From Lachnospiraceae bacterium AB2028 (GTDB lineage Bacteria; Bacillota; Clostridia; Lachnospirales; Lachnospiraceae): 64,000 nucleotides of DNA. Made by a program: the position numbers and the translations under genes. Each line of letters begins with the position of its first letter. Within the stretch, counting starts at the first letter, position 1. A model generated the notes under the pieces. That model saw nothing but the letters and a program-made list of their open reading frames with translations. It had not been told where the DNA came from and ran no database searches. Where the stretch lies: positions 1-64,000 of the forward strand of contig JHYJ01000008.1 of assembly GCA_000621425.1 (NCBI GenBank), given 5' to 3'. This document shows, piece by piece, positions 1 through 64,000 of the stretch.

Positions 1-71
1 TTCCGGCCTTCGGCATCAAGAATACAGCAGTCATGCTTGTCCTTGGCAATATCGATACCAACATAGATCAT
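1..71 (-). CDS. IS110-family transposase, N-terminal fragment (cut by window edge)
   Basis: Twenty-three codons are visible, starting at 71 with MIYVGIDIAKDKHD and followed by CCILDAEG. This is the first strand of the RuvC-like DEDD domain of IS110 transposases: the D in GIDIAK is the first catalytic acidic residue of the family. A strong ribosome binding site (AAGGAGGA, around 82-89) precedes the ATG. IS110 enzymes are RNA-guided recombinases that move the element as a circular intermediate. The remainder of the gene is outside the window, so intactness cannot be judged. Confidence 0.85.
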   Translation of the reverse strand, partial: MIYVGIDIAKDKHDCCILDAEGR

Positions 72-120
72 AAATGTGATCCTCCTTAAAAAGTATTTGA
101 TGCTGCTGCTATAAAGATCC

Positions 121-262
121 ACAGGGCTCTTTGCATGCTGTAACCTCGTTCTACATAAACCGTCATGCGGTATCTAACTGATTAACAATTAAACAAAGAG
201 ACTGTGGTTGGAGCCTTTCAACAACCGTCTGTGCGGTAGGAGGCTAAAACCAATCCACAGCA
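121..262 (-). ncRNA. Putative IS110 bridge RNA in the transposase leader
   Basis: Read on the minus strand, the leader forms two successive stem-loops. In the first, CTGTGG-A-TTGG (260-250) pairs with CCAACCACAG (211-202), continued by AGCC/GGCT (245-242 with 215-212), enclosing an open internal loop and an apical ACCG/CGGT hairpin (237-234 with 227-224). In the second, CTCTTTG (200-194) pairs with CAAAGAG (133-127), enclosing large unpaired loops and another apical ACCG/CGGT hairpin (171-168 with 162-159). Two consecutive hairpins with internal loops upstream of the transposase is the architecture described for IS110 bridge RNAs, where the loops pair with target and donor DNA. The pairing is seen directly; the function is inferred. 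The exact ends are not known. Confidence 0.6.
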
Positions 263-265
263 TCT

Positions 266-541
266 TCAACAGCATACCCTATACCTATAGAAAAGGTAAA
301 GAATGGGTATGACTATATAATACGAGGATGCTATGCCGGTGTACATAAGGCACCTAATAACTAACTTTTCCCGGGTAAGCCGAAGTGAAATAAGAAATAC
401 AAGAAGCACGGGCACAAGACCCAATGCCACATAAAATGCTTTCTCAGGTCCCATATTTGAGTACACATAAAAAGCATGCAGAAGCACCGCACAAAGAAAC
501 TCTACTATGAATATTGTGACATTCGTCCTAAAAGGAAGCAT
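266..541 (-). CDS. Small hypothetical membrane protein, possibly truncated by IS110
   Basis: The 91-residue protein has three predicted membrane segments (about residues 9-28, 36-52 and 65-86) and a short basic loop between the second and third. I do not recognise the family. It starts 4 bp after the cysteine desulfurase stop codon, with a weak AAGG site inside that gene, so it is probably the last gene of that operon. Its stop codon lies within a few bases of the IS110 leader, and the final residues RYRVCC may not be native: the insertion could have clipped a longer protein. No function can be assigned. Confidence 0.5.
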   Translation of the reverse strand: MLPFRTNVTIFIVEFLCAVLLHAFYVYSNMGPEKAFYVALGLVPVLLVFLISLRLTREKLVIRCLMYTGIASSYYIVIPILYLFYRYRVCC

Positions 542-545
542 AATT

Positions 546-1703
546 TTAGTACCTTGTATATTTTCTAAGTTCCGGCAATTCTTTTGATATCACATCAAGT
601 GTATATTCGATCTCTTCTCTCGTAGTAAAAACTGAAAATGAGAATCTAAGTGTGGAATCCATCAGGGATTTTTCCAGTCCTATTGCCTGAAGCGTATCAG
701 AAACCGTAGCCTTATGCGTCGCACAGGCGCTTCCTGCCGACACATATATTCCTTTCTCTTCCAGCGCATGCAACAACACTTCAGACCTGACTCCACTAAA
801 TGATACACTTAAGATATGTGGAGCACTACCTTCGGTCATTGGTCCGTTCAGCTGTACGCCTTCCATCTCCGACAGCCTTTCACCAAAGTACTTTTTCAGA
901 CTCCGTAAAGATTCTTCTTCTTTTTCCATTTCTCCACAGAGCTTTTCTGCCGCCAATGCCATACCGGCTATTCCCGGTACATTTTCCGTTCCTGACCGCA
1001 TTCCGGCCTGCTGGCCACCACCGAATATGACCGGTGCAAGTTTTAACTTTTCATCCGCAAACAAAAAACCAACACCCTTGGGTCCGTGTATCTTATGCCC
1101 ACTTACACTCATCAGGTCTATTCCTGCGCTGTGCGGAAATATAGGCATCTTTCCGAATCCCTGCACTGCATCCACATGAAATGTCACTCCCGGATACTTT
1201 TTCTTAAGCACCCCTCCAATGGTTTCTACGGGCTGAACTGCACCGATCTCATTATTTGTGTGCATGATGGAAACAAGCACTGTCTTATCGTTTATCGCCT
1301 TCTCAACAGTTTCAACAGATACGTGTCCCTCAGAATCCACAGGCAGATATGTCACGCTGCAGCCTTCTTCCCTTTCCAGATATTCCATTGTTCTGAGAAC
1401 TGCAGGATGTTCTATCTGCGTAGTTATCAGATGGTTTCCCTGACGCCGCTTAGCATGTACGGTACCGATAAGTGCCAGGTTATCGCTCTCCGTCCCGCCG
1501 GAAGTATAAATGATTTCCTGTGGCTTACATCTAAGTATCTTAGAAAGCGTCTTTCCTGCTTTTCTTAAATAATCCTCAGCTTCGACACCTTTCCTATGTG
1601 CACTGGATGGATTGCCGTAATCTTCGGTATAAATTTTATTCATAAGTTCCGCCACTTCAGGAAATACCCTTGTGGTAGCCGAATTATCAAGATAAATTTC
1701 CAT
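546..1703 (-). CDS. Cysteine desulfurase, NifS/IscS family
   Basis: This PLP-dependent enzyme removes sulfur from cysteine as a persulfide for Fe-S clusters or thiolated tRNA. The 385-residue protein opens with MEIYLDNSATT, the family signature. The PLP-binding lysine is K204 in SGHKIHGPKG, and the persulfide-carrying cysteine is C327 in the loop SAGSACATH. The TSGGTESDN motif near residue 70 binds the cofactor phosphate. I chose the ATG at 1703 because AGAGGA lies just upstream; an in-frame ATG at 1718 has only a poor site. No iscU or thiI is adjacent, so the sulfur acceptor cannot be named. The rsmE gene ends 23 bp upstream and a small membrane protein follows. Confidence 0.93.
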   Translation of the reverse strand: MEIYLDNSATTRVFPEVAELMNKIYTEDYGNPSSAHRKGVEAEDYLRKAGKTLSKILRCKPQEIIYTSGGTESDNLALIGTVHAKRRQGNHLITTQIEHPAVLRTMEYLEREEGCSVTYLPVDSEGHVSVETVEKAINDKTVLVSIMHTNNEIGAVQPVETIGGVLKKKYPGVTFHVDAVQGFGKMPIFPHSAGIDLMSVSGHKIHGPKGVGFLFADEKLKLAPVIFGGGQQAGMRSGTENVPGIAGMALAAEKLCGEMEKEEESLRSLKKYFGERLSEMEGVQLNGPMTEGSAPHILSVSFSGVRSEVLLHALEEKGIYVSAGSACATHKATVSDTLQAIGLEKSLMDSTLRFSFSVFTTREEIEYTLDVISKELPELRKYTRY

Positions 1704-1726
1704 TTCGTCCTCTTTCATTTACAACC

Positions 1727-2497
1727 CTAATTCACAGATCCTTTTTCAAGCTCATACATAAGTATTGAAAGTATTGTAAGCCCGGCAGTTTCTGTCCTTA
1801 GTATCCTGCGGCCAAGAGATATAGGTGTGATTCCCTTTTCTTCAGCAAGCTTTATCTCATCTTCCGTAAAGCCACCCTCCGGGCCGATAAATATTCCAAC
1901 CGTCGGTCTTTTCTCACTTTCCGCCGGTTCTTTCACTCTATTTATAAATTCTGCAGTAGCTCCCATTCCTTCTGCCAGTTCATAAGGGATAGCTGCAACA
2001 GACATTTTTTCCGCCTCTGCCACAGCCGCAGAAAATTCTATCGGCATCAAAACTTCAGGGATAACACTGCGCTTGCTCTGCTCTGCCGCTGAAGACGCTA
2101 TCTTCTGCCACCGTTCACGCTTTGCCCCCGCCTTCTTATCATCTAATTTTACAACACACCGCCCCGTTGCCACCGGAACTATCCTTGTGGCGCCAAGTTC
2201 AACCGCCTTCTGTACGATCAGATCCATCTTATCAGATTTAGGAAGACCCTGAAAGAGAACTATCTCCACCGGCAGCTCCACACCTGCTTCCTTTACAAAC
2301 ATAAGCCTGCATATAACTTCATCGTCCTGAATACTGGCTATTTCCGCTCTGTACTCATTGTCATCCACACCGTTGCTTATGCTTATCTCTTCCCCCGTCT
2401 TCATGCGAAGTACGTTCTTTATGTGATTTACATCCTCGCCACGGATAATAATCTCGTTGCCGTTTATATTTTCCGGTGCTGTAAAAAAATGCTGCAT
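1727..2497 (-). CDS. rsmE: 16S rRNA (uracil1498-N3)-methyltransferase RsmE
   Basis: RsmE is a SPOUT-class (knotted) methyltransferase that methylates U1498 of 16S rRNA using S-adenosylmethionine. The 256-residue protein has the usual length. It shows an N-terminal PUA-like part, the stretch LPKSDKMDLIVQKAVELG (85-102), and the knot motifs IGPEGGF (204-210) and LGRRILRTETAG (228-239) that bind the methyl donor. It begins 6 bp after prmA. The prmA-rsmE pair is a common arrangement in Firmicutes, often downstream of dnaJ, though here it is preceded by a glycogen gene. Confidence 0.95.
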   Translation of the reverse strand: MQHFFTAPENINGNEIIIRGEDVNHIKNVLRMKTGEEISISNGVDDNEYRAEIASIQDDEVICRLMFVKEAGVELPVEIVLFQGLPKSDKMDLIVQKAVELGATRIVPVATGRCVVKLDDKKAGAKRERWQKIASSAAEQSKRSVIPEVLMPIEFSAAVAEAEKMSVAAIPYELAEGMGATAEFINRVKEPAESEKRPTVGIFIGPEGGFTEDEIKLAEEKGITPISLGRRILRTETAGLTILSILMYELEKGSVN

Positions 2498-2503
2498 TTT
2501 AAC

Positions 2504-3493
2504 CTATCCCTTGTATACACCCGTCACGCTACGCCATTCTCCCTGGGCAGAAATATCCACCACATCAAAACCGTTAGCCTTCATTGTATCAGCCACCAGA
2601 TTTTCTTTTCCTTCTATAATGCCGGATGTTATAAATACTCCGTTCTTTTTTATGAACCGGACCACGACAGGAGTCAATGGTACTAATACATCAGCCAGGA
2701 TATTTGCACTTACTATATCAAACCGACTGCCATCATTACTTTCCAACACACTATCGCATACTGCATCATCTCCGATGACATTTCCTATAATGAGATCAAA
2801 GTTGCTTTTATCTACACTATTCTGCTCCAGATTGTCCGCTACTGCTGCTATCGCACATTCATCCAGATCGGTTCCTGTTACCCGCTTTGCACCAAACATC
2901 AATGAAAGGATTCCAAGAATGCCACTACCAGTCCCCACATCCAGCAAAGTCTTGCTGCTGTCAACATACTTCCTTAACTGCCTAATGCAGAGCTGTGTTG
3001 TCTCATGCATTCCTGTGCCAAAAGCAGTACCCGGATCTATATGAAGAATCATCCTATCTTTATCTTCCTCTGATGCAGTTTCCCAGGAAGGTATCACAAG
3101 TATATCGTCCACATAGAACTGATGGAAATACTGTTTCCAGTTGTTGATCCAGTCTATATCCTCTGTTTCAGACACTTCCACATTTCCGGTACCTATATCA
3201 AAAAATGCAGAATTATCATCCAGCACTTCCCTTATCTTAGCTATTGTCTCTTCTGTAAGATTTTTCTTCTTCGCCTCATCAGCCGGCGCCTCTACAAAGA
3301 AACTTAAATACGCCTTACCATCGTCAGGCTGTACGTCCGGCAGAATATCAACAAACATCCTTTCCTTATCTAACGCGCTCAACGGCTGTTTGTCTTCTAT
3401 CTGCGCCCCTTCCAGGCCGCAGTCATACAGGTCGGATATAAGAATATCCTCAGCTTCCTCCGTTGTCTCTATCCTGAATTTAAGCCACTTCAT
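2504..3493 (-). CDS. prmA: Ribosomal protein L11 methyltransferase PrmA
   Basis: PrmA trimethylates lysines and the N-terminus of ribosomal protein L11. The 329-residue sequence has an N-terminal L11-recognition domain and a C-terminal class I SAM-dependent domain. The conserved DPGTAFGTGMHE (153-164) and the SAM-binding loop DVGTGSGILG (185-194) are intact, followed by the SANILADVL motif typical of PrmA. A good AAAGGAG site precedes the ATG. It lies 12 bp downstream of the glycogen debranching gene and 6 bp upstream of rsmE, so all three are probably cotranscribed. Confidence 0.95.
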   Translation of the reverse strand: MKWLKFRIETTEEAEDILISDLYDCGLEGAQIEDKQPLSALDKERMFVDILPDVQPDDGKAYLSFFVEAPADEAKKKNLTEETIAKIREVLDDNSAFFDIGTGNVEVSETEDIDWINNWKQYFHQFYVDDILVIPSWETASEEDKDRMILHIDPGTAFGTGMHETTQLCIRQLRKYVDSSKTLLDVGTGSGILGILSLMFGAKRVTGTDLDECAIAAVADNLEQNSVDKSNFDLIIGNVIGDDAVCDSVLESNDGSRFDIVSANILADVLVPLTPVVVRFIKKNGVFITSGIIEGKENLVADTMKANGFDVVDISAQGEWRSVTGVYKG

Positions 3494-3505
3494 ATCCCCG
3501 CTCCT

Positions 3506-5722
3506 TTATCTTTTGATTGCCTCAAAAATTATTACACTACGTTCCATAATACGGTACTCATCAGAATGCCGCTCGCCGGTTTCCATTTCCGCCATCTCGT
3601 CATCCATCCATCCGGCCATAGGATCGCGTTCATATGTATCCACTACCCGCCTCCAGCTGTAACCTGATTCTGCAGGTAATGCCGGAAGTCTTACAGTAAG
3701 CGGTTCCCAGTAAGAATTTATCGCAAGATATACCGCCTGATCCACCTGCGTCTTTTCATTTTCTCCGGCAAACATAACGCCTATATAATGTGAATCAGCC
3801 GCATACTTCCCATCCCAGGGCTTTGTCCCATGATTGGACATCTCAGGATATCCGAAAGCACCGTTCCTACACTTCTTTCTTATGCAGTCATGATCTTTAC
3901 GGAACCTTATCATGTATTTGAAGAAATCAAACAGCTCACCGTTCCTGCTTAAGTCTTCCCAGTTAAGCCAGGAAATAAAATTATCCTGACAGTATGCATT
4001 GTTATTGCCGCCCTGGGAATTACCAAATTCATCTCCCATGTAGAACATAGGCGTTCCCCGGCTGCACAAAAGCACTGCTGCAGCATTCATCACCATTCTC
4101 TTACGTAACTTGTTTATCTCCGGATCCGAAGTTTCTCCCTCTACACCGCAGTTCCAGCTCCGATTATCATCCGCTCCGTCCGTATTGTCCCAGTTGTTTT
4201 CCTCGTTATGTTTTCTGTCATAAGTATACAGATCATGAAGAGTGAAACCGTCATGGCAGGTCAGGAAATTAACCGATGCAGCAGCCCCCCTGTTTTCAGG
4301 AAGGTACATATCCGGCGAACCCATTATCCTGCATGCAGCCGCAGCAGCAAATCCATTATCACCTTTCAAGAATGACCTCAGGTCATCGCGGTATCTTCCG
4401 TTCCATTCTGCCCATCTGTTCCATGAAGGGAAAGATCCCACCTGATAGAGACCGCCTGCATCCCAGGCTTCGGCTATAAGCTTTACGCCGCCAAGTATTG
4501 GATCAAAAGCCAGTCCCTGCAGCAAAGGCGGTTTGCTCATGGGAGAACCGTCCTCGTTTCGTCCCAGTATTGTAGCAAGATCGAACCTGAAACCGTCCAC
4601 ATGGTAAACAGTCACCCAGTACCTTAAGCAGTCCATGATAAGACGCTGCACGATAGGATGATTACAGTTAAGGGTATTTCCGCAGCCGCTGAAATTATAA
4701 TACTTTCCATCCGGAGTAAGCATGTAATAAATATTATTGTCTATGCCCTTAAAGCTGAAGGACGGGCCTCTCTCGTCCCCCTCTGCCGTGTGGTTGAATA
4801 CAACATCTAACAGTACATCTATCCCATGCTCATGGCATACTTTGACAAGTTTCTTAAGCTCTGTTCCTTCCCTGTTATATTCAGTGTCTGCCGCATAACT
4901 GGTATTAGGGGCAAAGAAACATACCGTATTATATCCCCAGTAATCTATAAGCTCCCTGCCGTAAAAATCCCTGTGGGGAAGGGTCTCATCAAACTCAAAT
5001 ACAGGCATCAGCTCTATTGCCGTAACGCCTAAGCGCTCAAGGTACGGGAGCTTTTCCATTATGCCTTCAAATGTTCCGTGATGTTCAACACCTGATGATC
5101 CGGCCTGGGTAAAGCCCCTTACATGCATTTCATAGATTATAAGGTCTTCCATCTGGTTGGCAGAGTTGCCCTGCACGCCCCAGTCAAAATCATTTCTGAC
5201 AACGCGGCCCTTATATAAACCCACATTGTGGGATCCCCACTTGCTCTGGCCAGTCACGGCCCTGGCATAAGGATCCAGCACCACATTGTTCTTATCAAAC
5301 AGCAGTCCTTTTTTCGGATCATAAGGTCCGTCAAAACGGTATGCGTATTCAAACTCTTCAATATCAAGGTCAAAAACTATCATCGACCAGACATTACCGA
5401 TACGGTATTTCTCCGGAAACGGAAGGACAGCATAAGGTTCATCTGCTTCCCGCTTGTACAAAAGCAGTTCACAGTATGTTGCCTGATTTGAAAAAATAGT
5501 GAAATTAACGCCGCTGGGAATAGCGGTTGCCCCGTTTATCTCGTAAAAACCGGGCCTTACATCAAAGCCCGAAATTTTATCATAGGGCCTCATATGCACA
5601 TGCCCGTATATAGACGCAGATGCAGGCACTGATATCATGCTTTTTGCCGTATCAAGTATTGCAGCGGCACTTTTGTCCCTGTCTGAAACCTTTTTTTCGG
5701 CTTTACTTTTTTTCTGTGCCAT
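3506..5722 (-). CDS. glgX: Glycogen debranching enzyme / isoamylase, GH13 (GlgX-like)
   Basis: This GH13 enzyme hydrolyses alpha-1,6 branches of glycogen or starch-like glucans. An N-terminal CBM48-type domain (to about residue 180) precedes a (beta/alpha)8 barrel. Catalytic motifs are visible: DVVFNHT near 306, the nucleophile in GFRFDLATI near 380, the acid/base glutamate in IAEAWD near 417, and the transition-state aspartate in TCHDG near 489. At 738 residues it is close to GlgX and isoamylase. The start overlaps the end of pseF by 20 nt, with a GGTGGGGG stretch as possible ribosome binding site. GlgX and bacterial isoamylase cannot be separated by inspection. A branching enzyme gene lies 6.6 kb away in the same orientation, but no glgA, glgC or glgP is in the window. 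Confidence 0.88.
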   Translation of the reverse strand: MAQKKSKAEKKVSDRDKSAAAILDTAKSMISVPASASIYGHVHMRPYDKISGFDVRPGFYEINGATAIPSGVNFTIFSNQATYCELLLYKREADEPYAVLPFPEKYRIGNVWSMIVFDLDIEEFEYAYRFDGPYDPKKGLLFDKNNVVLDPYARAVTGQSKWGSHNVGLYKGRVVRNDFDWGVQGNSANQMEDLIIYEMHVRGFTQAGSSGVEHHGTFEGIMEKLPYLERLGVTAIELMPVFEFDETLPHRDFYGRELIDYWGYNTVCFFAPNTSYAADTEYNREGTELKKLVKVCHEHGIDVLLDVVFNHTAEGDERGPSFSFKGIDNNIYYMLTPDGKYYNFSGCGNTLNCNHPIVQRLIMDCLRYWVTVYHVDGFRFDLATILGRNEDGSPMSKPPLLQGLAFDPILGGVKLIAEAWDAGGLYQVGSFPSWNRWAEWNGRYRDDLRSFLKGDNGFAAAAACRIMGSPDMYLPENRGAAASVNFLTCHDGFTLHDLYTYDRKHNEENNWDNTDGADDNRSWNCGVEGETSDPEINKLRKRMVMNAAAVLLCSRGTPMFYMGDEFGNSQGGNNNAYCQDNFISWLNWEDLSRNGELFDFFKYMIRFRKDHDCIRKKCRNGAFGYPEMSNHGTKPWDGKYAADSHYIGVMFAGENEKTQVDQAVYLAINSYWEPLTVRLPALPAESGYSWRRVVDTYERDPMAGWMDDEMAEMETGERHSDEYRIMERSVIIFEAIKR

Positions 5723-6401
5723 ATGTAGCCCCCACCATATTTCTGTATTTCATCTCAGCGATCACCCAGTCTTCCTCATTATCTATATCCTGAACCTCAG
5801 TTTCAGGGACAATAAGGGGTGCATAGGTTTCGACGTTAAATTCAGTTCCCTTAACTTTATAAAAATAGAACTGACCACAGTCATGATAAACAGGCTCCAG
5901 GTCCTGAGATCTGGCAGTACGGAATTCGGGATACTGATATACAAGTTTCCCGTCCCTTATCACATTTGCCCTCTGGGGCGGAAATGAAAAACGCACAACA
6001 GGCATAACACCATCAGCATCAGATGACACCAGCAGTTCGTATGCCGCCTTGAGCTTATTCGCATTAACAAAAGGAGCCGTAGGATAGATACAACAGAGCT
6101 CACTAAAGCTCTTCCCCTGCGTCTCATAATTAACAAGGACTTCCTTCAGCACATCAGCCGTAGTCGCATGATCCCCTGATGTAGCTTCACTACGCATAAA
6201 AGGAATCTGTGCACCGGCAGCTCCGGCTATATCTGCTATTTCTTTGCTGTCAGTACTAACCATCACTTCATCAAACAGTCCGCTCTCCAAAGCAGCTTCT
6301 ATGGAATAGCATATTATGGGCTTTCCGCAAAAATCCCGTATATTCTTTCCTTTTATTCTCTTAGAACCGCCTCTTGCGGTTATAACTGCAATGCAGCTCA
6401 T
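5703..6401 (-). CDS. pseF: Pseudaminic acid cytidylyltransferase PseF
   Basis: The enzyme activates a nine-carbon acidic sugar with CTP, giving CMP-pseudaminic acid for flagellin glycosylation or surface glycans. The 232-residue protein has the nucleotide-binding start ITARGGSKRIKGKN (7-20), conserved in CMP-sialate synthetases, and the C-terminal stretch RSQDLEP-YHDCGQFYFY (about 165-183), which resembles PseF more than NeuA. None of the other pse genes is in the window, so the pathway must be encoded elsewhere. Its last 20 nt overlap the start of the debranching gene. A hairpin at 6447-6474 separates it from the upstream gene. An N-acetylneuraminate or legionaminate substrate is possible but less likely. 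Confidence 0.82.
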   Translation of the reverse strand: MSCIAVITARGGSKRIKGKNIRDFCGKPIICYSIEAALESGLFDEVMVSTDSKEIADIAGAAGAQIPFMRSEATSGDHATTADVLKEVLVNYETQGKSFSELCCIYPTAPFVNANKLKAAYELLVSSDADGVMPVVRFSFPPQRANVIRDGKLVYQYPEFRTARSQDLEPVYHDCGQFYFYKVKGTEFNVETYAPLIVPETEVQDIDNEEDWVIAEMKYRNMVGATYGTEKK

Positions 6402-6446
6402 AACTACACCCTCACTTCAGGAATAAATATCCCCGCCTACACAAAT

Positions 6447-6474
6447 CGAGTAGGGCGGTATGACGCCCTACTCG
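6447..6474. terminator. Perfect 11-bp hairpin, possible terminator
   Basis: CGAGTAGGGCG is followed by a 6-nt loop and its exact complement, 30 bp downstream of the stop codon of the gene at 6504-7328. Only a short ATTT follows on the minus strand, so termination would be weak. A processing or mRNA-stabilising stem before pseF is an alternative. Confidence 0.5.
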
Positions 6475-6503
6475 TTACATATCAATGATCATTTATTATG
6501 TTT

Positions 6504-7328
6504 TTAATTACCGGTAGCCACCTGTATCTGTACTTCTACGGAACCTTCACGGGCATTCTGTTCAGCCTGCTCAACATTCATCATGCCCTCAACCCATTCC
6601 TTCTGAAGCTTTGAATCCTTTGATTCCGGACCGAAGGCTCCATTTATCATAGCCTCAGTCTCTTCATTCTCTTTGGCAGCTTTTACCCCGTTCATCATGT
6701 CCTTTGAGAAGGCCTCATTTTCATCCTGCTTTGCGCTTATCTCATTTTCCTTGGCCTCTACTGCCTTATCGTAATCCTGCTTGGATACTATACCGTCCCT
6801 GTACATCTGCTCTAACTTGCTGTCACTTAAGCCGGTCATTGATATCTCGGCAGCTTCACGGTCTTCCTCGTTTTCTTTGATTTCTTCACGAATCTCAGAA
6901 CGTCTTTCTGCACGTTCTTCATTAGCCCTGCGAAGCATTTCAGCCTTTGAATCATCAGAAACAGGATTTTTATCTTCTGTCTCTGTTTCAGCAACTTTGC
7001 CTACTTCCTCCGCCTTTTTTTCGTCCTCATTACCGGTCACGCCTTCATTTTTAGTTCCCTTGTCAATAACAATGCCACCTGCTGATAACTCAGCCGCAGC
7101 CTTATCAACTTCTACGGTGTCACCGTCTTCGGAAACAGACACTACGTCCTTGTTCAGTGCCGCTGCCCTTTCAGCTGACTTGTCAGGCTTTAATTCCTGA
7201 GTATGGTCAGGATTCTTGTCCGGTTTCTCAGCCTGAGTAACAGGCTTATTAAGCTCAACTGTATTTGCCCCTTTTATAAATGTAGGGGTAACAGCCGGTG
7301 AACTGGCATTTATAGGTGATATATTCAT
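6504..7328 (-). CDS. Hypothetical acidic, coiled-coil-rich protein
   Basis: I do not recognise this 274-residue protein. It has no signal peptide or membrane segment. The N-terminus (MNISPINASSP) is followed by a low-complexity, Lys/Glu/Asp-rich region to about residue 110, then a heptad-like charged helix (about 120-235) with runs such as RANEERAERRSEIREEIKE. The start at 7328 is chosen because GGAAGGAGGCG lies just upstream; an earlier in-frame ATG at 7355 lacks a site. Standing alone between the folate genes and pseF, it may be a secreted or cytoplasmic scaffold linked to the flagellum, but that is a guess from the N-terminus and context only. Confidence 0.7.
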   Translation of the reverse strand: MNISPINASSPAVTPTFIKGANTVELNKPVTQAEKPDKNPDHTQELKPDKSAERAAALNKDVVSVSEDGDTVEVDKAAAELSAGGIVIDKGTKNEGVTGNEDEKKAEEVGKVAETETEDKNPVSDDSKAEMLRRANEERAERRSEIREEIKENEEDREAAEISMTGLSDSKLEQMYRDGIVSKQDYDKAVEAKENEISAKQDENEAFSKDMMNGVKAAKENEETEAMINGAFGPESKDSKLQKEWVEGMMNVEQAEQNAREGSVEVQIQVATGN

Positions 7329-7457
7329 AAGCGACGCCTCCTTCCATGGATACATTTGCGCTCAGCATAGCTGAACAATACACATTCAGCCACAAAAACA
7401 GATACCTACTGTCACTTTATCATATTTTTTAATATTTTTCCACAAAATTAATGTATT

Positions 7458-8303
7458 TTATTTGCATTTTTTCATTATTTTCAACAACTGTTCCGTTGTC
7501 ATATGCAAAATAGGATGAACCATACCCGGTGCCAGCTCATTTAACGGTTCCAGTACAAAATCCCTGTTCTGCATATCCGGATGGGGAACCGACAGCCGAT
7601 CCGTATCTATTACATCATGGTCATAATATATAATGTCCAGGTCCAGCGTCCTGTCCCCCCAGTGCACTTCACGGGTCCGTCCAAAACCCTGCTCTACTGA
7701 ATGCAGGCAGTCAAGCAGTTCCTCCGGCTCGTAAAAAGTTTCCGCCATCAACATTCCGTTATAGAACTTATTCTTAGCCACTCCGCCATAGGGTTCAGTA
7801 ACGATATCGCTTGATTTTTTTATGATTTCTATCTCAGGATCATCGGACAGGAGTTTTACGGCACCTCCTATTATCTCAGGGCTTTCAAGAACCTTTCCGG
7901 CCATCTCATATCCCATGCTTGAACCATAGGCTATGAAAACCTTATGCCTTCCGCGGCTCATTTTCACGGACACAGATTCGAAGTTTGCGTTAATCGGTGC
8001 ATCAGGCTTTCTCATCTCTATGGTAATGCGTTTTATCATTTTGTAATTAGACAGAATATGGACTATCAGATGCCTTGTTGCCGCCTCTATGAGATCATAG
8101 CTCCCGGCCTGCATTTCCTTTACCATCACCTCGCAAAGTTCTGCATAGCTTACCGTATCATTCAGGTCATCAGACATACCTGCCCGCCCCATAGGAAGTT
8201 CAATGACAGCATTGATGTAGAAATACTGTCCCTCCTTTTTTTCGCTCTGCAGCACGCCATGATTGGCAAACACTTTTAGATTTTCTATCCTTATCTCGTC
8301 CAA
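7458..8303 (-). CDS. folK: Fused dihydroneopterin aldolase / HPPK (FolB-FolK)
   Basis: This single 281-residue protein carries two consecutive steps of folate synthesis. Residues 1-115 are dihydroneopterin aldolase (FolB), with the FANHGVLQSEKKEGQ segment at 12-26. Residues about 122-275 are 6-hydroxymethyl-7,8-dihydropterin pyrophosphokinase (FolK), with the signature RTREVHWGDRTLDLDIIYY around 208-226, where the paired aspartates bind magnesium-ATP. The stop codon lies just before an AT-rich stretch with no clear GC-rich terminator. It is the last gene of the folC-folE-folP-folBK series. Such fusions occur in several Firmicutes. Confidence 0.95.
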   Translation of the reverse strand: MDEIRIENLKVFANHGVLQSEKKEGQYFYINAVIELPMGRAGMSDDLNDTVSYAELCEVMVKEMQAGSYDLIEAATRHLIVHILSNYKMIKRITIEMRKPDAPINANFESVSVKMSRGRHKVFIAYGSSMGYEMAGKVLESPEIIGGAVKLLSDDPEIEIIKKSSDIVTEPYGGVAKNKFYNGMLMAETFYEPEELLDCLHSVEQGFGRTREVHWGDRTLDLDIIYYDHDVIDTDRLSVPHPDMQNRDFVLEPLNELAPGMVHPILHMTTEQLLKIMKKCK

Positions 8304-8361
8304 GCTTTAATCATTCCTTTTCCTGAATTATAAGACCGCCACATCTTCAGATTGCTTGACT

Positions 8362-9186
8362 CTATACCTGCATATGCTCAGCCATTACAGCTTCCAGCAT
8401 CTTTATGACTCTATAATTTTCTTTTACATCATGTACCCTGACATAATCGATTTCCTGTAAAAACGCATATGCGGTAATCGCTAAAGTCCCTTCTAATCTC
8501 TCATCAACAGGAAGATCTAACGTATTTCCTATAACCGATTTTCTTGATACACCTAACAACACCGGAAAGCCTTCTTTTTTAAGCACTGCCACATGCTTTA
8601 TCAAAGACAGGCACTCATTTGTATCCATACCAAAACCGATTCCCGGATCAAGAATGATATTCTCACGTGTTATGCCTGCCGCAAGAAGTTCATCAATTTT
8701 AGCCATAAGGCCGGCAGACACGGTCTGTATATTCACGTCTTTTTTCCGCTCATTAAGATTCTTTATTATCCCTGTGGAACCATCAAACGCCGCAGACGGG
8801 TTATATGAAAGACAATATCTGCAATTTCTTTCTGCCAGCAACGGTATCATCTCCGGATCAGCCGCTGCGGAAATATCATTTACAATATCCGCTCCTGCAT
8901 CAAGTGCAGCCCTTGCAGTTTTCGCCTTATATGTATCTATAGAAATAACAGCAGTCGGAATCTTCTTCCTGACTGCCTCTATTACCGGCACCACTCTTTG
9001 TATTTCTTCCTCAGCAGAGACAATTCCCGCCCCCGGTCTTGTGGATTCACCGCCTATGTCTATTATATCCGCACCTTCTTCAAGCATTTTTTCGGCATGG
9101 GCTGCTGCCACATCCGTCAGCGCAAACTTCCCACCATCCGAAAATGAATCAGGTGTTACATTCAGTACTCCCCATATCTTCATCAT
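8362..9186 (-). CDS. folP: Dihydropteroate synthase FolP
   Basis: FolP condenses hydroxymethyldihydropterin pyrophosphate with p-aminobenzoate and is the target of sulfonamides. The 274-residue TIM barrel shows both family signatures: GVLNVTPDSFSDGG (6-19) and DIGGESTRPGA (near 43-53), plus the pterin-site lysine in LGVSRKSVIG near 212. It starts 8 bp downstream of folE and is followed after 58 bp by the folB-folK fusion. The length and motifs are complete and nothing looks unusual. Confidence 0.96.
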   Translation of the reverse strand: MMKIWGVLNVTPDSFSDGGKFALTDVAAAHAEKMLEEGADIIDIGGESTRPGAGIVSAEEEIQRVVPVIEAVRKKIPTAVISIDTYKAKTARAALDAGADIVNDISAAADPEMIPLLAERNCRYCLSYNPSAAFDGSTGIIKNLNERKKDVNIQTVSAGLMAKIDELLAAGITRENIILDPGIGFGMDTNECLSLIKHVAVLKKEGFPVLLGVSRKSVIGNTLDLPVDERLEGTLAITAYAFLQEIDYVRVHDVKENYRVIKMLEAVMAEHMQV

Positions 9187-9194
9187 TCTTTTCC

Positions 9195-9758
9195 TCAGAC
9201 TTTAAGTAACTCTGTAACTTCTGTGCAGAGCTTTTCATCATCCTTAAATAATCCACGCTTTTCAACAGTGACAGTCCGTGTCCCCGGCTTTTTTACCCCA
9301 CGCATGGTCATGCACATATGCTCTGCACTTATAATGACCATGACGCCTTTCGGTGCAAGTTCACCGTCATCCATTATCGCATCAGCTATCTGGGCAGTCA
9401 TATGCTCCTGTATCTGCAGACGCTTTGCATAGACCTCCACAGTCCGTGCAAGTTTACTTATACCGGTCACTTTACCATTCGGAATATAGGCTATATGAAC
9501 AGTGCCAAAGAAAGGCAACATGTGATGTTCACATAGAGAATAAAACGGAATATCCCGCTCAAGGACCACGCCTTTTGAGTCAGATTCAAAAACCCTGCTC
9601 AAATGAGCATGGGGATCATCATCCATCCCTGACATAAGCTCTGTATACATCCTTGCTACACGGCATGGTGTTTCTTTTAATCCGTCTCTATCAGGATCTT
9701 CGCCTATCGCTTCTAACAAAAGCTTTACCGCTTCTGCCGCTTTTTTTTCATCTACCAT
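9195..9758 (-). CDS. folE: GTP cyclohydrolase I FolE
   Basis: FolE converts GTP to dihydroneopterin triphosphate, the first step of folate synthesis. The 187-residue protein has the zinc ligands C76 and H79 in [11 protein letters not shown] and C149 in SAEHMCM, followed by the conserved [12 protein letters not shown] chose the ATG at 9758, preceded by GGAGGAACGAA, over an in-frame ATG at 9776. It lies 21 bp downstream of folC. A separate zinc-independent type IB enzyme is not seen here. Confidence 0.96.
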
Positions 9759-9779
9759 TTCGTTCCTCCATAGCAACGG

Positions 9780-11075
9780 CTATTTTTCATAAGCCGTTTT
9801 AAACCGCCATAGCCAGGATAGGGATCCTGATGCTACTATTGGGCAACCATCGTTCATTTCCGATAATAGGTACGCTGTCTCTAGAGCTTCCTCGATGCTG
9901 TCTGCCGCAGTTACATTCTCAAGATAGTTGCACGCTTCTTTAGCCAGCTCATATGAAGGGAGCGCTCTTTCGTTTTCAGGCGGTGTTACCGTTATGATGC
10001 TCACTGCCGCCCCCGACAAAATCTTTAATATTTTATCATATTCCTTGTCTTTAAGAACCCCCAGTATAAATACGGACTTTTCATCCGGGAAATAAAGATC
10101 CAGCGACTCCTTAAGTCTGCATGCCGCATCAGGATTGTGCGCTCCGTCCACTATTATATATGGTTTCCTCCCCAGTACGGAAAAACGACCAAACCACTCC
10201 GTAGTTTCAAGCCCTGCCCGCAGAGCCTTGTCGGATATCTCAAAACCTTTTTTTGACAGAACATCCAAAGCAGCTACTGCAACTGCAGCATTTTCAGGTT
10301 GGTTGAGCCCTGCAAGACTTATAGCCAGTCCTTTATGCTCCGCAACATCGAATTTCTGTTTTTTTATTGAGTACCTGATTTTTTCAGGAGCAGCGAAATA
10401 GATATCAGTCCCCTTTTCCTTGCACCTTTCAGAAAGTACTCTTTTCACTTCGCCATGCTGGATACCGCTTACTACAGAAGTACCTTCTTTTATTATCGCA
10501 CCCTTGCAGTCAGCGATTTCCTCAAGAGTATCCCCGAGTATCCTTTTATGATCAAGATCTATATGGGCAAAAACAGCAACCAAAGGTGCGGGAATAACAT
10601 TTGTGGAATCATCCCTGCCGCCAAGTCCGCATTCCATCACCACAATATCACATTCCTTCTCTTGGAAATAAAGCAGCGCTACTGCGGTTTCTGTTTCGAA
10701 AACGGTCGGACGGCCAAGCCCTTCAGCCACCATCTCATCAGAAGCCATCTTAACCTTTGTCAGGATCCGGCAAAAATCCTTTTTTGATATAGGCCGCCCG
10801 TTTATCTGTATCTTTTCTCTTGGGAAAGCAATATGCGGTGAGAAAAACCTTCCGGTCTTATAACCGGCGGTTTTCAGAACTGTTGAAATATATGCAAGTA
10901 TGGATCCCTTACCATTAGTTCCTGCTATATGGACAAACTTAAGCGACTTCTCCGGTTCTTCCAATCGCCTTAAGAGCTCTTTTATGCTATCCAGCCCCAG
11001 TACCATTCCCGATACGGATATCTCATCCATATAAAGGGCTGCTTCCTTTTCCGTCAGAATCGTCTCTTCACTCAT
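9780..11075 (-). CDS. folC: Bifunctional folylpolyglutamate / dihydrofolate synthase FolC
   Basis: FolC is a Mur-ligase-like enzyme that adds glutamate to dihydropteroate or to folates. The 431-residue protein has the ATP-binding loop HIAGTNGKGS (49-58), the CGLGGRDDSTN motif near 150-160, and VDGAHNPDA near 310, all typical of the family. It starts 12 bp downstream of the small PH-domain gene and leads the folate series. Whether it has both activities cannot be judged by eye, but with one folC copy next to folP a bifunctional role is usual. Confidence 0.95.
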   Translation of the reverse strand: MSEETILTEKEAALYMDEISVSGMVLGLDSIKELLRRLEEPEKSLKFVHIAGTNGKGSILAYISTVLKTAGYKTGRFFSPHIAFPREKIQINGRPISKKDFCRILTKVKMASDEMVAEGLGRPTVFETETAVALLYFQEKECDIVVMECGLGGRDDSTNVIPAPLVAVFAHIDLDHKRILGDTLEEIADCKGAIIKEGTSVVSGIQHGEVKRVLSERCKEKGTDIYFAAPEKIRYSIKKQKFDVAEHKGLAISLAGLNQPENAAVAVAALDVLSKKGFEISDKALRAGLETTEWFGRFSVLGRKPYIIVDGAHNPDAACRLKESLDLYFPDEKSVFILGVLKDKEYDKILKILSGAAVSIITVTPPENERALPSYELAKEACNYLENVTAADSIEEALETAYLLSEMNDGCPIVASGSLSWLWRFKTAYEK

Positions 11076-11087
11076 TTCGGTACGCTT

Positions 11088-11477
11088 TTATGAGTCCATC
11101 ATACCATCAGCATCTATATCTATGCCGTTTCCTATATCCAGCATGTTGACGGTGCGTCTCTTTATCCTTGCCTTTTCTGAAGCCGCAAGAATAAAATCCT
11201 TTATTTCCTGGGCATTCTTTACGTGACTGATATACAGCTCCTTATCTGTGGTATCCCCCGTAAAGCATTTCACTGTACCAAGCCCCATCATTCTCTCACC
11301 TAATGTTCTTATGAGCTCCACATCCTGAACCTTGTACATATAACAGTCATTCTGTGTCTTCTTTAGAACACCGGCATCTATCCTGATAAGATCATCTTTT
11401 ATGGTATAAGTCGTAAATGTCCAGGGCAGTCCTAAAAACATAAGCCTTTTTTTCTCACGATACTCAGCCATACTCAT
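11088..11477 (-). CDS. Small PH-domain (bPH, YdbS/YdbT-like) protein
   Basis: The 129-residue protein resembles the bacterial pleckstrin-homology fold: short beta strands (YTIKDDLIRIDAGVLKKTQN), a VQDVELIRTL segment, then a final helix (AQEIKDFILAASEKARIKRR). It lacks the membrane helices found in most YdbS-type proteins, so it would be a free cytoplasmic domain. It is placed between the PilZ gene (85 bp upstream) and folC (12 bp downstream). Its role is not known. The fold assignment comes from the sequence pattern and is moderate. Confidence 0.65.
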   Translation of the reverse strand: MSMAEYREKKRLMFLGLPWTFTTYTIKDDLIRIDAGVLKKTQNDCYMYKVQDVELIRTLGERMMGLGTVKCFTGDTTDKELYISHVKNAQEIKDFILAASEKARIKRRTVNMLDIGNGIDIDADGMMDS

Positions 11478-11561
11478 CCTCCGTCTGTTTCATCAGCACC
11501 AGGGAGTTCCCGGTAAACTTTCTTCCATCAACAACCTCTTCCCATAACAAGCTGTCACTAA

Positions 11562-12266
11562 TTACTTAGGCATGTACTGCTCATTATCATTTTCATCCTT
11601 CTTAAGGGAAAGACGTGCCAGATAATCTATAACATCCTGGTTCTGCTCCGGCGACCTGCAGCCATAGAGAACATACTGGTCAGTTCTTTCCTTACGGATT
11701 ATCTTTCCCTTCATACGGATCTGCTGTCCGCCCCTGTCGTTGAAAGTACAAGTCACACCGGTTCCCATGACGATCTGAACACGCTTTTTAGGATCCATAA
11801 CAAAAGCAAAACCGCTGGGGCTTACATCCTTAAGTGTGGTGAACACCTGATCCACCACGCCCTCGATATTGAATACTGCCGGCTGCCATACATAGGTACG
11901 CTTCTCACCACGCCTGTTCTCTATACCGGTAGTCATGGAGCTTACGATCCTGTGATATACCAAACCGTCTTTCCTGACTGTAGCGATATGACAGTTTTTA
12001 AAAGTCCAATTATTTCCCTCCGCATCCGTAGCCTGCAGATGTATACGAATATTTTCACCTGCAAAATTAACCCTGACGCCTTTATGCATGAAAGGTATGA
12101 CAAGCAGCCCCTTATTTCCGGACTGCATTACACGTGAAACAAACTTGGCCTGCATGTCGCCGCCATTGTTCACAGTGATCTGTACTTTTGTCCCCATCGA
12201 GATATCAGCAAAATTCATAGTGTTTATTTTAGCATAATTGCGCGTCGTTCGCCATCCATGGCTCAC
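11562..12266 (-). CDS. PilZ-domain c-di-GMP receptor, YcgR-like
   Basis: The protein has an N-terminal YcgR-N-type beta-barrel (about 17-110) and a C-terminal PilZ domain. Both halves of the c-di-GMP site are present: RGEKR (119-123, RxxxR) and DVSPSG (147-152, DxSxxG). YcgR-like proteins slow the flagellar motor when c-di-GMP is high. The start is uncertain. The GTG at 12266 has GAGGG a few bases upstream, while the ATG at 12218 fits the domain start better but has no ribosome binding site and sits 7 bases after a TAAAAT box. The gene lies between glgB and the PH-domain gene, so motility control and glycogen genes share one region. Confidence 0.82.
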   Translation of the reverse strand: MSHGWRTTRNYAKINTMNFADISMGTKVQITVNNGGDMQAKFVSRVMQSGNKGLLVIPFMHKGVRVNFAGENIRIHLQATDAEGNNWTFKNCHIATVRKDGLVYHRIVSSMTTGIENRRGEKRTYVWQPAVFNIEGVVDQVFTTLKDVSPSGFAFVMDPKKRVQIVMGTGVTCTFNDRGGQQIRMKGKIIRKERTDQYVLYGCRSPEQNQDVIDYLARLSLKKDENDNEQYMPK

Positions 12267-12318
12267 TGTTCCCTCGCAATTATGACAAGCATCCGTGTTT
12301 TACCACATTTTGATTATT

Positions 12319-14196
12319 TTATTTCACAATTACTTTATATATCCTTGCCTCGAACGCATCAATATCTGTTTTTATGATACCTTCTTTGGAATTGAGTTTC
12401 TGAGCTTTCTTTGCTTTTGAACCGCCGTAGGCTTTCCAATTGGTGTCTGCCACCAGTTCCCACTGCTCATCTTTGATCTTAGGTATCTTCTTGGATTTTT
12501 TTGCCTTTTCCTCTGATGTATCAGTTTTTTCCTCATCCTTCTCTTCAGGGAGCTTTACTGCGGTAAATTCAAAATCCTCCACTACCTTATCAGAGAAATT
12601 AAGTACGGCAGCATATCCACCCTTCTTCACATTCCTCTTCATTACGAACAGTACCCTTCCGTCCTGCTCACAATGGAGCCACTCAAACTGCCCCGGCTCA
12701 TACTCATCCTCATAAAAAGCAGGATTCTCTGCATATAGCTTATTCAGTTCACAAAGAAGAGTGTACAGGCCTTTATTTCTTGCATTCTTTAAAAGATCAA
12801 ACTCAACCTCCCTGCTCTCATTCCACTCAGTCTCTTCACCCACTTCATTGCCCATGAACTGGAGTTTCTTTCCGGGATGCATCATCATGTATACATAGTA
12901 AGCCCTTAACTGCGCAAACTTTTCTTCTTCCGTTCCGGGAATCTTATTTAATATGGTGCCCCGGCCTCCCACTACTTCATCATGGGAAAGCGAAAGGATA
13001 AAACGCTCATTATAGAAATACCACATTGAGAAAGTCATCTTATGGTATTCCCTTGCCCTTGCTTCGGGATCAAGCCCCATAAAGTACAGGCTGTCGTACA
13101 TCCAGCCCATGTTCCATTTATAATCAAAGCCAAGTCCGCCTTCTTCTATCGGTTTCGTTACGCCCCCCTGCCAGGATGATGAATCTTCTGCAAAGAGGAT
13201 TACATCAGGATACATTTCCTTAAGGGTCTTGTTTAAGGTTCTGATAAAGTGGCGTCCGGATCCGTTCTCACCCCGGTTTTCCTCACCGCCGTTATAGATA
13301 AGGCAACTTACCGCATCCGTCCTAAGTCCGTCAAAGTGGAATTCCTTTATCCAGTAGTTGGCCGCTGACATAAGGAAGCTGGATACCTCTCCCCTTGCAT
13401 GGTTGAATATACAGGTGCCCCACTGACTGCCCATCTGTTCATTCTCGTATAGTGCAGTAGAATCATATTTCTTCAGTGCGAAATCATCTATTGCAAAATG
13501 AACCGGAACATAGTCCATTATTACACCGATTCCGGCTTTATGACATTCGTTTATAAAGTACTTGAGATCATCAGCATTTCCATACCTGCAGGTAGGTGCA
13601 AAGAATCCGGTAACCTGGTAGCCCCAGGATCCGTCAAAGGGATACTCGCAAAGCGGCATAAGTTCTATATGGGTAAAGCCGCTTTTCTTCACATGCTCAG
13701 TAACAGGCTTTGCCAGTTCCCGGTAGTTAAACCAACCGTTTTCCTTGTCTTTTGGATTTCTTTTAAATGCCCCCATATGCATCTCATATACTGCCATGGG
13801 GCCGTCTATGCAGAGACTTCTTTTTTTCATCCACTCTGCATCATCAAAGACAAAGCCTTTGGACGAACTTATCTTTGATGCACTGCCGGGACGAAGCTCA
13901 GCCTCAAAAGCATATGGATCCGCATGCTCCATACGATATCCGTTTGCTCCATAGATAACATATTTATACATCATCCCCGGCTTTGCCTTTTTAGATTCAA
14001 AACTCCAAATGCCCCTGTCATCCCTTGTCATAGGCTCTTCCTGCCAGGAATTAAACTCTCCGAAAATATTCACTCCGGATGCAGACGGTGCATATGTCCT
14101 AAATACGGTACCCGACTTTCCTGCATGTGCGCCTAAATACTCATATGCATCCGTACATGTTCCTTCGTAAAATCCTTTAAGTTCTTCTTTTTTCAT
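12319..14196 (-). CDS. glgB: 1,4-alpha-glucan branching enzyme GlgB
   Basis: GlgB cuts alpha-1,4 chains and re-attaches them as alpha-1,6 branches. The 625-residue protein has a CBM48 domain (about 15-105) and a GH13 barrel. Conserved sites are YVPVHF near 229, the nucleophile in DGLRTDAV near 290, the acid/base in AEDSSSW near 335, and SHDEVV near 405. A lysine/glutamate-rich stretch around 550-580 (EEKTDTSEEKAKKSKK) interrupts the C-terminal beta domain. AAGGGGAATT precedes the ATG. Other glycogen synthesis genes are absent here. The debranching enzyme at 3506-5722 may act with it. Confidence 0.92.
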   Translation of the reverse strand: MKKEELKGFYEGTCTDAYEYLGAHAGKSGTVFRTYAPSASGVNIFGEFNSWQEEPMTRDDRGIWSFESKKAKPGMMYKYVIYGANGYRMEHADPYAFEAELRPGSASKISSSKGFVFDDAEWMKKRSLCIDGPMAVYEMHMGAFKRNPKDKENGWFNYRELAKPVTEHVKKSGFTHIELMPLCEYPFDGSWGYQVTGFFAPTCRYGNADDLKYFINECHKAGIGVIMDYVPVHFAIDDFALKKYDSTALYENEQMGSQWGTCIFNHARGEVSSFLMSAANYWIKEFHFDGLRTDAVSCLIYNGGEENRGENGSGRHFIRTLNKTLKEMYPDVILFAEDSSSWQGGVTKPIEEGGLGFDYKWNMGWMYDSLYFMGLDPEARAREYHKMTFSMWYFYNERFILSLSHDEVVGGRGTILNKIPGTEEEKFAQLRAYYVYMMMHPGKKLQFMGNEVGEETEWNESREVEFDLLKNARNKGLYTLLCELNKLYAENPAFYEDEYEPGQFEWLHCEQDGRVLFVMKRNVKKGGYAAVLNFSDKVVEDFEFTAVKLPEEKDEEKTDTSEEKAKKSKKIPKIKDEQWELVADTNWKAYGGSKAKKAQKLNSKEGIIKTDIDAFEARIYKVIVK

Positions 14197-14237
14197 AATT
14201 CCCCTTTCTGCCGCTTTAACGATAATCTACCGCCAAA

Positions 14238-15155
14238 TTAATCATTATTTATAGTTACAAACCCCACTCTCACATTATTCCATAACTCATCATTAACCGT
14301 TATGGAATAAGCCCCCAGCAGGTCTGTATAATAACTTCCGCCTATATCATAATATTTTGTGACTGCCTCAAGCACACTTGATGCGTCACCATTCTCTACA
14401 TCACTCTCCGCAAGTGATCTCATATAGGCGTGGGCAATATATTCCCTTTCAACCATTTCTTTCATGAGATCCTCATCTAACCCGGTATTCTTTCTCGCCT
14501 TATCGGACAATTCTGAATACATTTTTTCAGCATCATAGTCAGCATCTGCCAATTCATCTGTGCCTAAGGAAAAGCCTGCTTTCTTTGCCTCCATCTCATA
14601 CAGGGTATCCCTTATGCAGTAATCAAGAGCTGCATCCCGTGCTAAGTCAGAAACATATCCCGAGTTACTGCCATCCTGGTTCATATACAGATTCCAGTAG
14701 GCCTTAGGATCATCTGCATCATAATTAAGCGCCGTAATATTACCCTCTGTTTCAGCTTTGTAAATATAATATCCCAGTTCTTTTAATGTAACATCTGCCA
14801 CATTCGAAGCCGTCTTATTTTCTACGCCGCCCACTTGTTCTACGCTTACTATAACACTATCCGTATGCGCAGATGTATCAAGCTTTATCGCTCTTCTGTA
14901 CAGCAGGGTCGCTATCATAACTATCGCAACACTGAATATGATGGGCCTGTAAAGCTTTATCATACGCCCCGGCCTGGCTGCCCCGGTCATACCACTCTTT
15001 GCCACTTCAGGCTTTATATCACCGCACAGGCTATCCCTTATATTGTGTCCGGTCCTGGGCGACTTGCCATCCTTAATATAACGGAAAGTATACTCAGTAT
15101 CATTTACCGCAGCATTCTGTTCACTGCTTTTTCCTTTTTCAATCACATCTATCAT
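14238..15155 (-). CDS. Membrane-anchored protein with SurA/PrsA N-terminal-like region
   Basis: The 305-residue protein has a cytoplasmic N-terminus (1-69), one membrane segment (about 70-86) and an extracellular helical domain. The part from about 107 to 250 (VTLKELGYYIYKAE, RDAALDYCIRDTLYEMEAKKAGFSL) follows the pattern of SurA/PrsA-type foldase N-domains, but no parvulin isomerase domain follows. It could be a chaperone without isomerase activity. It begins 8 bp after the ABC exporter gene at 15164-16936, so it may assist that transporter or its substrate. Family assignment is tentative. Confidence 0.55.
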   Translation of the reverse strand: MIDVIEKGKSSEQNAAVNDTEYTFRYIKDGKSPRTGHNIRDSLCGDIKPEVAKSGMTGAARPGRMIKLYRPIIFSVAIVMIATLLYRRAIKLDTSAHTDSVIVSVEQVGGVENKTASNVADVTLKELGYYIYKAETEGNITALNYDADDPKAYWNLYMNQDGSNSGYVSDLARDAALDYCIRDTLYEMEAKKAGFSLGTDELADADYDAEKMYSELSDKARKNTGLDEDLMKEMVEREYIAHAYMRSLAESDVENGDASSVLEAVTKYYDIGGSYYTDLLGAYSITVNDELWNNVRVGFVTINND

Positions 15156-15163
15156 AAGATTCT

Positions 15164-16936
15164 TTAATGCTCAAACTGGCTTCTGTAAAGTGTCTTGTAA
15201 AAACCGTCTGCAGCCAATAATTCCTCATGTTTTCCCTGCTCTATTATATTACCATCTCTCATAACAAGTATGCAGTCAGCGTTTTTTATAGTGGACAATC
15301 TGTGCGCTACAATAAAGCTGGTCCGTCCCTGCATCATCTCTGCAAAAGCATCCTGTATCTTAAGCTCTGTCCTTGTATCGATAGAGCTGGTTGCCTCATC
15401 AAGGATAAGCATAGGCGGAAGCGTAAGCATGATCCTTGATATGCATATAAGCTGTTTCTGTCCCTGTGACAGGGCGCCACCATCCTCACCTATCACCGTA
15501 TCATATCCATTTTCAAGCTGCCTTATAAATGAATGGGCATGGGAATTCCTGCAGGCCTGTATCATTTCTTCCTCGCTTGCTTCAGGCTTTCCCATAACTA
15601 TATTTTCCCTGATGGTTCCCGGCTTAAGCCAGGTGTCCTGAAGAACCATGCCATACTCTTTACGAAGAGCACTTTTTTCCACATCCATTATATCAGTTCC
15701 ATCCACCAGTATCTTTCCGGCGTCAACATCATAGAAACGCATCAGCAGGTTTATCAAAGTGGTCTTGCCGCAGCCTGTAGGTCCCACTATCGCATACCTC
15801 TCGCCGGGGTGAACATGGACATTTACATTCTTCAGCAGTTCTTTATTTTTATCGTAAGAAAAAGATACATCCTTTAGTTCCACTTCGCCTTCTGTGGAAA
15901 ACTCAGTAACAAGAGTAGCACTGGTTTCATCTGTTTTTTCATCTATGAGTTCAAACAGACGGCCTGCGCAGGCAAGTGCATTCTGAAGTTCCGTAATCAC
16001 TCCTGATATTTCATTAAAGGGCTTTGTATATTGGTTTGCATATCCTAAAACGGCAGTCAATGCGCCCACGCTCATTTCGCCACCGACAACAAGTATTGCC
16101 CCGAATATAGCCACACAGGCGTATATCATATTGTTGATAAATCTCGTAGACGGATTGGTTAGGGACGATACAAAAGTTGCTTTTAATGAGGCCTTTGCCA
16201 GTACATCATTGTTTGCATCAAAAGCTTCCGCTGCTTCACCTTCTGCCGAAAAGGCGATCATAAGTTTTTCCTGCTCTATCATCTCAGTAATGATCGATGT
16301 CTGCTCGCCGCGCTTTTCCGACTGCTCCTTAAAGAATTTAAAAGATGATGATGCAATGAAGGATGCCACAAGTATAGAAAGTGGTGTCATAACCACCACT
16401 AAAATGGTAATCCGCACATCTATAGTTAACATCATTACCAGGGTTCCGATTATGGTAATAAGTCCGGTAAAGAACTGCGTAAATCCAAGCAGCAGGCCAT
16501 CAGAAAACTGGTCTGCATCAGAGATCACTCTGTTAACCGTCTCTCCTGTTCTATGCGCATCATGGTATGCGATAGAAAGTGCATTTACCTTTTTTATGGA
16601 ATCGTTTCTTATATCCCTTACCGTGCTGTATGCCACGTGGTTATTGCAGGCATTGGTTATCCACTGGGATACGGCGCACACCGCTATTATAGCTGCCATC
16701 TCCATAAGGATTAGCTTTAAGCCGTCAAAATCAACTCTGCCCTTTGTCACTATCAGATCTACAGCATCACCTGTAAGCACAGGAAGATAAAGAGCTAACA
16801 CTGATGAGATGCCCGCAAAAATAAAAGCTGCGATCAGGAATAAAATATATCTGCGCAGGTAATGCAGGATACGCCTTATGATACGGAGATTTTCCGCTGC
16901 CGTATATTTTTGCTGTTTTTTCTTCGAACCCTTCAT
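15164..16936 (-). CDS. ABC exporter, ATPase-permease, catalytically complete subunit
   Basis: The 590-residue half-transporter has six membrane helices (to about 330) followed by a nucleotide-binding domain. Walker A is GPTGCGKTT (near 387), the signature is LSQGQ (near 492), Walker B LILDEA (near 515) has the catalytic glutamate, and the switch histidine is in VAHRLSTI. It starts 9 bp after its partner (16946-18655). The pair matches heterodimeric type IV exporters such as BmrCD, in which one subunit carries the working ATP site. Substrate is unknown: drugs, lipids or peptides are all possible. Confidence 0.9.
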   Translation of the reverse strand: MKGSKKKQQKYTAAENLRIIRRILHYLRRYILFLIAAFIFAGISSVLALYLPVLTGDAVDLIVTKGRVDFDGLKLILMEMAAIIAVCAVSQWITNACNNHVAYSTVRDIRNDSIKKVNALSIAYHDAHRTGETVNRVISDADQFSDGLLLGFTQFFTGLITIIGTLVMMLTIDVRITILVVVMTPLSILVASFIASSSFKFFKEQSEKRGEQTSIITEMIEQEKLMIAFSAEGEAAEAFDANNDVLAKASLKATFVSSLTNPSTRFINNMIYACVAIFGAILVVGGEMSVGALTAVLGYANQYTKPFNEISGVITELQNALACAGRLFELIDEKTDETSATLVTEFSTEGEVELKDVSFSYDKNKELLKNVNVHVHPGERYAIVGPTGCGKTTLINLLMRFYDVDAGKILVDGTDIMDVEKSALRKEYGMVLQDTWLKPGTIRENIVMGKPEASEEEMIQACRNSHAHSFIRQLENGYDTVIGEDGGALSQGQKQLICISRIMLTLPPMLILDEATSSIDTRTELKIQDAFAEMMQGRTSFIVAHRLSTIKNADCILVMRDGNIIEQGKHEELLAADGFYKTLYRSQFEH

Positions 16937-16945
16937 TCTCTTATC

Positions 16946-18655
16946 TTAATTTTGTGACTCGTATATTTCCCTGTACACAGAGCAGTTTTCTAAAAGCTCT
17001 TCATGGGTTCCCTGCCCCACTACCCTGCCTTCATCTAAAACGATTATCTTATCCGCATGCATTATGGATGCGGTACGCTGTGAAACAATAAACACCGTGG
17101 GTGCCGGTTCCATTGTCTTCAGATTCTTTCTGAGCGCTGCATCAGTTGCATAATCAAGCGCTGATGTACTGTCATCCAATATGAGTATCCCCGGTTTCTT
17201 AAGCAGCGCCCTTGCTATACATAAACGCTGTCGCTGTCCGCCTGAAAAATCAGTTCCGTCATGGGATACCATATAATCCAGCGCGCCCTCCTTACCCTTT
17301 ACTATCTCGTAAGCCTCTGCCGTTTTCAGCGCATCGTAAATCTCATCATCTGAAATTTTATCTGATCCCAAAATCATATTTTTTCTGATGCTCCCCGAAA
17401 GCAGTACTGATTTCTGCGATACCACAGCAATCCGCTTTCTCAGTGAGCTGTATTTATATTCCCTTACATCAGTACCGTCCACTCTAATGCTCCCGTCACA
17501 GACATCATAAAATCTCGATATAAGATTAATAAGCGTAGTCTTTCCTGAACCTGTACCGCCTATCACGCCAACAGTCTCTCCGGGCATAACGGAAAATGTT
17601 ATTCCTTCAATAGCCTTCTCATTTGAGTTGCCATACCTTACAGCACAGTCTTCAAAGTCTACCCTGCAGGCGTCACCTGACCATTCCTTATCCAATGTAC
17701 CTTCTGTCATTGATGATTTGGTATTTAACAGCGCCGCTATCCTGTCGGCACAGGCTAAAGACCTTGTGATCAGTACGATCATGTTTGCAAGCTTGATAAG
17801 CTCCACAAGTATCTGTGACATGTAATTTATGAGTGCAACAACAGAGCCCTGGGTAAGCGCTCCCGTATCCACACTCACTGCACCGCTCCATATAAGCCAT
17901 ACAGTAGCTGCGTTTATCATTACGAATGTCACAGGGTTCATAAGCGCTGATATCTTACCTGTTTTCAGCTGAAGCTGCACAAGATCACCATTTGCGTCTG
18001 AAAACTCTTCCTGCATGCTGTTTTCCAGGCCAAAGGCACGGATAACGCGCACACCGTTTAAAGAACTCCGCAGTGATAAGGTGACCTTGTCCAGCTTTCC
18101 CTGAACACTTCTGTGCATAGGGGCCGTGATGAACATCACGCCATATACCACGACTGCCAGAAGGAACACTGTCAGCACAAATATCCCTGCCGCCTTCAGG
18201 TCAATAAAGAAAGACATGATGACTGCACCGAATACAACAAAGGGTGAACGGAGCAGAAGACGGAGGCTCATGTTTATCCCGTTCTGCAGGGTATTTATAT
18301 CACCGGTCATTCTTGTGATCATTGTGGATGTGCCGATATTATCGATCTCAGAATATGAAAGAGACATTATATTTTTGAATACATCACGCTTGATAGCAGC
18401 GGATGCAAAAACCGCAGCCTTGGCAGAAAAATACTGCGCGGCCAGCGAACACACAAGGCCAATAAGACCAAGCGCCACCATCAACGCACCGTTCTTAATG
18501 ATGTAGCCCGCATCCTTATCTGCCACGCCTATATCTATGATCCGGCGTACCAGCAGAGGAATAAAAAGCTCAAATGAGGCTTCGAGCAGTTTGAACAACG
18601 GCCCAAGCACACATTCGAGCTTATAGTTTTTCAGATATTTTAATAAATGTTTCAA
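16946..18655 (-). CDS. ABC exporter, ATPase-permease, degenerate-site subunit
   Basis: This 569-residue protein is the partner of the downstream exporter. Walker A is GGTGSGKTT (near 368) and the signature FSGGQRQR (near 470). After Walker B the catalytic glutamate is aspartate (LILDDSTSALD) and the switch histidine is glutamine (VSQRTASI), the usual signs of the degenerate site of a heterodimer. The start is TTG, overlapping the stop codon of the DJ-1 gene (TTGA), so its translation is probably coupled to that gene. No independent ribosome binding site is visible. Confidence 0.9.
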   Translation of the reverse strand: MKHLLKYLKNYKLECVLGPLFKLLEASFELFIPLLVRRIIDIGVADKDAGYIIKNGALMVALGLIGLVCSLAAQYFSAKAAVFASAAIKRDVFKNIMSLSYSEIDNIGTSTMITRMTGDINTLQNGINMSLRLLLRSPFVVFGAVIMSFFIDLKAAGIFVLTVFLLAVVVYGVMFITAPMHRSVQGKLDKVTLSLRSSLNGVRVIRAFGLENSMQEEFSDANGDLVQLQLKTGKISALMNPVTFVMINAATVWLIWSGAVSVDTGALTQGSVVALINYMSQILVELIKLANMIVLITRSLACADRIAALLNTKSSMTEGTLDKEWSGDACRVDFEDCAVRYGNSNEKAIEGITFSVMPGETVGVIGGTGSGKTTLINLISRFYDVCDGSIRVDGTDVREYKYSSLRKRIAVVSQKSVLLSGSIRKNMILGSDKISDDEIYDALKTAEAYEIVKGKEGALDYMVSHDGTDFSGGQRQRLCIARALLKKPGILILDDSTSALDYATDAALRKNLKTMEPAPTVFIVSQRTASIMHADKIIVLDEGRVVGQGTHEELLENCSVYREIYESQN

Positions 18656-19206
18656 AATCCGGGTACCATTACGGATGCGGCTATCTTATCAGCATTAGCC
18701 TTATCCGTAAGCACTTCCAAAAGCTTTAAGCCGAAATCAACGCTTGTTCCCATTCCCCTGGAAGTTATTATATTTCCTGATACCACAACACTGTCGGTAA
18801 GCTTGTTTGCTCCTTCAAGAGCCGCTTCCATACCTCCGTAGCAGGTTGCATCATGACCTTTAAGGATTCCCATCCTGCCGAGTATGGTAGGTGCCGCACA
18901 TATGGCTGCGATATATTTCCCTGACTCGTTAAACTCAGCGATCTTGTCGGTAAGGGCTTTGCAGGCCTCAAGATTCTGATGGCCCAGCTTTCCGCCGGGA
19001 AGAACTATCATATCCACGCTATCGAAATCAAGCTCGGAAATCTTTATATCAGATTTGATGTCGATATTGTGGGATCCGTGTATCGTAAGATCATCGCTTA
19101 TGGAAACAGTAACCGTATCGATGCCGCCCCTGCGAAGTATATCCACAGGCGTCAGTGCTTCAATTTCTTCAAATCCGTCTGCAAAGAAAATCGCAACCTT
19201 GCTCAT
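18652..19206 (-). CDS. DJ-1/PfpI (YajL-like) family protein
   Basis: The 184-residue protein has the DJ-1 fold signature: the conserved acidic stretch DGFEEIE (10-16), GG at the nucleophile-adjacent loop (LPGGKLG, 69-75), and the reactive cysteine C103 in AAICAAPT. Members act as chaperones, glyoxalases or deglycases; which applies cannot be told from sequence. A strong AAAGGAG site precedes the ATG. The gene overlaps the ABC exporter start, forming one unit. The structured intergenic region 19250-19382 lies directly upstream. Confidence 0.9.
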   Translation of the reverse strand: MSKVAIFFADGFEEIEALTPVDILRRGGIDTVTVSISDDLTIHGSHNIDIKSDIKISELDFDSVDMIVLPGGKLGHQNLEACKALTDKIAEFNESGKYIAAICAAPTILGRMGILKGHDATCYGGMEAALEGANKLTDSVVVSGNIITSRGMGTSVDFGLKLLEVLTDKANADKIAASVMVPGF

Positions 19207-19249
19207 ATGCTGCTCCTTTCGTAGAAAAAAAATTCTTTTTACATTTTAT

Positions 19250-19382
19250 ACGAATTACTTCGCAATTCGTCCCTGCATTCGCAATCCGTGGGGTTCCCCC
19301 ACTACTTGCTCATGCAGGGGTGCGCCCAAAGTAATTTGCGCCATTGCAAACAAGTTTGCATGGCGCCATTCACTTTTGGCGC
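19250..19382. repeat. Cluster of three inverted repeats between dapL and the DJ-1 gene
   Basis: Three palindromes lie end to end. The first is ACGAATT with AATTCGT (19250-19256, 19264-19270). The second is CCCTGCAT with ATGCAGGG (19271-19278, 19312-19319) enclosing GTGGGG/CCCCAC (19288-19293, 19297-19302). The third is a ~30-bp imperfect arm on each side of an AA loop (19322-19351, 19354-19382). The third stem follows the dapL stop codon by 6 bp and could end or stabilise that transcript, though there is no clear U-run. The overall design resembles a miniature repeat element or a folded RNA. No copy is seen elsewhere in the window. Confidence 0.7.
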
Positions 19383-19388
19383 TTAAAA

Positions 19389-20603
19389 TTACATCTTTTT
19401 AATCCTGTCAATAGCCTCTACTGTATTCTCGTAGCTGCCGAATGCAGTCAGGCGGAAATAGTGCTCACCGCTGGGACCGAAACCGGATCCGGGTGTACCT
19501 ACTACATTGGCTTCCGCAAGAAGCTTGTCGAAGAACTCCCAACTAGTCATATTGTCAGGTGTCCTGAGCCAGATGTAAGGTGCATTCACGCCGCCATATA
19601 CTTCATAGCCTGCTTCCTTAAGGCCGTTAGAAATGTAAGCGGCATTTCTCATATAGTAAGCTACCTGTTCTGCAAGCTGTTTCTTTCCTTCTGCGGAATA
19701 AACAGCCTCGCCTGCTTTCTGGATGATGTAAGGCGCACCGTTATACTTTGTACCATGGCGTCTTGCCCAGAGTGAATGGAGCTGAACATCACCGCACTTA
19801 AGATCCTTAGGTATTACGGTATAGCCGAGACGGACACCTGTGAAGCCTGCATTCTTTGAGAATGAATGAATCTCAATTGCACAGGTTCTTGCGCCTTCAC
19901 ACTCATATATGCTGTGAGGAATATTATCTTCGCTGATGTATGCTTCATAAGCAGCATCATAAATGATAACTGCCCCAACTTTATTTGCGTAATCAACCCA
20001 CTCCTGAAGGGCAGATTTTGTTATTACTCCGCCGGTAGGATTGTTAGGGAAGCAGAGATAGATAATGTCAGGTGTCTCTGCGGGAATCTCAGGCATGAAG
20101 TTGTTCTCTGCCGTGCAGGGCATATAGATCACATCAGACCATGTCTCGCTTGCCTCATCAAATACTCCGGTCCTGCCTGCCATAACATTGGTATCAACAT
20201 ACACAGGATAAACAGGATCGCAGACTGCAACCTTGCATTCCTTTGCAAATATCTCCTGGATATTTCCGCAGTCTCCCTTAGCTCCGTCAGAGATAAATAT
20301 CTCATCGTCTGCTATATCGCAGCCCCTTGCCCTATAATCATTCTCCGCTGCAGCTTTTCTTAAGAATTCATATCCAAGGTCCGGTGCATAGCCATGGAAA
20401 GTCTCTGCATCAGCCATTTCATCAACAGCCTTGTGAAGGGCATCTATAAGAACCGGTGCCAGGGGCTGCGTAACATCACCTATGGACAGTCTTATTATCT
20501 TCTTGTCAGGATTTGCAGCCTGAAATGCCTTTTGCTTGTTTGCTACTGTTGAAAACAGGTAGCTTCCGCGCAGTTTTAAGTAGTCTGAATTAGCCTTGAA
20601 CAT
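19389..20603 (-). CDS. dapL: LL-diaminopimelate aminotransferase DapL
   Basis: DapL turns tetrahydrodipicolinate directly into LL-diaminopimelate with glutamate as donor, bypassing the acylated pathway. The 404-residue protein starts with the DapL-type segment LKLRGSYLF, has GDVTQPLAP near 43-51, YAPDLGYEFLR near 72, FPNNPTGG near 185, and the PLP lysine in SFSKNAGFTGVRLG near 246. It is a class I/II PLP aminotransferase of standard DapL length. AAAGGAGAG precedes the ATG. The epimerase dapF lies upstream, giving the last two steps to meso-diaminopimelate together. Confidence 0.95.
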   Translation of the reverse strand: MFKANSDYLKLRGSYLFSTVANKQKAFQAANPDKKIIRLSIGDVTQPLAPVLIDALHKAVDEMADAETFHGYAPDLGYEFLRKAAAENDYRARGCDIADDEIFISDGAKGDCGNIQEIFAKECKVAVCDPVYPVYVDTNVMAGRTGVFDEASETWSDVIYMPCTAENNFMPEIPAETPDIIYLCFPNNPTGGVITKSALQEWVDYANKVGAVIIYDAAYEAYISEDNIPHSIYECEGARTCAIEIHSFSKNAGFTGVRLGYTVIPKDLKCGDVQLHSLWARRHGTKYNGAPYIIQKAGEAVYSAEGKKQLAEQVAYYMRNAAYISNGLKEAGYEVYGGVNAPYIWLRTPDNMTSWEFFDKLLAEANVVGTPGSGFGPSGEHYFRLTAFGSYENTVEAIDRIKKM

Positions 20604-20693
20604 TTTTCTCTCCTTTTCTTATGTATGCCTGTATATCATTTTTAATAATTAACGCTGGTTGATTTGCGGCAACATTTACCACTGATCCTTAAA

Positions 20694-21536
20694 TCAGATT
20701 TCAACGTCACCTTCGAATACGAACTTTGCCGGGCCGGTCATATAGATATTGTTATCTGACTCACGCCATTCAACATTTATCACGCCACCTTTAAGCTTAG
20801 CATCCACTTTCCTGCCGGTCTTACCGTTCAGGATGCAGGCTGTCACGGATGCGCAGGCGCCGGTACCGCAGGCTAAGGTTTCTCCCGTACCTCTCTCCCA
20901 AACACGCATATCGATGTGGCTTTCATCCACCACTTTGACAAACTCAACATTTATGTTATTCGGGAAACGCTCATGACACTCTATCACAGGTCCATCCTGT
21001 TCCAAAGGTACGGTCTCCGTATCATCCGTAAAAATGACTGCATGGGGATTTCCCATTGAAACACAGGTTATCCTGTATGTTTTTGAGTCTATCGCCAAAG
21101 GACAGTCAATAAGCACTGAATCACCGGGTGTCTCAGGTACAGCAGGTATCTTTTCCGGTACAAGGATCGGTGCGCCCATATTGACAGTAACCGTTTCCAC
21201 CTTATCATCCTTAAGATGCAGGTCCACAGTTCGTGTAACACCGAAGCTTTCTATAGTCAGGGGATTGCTCTTTGAAAGTCCCTTGTCATGAATATACTTT
21301 GCCACGCACCTGATGCCGTTTCCGCACATCTCGGATCTTGATCCGTCAGCATTGTACATCTCCATTTCGAACTCGGCATCCTTACCGGGATTGATGAAGA
21401 TTATACCGTCTCCGCCTACTCCGAAATTTCTGTCGCTGAGTTTCCTTGCAAGGCCGGGCTTGTCCTCTACTTTCTCTTTACTGCCGTCAATGTAGATATA
21501 ATCATTCCCGCAGCCTTCCATTTTCGTAAAATGCAT
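20694..21536 (-). CDS. dapF: Diaminopimelate epimerase DapF
   Basis: DapF interconverts LL- and meso-diaminopimelate, feeding lysine and peptidoglycan. The 280-residue protein opens with FTKMEGCGNDYIYID. Both catalytic cysteines are present: C71 in EMCGNGIRC and the one in LACGTGACAS near 220. A strong GGAAGGAGGGGG site precedes the ATG. It sits between glnA (21 bp upstream) and dapL (90 bp downstream), linking nitrogen assimilation with wall precursor synthesis. Confidence 0.96.
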   Translation of the reverse strand: MHFTKMEGCGNDYIYIDGSKEKVEDKPGLARKLSDRNFGVGGDGIIFINPGKDAEFEMEMYNADGSRSEMCGNGIRCVAKYIHDKGLSKSNPLTIESFGVTRTVDLHLKDDKVETVTVNMGAPILVPEKIPAVPETPGDSVLIDCPLAIDSKTYRITCVSMGNPHAVIFTDDTETVPLEQDGPVIECHERFPNNINVEFVKVVDESHIDMRVWERGTGETLACGTGACASVTACILNGKTGRKVDAKLKGGVINVEWRESDNNIYMTGPAKFVFEGDVEI

Positions 21537-21557
21537 AGTCCCCCTCCTTCCGTATGG

Positions 21558-22889
21558 TTAGTACTTGTATAGATACCTGTCAGTCTCCCACTGGGTAACC
21601 TGCTCGCTGTATTCAGCCCACTCTCTCTTCTTTCCGCTGATATACAAAGGTGCAACATGGGGACCGAGAGCAGCTTTTATCAGTTCATCCTTTTCCAGCT
21701 CTTCCACTGCATCCAGCAGATTTGAAGGAAGAGTTTCTATCTTGTACTTTTTGCGTTCCTTCTCAGTAAGCTCAAAAATATTCTTATTCACAGCTTCAGG
21801 GGGCTCGATCTTGTTCTTTATTCCGTCAAGTCCTGCCTGTAAGCATATAGCTATTGCAAGATAAGGATTGGCAGCTGAATCAGGACTCCTTAATTCCACC
21901 CTGGTACCTTCGCCCCTTGCTGAAGGTATACGGATAAGCGGACTGCGGTTCTTGCTGCTCCATGCAATATGCACGGGTGCCTCATATCCAGGAACAAGAC
22001 GCTTGTATGAATTTACAAGTGGGTTCAGTATAGCTGTCATACCTTTCATGTGCTTCATGAGTCCGCCTATAAAATAATATGCCTCTTTGCTGAGGCCATA
22101 CTCATCCTTTGGATCCTGGAATATATTCTTTCCGCCCTTTGAAAGGGAAAGATTAAGATGCATGCCGGATCCTGCAGTTCCGTACTTGGGCTTAGGCATG
22201 AAAGTTGCATGCTGTCCATGACGCCTTGCGATAGTCTTTACAGCAAGCTTGAAAGTCATGATGTTGTCGGCAGTCTTCAGGGCCTCATCATACCTGAAAT
22301 CTATCTCATGCTGTGCAGGCGCACACTCATGGTGGGATGCCTCGATATCAAATCCCATTTCCTCAAGAGTAAGTACCATGTCACGTCTTGCATTCTCACC
22401 AAAATCCACGGGACCAAGATCAAAGTATCCGGCGCGCTCATATGCTACCGTCGTAGGCTGTGCATTTTCATCCGTCTGGAAAAGGAAGAATTCACACTCA
22501 GGTCCCACATTGAGAGTGTATCCCATATCGGCAGCTTCCTTTATGGCACGCCTTAGGATATAACGTGGATCGCCGATGAAAGGCTGTCCGTCAGTACCGT
22601 ATACATCACAGATAAGCCTTGCAACTTTTCCGTGCTGGGGACGCCAGGGGAATATCTCTAAGGTATCCGGATCCGGATGAAGGTACATATCTGATTCTTC
22701 TATACGGGCAAATCCGTCTATGGAAGAACCGTCAAACATGCATTTGTTTTCGAGTGCGTTTTTCAGATGTCCGGAAGTGATTGCAATATTCTTAAGATTG
22801 CCGAAAACATCGGTAAACTGCAATCTTATGAACTCAACATTTTCTTCTTCCGCAATACGGAGGACATCCTCCTTTGTGTATCTGGCCAT
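21558..22889 (-). CDS. glnA: Glutamine synthetase, type I
   Basis: GlnA makes glutamine from glutamate, ammonia and ATP. The 443-residue length matches the GSI-alpha form of Firmicutes, which is regulated by feedback inhibition rather than adenylylation. Conserved segments include MFDGSSIDGF near 50, GPECEFFLF near 130, HECAPAQHEID near 195, and NRSPLIRIP near 315. AAAAAGGAGAAAGAG precedes the ATG. It follows the acetyltransferase gene by 14 bp. No glnR or TnrA-type operator is visible in the short gap. Confidence 0.96.
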   Translation of the reverse strand: MARYTKEDVLRIAEEENVEFIRLQFTDVFGNLKNIAITSGHLKNALENKCMFDGSSIDGFARIEESDMYLHPDPDTLEIFPWRPQHGKVARLICDVYGTDGQPFIGDPRYILRRAIKEAADMGYTLNVGPECEFFLFQTDENAQPTTVAYERAGYFDLGPVDFGENARRDMVLTLEEMGFDIEASHHECAPAQHEIDFRYDEALKTADNIMTFKLAVKTIARRHGQHATFMPKPKYGTAGSGMHLNLSLSKGGKNIFQDPKDEYGLSKEAYYFIGGLMKHMKGMTAILNPLVNSYKRLVPGYEAPVHIAWSSKNRSPLIRIPSARGEGTRVELRSPDSAANPYLAIAICLQAGLDGIKNKIEPPEAVNKNIFELTEKERKKYKIETLPSNLLDAVEELEKDELIKAALGPHVAPLYISGKKREWAEYSEQVTQWETDRYLYKY

Positions 22890-22903
22890 CTCTTTCTCCT
22901 TTT

Positions 22904-23521
22904 TTATGATTTTAATAAAGCCCTTAACCCTGATAATAAATCTTCCATGCTATCCACAGGTCCGCTTTTTTTCATCGGCAGATATGTCACACCACAATTT
23001 ACCTGAAAACTGTCAGTAGCGATAAATCCGAGTTTCCTGTAAAAACCGACTGCATTCGGTGCAGAGTTTACTGTAACAGATCCGTCACTTAGCCGATTAT
23101 AGCGGTAATCCTCATCTTTATCCCTATCCAGCCTTGCATCCTCACCGTCAGGTCTTAAAAAATCTATCGCACGGTCGACTAGCCTGGTTCCGATTCCTGA
23201 ATAGTGAAGGCCGGTCTTAACAAATAATAACGAGATGAAATTATTTTCTCTCATGGATATCATCCCGACTATCCGTTCTTCATCACTTATATCATCTTTG
23301 CATAAAGCTACAAAGACCGGATATTTTCCGCGAAGGAAATGTTGTCTTAACGCCTCATCAGTTATAAATTCCAGGAAACTGTCCGTTCCTTCCTTGCCAT
23401 AATCTTCTGCATGGAATTCTTTAAAAACCGACCATACGAGATGCATTATTTCATCCCATTCCTCAGGCTTTGCGGCCCTTATGGTAATGTCCGACTCTTT
23501 CTTTTTGCTTTCCGTCTCCAC
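22904..23521 (-). CDS. GNAT-family N-acetyltransferase
   Basis: The 205-residue protein has the GNAT pattern: ITIRAAKPEEWDEIMHLV at the N-terminus, then FVALCKDD and MISMRENNFISLLFVK, the acetyl-CoA loop in GIGTRLVDRAIDFL, and FYRKLGF near the end. The substrate is unknown. Translation starts at GTG (23521), two bases after the stop of the upstream small gene, so the two are likely coupled. The family call is firm; a specific role is not. Confidence 0.85.
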   Translation of the reverse strand: METESKKKESDITIRAAKPEEWDEIMHLVWSVFKEFHAEDYGKEGTDSFLEFITDEALRQHFLRGKYPVFVALCKDDISDEERIVGMISMRENNFISLLFVKTGLHYSGIGTRLVDRAIDFLRPDGEDARLDRDKDEDYRYNRLSDGSVTVNSAPNAVGFYRKLGFIATDSFQVNCGVTYLPMKKSGPVDSMEDLLSGLRALLKS

Positions 23522-23523
23522 AC

Positions 23524-23754
23524 CTAATCACCAAGATTTTGATTTAAAGCGCCATACTCGGCATTTTTCTCATCCTGCATCTGCTGCAAGGTATCCCCCA
23601 GCTCCTGGGCATGAGCCTCACCGGACGAAACCTGCTGCATTGTCTTATTGTACTCATCAACCGTCTGTTTCGATGACCACACCATTATAATGACCGTGAC
23701 CAGAACGGAAACTATCAGTATCACAAGAAAAATGCCGGTACCTTTTTTATCCAT
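23524..23754 (-). CDS. Small single-pass membrane protein
   Basis: The 76-residue protein has a short basic start, one membrane segment (about 8-26, GIFLVILIVSVLVTVIIMV) and a polar Gln/Glu-rich helix (residues 30-70) likely to form a coiled coil. I do not recognise it. AAGGAGCATT precedes the ATG. It lies between metG and the GNAT gene in one operon, 28 bp after metG. The topology resembles small scaffold or DivIC-like proteins, but no family is claimed. Confidence 0.65.
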   Translation of the reverse strand: MDKKGTGIFLVILIVSVLVTVIIMVWSSKQTVDEYNKTMQQVSSGEAHAQELGDTLQQMQDEKNAEYGALNQNLGD

Positions 23755-23782
23755 AAGAATGCTCCTTATGTTAAATGCTCAA

Positions 23783-25783
23783 TCAGCCGATCTCGCTTCC
23801 GCTCTCGACATCGGTCTCAGGTGTCATAAGTACTACATTTCCTTCGGAATCCTCTGCACAGAGAAGCATTCCTTCGGAGTCAAGCCCTGCCATTTTTGCA
23901 GGCTTTAGGTTAAGCAGTACCATTACCTTTTTACCAACCATCTGCTCCGGCGAATACCATGCCTTTATTCCGGAAAGAATCTGCTTTGTGGTATCACCGA
24001 TCTTAACCTGTGAGCAGAGAAGCTTCTTGGACTTAGGAACTTCCTCACATTTAACGATCTCACCTACCACAAACTGGCACTTTGCGAAATCATCATAAGA
24101 TATCTGCTCCTTAAGCTCCACATGTATGTCTTTCACATCATCTCCAACTGCTGTTCCGCCTGCTGCCGCACTGGGAGCCTCAGCAGCACCTTCAGCCTGC
24201 TTTCTGCTCTCATAGAGTGCATCTGCCTTTTCCGTGATCTCCTTTATGTCAAGCCTTGCAAAAAGGATCTCAGGCTCAGCTGTTACTTTAGTTCCGTTAG
24301 CAATACCGCCGAATTCACCAAGCTCATCAAAGTCACGAAGCTTACAGTTAAGCTCAGCAGCTATCTTCTCTGCTGTTTCAGGCATAAAGGGCTGTAAAAG
24401 GGATGCACCTGTAAGTATGCCCGTAGCAAGATTGTACATTACGGTTGAAAGCCTGTCCTTATTTGCCTCATCCTTTGCAAGTACCCAGGGCTCAGTCTCA
24501 TCAATGTACTTATTGCAACGCTTGAATACATTGAATATCTCCGTAAGGGAATCAGCCACGCGGAGAGTTTCCATCTTCTCCTCCACCTTAGCATAAGCAC
24601 CTGTGACAACAGCCTTTAAGTCATCATCTATTGCTTCGCTTGCGCCCTTGTCCTCAAGCACACCATCAAAATACTTGTTGCTCATGGAAACTGTACGCTT
24701 TACAAGGTTACCCAATGTATTTGCAAGGTCTGAATTTATACGCTCTACCAGAAGATCCCAGGAGATCTGTCCGTCATTATCAAAAGGCATCTCGTGAAGT
24801 ACGAAGTAACGTACCGCATCCACGCCGAAGAAATCCACAAGGTCATCTGCATAGAGAACATTTCCCTTGGATTTGCTCATCTTTCCATCGCCCTGAAGAA
24901 GCCAGGGATGACCAAATACCTGCTTGGGCAGAGGCTCGCCTAAAGCCATCAGGAAAATAGGCCAGTAAATCGTATGGAAACGGATGATATCCTTTCCGAT
25001 AAGGTGCAGGTCTGCCGGCCAGTTCTTTTTATACTGTTCAGTGGAATTTCCGTCCGTGTCATATCCGATACCGGTTATGTAGTTTGAAAGAGCGTCAAGC
25101 CATACATAAACTACATGGTCAGGATCGAAATCAACAGGAATACCCCACTTAAATGAAGTTCTGGATACACACAGATCCTGAAGTCCCGGAAGCAGAAAAT
25201 TGTTCATCATCTCATTCTTTCTTGCCACAGGCTGTATGAATTCCGGATGAGTATTTATATGCTCGATAAGGCGGTCAGCATACTTGCTCATCTTGAAGAA
25301 ATATGCTTCCTCCTTTGCCGGCTTTACTTCACGGCCGCAGTCAGGACACTTTCCGTCAACCAGCTGTCCCTGAGTCCAGAAAGATTCACAGGGAGTACAG
25401 TACAGCCCCTCATATGAGCTCTTATATATATCACCTTGATCATAGAAACGTTTGAACATCTTCTGAACCTGTTTCTCATGATAGTCATCCGTTGTACGAA
25501 TAAAGTAATCATATGAAGTGTTCATGAGATCCCAAATACGCTTGATCTCAGCAGCCGTTCCGTCAACAAATTCCTTAGGGGACTTATCAGCAGCCTTTGC
25601 CTTTTCCTCAATCTTCTGGCCATGCTCATCAGTACCCGTCTGGAACCATACATCATAGCCGTCTTTTCTCTTATATCTTGCGATTGCATCAGCAAGCACT
25701 ATCTCATAAGTGTTTCCGATATGCGGCTTTCCTGACGCATAAGCTATCGCTGTTGTAATATAATATCTTCCTTTATCCTGCAT
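23783..25783 (-). CDS. metG: Methionine-tRNA ligase MetG
   Basis: MetG charges tRNA-Met. The 666-residue protein has the HIGH-type motif HIGN (21-24), a zinc knuckle with CTPC and CPDC (near 127-150), and KMSKS near 304. Residues after about 560 form a tRNA-binding OB domain (YDDFAKCQFVVGEIVKCEEV). I chose the ATG at 25783, with GGGAGGAAC upstream, over one at 25798. No T-box is seen in the 80-bp upstream gap, so tRNA-responsive control here is unlikely. It is preceded by exonuclease III. Confidence 0.96.
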   Translation of the reverse strand: MQDKGRYYITTAIAYASGKPHIGNTYEIVLADAIARYKRKDGYDVWFQTGTDEHGQKIEEKAKAADKSPKEFVDGTAAEIKRIWDLMNTSYDYFIRTTDDYHEKQVQKMFKRFYDQGDIYKSSYEGLYCTPCESFWTQGQLVDGKCPDCGREVKPAKEEAYFFKMSKYADRLIEHINTHPEFIQPVARKNEMMNNFLLPGLQDLCVSRTSFKWGIPVDFDPDHVVYVWLDALSNYITGIGYDTDGNSTEQYKKNWPADLHLIGKDIIRFHTIYWPIFLMALGEPLPKQVFGHPWLLQGDGKMSKSKGNVLYADDLVDFFGVDAVRYFVLHEMPFDNDGQISWDLLVERINSDLANTLGNLVKRTVSMSNKYFDGVLEDKGASEAIDDDLKAVVTGAYAKVEEKMETLRVADSLTEIFNVFKRCNKYIDETEPWVLAKDEANKDRLSTVMYNLATGILTGASLLQPFMPETAEKIAAELNCKLRDFDELGEFGGIANGTKVTAEPEILFARLDIKEITEKADALYESRKQAEGAAEAPSAAAGGTAVGDDVKDIHVELKEQISYDDFAKCQFVVGEIVKCEEVPKSKKLLCSQVKIGDTTKQILSGIKAWYSPEQMVGKKVMVLLNLKPAKMAGLDSEGMLLCAEDSEGNVVLMTPETDVESGSEIG

Positions 25784-25863
25784 TGCAGTTCCTCCCAAAA
25801 TTATCTTTTTATTTTCAAAACCGGATAGTCATTTCTAACCTACCCATTTTAGCACAAACTCAT

Positions 25864-26619
25864 TTACAAATCTATCTCAAGCTCAACCGGGCAGTGATCC
25901 GAGCCCATTATATCACTGTGGATCTTCGCTTCTTTTATGGCAGATTTAAGTTTCTCGGATACCACAAAGTAATCGATACGCCATCCCGCGTTCCGCTCCC
26001 TTGCCTTCATCCTATAGGACCACCAGGAATATGCACCGGTGGTATCAGGATACAGATACCTGAAGGAATCCACAAAGCCTGCAGCCAGCACATCCGAGAA
26101 CTTTCCCCTCTCTTCGTCTGAAAAGCCGGCGTTCATATGGTTGGTTGAGGGATTCTTCAGGTCGATCTCCTCATGCGCCACATTCAGGTCTCCACAGTAA
26201 ATAACAGGTTTCTTCTTGTCCAGTTTCTTAATATAGCTTAAAAAATCATCCTCCCAGCACATTCGGTAGTCCAGCCTTTTCAGCCCGTCCTGTGAGTTCG
26301 GGACATACACTGTTATGAAATAAAACTTGTCGAACTCAAGAGTGATCACGCGCCCCTCATGGTCATGCTCCTCTACCCCTATGCCGTAGCTTACACTTAT
26401 TGGTTCTGTTTTACTGAATATCGCCGTGCCGGAATACCCCTTCTTTTCAGCATAATTCCAGTACTGATGGTAACCTTCAGTATCCAGTGACAGCTGACCT
26501 TCCTGCATCTTGGTCTCCTGAACGCAGAATATATCCGCATCCGCCTCATTAAAATACTCCATGAAGTTCTTGCCCACACAGGCTCTTAAACCATTTACGT
26601 TCCAGGATATAAATCTCAT
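25864..26619 (-). CDS. xthA: Exodeoxyribonuclease III / AP endonuclease
   Basis: The enzyme cuts abasic sites and digests one strand of duplex DNA from the 3' end in base excision repair. The 251-residue protein has the family landmarks: [14 protein letters not shown] at the start, the metal-binding glutamate in [10 protein letters not shown] near 34-43, [12 protein letters not shown] near 145, and [10 protein letters not shown] at the C-terminus with the catalytic aspartate-histidine pair. The start at 26619 has GGAGGGATGAC upstream and is preferred over 26637. The gene lies between clpA and metG. Confidence 0.95.
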
Positions 26620-26643
26620 GTCATCCCTCCATGCCAAACACTA

Positions 26644-28947
26644 TTACTCCGGTTTCTTTGCCGCCTTGCGTACCGACTTGACTATAAGCGCCGGCGCCTC
26701 ATCCTTTATATCACTCCGCCCTGCAGACTTGCCGGTACTCTTTATCGGCTGACCTTTCTTTACCGTTATCGTTGCGTTTCCGCCCTTTTTAAGTTTTCCG
26801 AAAAGTATCTCGGATACAAAGAGCGGTTTTATCTGTGAATCGATCACACGCTCTATTTCTCTTGCGCCATATTCCCTGGTAATACCCTTTTTTCGAATAT
26901 AGCTCAGCGCATTCTTATCCACAGATACATCAATATTCTTTGCATTAAGTTTCTTTGTTAGCTCGCTCAGTTTCTTGTCCGTAATCTGCTCTGCCATCCT
27001 GTCGCTCATATGGTTGAAAGAAACAATGGCACTCAGACGGTTACGGAACTCCGGCGAAAATACCCGCTTTACTTCCTCCATCATAATGCTGTCATTAAAT
27101 GCAGCCGCACCAAAACCTATGGATTGTTTTCCAATAAGCCTTGCTCCCGCATTGGAAGTCATGATTATTATCACATTCTTAAAATCAGCCTTAAGTCCCT
27201 TATTATCAGTTAGGGATGCATAGTCCATAACCTGCAGCAGTACATTGTATATATCCGTATGTGCTTTTTCTATCTCATCCAAAAGCAGCACACAGTGGGG
27301 TGTCTTCCTGATGGCATCCGTAAGAAGTCCGCCTTCCTCATATCCCACATATCCGGCCGGACTGCCGATAAGCTTGGATACCGTATGTTTTTCCATATAT
27401 TCACTCATATCAAAACGGACAAAACCGATGCCTAACTCTGAAGCAAGGACCTTGGCCACTTCCGTCTTGCCCACGCCAGTAGGACCAACAAACAAGAAAG
27501 ACGCTATGGGCTTATTGTCAGCTAAAAGTCCTGCACGGCTCATAAGGATGGCATCAACGATCTTGTGTATAGCCTCGTCCTGGCCAAATATCTGGCTTGA
27601 TATCCTTTCATACAGATCCTTTAATCTCTCTACTTCAGACTGTTCAGCGGTGGCCTTCGGAATATTACCAATCTCAGAGAGCACGGTTTCGATCACATCC
27701 TTGCCCACAGTCTGTCGTTTCTTGTCAGCAATGGGATGCATCTGCCTGTATGCACCAGCCTCGTCTATCAGGTCGATAGCCTTATCCGGAAGGTACCTGC
27801 TGCCGATAAACTCCTTGCTTAAATGCACCGCATGGGGAATCACATCCTTTGCATATTTCACCCCATGATATTTTTCAAAACCGGGCTGTAAACCTTCAAG
27901 TATCCGTATAGCCTCTTCCTCATCAGGTTCCTTCACATCTATGTTCTGGAAACGCCTTACAAGAGTGGTGTTTTTTCTAAAATACTTCTTGTATTCATCA
28001 TAAGTAGTGACACCGATAAATCTTATGGATCCTTCTTCCAGGTATGGTTTCAGCATATTAGACGCATCCATTGAGCCGCTTCCCATTGCACCTGCGCCTA
28101 CGATATTGTGTATCTCATCGATAAAGACTATCGCATCCTCTATTTCACTGAAAGCGTCCATAACTTCCTTGAAACGCATCTCAAACTCGCCCCTGTACTG
28201 GGTTCCTGCCAGCAGTTCTGACAGATCCAGCCTGTATATCACCACATCCTTAAGGGCTGCCGGTACATTTCCTTCATTAATGCGTGCAGCCAGGCCATTT
28301 ACAATGGCTGTTTTTCCCACACCTGACTCGCCTACTAACAGAGGATTATTCTTATCCCTGCGAAGCAGTATACGTATCATGCGGTCGATTTCTTTGTCCC
28401 TGCCAATAAGCGGACGGGATTCCGAAACCTTTTCATTAAGCACATCCGCATATGACTTTACGAACTCTTCCGGACCTTCCTCCGCGCTTTCTTTAGCCTC
28501 ATCATCCTCCCCCTGGTATAACAAGTGAACTGCAGAATTGAAGTCCCCTGCATCACCCACTTCGTTTTCCAGATAAAAGAGAGCAAAGCTGTCGCGCTGG
28601 TTCATAATACCCCAGATGATATGGTAAAGGAAAATGCTCTCACTGCCGTTCTTAAGTGCTGTTTCGGCAGCTATCTCAATAGTTGATGCCATAGCATCAG
28701 ATATGTGGTTTTCCATATCTGTATCTTCAAGGTCCTTACGCTTTGGCAGTATATCCGTGATAAATTCCATCAGATTGTCCCGGAAGGAATTTACATTTCC
28801 GCCGCACATCTTCATTGCCCTGGCAAATATTGGATCCTCAGTTGCCGCTGCCAGGACATGCTCCGGCGTAACATACTCGCTTCCACAGGTAATAGCAAGC
28901 TTTATTGCCTTTTTTACAGTTATATCCGTATGCTTGTCAAATAACAT
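26644..28947 (-). CDS. clpA: Clp protease ATP-binding subunit ClpA
   Basis: ClpA unfolds substrates for the ClpP protease. The 767-residue protein has an N-terminal repeat domain, a first AAA+ module with GESGVGKTA near 209, and a second with GPTGVGKTE near 489. The order and the clpS gene directly upstream indicate ClpA rather than ClpC. The start at 28947 is preceded by AAAGAGGAAAT. An in-frame ATG at 28995 overlaps clpS and would add 16 unlikely residues. ClpP is not in the window. The C-terminus ends in a basic, lysine-rich tail. Confidence 0.94.
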   Translation of the reverse strand: MLFDKHTDITVKKAIKLAITCGSEYVTPEHVLAAATEDPIFARAMKMCGGNVNSFRDNLMEFITDILPKRKDLEDTDMENHISDAMASTIEIAAETALKNGSESIFLYHIIWGIMNQRDSFALFYLENEVGDAGDFNSAVHLLYQGEDDEAKESAEEGPEEFVKSYADVLNEKVSESRPLIGRDKEIDRMIRILLRRDKNNPLLVGESGVGKTAIVNGLAARINEGNVPAALKDVVIYRLDLSELLAGTQYRGEFEMRFKEVMDAFSEIEDAIVFIDEIHNIVGAGAMGSGSMDASNMLKPYLEEGSIRFIGVTTYDEYKKYFRKNTTLVRRFQNIDVKEPDEEEAIRILEGLQPGFEKYHGVKYAKDVIPHAVHLSKEFIGSRYLPDKAIDLIDEAGAYRQMHPIADKKRQTVGKDVIETVLSEIGNIPKATAEQSEVERLKDLYERISSQIFGQDEAIHKIVDAILMSRAGLLADNKPIASFLFVGPTGVGKTEVAKVLASELGIGFVRFDMSEYMEKHTVSKLIGSPAGYVGYEEGGLLTDAIRKTPHCVLLLDEIEKAHTDIYNVLLQVMDYASLTDNKGLKADFKNVIIIMTSNAGARLIGKQSIGFGAAAFNDSIMMEEVKRVFSPEFRNRLSAIVSFNHMSDRMAEQITDKKLSELTKKLNAKNIDVSVDKNALSYIRKKGITREYGAREIERVIDSQIKPLFVSEILFGKLKKGGNATITVKKGQPIKSTGKSAGRSDIKDEAPALIVKSVRKAAKKPE

Positions 28948-28984
28948 ATTTCCTCTTTCTGTCGCTTTAGTTTCTACGCGACCG

Positions 28985-29293
28985 TCAGGTTTCATCCAGT
29001 CTCATTTGGAAAGGAAATCCCGCGGCCCTGGCCTTTTCTATAGCCAGCCGCCTCTTGGTTGCAGCTATATCATAGGTATACTTTCCCACTACAGCCTCGC
29101 CTTCATGATGCACCTTCAGCATAAGTGCGACTGCAGTTTCCGAATCCTTGTTAAAGATCTCCTTTAACACATCCACCACAAAATCCATGGTAGTAACATC
29201 GTCATTTAGCATGACCACGTTGTACATGGACGGTTCCTTTAATTTTACTTTAACATCTGCCTGTCTGCTTTTTTGTCTTTTAGACTCTGCCAT
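28985..29293 (-). CDS. clpS: ClpS adaptor protein
   Basis: ClpS binds the ClpA N-domain and delivers N-degron substrates. The 102-residue protein has the conserved core MYNVVMLNDDVTTMDFVVDVL with the substrate-pocket residues and the helix VALMLKVHHEG. The start at 29293 is preceded by AAAGG. A longer reading frame opens at 29347 inside a transcription terminator and is not used. It sits 37 bp upstream of the chosen clpA start, a standard pair. Confidence 0.94.
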   Translation of the reverse strand: MAESKRQKSRQADVKVKLKEPSMYNVVMLNDDVTTMDFVVDVLKEIFNKDSETAVALMLKVHHEGEAVVGKYTYDIAATKRRLAIEKARAAGFPFQMRLDET

Positions 29294-29330
29294 CTGTCCG
29301 ATACCTTTAATTTCCTGCACTGTCCTGTGC

Positions 29331-29360
29331 AAAAAAGGGGACTGCATTGCAGCCCCCTTT
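29331..29360 (-). terminator. Intrinsic terminator upstream of clpS
   Basis: On the minus strand AAAGGGG, a short CTGC/GCAG inner stem and CCCCTTT form a GC-rich hairpin followed by six T residues. It ends the transcript of the small membrane protein at 29382-29642 and separates it from clpSA. Confidence 0.85.
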
Positions 29361-29381
29361 CACGATACGTTTTTTTACCGC

Positions 29382-29642
29382 TTACTCTGCTGAATCATCA
29401 TCATCCACCACAGAGGCTATGGAGCTTACAAATGTTGAAACCACCGACAGTACAACCGCCAGTATAACTATGAGTACGCCGCCCATTATAAGAAGGAGCA
29501 TTATTGTCTGTTCATCGCCCGGGGCTGATGCATCCTCCGCCGCTGCCATTACCGGCATTGCGTACATGAGGCCCGACATAACTGCTGCCATCATCATCAT
29601 TATAGTATTCTTGATCTTTTTCTTAATTTCGAACATTGTCAT
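29382..29642 (-). CDS. Small exported or double-spanning membrane protein
   Basis: The 86-residue protein has a signal-peptide-like start (KKKIKNTIMMMMAAVMSGLMYAMPVMA) and a second hydrophobic stretch (TIMLLLIMGGVLIVILAVVL), ending in an acidic VDDDDSAE tail. The start at 29642 is chosen because GGGAATA lies just ahead and the signal sequence then begins in the usual place; a GTG at 29681 would add a poorly fitting leader. The family is not recognised. It is followed by a strong terminator, so it forms a unit of its own after argC. Confidence 0.6.
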   Translation of the reverse strand: MTMFEIKKKIKNTIMMMMAAVMSGLMYAMPVMAAAEDASAPGDEQTIMLLLIMGGVLIVILAVVLSVVSTFVSSIASVVDDDDSAE

Positions 29643-29764
29643 TATTCCCGTATGGTCTGTCGCTTTTGGGTGACCCTTCACCCCATGACTCTGTTATTCT
29701 ACCACAGTTTTGCTTTTTTTTATAGCCAAATTTCCATTCTGCCTATTCGAATGAAGGTTTAATC

Positions 29765-30709
29765 CTAAAGATTAAGCCCCTTTGCAGGATCCACTCCCAT
29801 GGAAATATTCATGCACTCTATTGCCGCTCCCGATGCACCTTTGCCCAAGTTATCAAATCTTGAGCCTATCATCAGCCGGTCTGCGTTGCCGCATACAAAT
29901 ATCTCCATGCCGTCCCAGCCTGCACAGGCATCGGAAAAGAGTGCCCCGCCTGCATCCACGTCAGCGCCGAAGGGCATGACCTTTATGAACTTCTTTCCGT
30001 CATAAAACTCTGCAAAATAATCCCTGAGTGCTGAAGGAGTCATGCTTTTCTCCATAAGGTCTCCGAATATGGGAAACTGTACTATCATTCCGCTATGATA
30101 GTTGGTTGTAAAAGGCGAGAATATGGGTTCCTTATTCAGGCCGGTGATCGCCTTCATTTCCTTGAGATGCTTATGAGCCTGCCCCCAGGCATACATCCTG
30201 GCTGAATCATATTTTGCTTCACGCCCCTCTTCTTCATATGCGGCGATCAGCTTTTTCCCGCCTCCGCTGTAGCCCGATGCAGCAAATACCGCAGCAGGGT
30301 AGTCAGCAGATATGATACCGCCCTTCACAAGCGGATATGCCAGTGCAATAAATCCCGATGCATAGCAGCCGGGCACGGCTATCCTTTTGCTTGTCTTTAT
30401 CTTATTTTCAAATTCATCCGAAAGCTCCGGGAATCCGTATGCCCAATCGGGATCAGTACGGTGGGCCGTTGAAGTATCGATTATGACAGTATTGTCATTT
30501 TCAACATAGCTTACAGCTTCCCTTGCCGCATCATCAGGAAGGCAGAGAAAGGTGATATCCGACTCGTTTATGTACTTCTTTATTTCCTCCGGGTCCTTGC
30601 GCTTTGCCTCATCAATGTGCATCAGCTCGATATCGTCCCTGGATTCAAACCTTTCATTTATGCGGAGTCCCGTAGTGCCTGCGCTCCCGTCTATGAATAC
30701 TCTTTTCAT
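29765..30709 (-). CDS. argC: N-acetyl-gamma-glutamyl-phosphate reductase ArgC (type 2)
   Basis: ArgC reduces N-acetylglutamyl phosphate in arginine synthesis using NADPH. The 314-residue protein belongs to the shorter type 2 form: MKRVFIDGSAGTTGLRI opens a Rossmann fold, the catalytic cysteine is C115 in VPGCYASGF, and SGGGKKLI and the HSGMIV segment are conserved. The start at 30709 has AAGGAGGGC upstream. No other arg gene is near, so it is isolated, next to an ABC exporter. Confidence 0.94.
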   Translation of the reverse strand: MKRVFIDGSAGTTGLRINERFESRDDIELMHIDEAKRKDPEEIKKYINESDITFLCLPDDAAREAVSYVENDNTVIIDTSTAHRTDPDWAYGFPELSDEFENKIKTSKRIAVPGCYASGFIALAYPLVKGGIISADYPAAVFAASGYSGGGKKLIAAYEEEGREAKYDSARMYAWGQAHKHLKEMKAITGLNKEPIFSPFTTNYHSGMIVQFPIFGDLMEKSMTPSALRDYFAEFYDGKKFIKVMPFGADVDAGGALFSDACAGWDGMEIFVCGNADRLMIGSRFDNLGKGASGAAIECMNISMGVDPAKGLNL

Positions 30710-30740
30710 CTTTTTGCCCTCCTTATATATCCCTGCAGCC

Positions 30741-32756
30741 TTATGCTCCTGCCGCTTCACTTTTTGCGCCTGTATAAAGGGTGTAATACCTGCCCTTTTC
30801 CTTTATCAGCTCGTCATGGGTGCCTCTTTCTATGATACGCCCTCCGTCAAGAACCATTATACAGTCTGAGTTCCGTACAGTAGAAAGCCTGTGGGCGATA
30901 ACAAATGTAGTCCTGCCTTTCATAAGCCCATCCATACCGGCCTGTACCAGCTTTTCAGTACGGGTATCTATGGAACTGGTAGCTTCATCAAGTATCAGCA
31001 CCGGCGGATCCGCAATTGCGGTACGGGCAATGGCTATCAGCTGTCTCTGTCCCTGGCTTAAGCTTCCGCCGTCACTCTTTATAACCGTATCATAACCATC
31101 TGGCAGCCTTCTTATGAAACCGTCTGCATTGGCTAACTTTGCCGCAGCCTCCACTTCCTCATCCGTTGCATCCAGCTTGCCGTATCGGATATTGTCCCTT
31201 ATGGTTCCGCTGAAAAGATGTACATCCTGAAGAACTATTCCCAGCGAACGTCTTAAGTCATCCTTCTTTATCTTATTGATATTTATACCGTCGTATCTGA
31301 TCTTGCCATCCTGGATATCATAAAATCTGTTCAGAAGATTCGTGATGGTAGTCTTGCCTGCACCGGTGGTTCCTACAAGGGCGATCTTCTGGCCCGGCTT
31401 CGCATAAAGCTTTATGTCATGAAGCACTGTCTTTTCCGGCACATATCCGAAGTCCACTCCATCAAATACCACATCACCGGTAAGCTTTACATAGGATGTG
31501 ATGCCTTCAGCCTTATGGAAATGTTTCCATGCCCATATGCCAGTTTTTTCTTCTGTCTCAAGCCACTCGCCTTCCGATGCGATAAGAGGAGCCGCATGCT
31601 CATCCGTTCTTTCCGTGCAGGTAGCCTCGCCCCTAAACTCCGGATTCCTTTTCACATTTACAAGGGTAACATAGCCCTCATCAGTTTCCGGTATTTCATC
31701 CAGAAGCTTAAATATCCTTTCAGCTCCTGCAAGTCCCATGACTATGGCATTGAACTGCTGGCTGATCTGGTTGATAGGCATGTTCACGCTCTTGTTAAAT
31801 GTAAGGAAACTTGCAAGGTCACCTACGGACAGGGCCAGTATGCCGGTTCCGCCGTTAAATACAAGTATGCCGCCTACGATGGCACAGAGCACATAGCTTA
31901 AGTTTCCTAACTGGGCATTTATGGGACCCAGTACATTTACATACTGGTTGGCTTTTTTTGCGCTCCCGAAAAGTGAATCATTCAGTTCGTTAAACTTATC
32001 AATATTTATCTGCTCATGGTTAAAGACTTTTACAACTTTCTGGCCTTCCACCATTTCCTCGATAAAACCGTTAAGGCTACCCAACTGTTTCTGCTGCTCT
32101 ATGAAATACCTGCTGCTGCCTCCGGCCACCTTGCCCGTGATAAAGATCTGCACACCTACCATCAGAAGAGATACTCCCGTAAGTACCGGGCTGAGTATTA
32201 TCATACTTATCAGGGTACTTACAATAGTAATGCCGGAATTCAACAGCTGCGGTAAGCTCTGGCTTATCATCTGCCTGAGTGTATCTATATCATTCGTATA
32301 CACGGACATGATATCGCCGTGTGAATGTGTATCAAAATATGATATTGGAAGCTTTTCCATTTTTTCAAAAATCTCTATCCTGAGATTTTTAAGAGTTCCC
32401 TGGGATACATAAACCATTATCTTGCTCTGGATATATACCGCAACTATTCCGACCACATATACTACGGCTATCGACAGTATCTCATGCCTAAGCAGGGAAA
32501 AGTCCGGATTTTCCGCACCGATAAGCGGCGTGATAAAATCATCAATAAGTGACTGCAAAAAGAAAATTCCCTTTATAGAACACATTATGGAAATGACTAT
32601 GCAGACCACTGCCACAATAACATGAAAAGCATAGCCCGATAATACCCTTGCCATCAATCTCATAAAGATCTTCCCCGGATTATCCAGCTTAGGCTTAGGT
32701 CCCATATTGCGCTGCCTGCCGCCCATTTTTATTTCTTTAACTTTTTCTTCAGCCAT
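30741..32756 (-). CDS. ABC exporter, ATPase-permease, catalytically complete subunit (pair 2)
   Basis: The 671-residue half-transporter has a permease domain and a nucleotide-binding domain with Walker A VGTTGAGKTT, signature LSQGQ, Walker B LILDEATSSID with the catalytic glutamate, and the switch histidine in IAHRLSTV. Before the ATPase lies an extra ~55-residue segment (EWLETEEKTGIWAWKHFHKA region), absent from the other exporter in the window. It follows its partner by 2 bp. Substrate unknown. Confidence 0.9.
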   Translation of the reverse strand: MAEEKVKEIKMGGRQRNMGPKPKLDNPGKIFMRLMARVLSGYAFHVIVAVVCIVISIMCSIKGIFFLQSLIDDFITPLIGAENPDFSLLRHEILSIAVVYVVGIVAVYIQSKIMVYVSQGTLKNLRIEIFEKMEKLPISYFDTHSHGDIMSVYTNDIDTLRQMISQSLPQLLNSGITIVSTLISMIILSPVLTGVSLLMVGVQIFITGKVAGGSSRYFIEQQKQLGSLNGFIEEMVEGQKVVKVFNHEQINIDKFNELNDSLFGSAKKANQYVNVLGPINAQLGNLSYVLCAIVGGILVFNGGTGILALSVGDLASFLTFNKSVNMPINQISQQFNAIVMGLAGAERIFKLLDEIPETDEGYVTLVNVKRNPEFRGEATCTERTDEHAAPLIASEGEWLETEEKTGIWAWKHFHKAEGITSYVKLTGDVVFDGVDFGYVPEKTVLHDIKLYAKPGQKIALVGTTGAGKTTITNLLNRFYDIQDGKIRYDGININKIKKDDLRRSLGIVLQDVHLFSGTIRDNIRYGKLDATDEEVEAAAKLANADGFIRRLPDGYDTVIKSDGGSLSQGQRQLIAIARTAIADPPVLILDEATSSIDTRTEKLVQAGMDGLMKGRTTFVIAHRLSTVRNSDCIMVLDGGRIIERGTHDELIKEKGRYYTLYTGAKSEAAGA

Positions 32757-32758
32757 AT

Positions 32759-34507
32759 TCAGTCACCCTTCTCGTCAAAGTCGCCATTGCCACCTGTCTG
32801 AGACTCATATACTTCACGATAGATCATATTGCTCTCAAGGAGTTCTTCATGAGTTCCGAATCCGCTTATCCGTCCCTCATCCAGAACGATTATCCTGTCG
32901 GCATCCATAACGCTGGATACTCTCTGTGCTATTATGATCTTTGTGGTTCCGGGAATTTCTTCCCTGAAAGCTTTCCTTATCTTTGCATCCGTTGCAGTAT
33001 CAACAGCAGATGTGGAATCATCCAGTATCAGTATCTTCGGCTTTTTAAGGAGCGCTCTTGCTATGCAGAGCCTCTGCTTCTGACCGCCGGATACATTGGT
33101 TCCGCCCTGTTCTATCATGGTCTCATACTTATCCGGGAAACGCTCTATGAATTCATCCGCACAGGCAAGCCTGCATGCCCGTTTGCATTCTTCCTCCGTA
33201 GCATCAGGATCCCCCCATCTCAGGTTATCCAGGATGGTGCCTGAAAAAATAACATTCTTCTGAAGCACAACTGATACCTGATCCCTCAACGCTGCAACAG
33301 AATACTCCCTGACATCCCTGCCGCCTACTTTGACACGGCCATCCGTAACATCATAAAGCCTGCTTATCAGAGATACTAATGATGACTTGGCAGAACCGGT
33401 GGCACCGATGATGCCAATCATTTCACCGCTGTTTATGGAAAGGGATACATCCTTAAGCACAGGTATTCCGCTTCCGCTCCTGTCATAAGAAAAATCTACT
33501 TTTTCAAAAGCTATTCTGCCGTCGCTGACCGTCTGCACAGGATTCTCAGGATCCTTAATATCAGTCTCTTCGTCCAGAACTTCTACTATACGCTCTACAC
33601 TTGCTGTTGACATGGATACCATTACAAATATGAAGGACATCAGCATAAGGCTCATAAGTATGTTCATGCAGTATGCAAGAAGGCTCATGAGCTCACCTGT
33701 CTGAAGCTCCTCAGCCACTATCATGTGTGCACCCAGCCAACTGATGGCAAGGATACAGGAATAAACAGTGACCTGCATAAGCGGTGCATTTATTACCACC
33801 TTGCTCTCGGCTTTTACAAACAGTTTATATATATTCTCTGCCGCTTTTCTCAGCCTGTCGGTTTCGTATTCTTCCCTGACATTAGCCTTTACGACACGGA
33901 TGGCGCTTACATTTTCCTGAACCGCCGCATTCAGGTCATCGTATTTCTTGAACACTTCCTTAAAGCACTTCATAGCCGCACGCACTAAGAATATAAGCAC
34001 CACGCTAAGGATAAATACCGCAATGAGATATACACTGGCAATCTCCGGCTTTATCAGAAAAGCTGCGATCATTGCAAATATCAATGAAAAAGGCGCCCTG
34101 AAGCACATCCTGAGCACCATCTGATAAGCATTCTGGACATTGGTAACATCAGTCGTAAGCCTGGTCACCAGGCCTGCAGTTGAAAACTTATCTATATTCA
34201 TGAAGGAATAGGTCTGTATCTTTTCAAACATGGCCTTCCTGAGATTCCTTGCAAGACCGGTTGCTGCCTTCGCACCGTATATTCCGCCCATGACACCGGA
34301 AAACCAGCCAAGAAGCGCAAGGCAAACCATTACAGCTCCCATGACATATATGTGCTGCATGTTACTCTTTCTCACGCCGTCATCGACTATGGAGCCCATG
34401 CACATAGGAATCAAAACTTCGAAGATAACTTCGAAGATCATCCAGACGGGCGTTGCAATTGATGCCGCCTTATATTCTTTTACATTACTGAGAAGTTTCT
34501 TGTACAT
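32759..34507 (-). CDS. ABC exporter, ATPase-permease, degenerate-site subunit (pair 2)
   Basis: The 582-residue protein is the first gene of the second exporter pair. It has the degenerate-site marks (LILDDSTSAVD, aspartate in place of the catalytic glutamate; AQRVSSVM, glutamine in place of the switch histidine). Its Walker A is GATGSAKSS, where the last glycine of GxxGxGK is alanine, which is unusual and may weaken ATP turnover at that site. GGAGGTTTACTGA precedes the ATG. Drug or peptide export is plausible but unproven. Confidence 0.9.
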   Translation of the reverse strand: MYKKLLSNVKEYKAASIATPVWMIFEVIFEVLIPMCMGSIVDDGVRKSNMQHIYVMGAVMVCLALLGWFSGVMGGIYGAKAATGLARNLRKAMFEKIQTYSFMNIDKFSTAGLVTRLTTDVTNVQNAYQMVLRMCFRAPFSLIFAMIAAFLIKPEIASVYLIAVFILSVVLIFLVRAAMKCFKEVFKKYDDLNAAVQENVSAIRVVKANVREEYETDRLRKAAENIYKLFVKAESKVVINAPLMQVTVYSCILAISWLGAHMIVAEELQTGELMSLLAYCMNILMSLMLMSFIFVMVSMSTASVERIVEVLDEETDIKDPENPVQTVSDGRIAFEKVDFSYDRSGSGIPVLKDVSLSINSGEMIGIIGATGSAKSSLVSLISRLYDVTDGRVKVGGRDVREYSVAALRDQVSVVLQKNVIFSGTILDNLRWGDPDATEEECKRACRLACADEFIERFPDKYETMIEQGGTNVSGGQKQRLCIARALLKKPKILILDDSTSAVDTATDAKIRKAFREEIPGTTKIIIAQRVSSVMDADRIIVLDEGRISGFGTHEELLESNMIYREVYESQTGGNGDFDEKGD

Positions 34508-34607
34508 TCAGTAAACCTCCGCCTAAGCGTTCCAAATAAAATCCGTACCATTTTATCACAGACCGAAGTCATTCGCCACTTTTTACCTTTATAAGGAGGC
34601 TGGCAAA

Positions 34608-35765
34608 CTACAGAACCTTATTTATAAAAGGAATCTTGCGCAGCAGAATTGCCACGATAAAAGAAAGCAGTGTGAGCAGGATCAGCATAAGTGGTAAGCC
34701 GATCCATACATTTCCTATAGTCGACATAAAACCGACTTTTACCATGATGTCCAAAATGAAAGGGTGTATCAGATACACTCCCAGGGTAGCAGCAGAAAGC
34801 ACTGCCGGCAGCGAAACTGCAAATCCGGTACGTTTCTCTTCCGCAGCGCCATCGTTTTTTTCTGAAGACTCATCAGAATCTGTTCCCGCTGTTTTATTGC
34901 CAGTTCCCACAAATCTCTTCAGTGTAAGGAATACCGCCTCAGACAGAAGTATATTATGGATGGAGAACGGAGTGGAAAACAGCTCGCACACCACTCCGTC
35001 CACGGCACTTCTCCGTCCTGCCACCACGCAGGCTATGACAAATGCTGCAATAGCAAAAACCCACTCAATTATGATGAACACATTGCTTTTTTCCCTATCG
35101 TTATGGGCTACTAAAAAATATCCCATTATAAAATATCCGAGATATCCGGCAAAATATGAAAGATCAAATAAGCTATAGAAATCTTCCAAAAGATACCTGA
35201 AGGGAAAATCAAAAAGAAACAGGGTCGGAAAAACTATTGATACCAATACGAAAAACATCAGGTATAAAACACAGTTCTCCTGTTTTTCACAGCCTTTCTT
35301 GATAAGTGGCACCATAAGATAGATTATTGCTAACATCGGCAGGAACCACAGATGATAATGCCCCGGTTTCCTGAAAAGCTCCAGGAAAAAATCCTCCTTC
35401 CAGCTGACAGACATGCCCGCCGCCTTAAACTGCCACATATCAAGCAGTCTATACATAACCTTCCACAAAACCCACAGTCCCATCAGCCGAAAGCTCTTGT
35501 AGAAACAATGTTTCACATCAGTTTTGTATTCCGGAGAAAGAACAAGTGCTCCGGATATCATCACATAAAGCGACACGCCCACAAATGCAAGAATGTTCCC
35601 TGAAAGGGCGAAGAAAGAACCTGCACTTCCAACAGCCTCTCTCTCAAGCCACATGGCAGAAACATGCACAAGCAAAACAAGGACACATGCAGCTATTCTT
35701 GCATAGTCCAAGAAAAGAATACGCTTATTATTCGAGAACTTTTTTTTAACAGAATCTTCAGGCAT
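34608..35765 (-). CDS. Membrane acyltransferase, family 3 (OafA/WecH-like)
   Basis: The 385-residue protein has about ten membrane segments and the family-3 acyltransferase opening LDYARIAACVLVLLVHVSAMW, with the conserved histidine in LVHVSA. These enzymes O-acetylate surface sugars or other substrates using cytoplasmic acyl-CoA. It follows pgeF by 3 bp; the gene lacks a strong ribosome binding site and is probably translated by coupling. A basic, poly-acidic loop (SDESSEKNDGAAEEK) lies in the middle. Substrate unknown. Confidence 0.85.
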   Translation of the reverse strand: MPEDSVKKKFSNNKRILFLDYARIAACVLVLLVHVSAMWLEREAVGSAGSFFALSGNILAFVGVSLYVMISGALVLSPEYKTDVKHCFYKSFRLMGLWVLWKVMYRLLDMWQFKAAGMSVSWKEDFFLELFRKPGHYHLWFLPMLAIIYLMVPLIKKGCEKQENCVLYLMFFVLVSIVFPTLFLFDFPFRYLLEDFYSLFDLSYFAGYLGYFIMGYFLVAHNDREKSNVFIIIEWVFAIAAFVIACVVAGRRSAVDGVVCELFSTPFSIHNILLSEAVFLTLKRFVGTGNKTAGTDSDESSEKNDGAAEEKRTGFAVSLPAVLSAATLGVYLIHPFILDIMVKVGFMSTIGNVWIGLPLMLILLTLLSFIVAILLRKIPFINKVL

Positions 35766-35768
35766 AAC

Positions 35769-36707
35769 TCACTTTACCATTAGGAACCCGCAAAGGCCGC
35801 CACGCTGTCCCTTTGTATACCTGTGGGAATGCAGCAACTCAGGATTGCAGCAGGTACAGAGATCAGTTAAAAATACACTGTCTTCAGGTACACCGGCATT
35901 TATGAGATTTCCCCTGCAGGCAAGCTGAAGGTCAAGGTAATACTTTTCTTCTGATGTCTCACCATTACCGGACTTTCTGCGTAATATTCCCTTCTCTATT
36001 GCATCAGGGTATTTCTTTTTAAACTCATCAGCCACATCATTGCCGACTTCGTAATGTTCGGCGCAGATTCCCGGTCCCACAAAAGCCCTGATATCTTTTG
36101 CATTCGTGCCGAAATCTTTCTCCATCGCATGTACCGTAGCTCCTGCGATATCATTCACGGTGCCTCGCCAGCCGGAGTGTGCCAGGCCTATTGCTTTTTT
36201 AACAATATCGATAAAAAAGACGGGAATACAGTCGGCAAAACCGGCAACAAGACAGACTCCGGGGGTATCCGTAACAAGGGCGTCTATATCTGTGTAATCG
36301 CGGTCCCGCGTAACTCCCATTCCTTTATGATATTCATTTACATGCAGGACATTGGCTGTATGGGTCTGCTTTGCATAAACCATGGATTCAGGAGAAACAC
36401 CCAGGGAATCTCCCATGATCCTGAAATTCTCAAGTATTTTTTCCGGATCATCTCCCCTTCCACAGGCAAAATTCATACTTGAGAAGATTCCCTCCGAAAC
36501 GCCTCCAAGCCTTGTGGAAAAACCATGAATCACAAAATCACAGGCCCCATTCCCATAGGGGAGACCTGCGTTATCAGATGTGGAATTCATATTATTTGAA
36601 AAGGGAGTAAACCTGATGAAAGGCGCCTTGCCCGGAACACAGACAAGTTCAGTTGTCCGTTTCCGGCCTTCAAGGTATTTTATTTTTGGAATATCTATGT
36701 TATTCAA
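35769..36707 (-). CDS. pgeF: Purine nucleoside phosphorylase, PgeF/YfiH (LACC1) family
   Basis: The family was annotated as polyphenol oxidase or laccase but is now known to act on purine nucleosides (adenosine deaminase/phosphorylase activity) and to edit peptidoglycan precursors. The zinc site residues are visible: H116 in KQTHTAN, C160 in GFADCIPV and H177 in AHSGWRG. The 312-residue length is a little above the usual 250-280. The start is TTG at 36707, preceded by AAAAGAGA; no upstream ATG fits. It lies between ywlG and the acyltransferase gene. Confidence 0.88.
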   Translation of the reverse strand: MNNIDIPKIKYLEGRKRTTELVCVPGKAPFIRFTPFSNNMNSTSDNAGLPYGNGACDFVIHGFSTRLGGVSEGIFSSMNFACGRGDDPEKILENFRIMGDSLGVSPESMVYAKQTHTANVLHVNEYHKGMGVTRDRDYTDIDALVTDTPGVCLVAGFADCIPVFFIDIVKKAIGLAHSGWRGTVNDIAGATVHAMEKDFGTNAKDIRAFVGPGICAEHYEVGNDVADEFKKKYPDAIEKGILRRKSGNGETSEEKYYLDLQLACRGNLINAGVPEDSVFLTDLCTCCNPELLHSHRYTKGQRGGLCGFLMVK

Positions 36708-36751
36708 ATCTCTTTTGTATAAAAAACCTAATCTTAATGGCAGTAAAAAAA

Positions 36752-37348
36752 TTATTCAAGCGCCTCATTATAGATAGCCCTTGCTCCGCCCACATATTTA
36801 GGACGCCTTCTTGCTGCTATGACAACAGCCGAACCGATATTGCGCTTTGTTATCTTAAGGGGTACTACCACAGGTTTTATGTGCATGCCTACCATTACAC
36901 CACCGATGTCCATGCCAGCATCAGCTTTCTGCATAAGGCTTTCCACAACCACCGGTGACTTGCAGTTTTTATAAACGGTGGTACCGAAAGACCCGCCCGC
37001 CTTAGGCTGCGGCACAACATTTACTTCTTCTAAGCCTAACCTGTCTGCAGTTTCTTTTTCCATTACAATAGCACGGTTAAGATGTTCGCAGCACTGTGCG
37101 GCGATTACAACTCCGTACTTTTCAGCCACAGGCTTTATGCCTTTATATAAAGCACCTGCCACATCCATACTGGAATGCGTTCCTACACGCTCACCCACAA
37201 CTTCACTTGAAGAACATCCTATCACAACTACGCTGCCCGGCTTGATACCTGACATTTCACAGACCTGGTTCATTACCTCTGCCGCATCTTTTTCTATAGC
37301 AGCCAGATCAACATTCTCATCATTTTCGTATGTCATAGTTCCGCTCAT
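36752..37348 (-). CDS. YwlG/TIGR01440 family protein (DUF436)
   Basis: The ~198-residue protein matches the YwlG family: VVVIGCSSSEVVGERVGTHSS, AAQCCEHLNRA and GGVMVGMHIKPVVVPL are conserved. Its function is not known. The start is uncertain: TTG at 37354 overlaps the rho stop, and ATG at 37348 (M at position 3) is used here. Coupling to rho is likely. Gene order rho-ywlG-pgeF is uncommon to my knowledge. Confidence 0.82.
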   Translation of the reverse strand: MSGTMTYENDENVDLAAIEKDAAEVMNQVCEMSGIKPGSVVVIGCSSSEVVGERVGTHSSMDVAGALYKGIKPVAEKYGVVIAAQCCEHLNRAIVMEKETADRLGLEEVNVVPQPKAGGSFGTTVYKNCKSPVVVESLMQKADAGMDIGGVMVGMHIKPVVVPLKITKRNIGSAVVIAARRRPKYVGGARAIYNEALE

Positions 37349-37350
37349 TA

Positions 37351-38781
37351 TCAATAGAACCTCGTCTTCTGTATCTGTCCAACAAGCTCCCTGTTGCTGG
37401 TGCTCTTGGAGAACATATCAATTACCTTATCAACAATCTCATCCGGATGTGATCCGTTAACAGCACGCCTTACGGTAGTGATAGCTGTCAGTTCTTCCTC
37501 TGTAAGAAGCAGATCCTCACGCCTTGTGCTGGACTTAGGAATATCGATAGCAGGGAATATTCTTCTCTCAGAAAGCTTTCTGTTAAGAACTATTTCCATA
37601 TTACCGGTTCCCTTGAATTCCTCGTAAACAACATCATCCATCTTGCTGCCGGTCTCAACCAATGCAGTTGCAAGGATGGTAAGGCTTCCGCCTTCACGCA
37701 TGTTTCTTGCCGCACCGAAGAAACGCTTAGGCGGGTGAAGAGCCGCAGGATCAAGACCGCCTGATAATGTACGTCCGCTGGGCGGAACCACCTGGTTGTA
37801 TGCTCTCGTCAGCCTGGTGATGGAATCTAAAAGAATGACAACATCCTTCTTGTACTCTACAAGACGCCTTGCCCGCTCAATAACCATCTCGGCTACTCTC
37901 TTATGGTGTTCGGCAGTCTCGTCAAAAGTAGAATAGATAACCTCCACATCAGGTCCGCCTACGGTTTCCTTCATATCCGTAACTTCCTCGGGACGCTCAT
38001 CTATGAGCAGGATTATCATATGTATCTCAGGATTATTTATCTTTATGGATTTTGCCACATCCTTAAGGAGCGTGGTTTTACCGGCCTTAGGCTGGGATAC
38101 GATAAGACCTCTCTGTCCCTTACCTATGGGGCTGATCAGATCCATTATCCTCATGGAAACAGGTGCGCCGGGATACTCCAGTTTGATCTTCTCATTCGGG
38201 AATATAGGCGTCATGTTCTCGAAATTGTAACGGGCTGCCGTTGTATCAGGCATCAGGTCATTTACACGGCTGACATAGAGAAGCGCCTGGAATTTCTCAT
38301 TCTGAGTCTTAACCCTTGTATTACCGGATACGATATCACCGGTCTTAAGAGAGAAACGCCTGATCTGGCTGGGAGCCACATAGATATCAGCATCGCCCGG
38401 CAGATAATTGTCACTTCTGATAAATCCGAAACCGTCCGGCATTACTTCCAGGATACCGCGAACCATTACGCCGCTATCGAGTTCCTTAAGAGCCTCTTCT
38501 GAAAGTTCTTCCTTTTCGTTTACCTGACGGGGAATAGGCTTAGCATCAGGCTTTCCGCCTTCATTTTTTGCCTTAGGTGAAGCATCCTGCTTAGTGCTTT
38601 CAGCTCTTGCAGCCTTTGCTTCCTCTGCTTTTTCCCTCTCATCCTCACGATCCTTTATGAGCATAGCTTCCACAAGATCAGCTTTCTTCATGGACGCAGC
38701 CCCCTTGATCTTCCGGTTCTTTGCCATTTCGCGAAGATCAGTCAATCCGATGGACTCGTATCTTTCTCTCATATTTACCAT
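37351..38781 (-). CDS. rho: Transcription termination factor Rho
   Basis: Rho is a hexameric RNA-dependent ATPase that ends transcription. The 476-residue protein has an N-terminal Rho-N domain (1-45), a charged, Lys/Glu/Ala-rich linker (45-100), the CSD-like RNA-binding domain (about 103-175, [10 protein letters not shown]) and the RecA-type ATPase with [10 protein letters not shown] near 232 and [11 protein letters not shown] near 320. GGAGGTAAAAC precedes the ATG. The disordered insert is longer than in E. coli Rho but is common in clostridia. Confidence 0.96.
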
Positions 38782-39063
38782 GTTTTACCTCCGACATGAT
38801 ATTTTCTTCCCGCATCCTCCACTGTCACTATAACAGCGTCATCCGCAATTGCATGTTTATAAAACTTGTCTATTTCTTATGTAATCAAAAAGTAATCAAA
38901 ATGTATGCAAAAGTATTCTTTGGAAAAAAAATGATATGCTTTTGAAACACCACAAATGTTTTTACAAACTACTCGTTCTTAATTCAAGATGAATGATAAC
39001 ATTTTTTTTTAGATCATGCAAGAGAAAGGGGAATATCCACCTATGGCGTACATCTGCCGCTTA
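38782..39063. promoter_or_regulatory. Divergent promoter region between rho and rnpB
   Basis: This gap holds no gene. On the minus strand TGTTATAGT (around 38826-38834) could be an extended -10 for rho, 45-55 bp before its ATG. GTAATCAAAA occurs twice, at 38881-38890 and 38892-38901, about one helical turn apart; a regulator site is possible. Nothing else is seen. Confidence 0.4.
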
Positions 39064-39072
39064 TGTTATAAT
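39064..39072 (+). promoter_or_regulatory. Extended -10 promoter of rnpB
   Basis: TGTTATAAT is a consensus extended -10 located 9 bp before the first P1 base of RNase P RNA, as expected for a start near 39080. No clear -35 element is seen 17 bp upstream. Confidence 0.7.
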
Positions 39073-39080
39073 CCTAAATC

Positions 39081-39432
39081 GAGCGGAGCAGATGATCGCA
39101 TGCGAAAGCATGAGGAAAGTCCGGGCTTCACAGGGCAGGATGCCGGATAACGTCCGGCGGAGGCGACTCCCGGGAAAGTGCAACAGAAAACAAACAGCCG
39201 GATAGCGCAAGCTTTCCGGTAAAGGTGAAAAGGCAGTGTAAGAGACTACCGGTCGTGTGGTAACACAGGACGCATTGTAAACCCCATCCGAAGCAAGACC
39301 AAACAGGGGACCATGGGTTGGCCCGATCCGTCTCCAGGTAGGTCGCTTGAGCTGTATGGCAACATGCAGTCGAGATAGATGATCATCCCGGCACTTATGT
39401 GCTATGACAGAACCCGGCTTACAGCTCCACTC
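39081..39432 (+). ncRNA. rnpB: RNase P RNA (class A)
   Basis: Ribozyme that matures tRNA 5' ends. P1 is formed by GAGCGGAGC (39081-39089) and GCTCCACTC (39424-39432). The conserved core is visible: GAGGAAAGTCCGGGCTTCAC in the first third, AACAGAAA in the middle, GGTAAAGGTGAAAAGG, the CATTGTAAACCCCATCC block, and the final AGATAGATGATCATCCC and ACAGAACCCGGCTTACAG. At 352 nt it is of normal class A size. A U-rich run follows directly. Confidence 0.96.
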
Positions 39433-39442
39433 TTTTTTTATT
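39433..39442 (+). terminator. T-rich end of rnpB
   Basis: A run of seven T residues starts directly after the P1 strand, so P1 itself may act as the terminator stem. Confidence 0.55.
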
Positions 39443-39513
39443 TCCGTTTTCTGCTTTATAAATCCTGACTTCAATTTATTATTCAGCAAACAGCATAAAA
39501 TCTTTCTTTTGGC

Positions 39514-40056
39514 TTATCCACTATAATCTACATTCGTTAAGTAATACCAATTTTTATAGAACATATTTCCTGACTTATCGCTATAGTTCTCGTCTATATA
39601 GATTAAGAGAAGGTACACCGCATCCTTTTCTTCCGCACTTTTTCCTTTTATCTTTTTTGTTCTTACCGGAATAATCATCTTCATATTTCCCTGCGAATCA
39701 TAATAAACAAAAACACTGTAGAAACATCCCCTATCTGAGTCCTTCTCATATTTTTCCTTTAACGATGCTAACCCTGAACTCAAAAGTTTATCATCACATT
39801 CGACAGTAACCGTTTCCCCACTATCATACTGTTTCAGCATAGCATTACCATCTGCATCGTATCTTATGTAATTAAGAGATGGTTCATATAATTCCGAAAA
39901 AAACTTTTCTATGTTGTTAAATGTTTCTTCATTATCAAAAAAACAACTTTTAATATATCTCTTGTCTTCAGTCAGATCCAACAAAACATACATACCTATC
40001 AATACAAGAACTAAAAATATAGCACTTCCGACAACAATAAATCTGTAATTCTTCAT
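39514..40056 (-). CDS. Hypothetical membrane-anchored extracellular protein
   Basis: The 180-residue protein has one N-terminal membrane anchor (about 5-27) and a ~150-residue extracellular domain with Asp/Tyr/Lys-rich stretches and two cysteines. I do not recognise the family. GGAG lies 11 bases before the ATG. It is the second gene after the GH25 lysozyme gene on the minus strand, so both may act at the cell wall. It overlaps nothing. Confidence 0.6.
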   Translation of the reverse strand: MKNYRFIVVGSAIFLVLVLIGMYVLLDLTEDKRYIKSCFFDNEETFNNIEKFFSELYEPSLNYIRYDADGNAMLKQYDSGETVTVECDDKLLSSGLASLKEKYEKDSDRGCFYSVFVYYDSQGNMKMIIPVRTKKIKGKSAEEKDAVYLLLIYIDENYSDKSGNMFYKNWYYLTNVDYSG

Positions 40057-40140
40057 TTATACCGTACTCCGATAAATTATTTATAGTCTGTAAATAAAAG
40101 GACGATTCTCCTGTCTTAGTAAAATAAGAAATTCTTTATA

Positions 40141-40854
40141 TCATTCAATAAGCAATCCCATATCTGATATCTCCCCCCGCATGACATTGCCGTCAGTAAA
40201 TTTCTCCTGCCCCTGCATACCATCTAATCGCAGCCGGTCACTATACTGCCAGACAGTCCAATCCTGTGACGGCGGAAGATATACATTCCTTATCCAGAGC
40301 GGATAATCCTCATATCCACCCTTCAGGTATTTATTATAAAAAGACTGAGTGGAATAGATCATAGGCTTCCTGCCATAATACTCTTCTAAATACTCAAGCA
40401 TATCGGTTAATTCTTTATTTACAGCCTCTTTGTCAGGATTCCTCTGACTGCCATAAAACTCAACATCTACAACAGGTATCAGCTTTCCCTTAAGATCACC
40501 TACGGTTTCAACGTAGTTCTCAGCCTGTGATATTCCGGGGCTTTCAAAACTGAAAAAATGATAAAAGCCTATATACATTCCTGTTTCTTCTGCTTTATTT
40601 CTATTCGTCTCATAATAATCATCTACATATGAACTTCCCTCAGTAGCCTTTATGTATGCAAAATCAATTCCCTGCTTTTCAATACTTGCCCAGTCAATAT
40701 CCCCCTGATAATGCGAAACATCTATTCCATGATGCTCATACCCCTGTGCGATCATCTTGTTGGACAGCTGGAAATAAAACAAGATAGCACTAATGCAAAA
40801 CAACAAAAGCACTGATAAAGCTATAACTACAGCTATCTTCTTTTTACCGCTCAT
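40141..40854 (-). CDS. Membrane-anchored GH25 lysozyme
   Basis: GH25 muramidases cleave peptidoglycan between MurNAc and GlcNAc. The 237-residue protein has one anchor segment (about 7-28) and a GH25 barrel: GIDVSHYQGDIDW (43-55) with a conserved aspartate, ATEGSSYVDDYY (70-81), and the catalytic DxE pair D130 and E132 in VVDVEFYG. AGGGTGATGAG precedes the ATG. The domain is complete but has no extra wall-binding repeats, so it acts near the membrane. It may serve in wall turnover. Confidence 0.93.
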   Translation of the reverse strand: MSGKKKIAVVIALSVLLLFCISAILFYFQLSNKMIAQGYEHHGIDVSHYQGDIDWASIEKQGIDFAYIKATEGSSYVDDYYETNRNKAEETGMYIGFYHFFSFESPGISQAENYVETVGDLKGKLIPVVDVEFYGSQRNPDKEAVNKELTDMLEYLEEYYGRKPMIYSTQSFYNKYLKGGYEDYPLWIRNVYLPPSQDWTVWQYSDRLRLDGMQGQEKFTDGNVMRGEISDMGLLIE

Positions 40855-40888
40855 CTCATCACCCTGAAAAACATTTTTTCTATTTGCT

Positions 40889-40898
40889 ATTATAACAC
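40889..40898 (-). promoter_or_regulatory. Extended -10 promoter of the lysozyme gene
   Basis: TGTTATAAT on the minus strand lies 35 bp upstream of the lysozyme ATG. No clear -35 is visible. Confidence 0.5.
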
Positions 40899-41017
40899 TT
40901 AAAAAACACCTAAATTATTCCCGATAAAAACAGACATTTTTCCGTACAAAAAAGACAATATCCTTAAGTCGGTATCTGAGCCACATCCAACTTTCAGATG
41001 GCTAATCCTGCATAAAT

Positions 41018-41027
41018 ATGCTATAAT
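41018..41027 (+). promoter_or_regulatory. Extended -10 promoter of rarA
   Basis: ATGCTATAAT on the plus strand lies 91 bp upstream of the rarA start. The 263-bp gap between the lysozyme gene and rarA otherwise has no gene. Confidence 0.5.
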
Positions 41028-41117
41028 TTAGCAACAAATGAGGCAGACAAATGCATACGATTACGATGCATCAGAAAATTATCACAGTAACAAAACCGTG
41101 AAATAAAAAATCGAGAT

Positions 41118-42491
41118 ATGTCTAAGAGTTCCAACGAAACCATTGATCTTTTTTCATATATGAGTTCCATTTCAGATGAGAATGAATCGCCCTTAGCTGC
41201 AAGGATGCGTCCCGAAACGCTGGACGAAGTTGTCGGGCAGTCACACATCATCGGTCCGGACAAACTGCTTTACCGCGCCATAAAAGCCGATAAGTTAAGT
41301 TCCATTATCTTTTACGGACCACCCGGAACCGGAAAGACAACTCTTGCAAAAGTAATCGCAGCTACAACATCAGCTGACTTCAGGCAGATCAATGCGACTT
41401 CTGCCGGAAAAAAAGATATGGAAGAAGTGGTGGACATTGCCAAGAACAACAAGGTAATGAATGACACCAGGACCATACTCTTTATCGATGAGATACACCG
41501 TTTCAATAAGGCACAGCAGGATTACCTCCTGCCCTATGTGGAGGACGGTACCATCATCCTTATCGGTGCAACCACGGAGAATCCTTACTTTGAAGTAAAC
41601 GGAGCTCTTATCTCCAGGTCAATGATATTTGAGCTCTATCCACTGACGGATGATGAAATAAAGACTCTCTTAAAGCGGGCTCTGACGGATGATAAAAAAG
41701 GACTTGGGTCCTACAAGGCTGATATAACTGATGAAGCCCTTGATTTCCTTGCAGACCAGGCCGGCGGTGATGCAAGACATGCGATAAATGCATTGGAGCT
41801 CGGTGTGCTTACCACCACACGTTCAGAAGACGGAATGATCCATCTTACAGCAGATGTTGTAAGTGAATGCATACAGAAACGCCGCCTACGGTTTGACAAG
41901 GATGGAGATAATCACTACGATACTATTTCAGCATTCATAAAAAGCATGCGTGGTTCCGATCCCGATGCCGCAGTCTATTATCTTGCCAAAATGCTCTACT
42001 CCGGAGAAGATATTAAATTTATTGCACGCAGAATCATGATATGTGCCGCAGAAGATGTGGGACTTGCTGATCCTAATGCGCTCAATGTTGCCACCTCTGC
42101 CGCCCTTGCGGTTGAGCGTATAGGCATGCCTGAAAGCCAGATAATACTCGCGGAAGCAGTAAACTATGTTGCTTCCGCTCCCAAGAGCAACAGCTCAAAT
42201 AATTCAATCGAAAAAGCTATGGCTACAGTACAGGAAACAGGCAACCTTCCTGTTCCCGATCATTTACGGGATGCACATTATAAAGGTGCCGCAAAGCTGG
42301 GGCGTGGAAAAGGATATCTCTATGCACACGATTTTCCCAACCATTATGTGGATCAGCAGTATCTTCCGTATGAGCTTTCAGGCACAGTATTTTATGAACC
42401 CTCCGAGCAAGGTTATGAGAATAAGATCCGTGAACACCTTGCACGGATAAAGAAAGAAGCTTCGACCCCAAAAGGAGGTGAAAAGAAATAA
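41118..42491 (+). CDS. rarA: Replication-associated recombination protein RarA (MgsA)
   Basis: RarA is an AAA+ ATPase related to clamp loaders that acts at stalled replication forks. The 457-residue protein has ARMRPETLDEVVGQ (28-41), Walker A GPPGTGKTT (67-75) and Walker B LFIDEIHRF (near 116), followed by the RarA-type C-terminal tetramerisation region with KSNSSNNSIEKA and LPVPDHLRDAHYKGA. Only a weak ribosome binding site lies before the ATG. It is the first gene of the plus-strand island. Confidence 0.95.
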   Translation: MSKSSNETIDLFSYMSSISDENESPLAARMRPETLDEVVGQSHIIGPDKLLYRAIKADKLSSIIFYGPPGTGKTTLAKVIAATTSADFRQINATSAGKKDMEEVVDIAKNNKVMNDTRTILFIDEIHRFNKAQQDYLLPYVEDGTIILIGATTENPYFEVNGALISRSMIFELYPLTDDEIKTLLKRALTDDKKGLGSYKADITDEALDFLADQAGGDARHAINALELGVLTTTRSEDGMIHLTADVVSECIQKRRLRFDKDGDNHYDTISAFIKSMRGSDPDAAVYYLAKMLYSGEDIKFIARRIMICAAEDVGLADPNALNVATSAALAVERIGMPESQIILAEAVNYVASAPKSNSSNNSIEKAMATVQETGNLPVPDHLRDAHYKGAAKLGRGKGYLYAHDFPNHYVDQQYLPYELSGTVFYEPSEQGYENKIREHLARIKKEASTPKGGEKK

Positions 42492-42493
42492 AC

Positions 42494-42562
42494 CTGTACA
42501 CTATCAGGCACGCCCGGAGGGGGACGGCCAAGGTGAAGGGGCGCAGGAACAGCTATTCCTGC
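42494..42562 (+). other. Structured leader between rarA and the LytTR gene
   Basis: Three small hairpins follow each other: CCTG/CAGG (from 42494), CGCCC/GGGCG (42511-42515 with 42539-42543) and GCAGGAA/TTCCTGC (42543-42549 with 42556-42562). There is no U-run. They may be a leader element or an attenuator, or simply a stable joint between two genes. Confidence 0.35.
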
Positions 42563-42590
42563 ATTAAAATAATCTAATATGGGGGTACAA

Positions 42591-43118
42591 ATGAATATCG
42601 AATTTTATGACGATGAGTTCAATGATAGCAAACTTGTCAAAGCACAGATCATACTCTACCTAACCAAACTTTCAGCAAAAGAAAGAGACGACCTGCTTAA
42701 TACAATCATCTCTTCAAAGACAAAGGCCGGTTCATATCCCACTGTTAAGGAAATCATTTTTGAGAATCACCCGGAAAAAGCCGGCAATCTAAAATGCATA
42801 CACTTCAAGAGCAGGCTGTACATAGTAGAAATTGAGCAGATAACACGAATTCAGCATCTGGGCAGAAATGCCTTTTTTTATTTCAGAAATTCCGATGAAT
42901 TCAAATTCAGATGCCGGCTGACAGAACTTGAAAATGCCCTTGAAGCATATTCGGATATGTTTATACGCATAAGCAATACTGAGTATGTAAGCATTTCCCA
43001 GATCCGGGAGATCCATGATAATATTATACTTCTTGATACCAGGGAAGAATGCCCCATCTCCCGTTCATATGTTATATATGTGCGTAACCGGCTGAAGGAG
43101 TATGACTTTCTTCCATAA
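42591..43118 (+). CDS. LytTR-domain DNA-binding regulator
   Basis: The 175-residue protein has a short N-terminal region (1-65, LVKAQIILYLTKLSAKERDD) and a C-terminal LytTR domain (about 68-172: IEQITRIQHLGRNAFFYFR, MFIRISNTEYVSISQIREI, SYVIYVRNRLKEY). LytTR factors bind direct repeats and often control surface or competence genes. It lacks a receiver domain, so it may be a membrane-free or ligand-responsive regulator. The start at 42591 has GGGGG 5 bases upstream; an ATG at 42579 is less well placed. It lies 100 bp downstream of rarA. Confidence 0.87.
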   Translation: MNIEFYDDEFNDSKLVKAQIILYLTKLSAKERDDLLNTIISSKTKAGSYPTVKEIIFENHPEKAGNLKCIHFKSRLYIVEIEQITRIQHLGRNAFFYFRNSDEFKFRCRLTELENALEAYSDMFIRISNTEYVSISQIREIHDNIILLDTREECPISRSYVIYVRNRLKEYDFLP

Positions 43119-43274
43119 ACAAACACCATTCCGCGTTTAACTCCAAGCAATCCAGTGACCCACTATATCATTGTGCAGCATTTTTATTCCACACCGCTTT
43201 ATAACATAATCTTCGCTGCATCCTCTGCACAATTTCAGACAACAAACGCAAAACTTGAACGATAATACGCAATA

Positions 43275-43301
43275 GTTTACATAATAAATAATTATGTAAA
43301 C
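43275..43301. promoter_or_regulatory. Perfect 11-bp inverted repeat, probable operator
   Basis: GTTTACATAAT and ATTATGTAAAC flank a 5-nt centre. The palindrome sits 8 bp before the TATAAT at 43310, overlapping where a -35 would be. The size fits a dimeric repressor or activator site. Which protein binds is unknown. Confidence 0.6.
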
Positions 43302-43309
43302 CGTTCCAT

Positions 43310-43315
43310 TATAAT
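43310..43315 (+). promoter_or_regulatory. TATAAT -10 box of the putative small RNA
   Basis: A consensus TATAAT follows the palindrome. A start near 43322 would be expected. No recognisable -35 at 17 bp suggests activator dependence. Confidence 0.6.
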
Positions 43316-43321
43316 ACACAC

Positions 43322-43470
43322 ATGGCGTGTTATTCGGATCTCCCCAGACACATCTTGATCCGGGGCACACATCTTTCGCGGGGGCGAAGGCCATAGCTGA
43401 CGATATGGGGGAAGGGCGGCGGCATGCTAATGATAAACAGCCGGTGCATATGCACCGGCTGTTTTCTTTT
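43322..43470 (+). ncRNA. Putative small RNA gene of unknown family
   Basis: Between a TATAAT box and a strong terminator lies a ~150-nt segment, richer in GC than its flanks. It shows local pairing: TTCGC/GCGAA around a GGGG loop, CCCC/GGGG and GGATC/GATCC in the first half, and ATGGC/GCCAT enclosing these. There is no ribosome binding site or convincing ORF on either strand. I do not recognise the class: it does not look like 6S, SRP RNA, tmRNA or a known riboswitch. Its 361-bp gap is otherwise empty; 43119-43270 holds AT-rich sequence with no visible signal. Confidence 0.45.
43435..43470. terminator. Strong bidirectional intrinsic terminator
   Basis: AAACAGCCGGTGCAT is followed directly by its exact complement, then TTTTCTTTT on the plus strand. 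On the minus strand the stem is followed by TTTATCAT. It ends the putative small RNA and lies 10 bp past the radical SAM gene stop. Confidence 0.9.
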
Positions 43471-43479
43471 ACTTCTCTA

Positions 43480-44445
43480 TCAATCCTTTTTATACAGTCG
43501 CCCCTGATAGCTGTTTCTTTTCTTCATTTCCGAATGGATACCGTTCATCACAGTTTTCTTATCACCGCTCCATCCCGGTGCTATCAGTATGCTTTTGGGT
43601 CCGTCCCCTGTCAGCCTGTGTATTACGATCTCCGGCGACAGCAGTTCCATACAGGATATCACTATATCCGTATACTCTGATCTGGTAAGCACATCAAACT
43701 TTCTTGCCTCGAAATCATCAGCCATATCGGTTCCGCTCAGTACATGAAGGAGCTGCAGCTTTATTCCAAATATAGGAAAGGTATTCAGATATTCTATAGT
43801 GGAATGCATCATCTCCACCGATTCCCCCGGCAGCCCCAGTATCACATGCACAACCACTGGTATCCCCATATCATTAAGCCTGTGCACTGCCAGTTCAAAA
43901 ACTGATGTTTCATATCCCCTTCTGATATATTTCACCGTTTCCCTATGGATAGTCTGAAGTCCAAGTTCGATCCAGATAACTTTTTTAGGATATTCCCGCT
44001 TAAGCTCATCCAGAAGTTTTAAGACTTCATCCGGCAGACAGTCCGGTCTCGTAGCTATCGAAATCCCGATCAAATCCCTGTCATCAAGGGCAGCCTTATA
44101 CAATGACCGCAGTTCATCTGCCGGAGCATAGGTATTTGTATAAGCCTGGAAATATGCCAGGTACTTTACCGGGTTCTTTGAGCTGACCAGTTTCTTGCCT
44201 TCTTCTAACTGTGCCTTTATGTCCGGCTTTCCGTTTATAGCTGCAGCGGATGCAAAATCTCCCGAGCCGCCTTTTGAACAAAAAATACAGCCTCTGCTGC
44301 CGAGAGTCCCGTCCCTTACAGGACAAGTCATCCCGGCATTGAGGGCTATCTTATATACCTTCGTTCCAAAAGTTTTCTTGAAATAATGGTCCAGGGAATA
44401 ATAGGGTTTATCCCCCCACAATTTAACTTGTTCTTCCTGCATCAT
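43480..44445 (-). CDS. Radical SAM protein, YhcC/TIGR01212 family
   Basis: The 321-residue enzyme binds a [4Fe-4S] cluster and SAM. The cluster cysteines are C41, C53 and C56 in CPVRDGTLGSRG-CIFC, a longer first spacing than the canonical CxxxCxxC, as is usual for this Elp3-like group. VVVHVILGLPGES near 205 and the conserved start KLWGDKPYYSLDHYFKKTFG support the family. The reaction is not established; tRNA modification is suspected for relatives. It begins 8 bp after the malic enzyme stop with no clear ribosome binding site. Confidence 0.9.
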   Translation of the reverse strand: MMQEEQVKLWGDKPYYSLDHYFKKTFGTKVYKIALNAGMTCPVRDGTLGSRGCIFCSKGGSGDFASAAAINGKPDIKAQLEEGKKLVSSKNPVKYLAYFQAYTNTYAPADELRSLYKAALDDRDLIGISIATRPDCLPDEVLKLLDELKREYPKKVIWIELGLQTIHRETVKYIRRGYETSVFELAVHRLNDMGIPVVVHVILGLPGESVEMMHSTIEYLNTFPIFGIKLQLLHVLSGTDMADDFEARKFDVLTRSEYTDIVISCMELLSPEIVIHRLTGDGPKSILIAPGWSGDKKTVMNGIHSEMKKRNSYQGRLYKKD

Positions 44446-44453
44446 TAAGATAT

Positions 44454-45620
44454 TTATTTACGATTTGTCTCTGTTATATGGCTCTTTACCGCTTCCGCAA
44501 CCACATCCGCTACAGAAGGATGGAAAGCTTCGGGAATGATATTTGTTTCGGAAAGCTCAGCCTCAGGTATGAGTGATGCAATTGCCTTTGCAGCCGCCAT
44601 CTTCATGTCTTCAGTGATCTGCTTTGCCCTTCCTTCCAGAGCGCCCCTGAATATCCCGGGGAAAGCTATTACATTATTCACCTGGTTAGGGAAATCAGAC
44701 CTTCCGGTTCCCACGATACGTGCACCGGCTTCTTTTGCAAGGTCAGGCATTATCTCAGGAACAGGATTAGCCATTGCAAGGATTATAGCATCCTTGTTCA
44801 TGCTCCTTACCATATCCTGAGTCACAACACCGGGTGCGGAAACACCGATAAAGATATCTGCACCCTTCATTGCATCAGCCGTAGTACCGCTGATATTTTC
44901 AGGATTGGTTATATCTACCATCTTCTTCTGCATCCAGTTAAGCTTCGGCGCATCCTTTGAGATTACTCCCTTGCTGTTGCAGAGAATGATATTTTTGAAA
45001 CCATAATTCATAAGAAGCTTGCAGATAGCAATGCCGGCTGAACCTGCGCCGCTGATTACAACCTTGCATGCAGCAGGCTCCTTGCCTACTATCTTTATTG
45101 CATTAATAAGAGCAGCAAGTACTACTATTGCCGTCCCGTGCTGGTCATCATGGAATACAGGAATATCAAGTGTCTCTTTAAGCTTCTCCTCAATCTCAAA
45201 ACACCTGGGAGCGCTTATATCCTCAAGGTTTATTCCACCATAACCGGGAGCAAGCCAGGTCACTGCCTTTACGATTTCCTCCGTATCCTGGGTGTCAAGG
45301 CAGATAGGCACTGCATTTACTCCGCCGAACTCTTTGAAAAGAATTGCCTTTCCTTCCATAACAGGCATAGCGGCCTTAGGGCCGATATTTCCCAGGCCCA
45401 GCACTGCACTTCCGTCAGATACCACCAGAATGGTGTTACCCTTTATTGTATATTTATATGCCGCATCCGGATCCTCTGCGATCACCTTGCAGGGCTCAGC
45501 TACACCCGGTGTATAAGCAAGCGCAAGCGCCTCCCTTGAATCCACCGGTGTCTTCGATACGGTCTCTACCTTTCCTTTCCACTCCTCATGGAGCTTTAAG
45601 GCTTTTTCAGCATTACTCAT
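44454..45620 (-). CDS. Malic enzyme, NAD(P)-dependent
   Basis: Malic enzyme decarboxylates malate to pyruvate. The 388-residue protein is of the short bacterial form with [10 protein letters not shown] near 30, the malate-binding FHDDQHGTA near 160, and a Rossmann loop [11 protein letters not shown] near 190. The cofactor cannot be told by sight, though the following acidic or neutral residue at the loop end would decide between NAD and NADP. ACTAAGGAGGAAC precedes the ATG. It lies 55 bp after the nucleoside kinase, whose gap carries only a short TCCCG/CGGGA stem. Confidence 0.94.
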
Positions 45621-45675
45621 GATGTTCCTCCTTAGTTAGTTAAGTAATATATTGTCCCGAAACCGGGATAAATAA

Positions 45676-47337
45676 TCATACTTTGAAACAGCTTCCTCCT
45701 ACGAACTCCCTTACTATGGAATTAAACGGAAGCTTTTCACTGCTTATGCTTAAGAAATAATCTAAGAACTTAAGCAGTCTCTTAGCCTCCTGGTACTCCG
45801 GCATATCCGGTGTAACAGAATAAAGCAAAGGCTCTGCAAATGGCTTAAGGGCAGCCATCTCAAATATGGACGCAGAATTAAATGTCGCATCAACATTTTC
45901 CTGGAAGGGGAAGATGTTTTCCTCTTCGCCCCGTCTTACGGAAGGCCACATTCCTATAGTCCTCTGTGCGGAAGCACCTCTTGTTCTCGCATCACGCACC
46001 ATTCTGCGTAAGAGCCTGTTGTCAGTCGTAGGTATCCTGTTATGCTCATCAATATTGAGACTGGTAAGCGCACTTATATAAATCTTATACTTGCTGGATA
46101 CCGGCAGCGCGTAGCTCATCTTATCATTCAGTCCGTGTATGCCTTCGATGACAAGTATGTCATCAGGTCCCAGCTGTTTTACATTGCCCTTATATTCACG
46201 CTCGCCTGTAACAAAATTAAATGTAGGCAGCTCCACAGCTTCACCGTTAAGAAGCTTCAGCATATCTTTATTGAAAAGCTCCACATCGATTGCCTCAAGA
46301 CATTCGAAGTTATAATTGCCGTCTGCATCCTTAGGCGTATCCTTGCGGTTTTTAAAATAATCATCCACGCCTATGGGATGGGGTGTCAGTCCAAAGCTTG
46401 AGAGCTGTACTGAAAGCCTGTGTGAAAACGTAGTCTTTCCGGAAGATGAAGGTCCCGCTATCATTACGAACTTCACTCCGCCGCGCTTTACTATATCCGA
46501 TGCTATTTCAGCAATGCGTCTTTCCTGAAGGGCCTCCTGCACAAGTATAACACTGTCCATTGCACCGGTGCAGATTTTTTCATTAAGGTCACCTACAGTG
46601 CTTATATGAAGCTTCTGTCCCCATTCAGTTGCAGTGTCCAGTGCGCCGAAAAGATTCTTCCTGGGTTCAAAAGGATCAACGATAGTAGGCGTGCCGGCTG
46701 CCGGAAGGATAAGCATAAATCCGTTTTCATATTTCTCAAGTTCGAAATACTTTACATAGCTTGAATTCGGAAGCATGTATCCGTAGAAATAATCCTTGTA
46801 ACCGTCAAGGTCATAGATATTTACGCTGGAGCCGCGCCTGAACTTAAAGAGCCTGCTCTTATCGGTCATGCCGTTCTCCTCAAACAGGGTCCTTGCTTCT
46901 GTCGTAGGATAAGATGTCTTTGTTACCGGCAGAGCTTCATCTACCAGCTCCTTCATATGAGCTTTCAGCTTTTCAAGGAAGGCATCATCAATTTCCATAT
47001 CAAACAAAGGCCTGATAAACAGTCCGTTTCCTATGGCAAATTCCACCTTGAACTGCTTTGACTTATCGTGACCAAGCACGTCATCAAGTGCCTTCATTGT
47101 AAGCAGTATGGCACTTCTCTCATAGGTCTTATGTCCGCCTGACTGGGAGAAAGTTACAAACTTAACGTTCGAACCGTCTTTTGCCTTTCTGTAAAGCTCC
47201 CGCAGTTTTCCGTTTTCAGATACAAGTGCTATCTGGTTTTCATACTTACCCTGGTACTCCTGTATGATCTGCTCATATGTTGTTCCGGATTCGTATTTCT
47301 TCTTTTCACCATCGATTTCAATAATGATCTCGCCCAT
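45676..47337 (-). CDS. TGS-domain nucleoside (uridine-type) kinase
   Basis: The 553-residue protein joins an N-terminal TGS domain (about 1-60) and a threonyl-tRNA-synthetase-type second domain (about 60-220) to a C-terminal uridine kinase-like P-loop domain. The Walker A is GPSSSGKTT near 297, followed by the substrate motif PIGVDDYFKNR near 325 and DILVIEGIHGLN near 395. It likely phosphorylates uridine or cytidine. The role of the synthetase-like part is not known. AAGGAGGTTAC precedes the ATG. It is preceded by a 79-bp gap with no clear promoter. Confidence 0.88.
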   Translation of the reverse strand: MGEIIIEIDGEKKKYESGTTYEQIIQEYQGKYENQIALVSENGKLRELYRKAKDGSNVKFVTFSQSGGHKTYERSAILLTMKALDDVLGHDKSKQFKVEFAIGNGLFIRPLFDMEIDDAFLEKLKAHMKELVDEALPVTKTSYPTTEARTLFEENGMTDKSRLFKFRRGSSVNIYDLDGYKDYFYGYMLPNSSYVKYFELEKYENGFMLILPAAGTPTIVDPFEPRKNLFGALDTATEWGQKLHISTVGDLNEKICTGAMDSVILVQEALQERRIAEIASDIVKRGGVKFVMIAGPSSSGKTTFSHRLSVQLSSFGLTPHPIGVDDYFKNRKDTPKDADGNYNFECLEAIDVELFNKDMLKLLNGEAVELPTFNFVTGEREYKGNVKQLGPDDILVIEGIHGLNDKMSYALPVSSKYKIYISALTSLNIDEHNRIPTTDNRLLRRMVRDARTRGASAQRTIGMWPSVRRGEEENIFPFQENVDATFNSASIFEMAALKPFAEPLLYSVTPDMPEYQEAKRLLKFLDYFLSISSEKLPFNSIVREFVGGSCFKV

Positions 47338-47416
47338 AAGTAACCTCCTTAATGTTTGTGTAACCCGTGTTTTGTTTTATGCTATAACTTTCTTTCTTTT
47401 GCTATATTATCATCGG

Positions 47417-48199
47417 TCAGACAACCGTAAACGGCGGTGTCTGGGATCCAATATTTACTGTCAGTTCCGGAATCTCTTTTCTCATAAAATCCTTCATATA
47501 TGTACAGAATATCTTCTCGATTCCCCAGTGGCCTGCATCAATTATTGCCAAGCCCTGTGCCACTGCATCTATGCCGTCATGGTGGCCTATGTCCCCGGTT
47601 ATCAGCACATCCGCACCGGCCTTGATTGCATGCTTACTCATGCCCTTCCCTGATCCGGGAGATATTGCTGCCTTCTTTATCCTTTTTGAAGGATCGCCGA
47701 ATATCCTTACGCTGTCAATCAGGAATGCATCCTTTACCATCTCCGCACAGTCCTCAAGGCTCATTTCCTGTGGCAGCTTTCCTACCCGTCCTATACCTTC
47801 TTTTGATATGGAGTCCTCACTGGTAACCATCAAGACTTCCCTGTCTGACAGTTCCATCCTATCGGCTGCATCATCTGCCATTCCTATAACATCAAAGTTG
47901 GTATGCATGGCATAGCAGGCTATGTCTGATGAAATAAGTTTTAAAAGACGTCTGCCTGTCATATCATCATCCGTCACATGGGATATGGATCCGAATATCA
48001 GCGGATGATGGGTAAGCAGAAGATCGACGCCTAAAAGCACTGCCTCTTCTACCACTTCATCTGTAGCATCAACGGAGATCAGTACGGAATTAACTTCCTT
48101 CTTTCCCCTGCCGCACATAAGTCCCGGATTGTCCCAGTCTTCTGCAAATGATACCGGTGAATGTTCTTCGAGCTTTTTTATCAGTTCTTCAAGATACAT
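47417..48199 (-). CDS. Nif3-like dinuclear metal-binding protein
   Basis: The 260-residue protein is a Nif3/GTP cyclohydrolase I type 2-like family member. LLLTHHPLIFG near 60-70 holds metal ligands, and GDIGHHDG and the final ISPGSGK segments complete the site. Its biochemical activity is unclear. AAGGAGGGGC precedes the ATG. It overlaps trmK by 19 nt, the standard pair in Firmicutes. Confidence 0.92.
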   Translation of the reverse strand: MYLEELIKKLEEHSPVSFAEDWDNPGLMCGRGKKEVNSVLISVDATDEVVEEAVLLGVDLLLTHHPLIFGSISHVTDDDMTGRRLLKLISSDIACYAMHTNFDVIGMADDAADRMELSDREVLMVTSEDSISKEGIGRVGKLPQEMSLEDCAEMVKDAFLIDSVRIFGDPSKRIKKAAISPGSGKGMSKHAIKAGADVLITGDIGHHDGIDAVAQGLAIIDAGHWGIEKIFCTYMKDFMRKEIPELTVNIGSQTPPFTVV

Positions 48200-48927
48200 A
48201 AGCCCCTCCTTACAAGATCCAGTTCCTGGTTCAGTTCACCCAGCCGCTCACTCTTCCTGTCCGCATCCATATCAGTCTGTTCTATATTAGCTATAACACC
48301 AGTCAGAATGTCTTCCCTGTATTCAAGGAAATCTATTAGAACCGGATGCTTCTTTGCTATAAGGCATTTTCCGAATTCGTATGTTACATCATCATATCCT
48401 TCCGGATTCAGCCCATTGTTTAAGGAATCTTCCGTCCTATATGTCAACGACATCATAGGATAATATTTGCCGTCCTCAAACACCATATTCTCATCGGTAA
48501 TTTCAAAACCTTCGTCTATGAGAAAGCGCCTTACAGCCCCCACATCTGACTGGGGCTGAAGTACGAAACGGTCAAGGGCCTTAAATTTCCCGATATTCTT
48601 TTTAACGATATTTATTATGAGATGCCCGCCCATTCCGGCCACTATTGCTGCATCACATTCATTTTCATTTAACCCGTCAGCCCCGTCGGAAAGCCTGCAC
48701 TCTATCCTGTCCGAAAAGCCGGCATCTAAGATATTTTTCTTTGCCGCCTCCAATGGTCCTTCCCTAAGGTCCATCGCCAGGGCTCTGTCATATAAACCAC
48801 GCTGTACAGCCGCCATGCTTACCAGCGCATGGTCACAGCCTATATCAGCTATACACCGGCCGTTTCCTGCAAGTCCTAAGACTGCTTCCATTCTTTCAGA
48901 CAGCTTTATCTCCATATTCCTGTCCAT
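48181..48927 (-). CDS. trmK: tRNA (adenine22-N1)-methyltransferase TrmK
   Basis: TrmK makes m1A22 in tRNAs. The 248-residue protein has the class I SAM loop DIGCDHA (28-34) and the conserved VAGMGGHLI and VLQPQSDV segments. The start codon overlaps the dnaG stop (TAATG), so translation is coupled. In many relatives rpoD stands between dnaG and trmK; it is missing here. Nif3 follows with a 19-nt overlap. Confidence 0.94.
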   Translation of the reverse strand: MDRNMEIKLSERMEAVLGLAGNGRCIADIGCDHALVSMAAVQRGLYDRALAMDLREGPLEAAKKNILDAGFSDRIECRLSDGADGLNENECDAAIVAGMGGHLIINIVKKNIGKFKALDRFVLQPQSDVGAVRRFLIDEGFEITDENMVFEDGKYYPMMSLTYRTEDSLNNGLNPEGYDDVTYEFGKCLIAKKHPVLIDFLEYREDILTGVIANIEQTDMDADRKSERLGELNQELDLVRRGLCILKN

Positions 48928-50735
48928 TAAACATTATATTTTTTCCGGGAAAGCTCTTCCACAAGACGCTTTCCTGCTATTAAACGCTCCAGCTCCGCGC
49001 CGGGATCATTCGACATATTCGTTGATGCACCCAGGCCGTTCTGTTTTACTTTTATTACAAGACTCTTAAATCTTTCCGCACTGGATTCCGTATCAGTATT
49101 CTGTTCCAGTTCCTCCGGCGATGAAAAGAAAACTTCCGTCACCATGCGCTTTTCTTCATCCTCATCAAACTGTTCTATAACTGATGTCGGAACAACCTTG
49201 CCGTTAGCAATCTGTCCGAAAATGATTTCAGCAGTCTTGCGGTATACATCGTCTGTAAAATCCGATGCCGTTATATCATCCTTTATCTGTTCATATAATT
49301 CAGGTCTCTGCGCGATCCATGCAAGCAGTGTCATCTCGCACTTTTTCACACTGCCCTTTATGCTGTCCTTTCGTTTTGCACTTTCTTCATTTCCAAGGTT
49401 CCTTACTTTAAGTGCAGCCTTTGTCCGTTCACTGGCACCGCGGCTTGCAGCGCTCATAACAGCCTTGTGCAGTGTATCCCTGTCGATATTATAAATGGAT
49501 GCAACATCCGTCAGATAATTCTCTCTTTCGATCTCATCCTCGAACCTGCAGAGCATATCCACAAGAGTCCTTGTGAATTCCGTCCGTTCCCTTGCGCCTG
49601 CGCCTTCTACTTCATACGGAACATGCGCCTGTCTTACCTCGAACATAAAACCGTCTTCAGCGTGGTCTATCCTTTTCTGGAATTCCTCAACACCCAGTGC
49701 CTTTATAAACTCGTCAGGATCCTTATACGGCTTCATGTTTATCACACGGCCATGCATATCCATTTCATTAAGTATAGCCAGTGCCTTCAGTGCCGCCGAC
49801 ACGCCTGCGCCGTCACTGTCATAAGCTAAAAGCACATCCTTGGTAAAACGCTTTAATAACATCGCCTGCTCAGGAGTAAACGCAGTACCAAGGGATGCCA
49901 CTGCCTCCGTAAATCCTGCCTGATGCATGGCAATTACATCCATGTACCCTTCGCAGAGTATCATATGTCTCTTCTTGGTCCTTCGCGCATTGTTAAGTCC
50001 AAAGAGATTCTTGCGCTTTTCAAATATAAGGTTTTCCGGTGAATTCAGGTACTTGGGCTTTGCATCTCCCATTACCCTGCCACCGAATCCGATAACCTTT
50101 CCGTTGCTGTTCTGTATAGGAAACATCACACGGTTTATGAATTTATCCACCAGGCCTTCCTTGTCATAGAAAACACCGAGACCGGCCTCTCTTATCAGTT
50201 CATCATCATATCCCTTTTTCCTGAGATACTTTACGATATCGTTGCTGTACTGAAGGGAATATCCCAGACCGAAATGCTGTATGGTTTCCGGAGCCAGCTG
50301 CCTTTCTTCAAAATATTTCATTCCAAGCGCACCTGCTTCCGTTTTCAGCTGGTAGAAGAAATATTTTTCAGCATCCTCCATTATCTCGTACAATCTCTCG
50401 CGCTTGCCCATTTCACGCCGCATTTCAGGAGTGTACTTCACCTCCGGAAGTGAAACTCCCGCACGGTCAGCAAGCATCTTTACTGCCTCAGGAAAAGTAT
50501 AGTTTTCATACTTCATCACAAAAGAGATGACATCTCCGCCCTCTAAGCAGCTAAAACAGTGGCACATCTGTTTAGAAGGTGAAACTGAAAAAGAAGGATC
50601 CTTGTCATTATGAAAAGGACAGAGTCCCTTATAACTACTACCCTGTCTTTTCAAGTGCACTCTTTCGCCGACCACACTCACTATATCTGTTTTGGAGATT
50701 ATCTCATCTATGATCTCCTGCGAGTAAAAAGGCAT
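48927..50735 (-). CDS. dnaG: DNA primase DnaG
   Basis: DnaG makes RNA primers for the replication fork. The 602-residue protein has the CHC2 zinc finger with C39, H42, C60 and C63, an N-terminal core with FGGRVMGDA, the TOPRIM domain with EGYMDV near 260 and AYDSDGAG near 310, and a helicase-binding C-terminal part. The start at 50735 has AGGAGGGC just ahead; in-frame ATGs further up overlap dgt. It follows dgt by 16 bp and its stop overlaps the trmK start. Confidence 0.96.
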   Translation of the reverse strand: MPFYSQEIIDEIISKTDIVSVVGERVHLKRQGSSYKGLCPFHNDKDPSFSVSPSKQMCHCFSCLEGGDVISFVMKYENYTFPEAVKMLADRAGVSLPEVKYTPEMRREMGKRERLYEIMEDAEKYFFYQLKTEAGALGMKYFEERQLAPETIQHFGLGYSLQYSNDIVKYLRKKGYDDELIREAGLGVFYDKEGLVDKFINRVMFPIQNSNGKVIGFGGRVMGDAKPKYLNSPENLIFEKRKNLFGLNNARRTKKRHMILCEGYMDVIAMHQAGFTEAVASLGTAFTPEQAMLLKRFTKDVLLAYDSDGAGVSAALKALAILNEMDMHGRVINMKPYKDPDEFIKALGVEEFQKRIDHAEDGFMFEVRQAHVPYEVEGAGARERTEFTRTLVDMLCRFEDEIERENYLTDVASIYNIDRDTLHKAVMSAASRGASERTKAALKVRNLGNEESAKRKDSIKGSVKKCEMTLLAWIAQRPELYEQIKDDITASDFTDDVYRKTAEIIFGQIANGKVVPTSVIEQFDEDEEKRMVTEVFFSSPEELEQNTDTESSAERFKSLVIKVKQNGLGASTNMSNDPGAELERLIAGKRLVEELSRKKYNV

Positions 50736-50751
50736 ATGCCCTCCTAAAAGA

Positions 50752-51864
50752 TCAATACTTCCACGACTTAGGTATGAAGAGTTCTTCATACTTCGATATA
50801 GCATACCGGTCTGTCATCGTAGCTATATAGTCACAGGTAACCCGCCATACGGGGTCACCCTTTTCCATCAGTGCCTGGTATTCCTTCGGCATCTCGTCAT
50901 GATGCTCATAATAATATTCATACAGGGTTTCTACCAGCGCTACAGCTTTGTATTCCTCACCCTTTACTGTCTGATTGGAATAAACCCTCTCAAACATGAA
51001 CTTACGCATATCCAGAAGCGCCTGCATAACTTCATCATCCATAAGGATGTCGTCCTTGCCGATACTTGTTCTTATGGTATTATGTATCAGCTTATCAAGT
51101 CTCTCCTTAGTGGTCTTTCCAAGCACTTTTCCTATTTCAGCCGGAACATCTGCATCCGTAAGGATCTTTGCCCTAAGGGCATCATCCATATCATGATGAA
51201 TATATGCAAACTTATCCGAAAGCCTTACTATCTTGCCTTCAAGAGTAGAAGGCATCATACTGGTCTGATGGTTTCTCATGCCATCCAGTACCTCCCAGGT
51301 AAGGTTAAGACCCTCGCCTTCCCTTTCAAGCACTTCTGCCACACGGACACTCTGTTCATTATGCCTGAATCTCATCAGGCTGTCATTGATGCTGAAAACA
51401 TCCCAGATATCATCTGATGTAGACGGTGCTACAGCCAGCATATCGCCGCCTTCACCAACACATTTTTTTATAGCGGTATTCAGCGCCCGTTCACCGGCAT
51501 GTCCGAAAGGCGTATGCCCCAGGTCATGTCCCAAGGCAATGGCCTCTACTAAATCTTCATTAAGCCTAAGCGCCTTCGCTATGGTCCTGGCTATCTGGCT
51601 TACCTCAAGGGTATGGGTAAGCCTGGTCCTGTAATGGTCTCCTTCAGGATTAAGAAAGACCTGAGTCTTATCCTTAAGCCTGCGGAAAGCTTTTGAATGA
51701 ATGATACGGTCCCTGTCCCGCTGAAAAACGGTACGGATATCGCACTGGGGTTCATCCTTTCTTCGCCCCTTTGTATCAATGCTTTTGGTAGCAAAAGGAC
51801 TTAAGGAGCTCTCCTCAACCTTCTCCAGTTCTTCCCTTATTGTGATATCTTCCGGATTGTTCAT
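50752..51864 (-). CDS. dgt: dGTP triphosphohydrolase-like HD protein (Dgt)
   Basis: The 370-residue HD-domain protein resembles deoxyguanosinetriphosphate triphosphohydrolase. Metal-site residues are visible: H84 in RLTHTLE and HD at 113-114 in ALGHDLGHTPFGHAGE. It hydrolyses dNTPs or acts in nucleotide pool control. The start at 51864 has GGGGGATTAC upstream and is preferred over 51885. It leads dnaG, as in other clostridia. Confidence 0.94.
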   Translation of the reverse strand: MNNPEDITIREELEKVEESSLSPFATKSIDTKGRRKDEPQCDIRTVFQRDRDRIIHSKAFRRLKDKTQVFLNPEGDHYRTRLTHTLEVSQIARTIAKALRLNEDLVEAIALGHDLGHTPFGHAGERALNTAIKKCVGEGGDMLAVAPSTSDDIWDVFSINDSLMRFRHNEQSVRVAEVLEREGEGLNLTWEVLDGMRNHQTSMMPSTLEGKIVRLSDKFAYIHHDMDDALRAKILTDADVPAEIGKVLGKTTKERLDKLIHNTIRTSIGKDDILMDDEVMQALLDMRKFMFERVYSNQTVKGEEYKAVALVETLYEYYYEHHDEMPKEYQALMEKGDPVWRVTCDYIATMTDRYAISKYEELFIPKSWKY

Positions 51865-51900
51865 CTGTAATCCCCCAGCCTGCAAAAATCACTCTCTATA

Positions 51901-54900
51901 TTACTTAAAGTAATTTACACCCGACTCAAATATCTTAAGATCCTGGTCACCGTAGATATTTGTTGCAATGTGGTCACCCTTTCTTTCCGGATGAGCCATC
52001 TTACCGTATACCCTTCCGTCAGGCGATGTGATACCCTCTATTGCCTCGTAGGAACCGTTTACATTCCACTCGCCATCCATGGTCACATTGCCGTCGGGAT
52101 CTGAATATACCGTAGCGATCTGGCCGTTAGCCTTAAGCTTATCGATCCATTCCTTAGGTGCTACAAATCTTCCTTCACCATGAGATGCAGGCGAACAGTA
52201 TACCTTGCCGTTCTCAGCACATGAAAGCCAAGGACTTAAGTTGGATACAACCTTTGTATATACGATCCTGGATATATGTCTGTTGATGGTGTTGTATGTA
52301 AGGGTAGGAGAATCAGCCTTCTGTCCTACTATCTCACCACCGGGCACAAGTCCAAGCTTAATGATAGCCTGGAATCCGTTACATACACCAAGCACCAATC
52401 CATCACGCTCATTTAAGAGACGCATAACAGCATCCTTGAGCCTGTCATTCTGGAAAGCAGTAGCAAAGAACTTAGCTGATCCGTCAGGCTCATCACCCGC
52501 AGAGAATCCGCCGGGGAACATTATTATCTGGGCATTCGCTATATCCTTTACATATTCCTCAACCGAATCCCTGATGTCAGATGCATTCTGGTTCTTGAAC
52601 ACCTTCGTAATAACATTTGCACCTGCAAGTTCAAATACCCTTGCGGAATCATACTCGCAGTTAGTACCGGGCATAACAGGAATGAATACTGTAGGCTTTG
52701 CTACCCTGTTCCGGCATACATGAATCTCGGGTGCGGTATATACAGGCATGTCAACTTTCTCTGTGGAATTGCCTGCCTTTGAAGGATAAATCTTCTCAAG
52801 CTTCTTCTTCCAAGCAGAAAGCGCATCAGCCTGAGCGATCTTAACATCACCGTAGATAAAGTCACCATCAGTAACTTCACCTATGATCATTACATCAGAT
52901 TCAAACTCATCCTCTGTGGCATCATCGATCTCCACAAGGATATCGCCTATCCTGTTGGCAAAGAGATCATCAACTTCTATGTCCGTATCGATCTCTGCAC
53001 CGTAGCCATTACCAAAACCCATCTTGGAAACAGCTGCAGGAATGCCATATGCATCCAGTACATATGCGGCCTTTACCCTGCCCTGAGCTATGAGCTGGCT
53101 TACCTCATCATACATAGCCATTACATCCTTATATACAGGGATGTCAAACTCATCCTTAGGTACAGTAAATACTGCCAGCTTATCGCCGGGCTCCTTGAAT
53201 TCCGGAGTGATCAGGTCATTCTGGCCTGCCACATCAACAGCGAAGGAAACGAGCGTAGGCGGAACATTTATGTTATTGAATGTTCCTGACATTGAATCCT
53301 TACCGCCAATGGATGCAAGACCGAAACCGAGCTGTGCATCATAAGCTCCAAGCAGAGCAGTAAAAGGCTCGCTCCAGCACTCAGGATTCTCTGTCATCCT
53401 TCTGAAATACTCCTGGAAAGTAAAGTGTATCTTCTTGTAGTCTCCGCCTGCTGCCACGATCTTTGCAACAGAAGACATAACTGAATATATTGCTCCGTGG
53501 TAAGGGCTCCAGGATGAAAGATAAGGATCAAAACCATAGCTCATAAGTGTTACGGTATCTGTGTTCTCCTTGTCAAGCATGGGAAGCTTTGCCGCCATTA
53601 CCTGGGTTTCTGTCAGCTGGTACTTTCCGCCGTAAGGCATGAACACGCTTGAAGCTCCGATGGATGAGTCAAACATCTCAACCAGGCCTTTCTGTGAGCA
53701 TACATTAAGGTCGCTAAGTGTATCAAGCCAAGCTGCAGCAACATCTCCCTTTGCAAGGTCATCCTTAACTGTCTGGGAAGCTGTCTTCTCTAAATAGTTA
53801 TCATTCTTTTCAGGTATGTTTATCTTAACCCTTGTTTCCTGGTGGGCACCGTTTGTATCCAGGAAAGCCCTTGAAAGATTTACGATATCCTTTCCGCGCC
53901 ATCTGAGTACCAGACGTGGCTCCTTTGTAACAACTGCAACTGATGTTGCCTCAAGGTTTTCCTCGGCAGCATATCCCATAAAGGTATCAACATCCGCAGG
54001 ATCTACCACTACAGCCATTCTTTCCTGGGACTCTGATATAGCTAATTCTGTACCGTCAAGACCTGCATACTTTTTAGGCACCTTATCAAGATCAACCTCA
54101 AGTCCCGCAGCCAGCTCACCTATGGCAACGGAAACACCGCCGGCACCGAAGTCATTACACTTCTTTATGATGCTGCTTACCTCAGGCCTTCTGAAAAGTC
54201 TCTGGAGCTTTCTCTCTGTAGGCGGGTTACCCTTCTGTACCTCCGCACCGCAGACCTCAATGGATTTCTCTGTATGAGCCTTTGATGAGCCTGTAGCTCC
54301 GCCGCAGCCGTCACGGCCTGTGCGTCCGCCCAGCAGGATTATGATATCTCCGGGATCGGAATTAAGGCGCTTTACATTCTTCCTGGGAGCCGCACCCATT
54401 ACGGCGCCTATCTCCATACGCTTAGCCACATAATTAGGATGGAATACCTCTTTTACATAACCGGTAGCAAGGCCTATCTGGTTACCATATGATGAATAAC
54501 CTGCAGCTGCACCCTTTACAAGTTTCATCTGGGGAAGCTTGCCGCTTAAAGTCTCTGCTATGGGAATAGTAGGATCTGCCGCACCGGTGATACGCATTGC
54601 CTGGTATACATAGGACCTTCCCGAAAGTGGATCACGGATGGCACCGCCTAAGCAGGTTGCCGCACCACCGAAAGGCTCTATCTCTGTAGGATGATTATGA
54701 GTCTCGTTCTTGAAACTTACCAGCCATTCCTCTGTATACTTATCAGAACCGTCGCCCGGATCTATCTCTACCGGCACAACGATCGAACATGCATTGATCT
54801 CATCAGATACTTCCATATCTGTAAGAAGACCGTCCTTCTTAAGCTTCTTCATTGCGATAAGTGCAAGATCCATAAGACAGATGAACTTATCTTCCCGGTC

Positions 54901-55698
54901 ACCATACAGTTCCTTGCGGGTATCAAGGTAACTCATATATGTGGTCTCAAGGGGAGTCCTGTAGTATCCCTCGTCAAATTCCACATCCTTAAGTTCTGTT
55001 GCAAATGTCGTATGTCTGCAGTGATCTGACCAATATGTATCCAGAACCCTTATCTCCGTCATCGACGGGTCTCTTTTTTCTTCAGTCTCAAAATACTTCC
55101 TGATATGCAGGAAATCATTGAAGGTCATTGCAAGACCTAAGGAATCATACTTGCTCTTAAGCTCGTCCTCGGACATCTGACAGAAACCGTCGATCACGGC
55201 AACATCCGCAGGATCGTCATACTTTGTGATAAGTGTCTCAGGCTTCTCAAGGCCTGTTTCCCTTGAATCTACAGGATTGATGCAGTGGGACTTTATCCTT
55301 GCAAACTCTTCATCGGAAATATCGCCTGTCAGCACATAAGTCATTGCAGTCTTTACGATAGGTTCTTCATCTTCCTTAAGGAACCTGATGCACTGCTCTG
55401 CAGAGTCAGCACGCTGGTCATACTGTCCGGGAAGGTATTCCACTCCAAATACCCTTGCCCCTTCAGGGATATCTATCTTTTCTTCAAATAATTCATCAAC
55501 AGGCGGCTCGCTGAACACTTTCCTGCAGGCTCTCTCGAATACTGTATCCGATACATTTTCTACATCGTAACGGATAAAGATCCTTACAGATTTTAAACCG
55601 TCTATCCCGAGATAGCTCTTAATCTCATCAGTTAACTCTGCTGACTTTACAGCATACTCAGGTTTCTTTGCTACATAGATTCGTCGTACTTTTTCCAC
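51901..55698 (-). CDS. purL: Phosphoribosylformylglycinamidine synthase, single-chain PurL
   Basis: This ATP-dependent amidotransferase makes FGAM in purine synthesis. The 1265-residue protein has the synthase halves with ATP-grasp-like folds (LLGGRTGRDGCGGATGSS near 435, GGKDSMSGTFNN near 810) and a C-terminal glutaminase with FPGGFSAGDE and the nucleophile cysteine in VLGVCNGFQ near 1102, followed by a catalytic histidine. A single-chain PurL in a Firmicute is less common than the PurLSQ set but occurs in Lachnospiraceae. The start is GTG at 55698 after GGAAGGG. No purine riboswitch is seen in the 52-bp gap upstream. Confidence 0.95.
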   Translation of the reverse strand: MEKVRRIYVAKKPEYAVKSAELTDEIKSYLGIDGLKSVRIFIRYDVENVSDTVFERACRKVFSEPPVDELFEEKIDIPEGARVFGVEYLPGQYDQRADSAEQCIRFLKEDEEPIVKTAMTYVLTGDISDEEFARIKSHCINPVDSRETGLEKPETLITKYDDPADVAVIDGFCQMSEDELKSKYDSLGLAMTFNDFLHIRKYFETEEKRDPSMTEIRVLDTYWSDHCRHTTFATELKDVEFDEGYYRTPLETTYMSYLDTRKELYGDREDKFICLMDLALIAMKKLKKDGLLTDMEVSDEINACSIVVPVEIDPGDGSDKYTEEWLVSFKNETHNHPTEIEPFGGAATCLGGAIRDPLSGRSYVYQAMRITGAADPTIPIAETLSGKLPQMKLVKGAAAGYSSYGNQIGLATGYVKEVFHPNYVAKRMEIGAVMGAAPRKNVKRLNSDPGDIIILLGGRTGRDGCGGATGSSKAHTEKSIEVCGAEVQKGNPPTERKLQRLFRRPEVSSIIKKCNDFGAGGVSVAIGELAAGLEVDLDKVPKKYAGLDGTELAISESQERMAVVVDPADVDTFMGYAAEENLEATSVAVVTKEPRLVLRWRGKDIVNLSRAFLDTNGAHQETRVKINIPEKNDNYLEKTASQTVKDDLAKGDVAAAWLDTLSDLNVCSQKGLVEMFDSSIGASSVFMPYGGKYQLTETQVMAAKLPMLDKENTDTVTLMSYGFDPYLSSWSPYHGAIYSVMSSVAKIVAAGGDYKKIHFTFQEYFRRMTENPECWSEPFTALLGAYDAQLGFGLASIGGKDSMSGTFNNINVPPTLVSFAVDVAGQNDLITPEFKEPGDKLAVFTVPKDEFDIPVYKDVMAMYDEVSQLIAQGRVKAAYVLDAYGIPAAVSKMGFGNGYGAEIDTDIEVDDLFANRIGDILVEIDDATEDEFESDVMIIGEVTDGDFIYGDVKIAQADALSAWKKKLEKIYPSKAGNSTEKVDMPVYTAPEIHVCRNRVAKPTVFIPVMPGTNCEYDSARVFELAGANVITKVFKNQNASDIRDSVEEYVKDIANAQIIMFPGGFSAGDEPDGSAKFFATAFQNDRLKDAVMRLLNERDGLVLGVCNGFQAIIKLGLVPGGEIVGQKADSPTLTYNTINRHISRIVYTKVVSNLSPWLSCAENGKVYCSPASHGEGRFVAPKEWIDKLKANGQIATVYSDPDGNVTMDGEWNVNGSYEAIEGITSPDGRVYGKMAHPERKGDHIATNIYGDQDLKIFESGVNYFK

Positions 55699-55750
55699 TT
55701 TGTTTCCCTTCCGCCCTATAAGGCATCAAAATTTTTTATGTTTAAGCTCT

Positions 55751-56212
55751 TTAAAAAGGTTTTGTCCAGAATTCTATCAGCTCTTTCATTTTGCTGATTG
55801 CCGCATAATAAACGCCGTTGCTTACGCCTTCGCTCCACATAGAGCCCTTGGTCCTTCCCTTTATTATATACTTTGAAAGGATATCTCCCATGACTTTTAT
55901 GTCCTTTATTTCAGCCTTCTCTATGAAGGAAAGCTCATCAGCCACGGTCCTTATACGGTACTTGTTAAAGGTATACTGATAATTCCTGTTTATGAATTTT
56001 GTTTTTTCCACTGCCCTGACAAAATTCATAAGGGTTCCGTCATATACAGGAAATTTTATGGTGCCGCCTTCGCCCTTGCTGGGATCATAGACATCCATAA
56101 GATTCTCGCCCCTTTTGCTCTCAAGCCAGCCAAGGTAACGCCCCAGTTCTAAAACATCCGAGCTGTATTCGTCTATAATTGCCATTATACCCGCTTTGTT
56201 TTTTAAATCCAT
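55751..56212 (-). CDS. Small conserved protein, possibly DUF6508
   Basis: The 153-residue protein has no signal or membrane segment. The C-terminal pattern (KVMGDILSKYIIKGRTKGSMWSEG, then ISKMKELIEFWTKPF) recalls DUF6508 proteins, though I cannot verify the match. AGAGGATATGCT precedes the ATG. It lies 13 bp after the histidine kinase stop, so it may be cotranscribed with that sensor. Its function is unknown. Confidence 0.6.
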   Translation of the reverse strand: MDLKNKAGIMAIIDEYSSDVLELGRYLGWLESKRGENLMDVYDPSKGEGGTIKFPVYDGTLMNFVRAVEKTKFINRNYQYTFNKYRIRTVADELSFIEKAEIKDIKVMGDILSKYIIKGRTKGSMWSEGVSNGVYYAAISKMKELIEFWTKPF

Positions 56213-56225
56213 AGCATATCCTCTC

Positions 56226-59021
56226 TTACATCATCAGCTGCACCATTTCCATTGCTTCATCATAATCAAAATTTCCTACTGCCTTCTTTATCTCCAAAAG
56301 CTGAGCCCTGATTCCGTCATCCATAGGATAGGATAGCAGTTTTTCCACTTTACGTAGCGCCTCTGCCTGCTCCAGCATTTCAAGACTTCCCTGAAGCGAA
56401 TTCATCTGTCCCAGGAACTCATCCCAAGTAAGAGACTCACTTCTCATTTCTATATCCGCTTCTTCCAGAAGACCTGCCTCGTCCAGCGCAGACCGTATGG
56501 TGAAAAGAAGCTCCTCGTATGTATCTGCTAACAGAAAACCTTCCCGTTCTATCTCTTCAGTATTACCATTCCTGCCGGCATATTCCTGGAGTCTGGCAAA
56601 CTCTGAAAGCTGCTTTGCTCCAATGCCTGCCATAAGGCCTTTCAGTGCATGTACTTCAAATACATACTGCCTGATATCCTGCATTTCTATGCACTGGCGT
56701 ATGCGTTCCACATGGGCATCACCGTCATCACAGATATATTTTAACATCTGTATATATCTTCCGGTGTCATTACCGTAATTTTTCATTCCCTCTGCTATAT
56801 CCACACCGGGGAGTGAAAGATCCAGGTCACCAAAATCCATATCCGACATGGGTCTGTCCACATAATGCAGGATTTCCGGCGGAAGGAATTTCTTCAGCAC
56901 TTCCTCCATTGCTCCTATATCGATAGGCTTGGAAATGTATTCCTGAAAACCGTTCTGTAAAAACATCTCCCTTGTGCCGCTTATGGCATTAGCGGTAAGC
57001 GCTATTACAGGCATGGAGTTGACCCTGGGATCCGGATCCTCCCGCAAAAGTTTCGTGGTCTCAATACCGTCAAGCTCCGGCATCATCTGGTCCATAAGTA
57101 TCATATGGTAGTTATTGCGGGCTACTTTATCCAGGCATTCTTTTCCGGAAAGTGCCGTGTCCACCCTCACCTGGTACATAGCCAGTATTCCCTGGGCCAC
57201 CTTGATATTGGTAATATTATCATCCACAACCAGGATACGGGCAAGGGGTGCAATGAAAGTCTTTCTGTCCCTTTCCGTTTCCATCGGAAGCTCTATATAA
57301 TCATAGTTGCCTAACGGGGTAGGATCAGCGATTTTCTGATTATAATAAAATGAAAATACGCTGCCAACACCATAGGTACTCTTTACATCTATCATGCCGC
57401 CCATGGATTCCACCAGCCTCTTGCATATGGCCAGTCCCAGACCGGTTCCCTCTATGGTCCTGTTCTGGATCATATCCGCACGCTGGAAGCTCTCAAAAAG
57501 CGTCGGCAGGCTTTCCTGCCTGATGCCGCAGCCGGTATCTTCTATTGAAGCACTCACACATGCTCCGTCGGGAGTTTCTTCCCAGTCCACGCTTAAGCGT
57601 ATATATCCCCGCTTCGTATATTTTACGGCATTTGTGAGAATATTTGTATATATCTGCCGCACATGTGTCTCATCCCCAAGAAAAAGGCTGGGCATGTTCT
57701 CATTTACATGCACTATCAGCTCAACATTCTTATCCACCAGCTTAAGGCCTATCATATTGCAGATATCCTTAAGGACCAGTCCTAAGTTATATTCGCTCTC
57801 ATTATTTTCAGTCTTGCCGGTCTCTATCTTGGAAAAGTCAAGGATACCGTTTATGAGTGAAAGCAGGGTATTGCTGGCACTGCGGATGTTATTCGCATTC
57901 TCCTCTACCTTGCTGTTAATGTTGTCATTAAGTATCAGCTCCGTCATGCCTATAATGGCATTCATAGGGGTACGGATCTCATGGCTCATGTTTGCCAGGA
58001 AAACAGACTTAGCCTGGTTTGCCTTTTCAGCTTCATTCTTAAGCTCGATCAGGCGCTGGGTAAATTCATGTTCATCTGTCTTGTCATTAATCCATATGGT
58101 GGTTCCCTTGTACTTTCCCATATCATAAAAAGGAACCAGAGAGATCAGATATATCCTCCCGTTAACTTCCATCTCTTTTTTGTCATTCTTGCAGAGTTTC
58201 TTAACCACATCCAGCCTTGTAGCCTCGTAATTGAGCCGGGGGAAGATCTCGCCGGCCTTTTCATTTGTGAAAAGAATCCTTTCCGCCGCATCCACCACCA
58301 CGAAACCTTCCTCAATGGTTTCAATGATGTCGTCCCGGGCCATCTGCATGGAATCAAACATCCTAAACTTAAATACGATAAATATAGCAATAGTCCATGC
58401 CAAAACAAGAGATATCCTCAACGGCATTACATCCTTGGCATAAGGTACTACGCTAAGTATCAGTCCCACAACAGGTATAAGCCCCGTAAAAGCAAGACAG
58501 GCAGCTCCATGATTAGTCTCAAGGAAAGCATTCCTGTAATTCTGGAAGGTGATGAAGAAACCGAATATGCCTATCAGCACCGTCGGCACAAGATCGATAT
58601 AGTAAATAGTGCTGTAGCTGATATCCTGTGGAAAAATATTCCTGCCGGAAGCGACTATAATGGGATTACCAAGGATTGAAAGAACAGCCACCAGGCCACA
58701 ATGGAAAAAGAAATATACTAAAATCGGAACAGAAAACTGTTTCGGAATCTTTACGCCGCAGGTGCTGATTGAAAAGAATGCAAACGCCGTCACGAATCCG
58801 CAGACGCCCATATGCTCCATGGCGATGGAACCGCATGCAGCTGATGAATCCCCGGCAAGAAGACCTGCCATGGCCGCAACCAGCACAACAACAAGGGATG
58901 CCCCCGTAAAATTAAGATTGCGAACAATCTCAGAAGGCTCCGACCTATTTATCAGAACCATTGAAAGTGCCAAAAGAATCAAGCCGGCAAGAACTGCCGA
59001 TAACATAATATAGTACATCAT
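56226..59021 (-). CDS. Hybrid sensor histidine kinase with 7TM, REC and HPt domains
   Basis: The 931-residue protein has seven N-terminal membrane segments (to about 222), a PAS-type region (about 225-310), HisKA with the phospho-accepting histidine in SHEIRTP near 344, an HATPase domain, a receiver domain with DDN near 605 and the phosphoaspartate in MDQMMPE near 644, and an HPt domain with the histidine in EVHALKG near 789. It is a self-contained phosphorelay without DNA-binding output, so its partner response regulator must lie elsewhere. No ribosome binding site is seen, and a TAAAAT box lies 9 bp ahead of the ATG. The ligand is unknown. Confidence 0.92.
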   Translation of the reverse strand: MMYYIMLSAVLAGLILLALSMVLINRSEPSEIVRNLNFTGASLVVVLVAAMAGLLAGDSSAACGSIAMEHMGVCGFVTAFAFFSISTCGVKIPKQFSVPILVYFFFHCGLVAVLSILGNPIIVASGRNIFPQDISYSTIYYIDLVPTVLIGIFGFFITFQNYRNAFLETNHGAACLAFTGLIPVVGLILSVVPYAKDVMPLRISLVLAWTIAIFIVFKFRMFDSMQMARDDIIETIEEGFVVVDAAERILFTNEKAGEIFPRLNYEATRLDVVKKLCKNDKKEMEVNGRIYLISLVPFYDMGKYKGTTIWINDKTDEHEFTQRLIELKNEAEKANQAKSVFLANMSHEIRTPMNAIIGMTELILNDNINSKVEENANNIRSASNTLLSLINGILDFSKIETGKTENNESEYNLGLVLKDICNMIGLKLVDKNVELIVHVNENMPSLFLGDETHVRQIYTNILTNAVKYTKRGYIRLSVDWEETPDGACVSASIEDTGCGIRQESLPTLFESFQRADMIQNRTIEGTGLGLAICKRLVESMGGMIDVKSTYGVGSVFSFYYNQKIADPTPLGNYDYIELPMETERDRKTFIAPLARILVVDDNITNIKVAQGILAMYQVRVDTALSGKECLDKVARNNYHMILMDQMMPELDGIETTKLLREDPDPRVNSMPVIALTANAISGTREMFLQNGFQEYISKPIDIGAMEEVLKKFLPPEILHYVDRPMSDMDFGDLDLSLPGVDIAEGMKNYGNDTGRYIQMLKYICDDGDAHVERIRQCIEMQDIRQYVFEVHALKGLMAGIGAKQLSEFARLQEYAGRNGNTEEIEREGFLLADTYEELLFTIRSALDEAGLLEEADIEMRSESLTWDEFLGQMNSLQGSLEMLEQAEALRKVEKLLSYPMDDGIRAQLLEIKKAVGNFDYDEAMEMVQLMM

Positions 59022-59060
59022 AACATGGATATTTTATCAGATTTGGATAAAAAAAACCAC

Positions 59061-59089
59061 TTGCCAAGATAATTCGGATTTGCTATTAT
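59061..59089 (+). promoter_or_regulatory. Promoter of tRNA-Trp gene
   Basis: TTGCCA and TATTAT are separated by 17 bp, with TG before the -10 (extended form). The tRNA starts 15 bp after the -10 box. Confidence 0.8.
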
Positions 59090-59103
59090 TACATTTGTTG
59101 TTT

Positions 59104-59174
59104 AGGGGCATAGTTAAACGGTTTAACATCGGTCTCCAAAACCGTCGAAGAGGGTTCGACTCCTTCTGCCCCTG
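59104..59174 (+). tRNA. tRNA-Trp (anticodon CCA)
   Basis: The acceptor arms AGGGGCA and TGCCCCT pair, with discriminator G. The anticodon loop is CTCCAAA (anticodon CCA), and the T-arm has GGTTCGACTCC. The anticodon stem TCGGT/ACCGT has one mismatch at its base. The final CCA is not encoded. The gene stands alone. Confidence 0.95.
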
Positions 59175-59182
59175 CTAATACT

Positions 59183-59210
59183 AAAAAGGACTGCATAAGC
59201 AGTCCTTTTT
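59183..59210. terminator. Bidirectional intrinsic terminator
   Basis: AAAAAGGACTGC, loop ATAA and GCAGTCCTTTTT form a stem with T-runs on both strands. It ends the tRNA-Trp transcript and the ABC-F gene that stops at 59221. Confidence 0.9.
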
Positions 59211-59220
59211 GTATGTCTTA

Positions 59221-61161
59221 TCACATTTCCCCTAGTTTTTCGTTCAGCTGTTCCCACTCGGCCATATACTCATCATCCTGCTGACTTAAGGCATCTATCT
59301 GTGACTGCAGCTCCTCGAGTTTTTTATAGTCGCTGGCATTTGCGGGGTCATTAAGCTCTTCTTCAAGAGCAGCTTTCTTTGCATCGTTTTCCTCAAGAAG
59401 GACCTCAAGCCTTGCCACACGCCTTTCCATACGGGAACGTTCTTTCCCCAGGTTAACAGATTTCTTTTTGGGTTCCGCAGGCTGCTCATTACCTTCTGCT
59501 TCTGTTTTTTCCGCATGGCCTATATTCCAGACATTCTCCGGCTTGTCAGCCTTCTCCCTGCCCCGTTCACGCTCATACTCCTCATAGTCAAAGGGGAAGT
59601 ACTCTGCGCCGTTGCCTTCAAAGATGATAAGTGAATCAGCCACCTCACGCACAAGGTACCTGTCGTGAGTAACAAATATGAGGGTACCCTCGTATTCCTT
59701 CAGCATACCCTCCAGGGCTTCCTTGCCCACTATGTCCATATGGTTTGTGGGCTCATCCAGCATTAAAAGGTTGGGCCTGGTCTCAAATATCTTGGCAAGG
59801 GCAAGCCTAACCTTTTCACCGCCGGAAAGGAGCGATACTTCCTTAAATACATCATCACCGGTAAAAAGAAAGCCGCCCAGTATATTTCTGACCTCCGTTT
59901 CCGTAAGTGTCGGATACATATCCCAGAAATCATCCAGGACGCACTTATCGCTCACATACTGTGCCATCTGCTGGTCAAAATATCCGGGCTCAACACCGTG
60001 GCCGTAGCTAAATTTTCCCGACTTTTTAGCAAGCTTACCGGTAAGGGTTTTCAAAAGTGTAGATTTCCCAAGGCCGTTTCCGCCTATCACACCTAACTTC
60101 TGCCCCTTCTTTACAGAAAATGAAAGTTTCGCAAGTGTGTCGTCATAACCGATCCCTAAGTTATCAACGCTAAGCACATCGTTGCCGCTTTCCTTTGCAG
60201 GCTTTGTCAGAGTGTGGAAAGCCTTAAGCTCGTACTCCTCCGGCGCCTCGATCTTTTCCATATGCTCAATCTGCTTGAGCTTATTTTTTGCCATGGATGC
60301 CTTGGTGGCCTTATGGATAAAACGGTCCGCCACCGCCTGCAGTCTTTCTATCTCTTTCTGCTGGGCTTCATAGGCTTTTTTCTGCTGTTCGTATCTTTCC
60401 TTCTTTACTTTGACAAAATCAGAATAGTTTCCAACATACCTTGTCATCCGGGCATGCTCTATCTCGTAGATTTCATCTGCTACCCTGTCCATGAAAAGCC
60501 TGTCGTGGGACACCACGATTACAGCTCTCGGATATTCCTTTATGTAGCCTTCCAGCCAGCTTATGGTGGATATATCCAGGTGGTTTGTAGGCTCATCCAG
60601 GATAAGTATGTCAGGCCTTGACAGCAGAAGCTTTATGAAAGCAATCTTGGTCCTCTGTCCGCCGGAAAACTCGGAAAGAGGCCTGCTTTCATCCTCTTTA
60701 GTAAAGCCAAAGCGCTCAAATACGGTCTCATAGTCCTTTTCATAGCGGTAGCCGCCCATGTAATTGAACCGTTCCTCCAGCAGGGCGTATTCCCCTGCCA
60801 AAGCCTCGTCCGGAGCCGTATCCAGACGCTTAAGCATATCGTCCAGCTTTTTCTTCATTTCCAGCACAGGCAAAAAAACCTTACGGATCTCATCGCCGAG
60901 AACGGCGCTGTCATCCGTAAAGGTCATCTGGGATAGCCAGCCTATTGTAAGTCCCGGGGACTTTACAAAGGCCGGCTGAATATTTCCATCTCTTTTGTCT
61001 GCTGAAATCTCTCCTGAAAGAAATCTCAGGAAAGTGGTCTTGCCGCATCCGTTTCTTCCTACTATGGCAATCTTCTCGGTATTCTTAACCTTGAAAGAAA
61101 TATCCTTTATAAGGGTTCTGTCACCGTAGGAAATATCGGCATTACTGACCTGAAGCAACAT
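59221..61161 (-). CDS. ABC-F family ATPase
   Basis: The 646-residue protein has two ATPase domains with Walker A GRNGCGKTT (36-44) and GGNGLGKST (near 360) and LSGGE/FSGGQ signatures, joined by an arginine/lysine-rich linker, and a C-terminal coiled coil (about 555-646). There are no membrane segments. ABC-F proteins act on ribosomes: some give antibiotic protection, others help translation factors. Which subclass this is cannot be settled by eye. It is preceded by 11 bp to the next gene and followed by the terminator shared with tRNA-Trp. Confidence 0.92.
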   Translation of the reverse strand: MLLQVSNADISYGDRTLIKDISFKVKNTEKIAIVGRNGCGKTTFLRFLSGEISADKRDGNIQPAFVKSPGLTIGWLSQMTFTDDSAVLGDEIRKVFLPVLEMKKKLDDMLKRLDTAPDEALAGEYALLEERFNYMGGYRYEKDYETVFERFGFTKEDESRPLSEFSGGQRTKIAFIKLLLSRPDILILDEPTNHLDISTISWLEGYIKEYPRAVIVVSHDRLFMDRVADEIYEIEHARMTRYVGNYSDFVKVKKERYEQQKKAYEAQQKEIERLQAVADRFIHKATKASMAKNKLKQIEHMEKIEAPEEYELKAFHTLTKPAKESGNDVLSVDNLGIGYDDTLAKLSFSVKKGQKLGVIGGNGLGKSTLLKTLTGKLAKKSGKFSYGHGVEPGYFDQQMAQYVSDKCVLDDFWDMYPTLTETEVRNILGGFLFTGDDVFKEVSLLSGGEKVRLALAKIFETRPNLLMLDEPTNHMDIVGKEALEGMLKEYEGTLIFVTHDRYLVREVADSLIIFEGNGAEYFPFDYEEYERERGREKADKPENVWNIGHAEKTEAEGNEQPAEPKKKSVNLGKERSRMERRVARLEVLLEENDAKKAALEEELNDPANASDYKKLEELQSQIDALSQQDDEYMAEWEQLNEKLGEM

Positions 61162-61172
61162 TACATGGTGCC

Positions 61173-61595
61173 TCAGACTTTCGTATAAATCTCAGTGTCA
61201 ATGCTGTCCTGGCCATCACGGAAAGTGAAGGCAACAGCAGGGGTCTGTACATTAAGACCTACAAATGCACATGTTGACCTGATCTTCTCGCTTACAGCAA
61301 GCATTATGTGGTTAAGGAAATTCTTCTTGATGACATCATCAAGATTGTCAACGAAAGTGCTTACGCTTACAGGCGTAATGGTTTCGATCTCCATCTTCAT
61401 GATCTTGTTTTCCTGGTCAGCTACAGTATGCTTTACTGCAACCATGGCAACCGTAGGTGCTGAAGGGTTCAGGTTCACTGAAACCTTTGTGCTAACCGAC
61501 ATCTGGATAGCCTCACCTGCTTTTGCATTGAAACTATGGTCGTAATGCAATGACTTGATAGTTGTTGCTCCTATTGTTACTTTTACGTCTTTCAT
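61173..61595 (-). CDS. Hypothetical protein, possibly SecB-like
   Basis: The 140-residue protein has no signal or membrane segment. It is beta-rich, with an amphipathic helix near the end (DVIKKNFLNHIMLAVSEKIRSTCAFVGLNVQTPAVAF). The arrangement recalls the SecB-type chaperone fold, in which long strands are followed by one helix, but the primary sequence match is weak. AGGAGGGAAAAC precedes the ATG. It lies between the Mrp gene and ABC-F. An export or assembly role is a guess. Confidence 0.45.
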   Translation of the reverse strand: MKDVKVTIGATTIKSLHYDHSFNAKAGEAIQMSVSTKVSVNLNPSAPTVAMVAVKHTVADQENKIMKMEIETITPVSVSTFVDNLDDVIKKNFLNHIMLAVSEKIRSTCAFVGLNVQTPAVAFTFRDGQDSIDTEIYTKV

Positions 61596-61610
61596 GTTTT
61601 CCCTCCTGAA

Positions 61611-62468
61611 TTAACTGTTCTCAACTGTTTTCAATGTTTTCATTCTCTCGCTTAACTTCTCAAACTCCTCCGGAAGTCCTTCCGATCCAAGAACATCCCC
61701 CCTGCCCTGGTCACAGAGTCCTGACAGTTCAGGATTCATAGGCAGCCTTACTACTGTATCTATTCCATATTCATCAGCAACTTCTTTAACGCGGCTCTTA
61801 CCGAATATCTCATGAATTTCTCCGCAATCCGGGCACTTGAAATATGACATATTCTCAACTATGCCCAGTACCGGCACGTTCATCATTTCAGCCATCTTAA
61901 CAGCCTTGGAAACGATCATGCCCACCAGTTCCTGCGGTGAAGTAACTATCACTATCCCATCGATAGGAAGGGACTGCATAACGGTAAGGGCTACATCACC
62001 TGTTCCGGGCGGCATGTCTACAAACATATAGTCCACCCCGCCCCAGGCAACGTCTGTCCAGAACTGCTTTACTGCATTTGATATAAGTGTCCCTCTCCAT
62101 AAAACCGGATCCGATGGATCATCAAGGAGCAGGTTTATGCTCATGAGCTTTATGTCATTTATTGTCTCTGCCGGCAGGATATTCTTTCCGTCATAACCTG
62201 CCTTTTCCGTTACTCCATACATCCTGGGAATTGACGGGCCGGTAATGTCTGCATCAAGTATGCCAACTTTATTGCCCTGTGCCTGCATGCTGTTTGCAAG
62301 AAGGGACGTAACCATTGACTTGCCTACTCCGCCCTTACCGCTTATAACAGCAACAACATGCTTAATATCCGATGCCTCATTCTGGGGTGCTTTTGCTATT
62401 CCCCCATTTCTGCTATTGCAGCCGCTCACTCCGCATGAGCTGCAATTTCCTTCACAACCTTCAGCCAT
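61611..62468 (-). CDS. Mrp/NBP35-type Fe-S carrier ATPase
   Basis: The 285-residue protein has an N-terminal cysteine cluster (C5, C9, C12, C17), a P-loop GKGGVGKS (44-51), the DADITGPSIPRMYG motif and a bridging CPDC near 213. Such proteins carry and transfer [4Fe-4S] clusters. It is distinct from MinD by its CxxC motif. GGAGGAAATAA precedes the ATG. It starts 63 bp after the CheC-family gene. Confidence 0.93.
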   Translation of the reverse strand: MAEGCEGNCSSCGVSGCNSRNGGIAKAPQNEASDIKHVVAVISGKGGVGKSMVTSLLANSMQAQGNKVGILDADITGPSIPRMYGVTEKAGYDGKNILPAETINDIKLMSINLLLDDPSDPVLWRGTLISNAVKQFWTDVAWGGVDYMFVDMPPGTGDVALTVMQSLPIDGIVIVTSPQELVGMIVSKAVKMAEMMNVPVLGIVENMSYFKCPDCGEIHEIFGKSRVKEVADEYGIDTVVRLPMNPELSGLCDQGRGDVLGSEGLPEEFEKLSERMKTLKTVENS

Positions 62469-62531
62469 TTATTTCCTCCAAACTAAAGAGGATCCGAAGA
62501 CCCTCTGTCTCTATCATTAATAAAGTTTTAT

Positions 62532-63188
62532 TTAGTATCCAATCTCACCTTGTTGTTTCTTCATAAGGAACAGGTCGGCGATAGCCTTGGCCAGTCTGTA
62601 TGGATAGAGCTGCATCATCTGGGTCTGTATGTGAGTTCCCATCTTTACATCGAATGTGATCTGTACAAAACGGTCATCATTCTTGAAGGAGTCATCAATG
62701 AAGACCCCTGCCTCCATCATTTCGGTGGTAGGAGTGGAAATATCCACCATCTTGTTAAGCATCATGCCCATCGCAGTAGCAGCAGAACCCATCATCTGGT
62801 TCATTGACTCTGATACGGCACTCATGTGAAGCTCGGATATGTCCTGCTGATAAAACATGCCATGTCCATCACTTCCCATCATAAGATCCGTCATGATCTT
62901 TACATCATCTTCCTTTAGGAAAAGTACGCTGAAACCATCCAGACCTTTTACATAATCCACTCTGGTAATAACGGATTTTTCCTTATGTTCTTCAACGGCC
63001 TCACCCTTGTTTTTGATCATAACTTGGGGTGTAGAGATATCAATATCACCATGAATGAGCACCGACAATGCCGTCATAGCATTACCCAAAGTGATATTTG
63101 CCACCTCACCTATGGCAGAAAGCTCCATAGCATTAAATCCGCTGGCATCAGCCTTTTCGATAGCTGCTTTTGTAGCTGCATTATCCAT
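62532..63188 (-). CDS. CheC-family chemotaxis phosphatase
   Basis: The 218-residue protein has two copies of the CheC/FliY active-site pattern S-x3-E-x2-N-x22-P: S24, E28, N31, P54 and S123, E127, N130, P153. These dephosphorylate CheY-P. There is no C-terminal FliN part, so it fits CheC rather than FliY. A CheX relation is less likely because two motifs are present. The start at 63188 has GGGAG upstream. No cheD is adjacent. A good promoter lies at 63255-63283. Confidence 0.88.
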   Translation of the reverse strand: MDNAATKAAIEKADASGFNAMELSAIGEVANITLGNAMTALSVLIHGDIDISTPQVMIKNKGEAVEEHKEKSVITRVDYVKGLDGFSVLFLKEDDVKIMTDLMMGSDGHGMFYQQDISELHMSAVSESMNQMMGSAATAMGMMLNKMVDISTPTTEMMEAGVFIDDSFKNDDRFVQITFDVKMGTHIQTQMMQLYPYRLAKAIADLFLMKKQQGEIGY

Positions 63189-63254
63189 ATTGCAGTCTCC
63201 CATCCACTCATATTAAAACTGTACAAACAGACTACTTTCAAAAACTTATAAACC

Positions 63255-63283
63255 ATTATACCAAAGCAGCCATTTTAATGCAA
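63255..63283 (-). promoter_or_regulatory. Promoter of the CheC-family gene
   Basis: TTGCAT and TATAAT on the minus strand are 17 bp apart, about 67 bp before the gene start. Confidence 0.8.
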
Positions 63284-63325
63284 AAAACTTTTTGCGTCAG
63301 ATTTCAATTAAATTTAAATTAGATT

Positions 63326-64000
63326 TCAGTTGTCAATTTTCAGCAGTTCAGAAAAAGAATAGGAAATATTATCCTTCTCCGAATCTACGCTGATTGTATA
63401 ACTTCTGGTCTGACAGCCGTTCTTCCGTAATGTCACCACATATGTTCCTGCCTTTTTTTCAAATTTGACAGGCGATATGCCAAGGTATGTTCCGTCAAGA
63501 TAGACCTCAACCCCCGAAGGTGATTCTATGGTCACATAATACACACCGGGCGTTACCACATTTGAAACCGATGTCGGAGTAGGTATCGCTGTAGGCGCAG
63601 CGGTTGCAGAGTTTACCGATACAGCAGAATTCGTTGAAGCGCTGTTTTGCGACGCACTGTTGCTTGATGAACTATTATTTGAAGCACTGTTTGCTGACGC
63701 AGATCCAAGGGATGGAGTTGGCGTAGGGGAATCCGGAGATGCCGTAGGACTTCCGTCGCTTACAAGAGTCACTCCCAGTGTAGCATGTGGTTCGGCAACC
63801 CTTATGTATCTGCTCACGGTCTCATACCCTTGGGCAGTCACCACCATCTGATGGAGACCGTATGACAGCTCTATTTCATCCGTTATATCTGCCTTTTCCC
63901 CATCAATATAAACATTCGCATTCTGGGGTGTAACTGTAAATATTATGCCGCCGTACAAAGGCTCTGTCTGATACTTGCTAAGGTCCATGCTGATCTCTGC
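63326..64000 (-). CDS. PEGA-domain protein with Ser/Asn-rich linker (partial at window edge)
   Basis: The visible part carries two PEGA domains (roughly 13-75 and 150-212 of the visible 224 residues), each a ~60-residue beta fold often found on the surface. The first contains NANVYIDGEKADI and TAQGYETVSRYI, the second GVEVYLDGTYLGIS and TYVVTLRKNG. Between them is a linker rich in Ser, Asn, Thr and Pro (about 80-145). The reading frame stays open to the window edge, upstream of an internal ATG at 63988, so the start is unseen. Such proteins occur in cell envelopes of clostridia. Confidence 0.82.
   Translation of the reverse strand, partial: AEISMDLSKYQTEPLYGGIIFTVTPQNANVYIDGEKADITDEIELSYGLHQMVVTAQGYETVSRYIRVAEPHATLGVTLVSDGSPTASPDSPTPTPSLGSASANSASNNSSSSNSASQNSASTNSAVSVNSATAAPTAIPTPTSVSNVVTPGVYYVTIESPSGVEVYLDGTYLGISPVKFEKKAGTYVVTLRKNGCQTRSYTISVDSEKDNISYSFSELLKIDN

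What the first reader, a model, noticed from the sequence alone, without database searches (positions are those of the whole stretch)
121..262. Candidate bridge RNA for an IS110 element
The transposase leader folds into two stem-loops, each with a closing stem, open internal loops and an identical apical ACCG/CGGT hairpin. This matches the two-loop design described for IS110 bridge RNAs, and the repeated apical motif suggests a shared recognition feature. The loops should pair with target and donor DNA, so the guide sequences could be read from the full element.
Basis: partly seen in the sequence, partly recalled or inferred. Interest (0 to 1): 0.72.

Follow-up and report, generated by a model that had tools for sequence, protein, structure and literature searches.

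The report
Bridge RNA of an IS110 element
The flagged stretch encodes what looks like a genuine guide RNA that steers a bacterial jumping gene to its landing site, and in many related copies the guide resembles the ribosome's own docking sequence and the element sits at the ribosome-binding site of a gene.

Summary
Across 42 aligned copies, 98.9% of base-pair cells are kept and 10 of 32 pairs change on both sides. Target guides match their own flanks better than permuted flanks (0 of 20000). The right donor guide covaries with the left end. Right plus left end forms a -35/17/-10 motif in 51 of 52 elements. The window copy interrupts a sensor histidine kinase gene. So: a new member of a known kind. 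Less expected: the guides centre on CCTCCTTTCT, the anti-Shine-Dalgarno tail of 16S rRNA, and 30 of 51 distinct left flanks sit at the ribosome-binding position of an open frame (right-flank control 3 of 52); a second set gave 14 of 18. In this genome only 3 of 8 copies do, and not the window copy. IS900 is a partial precedent. Expression and activity are untested.

The parts
1..71 (-). first 23 codons of the IS110 transposase (MIYVGIDIAKDKHDCCILDAEGR), cut by the contig start
   Evidence: family from full-length copies in the same genome, Pfam DEDD_Tnp_IS110 + Transposase_20
81..87 (-). AAGGAGG, probable ribosome-binding site of the transposase
   Evidence: sequence
127..200 (-). donor-binding loop: closing stem 194-200 with 127-133
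   Evidence: not in the lone fold of longer RNAs
174..179 (-). left donor guide AGTTAG, equal to AGTTAG of the element's right end
159..171 (-). apical hairpin of donor loop, ACCG (168-171) / CGGT (159-162)
145..149 (-). right donor guide ACGAG, complementary to the left end CTCGT; covaries with it in relatives
202..260 (-). target-binding loop: closing stem 255-260 with 202-207
240..248 (-). left target guide TTTAGCCTC, followed by core CT at 238-239
224..237 (-). apical hairpin of target loop, ACCG (234-237) / CGGT (224-227)
215..223 (-). right target guide TGTTGAAAG, complementary to CTTTCAACA; the three right flanks of this subfamily begin CTTTCAACA (C2), CTTTCAATT (C13), CTTTTATTA (C4)
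273..311 (-). 5' stem-loop of the bridge RNA (CATACCC 305-311 with GGGTATG 273-279)
   Evidence: relatives show a second stem type by eye
317..322 (-). -10-like TATTAT in the left end; with TTGACT of the right end, 17 nt apart, in the joined ends
325..326 (-). CT core / left boundary of the element; copies diverge two bases beyond it
327..541 (-). 5' part of the interrupted host gene (sensor histidine kinase); its continuation is at the start of contig C4

Best explanation
Window 1-326 is the left part of an IS110-group insertion sequence whose left end encodes a bridge RNA. After excision to a circle, the joined right and left ends form a promoter that transcribes the RNA; the transposase binds it; the donor loop pairs with the element's own right end/CT/left end junction, the target loop pairs with a chromosomal site around a CT, and the enzyme recombines the two. 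Shown by sequence here: the element ends, the conserved fold, guide-to-flank and guide-to-end complementarity with covariation, the promoter motif across the joined ends, conserved catalytic residues. Inferred from IS621: circle formation, transcription, binding, strand exchange. In this family the target guides centre on the anti-Shine-Dalgarno sequence, and in both sets examined a majority of insertions fall in the ribosome-binding site of a gene read away from the left end; because the core CT is retained, the AGGAG survives next to the start codon. The window copy itself landed inside a kinase gene at an imperfect match.
For: Copies in the same genome give the boundaries. Left guide 4.51 of 6 own matches versus 3.12 permuted (n=49 distinct guide pairs), right guide 3.37 of 4 versus 1.74 (n=41), 0 of 20000 permutations each; second set 4.94 versus 3.52 (n=16) and 3.41 versus 2.32 (n=17), 0 of 20000 each. 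Left end and right donor guide agree in 58 of 58, left ends being CTCG in 53, CTTG in 3, CTAC in 1, CTAG in 1; two letters were free in both patterns. Structure. Junction motif 51 of 52. D6, E59, D102, D105, S311, G312 invariant in 24 of 24 transposases, in the order of IS621 D11, E60, D102, D105, S241, G242 (passages of PMC11208158; no alignment to IS621 was made). Ribosome-binding-site position: 30 of 51 distinct flanks, ATG starts peaking 9-15 nt after the core; right-flank control 3 of 52; AGGAG elsewhere 48 of 186; arbitrary positions 3540 of 35562; second set 14 of 18. 23 of 27 scanned downstream frames have a Pfam match.
Against: No expression or activity data. The lone fold of the longer RNA loses the donor loop. 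The left donor guide hardly varies: it covaries in one locus (L084), and L048 has AGCTAG against a right end AGTTAG. Right-guide letters 6 and 7 match no better than permuted (12 against 10.5, 16 against 16.0 of 41). The window copy's site fits only in part: 6 of 9 letters on the left (CATAGCATC for TTTAGCCTC), 4 of 7 on the right (TTTATTA for TTCAACA, two of the three mismatches being possible G-T wobbles), and it is not a ribosome-binding site. In this genome 3 of 8 left ends (C9, C10, C13) meet the start-codon test, 5 (C5a, C5b, C6, C11, C16) do not. 21 of 51 flanks fail it. Some right flanks, such as L047 and L051, fit their guide poorly. Relatives share ancestry, so counts over copies are not counts of independent events.
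Confidence: 0.96

Rival explanations
1. The stem-loops are a transposase-leader regulatory structure (attenuator or RBS-sequestering hairpin), not a guide.
For: The structure sits just upstream of the transposase start.
Against: It would not explain why target-loop letters match the flanks of each separate insertion or why the donor guide covaries with the left end.
Confidence: 0.02
2. It is a bridge RNA, but the ribosome-binding-site preference reflects survival only: insertions there keep the gene, others are lost.
For: The core restores the AG of AGGAG, so such insertions may be mild; 21 of 51 sites are elsewhere, and guides may follow the sites that survive.
Against: The guides themselves resemble the anti-Shine-Dalgarno letters (mean 5.36 of 8 over 36 distinct programmed targets, against 2.26 for 8043 CT sites of the window; all 8 column majorities agree).
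Confidence: 0.2
3. Chance folding of an A+T-rich leader.
For: Single-sequence z-scores of only -1.9 to -2.9.
Against: Covariation and slid controls.
Confidence: 0.01

Closest known systems
IS621 bridge RNA (IS110 group; Durrant 2024 PMC11208160, Hiraizumi 2024 PMC11208158; passages seen)
   Same: RNA in the left end; 5' stem-loop plus target and donor loops with split guides; CT core; promoter at the right-left end junction; DEDD plus serine recombinase; first loop variable, second conserved (here 0.66 and 0.80 bits for target guides, 1.94 and 1.66 for donor guides)
   Different: IS110 elements are described there as going to sites such as REP elements; this family programs an anti-Shine-Dalgarno-like target. 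Both loops here carry an ACCG/CGGT-type apical hairpin; I did not compare that with IS621 base by base.
seekRNA of ISEc21 and IS1111 elements (Siddiquee 2024 PMC11187229; passages seen)
   Same: Non-coding-region RNA that sets the target; upstream location as in the IS110 type
   Different: The described ISEc21 RNA is 74 nt, 58 nt sufficing; here the two paired loops alone span about 135 nt.
IS900 of Mycobacterium avium subsp. paratuberculosis (IS110 family)
   Same: The title of Doran 1997, seen only in the reference list of PMC8141618, says it targets translation initiation signals
   Different: Recalled, not read: insertion between ribosome-binding site and start codon, separating them. Here the AGGAG stays with the gene. 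No RNA guide for it came up in what I saw; not searched for specifically.

Membership tests
IS110 group of the IS110 family | DEDD (RuvC-like) plus Transposase_20 domains | tested here: met
   Pfam on the full-length copies C5a and C5b, 2 of 2. The window holds only 23 codons.
IS110 group of the IS110 family | catalytic D, E, D, D and serine-glycine | tested here: met
   invariant D6, E59, D102, D105, S311, G312 in 24 of 24 aligned transposases, matched to IS621 by order only; the window copy shows only the first D
IS110 group of the IS110 family | non-coding RNA upstream of the gene, left end longer than right end | tested here: met
   left end 255 nt from core to start codon; right end about 165 nt in C5a
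IS110 group of the IS110 family | circular intermediate | not testable with these tools
   needs reads or PCR
[quoted passage not shown]
   two main stem-loops with covariation; 5' stem-loop in the lone fold and by eye in the alignment, its covariation not counted; the lone fold does not show the donor loop
IS110 bridge RNA | target loop complementary to both sides of the insertion site around the core | tested here: met
IS110 bridge RNA | donor loop complementary to the element's own ends | tested here: met
   right guide 58 of 58; left guide 53 of 54, but the pattern that found the right end fixed AGTTA, so only the last letter was free
IS110 bridge RNA | sigma-70-type promoter rebuilt at the right-left end junction | tested here: met
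   TTGAC-17-TAT.AT in 51 of 52 joined ends; the pattern that found the left end already fixed part of the -10 box, not the -35 box or the spacing to it; the 52nd (L066) has TTGACT-17-TACTAT by eye
IS110 bridge RNA | RNA expressed and bound by the recombinase | not testable with these tools
   needs RNA-seq and a binding assay
Rfam-described RNA family | match above gathering score | tested here: not met
   no match in 1-420; at E<=10 two matches far below their gathering scores

The most novel reading that the evidence does not exclude
A lineage of IS110 elements in Lachnospiraceae, Faecalibacterium and other Clostridia carries bridge RNAs whose target guides mimic the 16S rRNA anti-Shine-Dalgarno tail, giving a target present before many genes of any host that uses Shine-Dalgarno sequences; insertion keeps the Shine-Dalgarno sequence of the gene while cutting it off from its promoter. 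Some members (for example the Mogibacterium copies L068-L071) have guides that have moved away from it.
Probability: 0.75. Interest if true: 0.6.

Novelty: new member of a known kind. Interest (0 to 1): 0.5.

Why it matters
It is a natural data set for bridge RNA targeting: closely related recombinases with many different guides and known insertion sites. If the anti-Shine-Dalgarno reading holds, it shows how an RNA-guided element can aim at a host-independent, genome-wide motif, and suggests an explanation for why an IS110 relative such as IS900 was reported to seek translation start signals.

Tried and rejected
Single-sequence folding as proof was rejected: z of -1.88, -2.21 and -2.85, the plus strand folds almost as well (-37.3 against -41.1), and the longer RNAs lose the donor loop. 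Rfam gave nothing useful. The 16S tail could not be read in the window's own genome: no match to the shorter pattern, and no 16S hit in it or in 8 same-genus genomes (that search also missed 5 of its 14 control genomes). It was read in 3 of 30 relatives, all at order level; in G036:C26 it begins at the last base of the 16S match. I considered that the left end gives the downstream gene a promoter (TATAAT on the other strand), but it lies too close to the Shine-Dalgarno sequence; dropped, untested. A covariance model was not built. Right-flank assignment of the other copies stayed open: C11 or C16 with C4 also gave open frames of 310 and 306 codons, but with only 10 and 6 codons on the left side, against 88 and 300 for C6 with C4.

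Rows dropped: one search kept one locus per distinct guide pair and needed both guides and a full flank (49 and 41); one search left out 7 loci with short flanks; one search dropped 4 near-duplicate flanks (55 to 51); one search kept 42 of 61 copies; searches scanned 27 of 30 frames (C9, C10, C13 not scanned); of 39 loci 28 parsed, then 7 duplicates of the first set and 3 short flanks went, leaving 18. The 11 not parsed: L172, L173 partial matches; L170, L171 at 55% and 52% identity; L159, L181 near a contig end; L179 parses only with a looser pattern; L153, L163, L168, L169 show no such left end and are unexplained. The start-codon window (6-16 nt, frame of at least 60 codons) was chosen after reading the first set; one search used it unchanged. 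A shift of 5 nt still gives 24 of 51, as the windows overlap.

Literature: searched the held open-access library. I judged by the listings (20 of 29 papers listed, 15 of 184) and opened passages of six papers (PMC11208160, PMC11208158, PMC11187229, PMC8141618, PMC7823733, PMC3196728; the last two held nothing on targeting in the passages shown). None of what I saw reports an IS110 bridge RNA aimed at the Shine-Dalgarno sequence. Subscription papers, preprints and supplements were not searched.

Full report
What is there. The window is the first 64 kb of contig C6 of a 3.48 Mb draft genome. By record titles the named relatives of its element are mainly Butyrivibrio and other Lachnospiraceae (74 loci). 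The contig starts inside an IS110 transposase on the minus strand: ATG at 71, MIYVGIDIAKDKHDCC. The same genome holds eight left ends: C6 and C11 (identical), C16 (identical over the 94 nt it holds), two complete elements on C5 at 88% and 86%, and three at 79% (C9, C10, C13). C6 and C11 are identical for 328 nt and then diverge; with the other copies this puts the boundary at the CT core, 325-326. Right ends reading TAATAGTTAGT then CT were found on C5 (two), C2, C4 and C13 and at the starts of C2 and C8. Complete copies are 1585 bp counting one core. Full-length transposases carry DEDD_Tnp_IS110 and Transposase_20.

The RNA. Minus strand 262->121 folds into two stem-loops, with a 5' stem-loop just upstream (273-311). 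Folded alone, the longer RNA keeps the target loop but not the donor loop. Forty-two non-redundant copies, 4 of them from this genome, were aligned (42 kept of 61). RNAalifold returned both loops. For the structure written by hand, 98.9% of cells pair, 10 of 32 pairs have changes on both sides (shuffle mean 3.2, 0 of 500 reaching 10), further pair types were reached by 11 of 500 shuffles, and slid controls pair in 28-45%. The fourth pair of the target-loop hairpin is G-C in 25, A-U in 16 and G-U in 1 of 42.

The guides. Reading each loop outward from the apical hairpin gives left and right guides. For 49 distinct guide pairs the six left letters match the locus's own left flank at 4.51 on average against 3.12 when flanks are permuted; for 41 the first four right letters match at 3.37 against 1.74; none of 20000 permutations reached either value. 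Right letters 6 and 7 match no better than permuted. A second set, from a search of 393 genomes of the order, gave 4.94 against 3.52 and 3.41 against 2.32. Clear single cases are C9 (GAATGTCTC in guide and flank, 9 of 9) and L059 (right flank and guide both ACTCGA); L047 and L051 fit poorly on the right. Donor side: left end and right donor guide agree in 58 of 58 loci, including three CTTG, one CTAC and one CTAG left ends; the patterns left two letters free in both. The C9 family, not parsed by the pattern, reads CTACT in the left end and AGTAG in the guide by eye. Target-guide columns carry 0.66 and 0.80 bits, donor guides 1.94 and 1.66; a variable first loop and a conserved second one is what PMC11208160 reports (passages).

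Promoter. Right end, CT and left end together give TTGAC(T/A), 17 nt, TAT(N)AT in 51 of 52 elements. The exception L066, and by eye the C9 family, has TTGACT, 17 nt, TACTAT.

Target of the window copy. Of the three right flanks of this subfamily only that on C4 continues the frame read from 541 to 327: 88 codons on the left and 300 on the right within the 900 nt looked at on each side. The C4 part is HisKA plus HATPase_c. The window copy therefore splits a sensor histidine kinase gene. Its site is GCATAGCATC-CT-TTTATTATA against guide letters TTTAGCCTC-CT-TTCAACA: 6 of 9 and 4 of 7.

Ribosome-binding sites. Many left flanks, read away from the element, begin GAG followed by a start codon. Of 51 distinct left flanks, 30 have a start 6-16 nt after the core opening a frame of at least 60 codons, with ATG starts peaking at 9-15 nt; moving the origin by 10-120 nt leaves 2-9 of 51; AGGAG elsewhere in the flanks scores 48 of 186, arbitrary positions 3540 of 35562, right flanks 3 of 52. 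A second set, criterion unchanged, gave 14 of 18, and 0-3 of 18 after shifts of 10-100 nt. In this genome 3 of 8 left ends pass (C9, C10, C13). Of the 30 frames, 27 were scanned and 23 had a Pfam match, among them lactate dehydrogenase, acetate kinase, methionine sulfoxide reductase, AddB and ParB. The guides agree: 36 distinct programmed targets match CCTC-(CT)-TTCT at 5.36 of 8 letters, against 2.26 for 8043 CT sites of the window, and all eight column majorities are these letters. The 16S tail GGATCACCTCCTTTCT, which contains CCTCCTTTCT, was read in 3 order-level relatives, not in this genome. Loci whose left guide ends CTC sit at such a site in 23 of 33 cases, others in 7 of 17.

Mechanism. 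Architecture, split guides, CT core, junction motif and active-site residues match what is reported for IS621 (passages), so the same route is inferred: circle, transcription, loading, target and donor pairing, strand exchange. None of these steps was observed here. Because the core keeps the AG of AGGAG, the gene keeps its Shine-Dalgarno sequence but loses its connection to the upstream promoter; this consequence is inference.

Known or new. As an object it is a bridge RNA of an IS110-group element, described in 2024. Targeting of translation start signals has a precedent in IS900, known to me here only by the title of Doran 1997 in a reference list and by recall. The link between guide and anti-Shine-Dalgarno sequence did not appear in what I saw of the searches listed under Tried and rejected.

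Noticed in passing
L073 and L075, upstream of the target loop: Two different 5' stem-loop types stand in tandem, each found alone in other relatives; looks like a recombinant or duplicated 5' module.
   Followed up: no
window 19242-19390 (-): Clostridiales-1 RNA (Rfam RF01699, 103 bits).
   Followed up: no
window 39080-39437 (+): RNase P RNA, class A (RF00010).
   Followed up: no
G000:C1:216242-217408 (L022): A distant IS110-like transposase (29% identity) in the same genome, a separate lineage.
   Followed up: no
L066 and C9/C10/C13 left ends: Left end CTAC instead of CTCG with a matching guide change, and a 3-nt shift of the -35 box that keeps the 17-nt spacer (by eye).
   Followed up: partly
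L089: Target loop present but no donor loop parsed and no left end found; possibly a decayed element.
   Followed up: no
L153, L163, L168, L169: Relatives of the transposase at 68-77% identity without this type of left end; their ends were not worked out.
   Followed up: no
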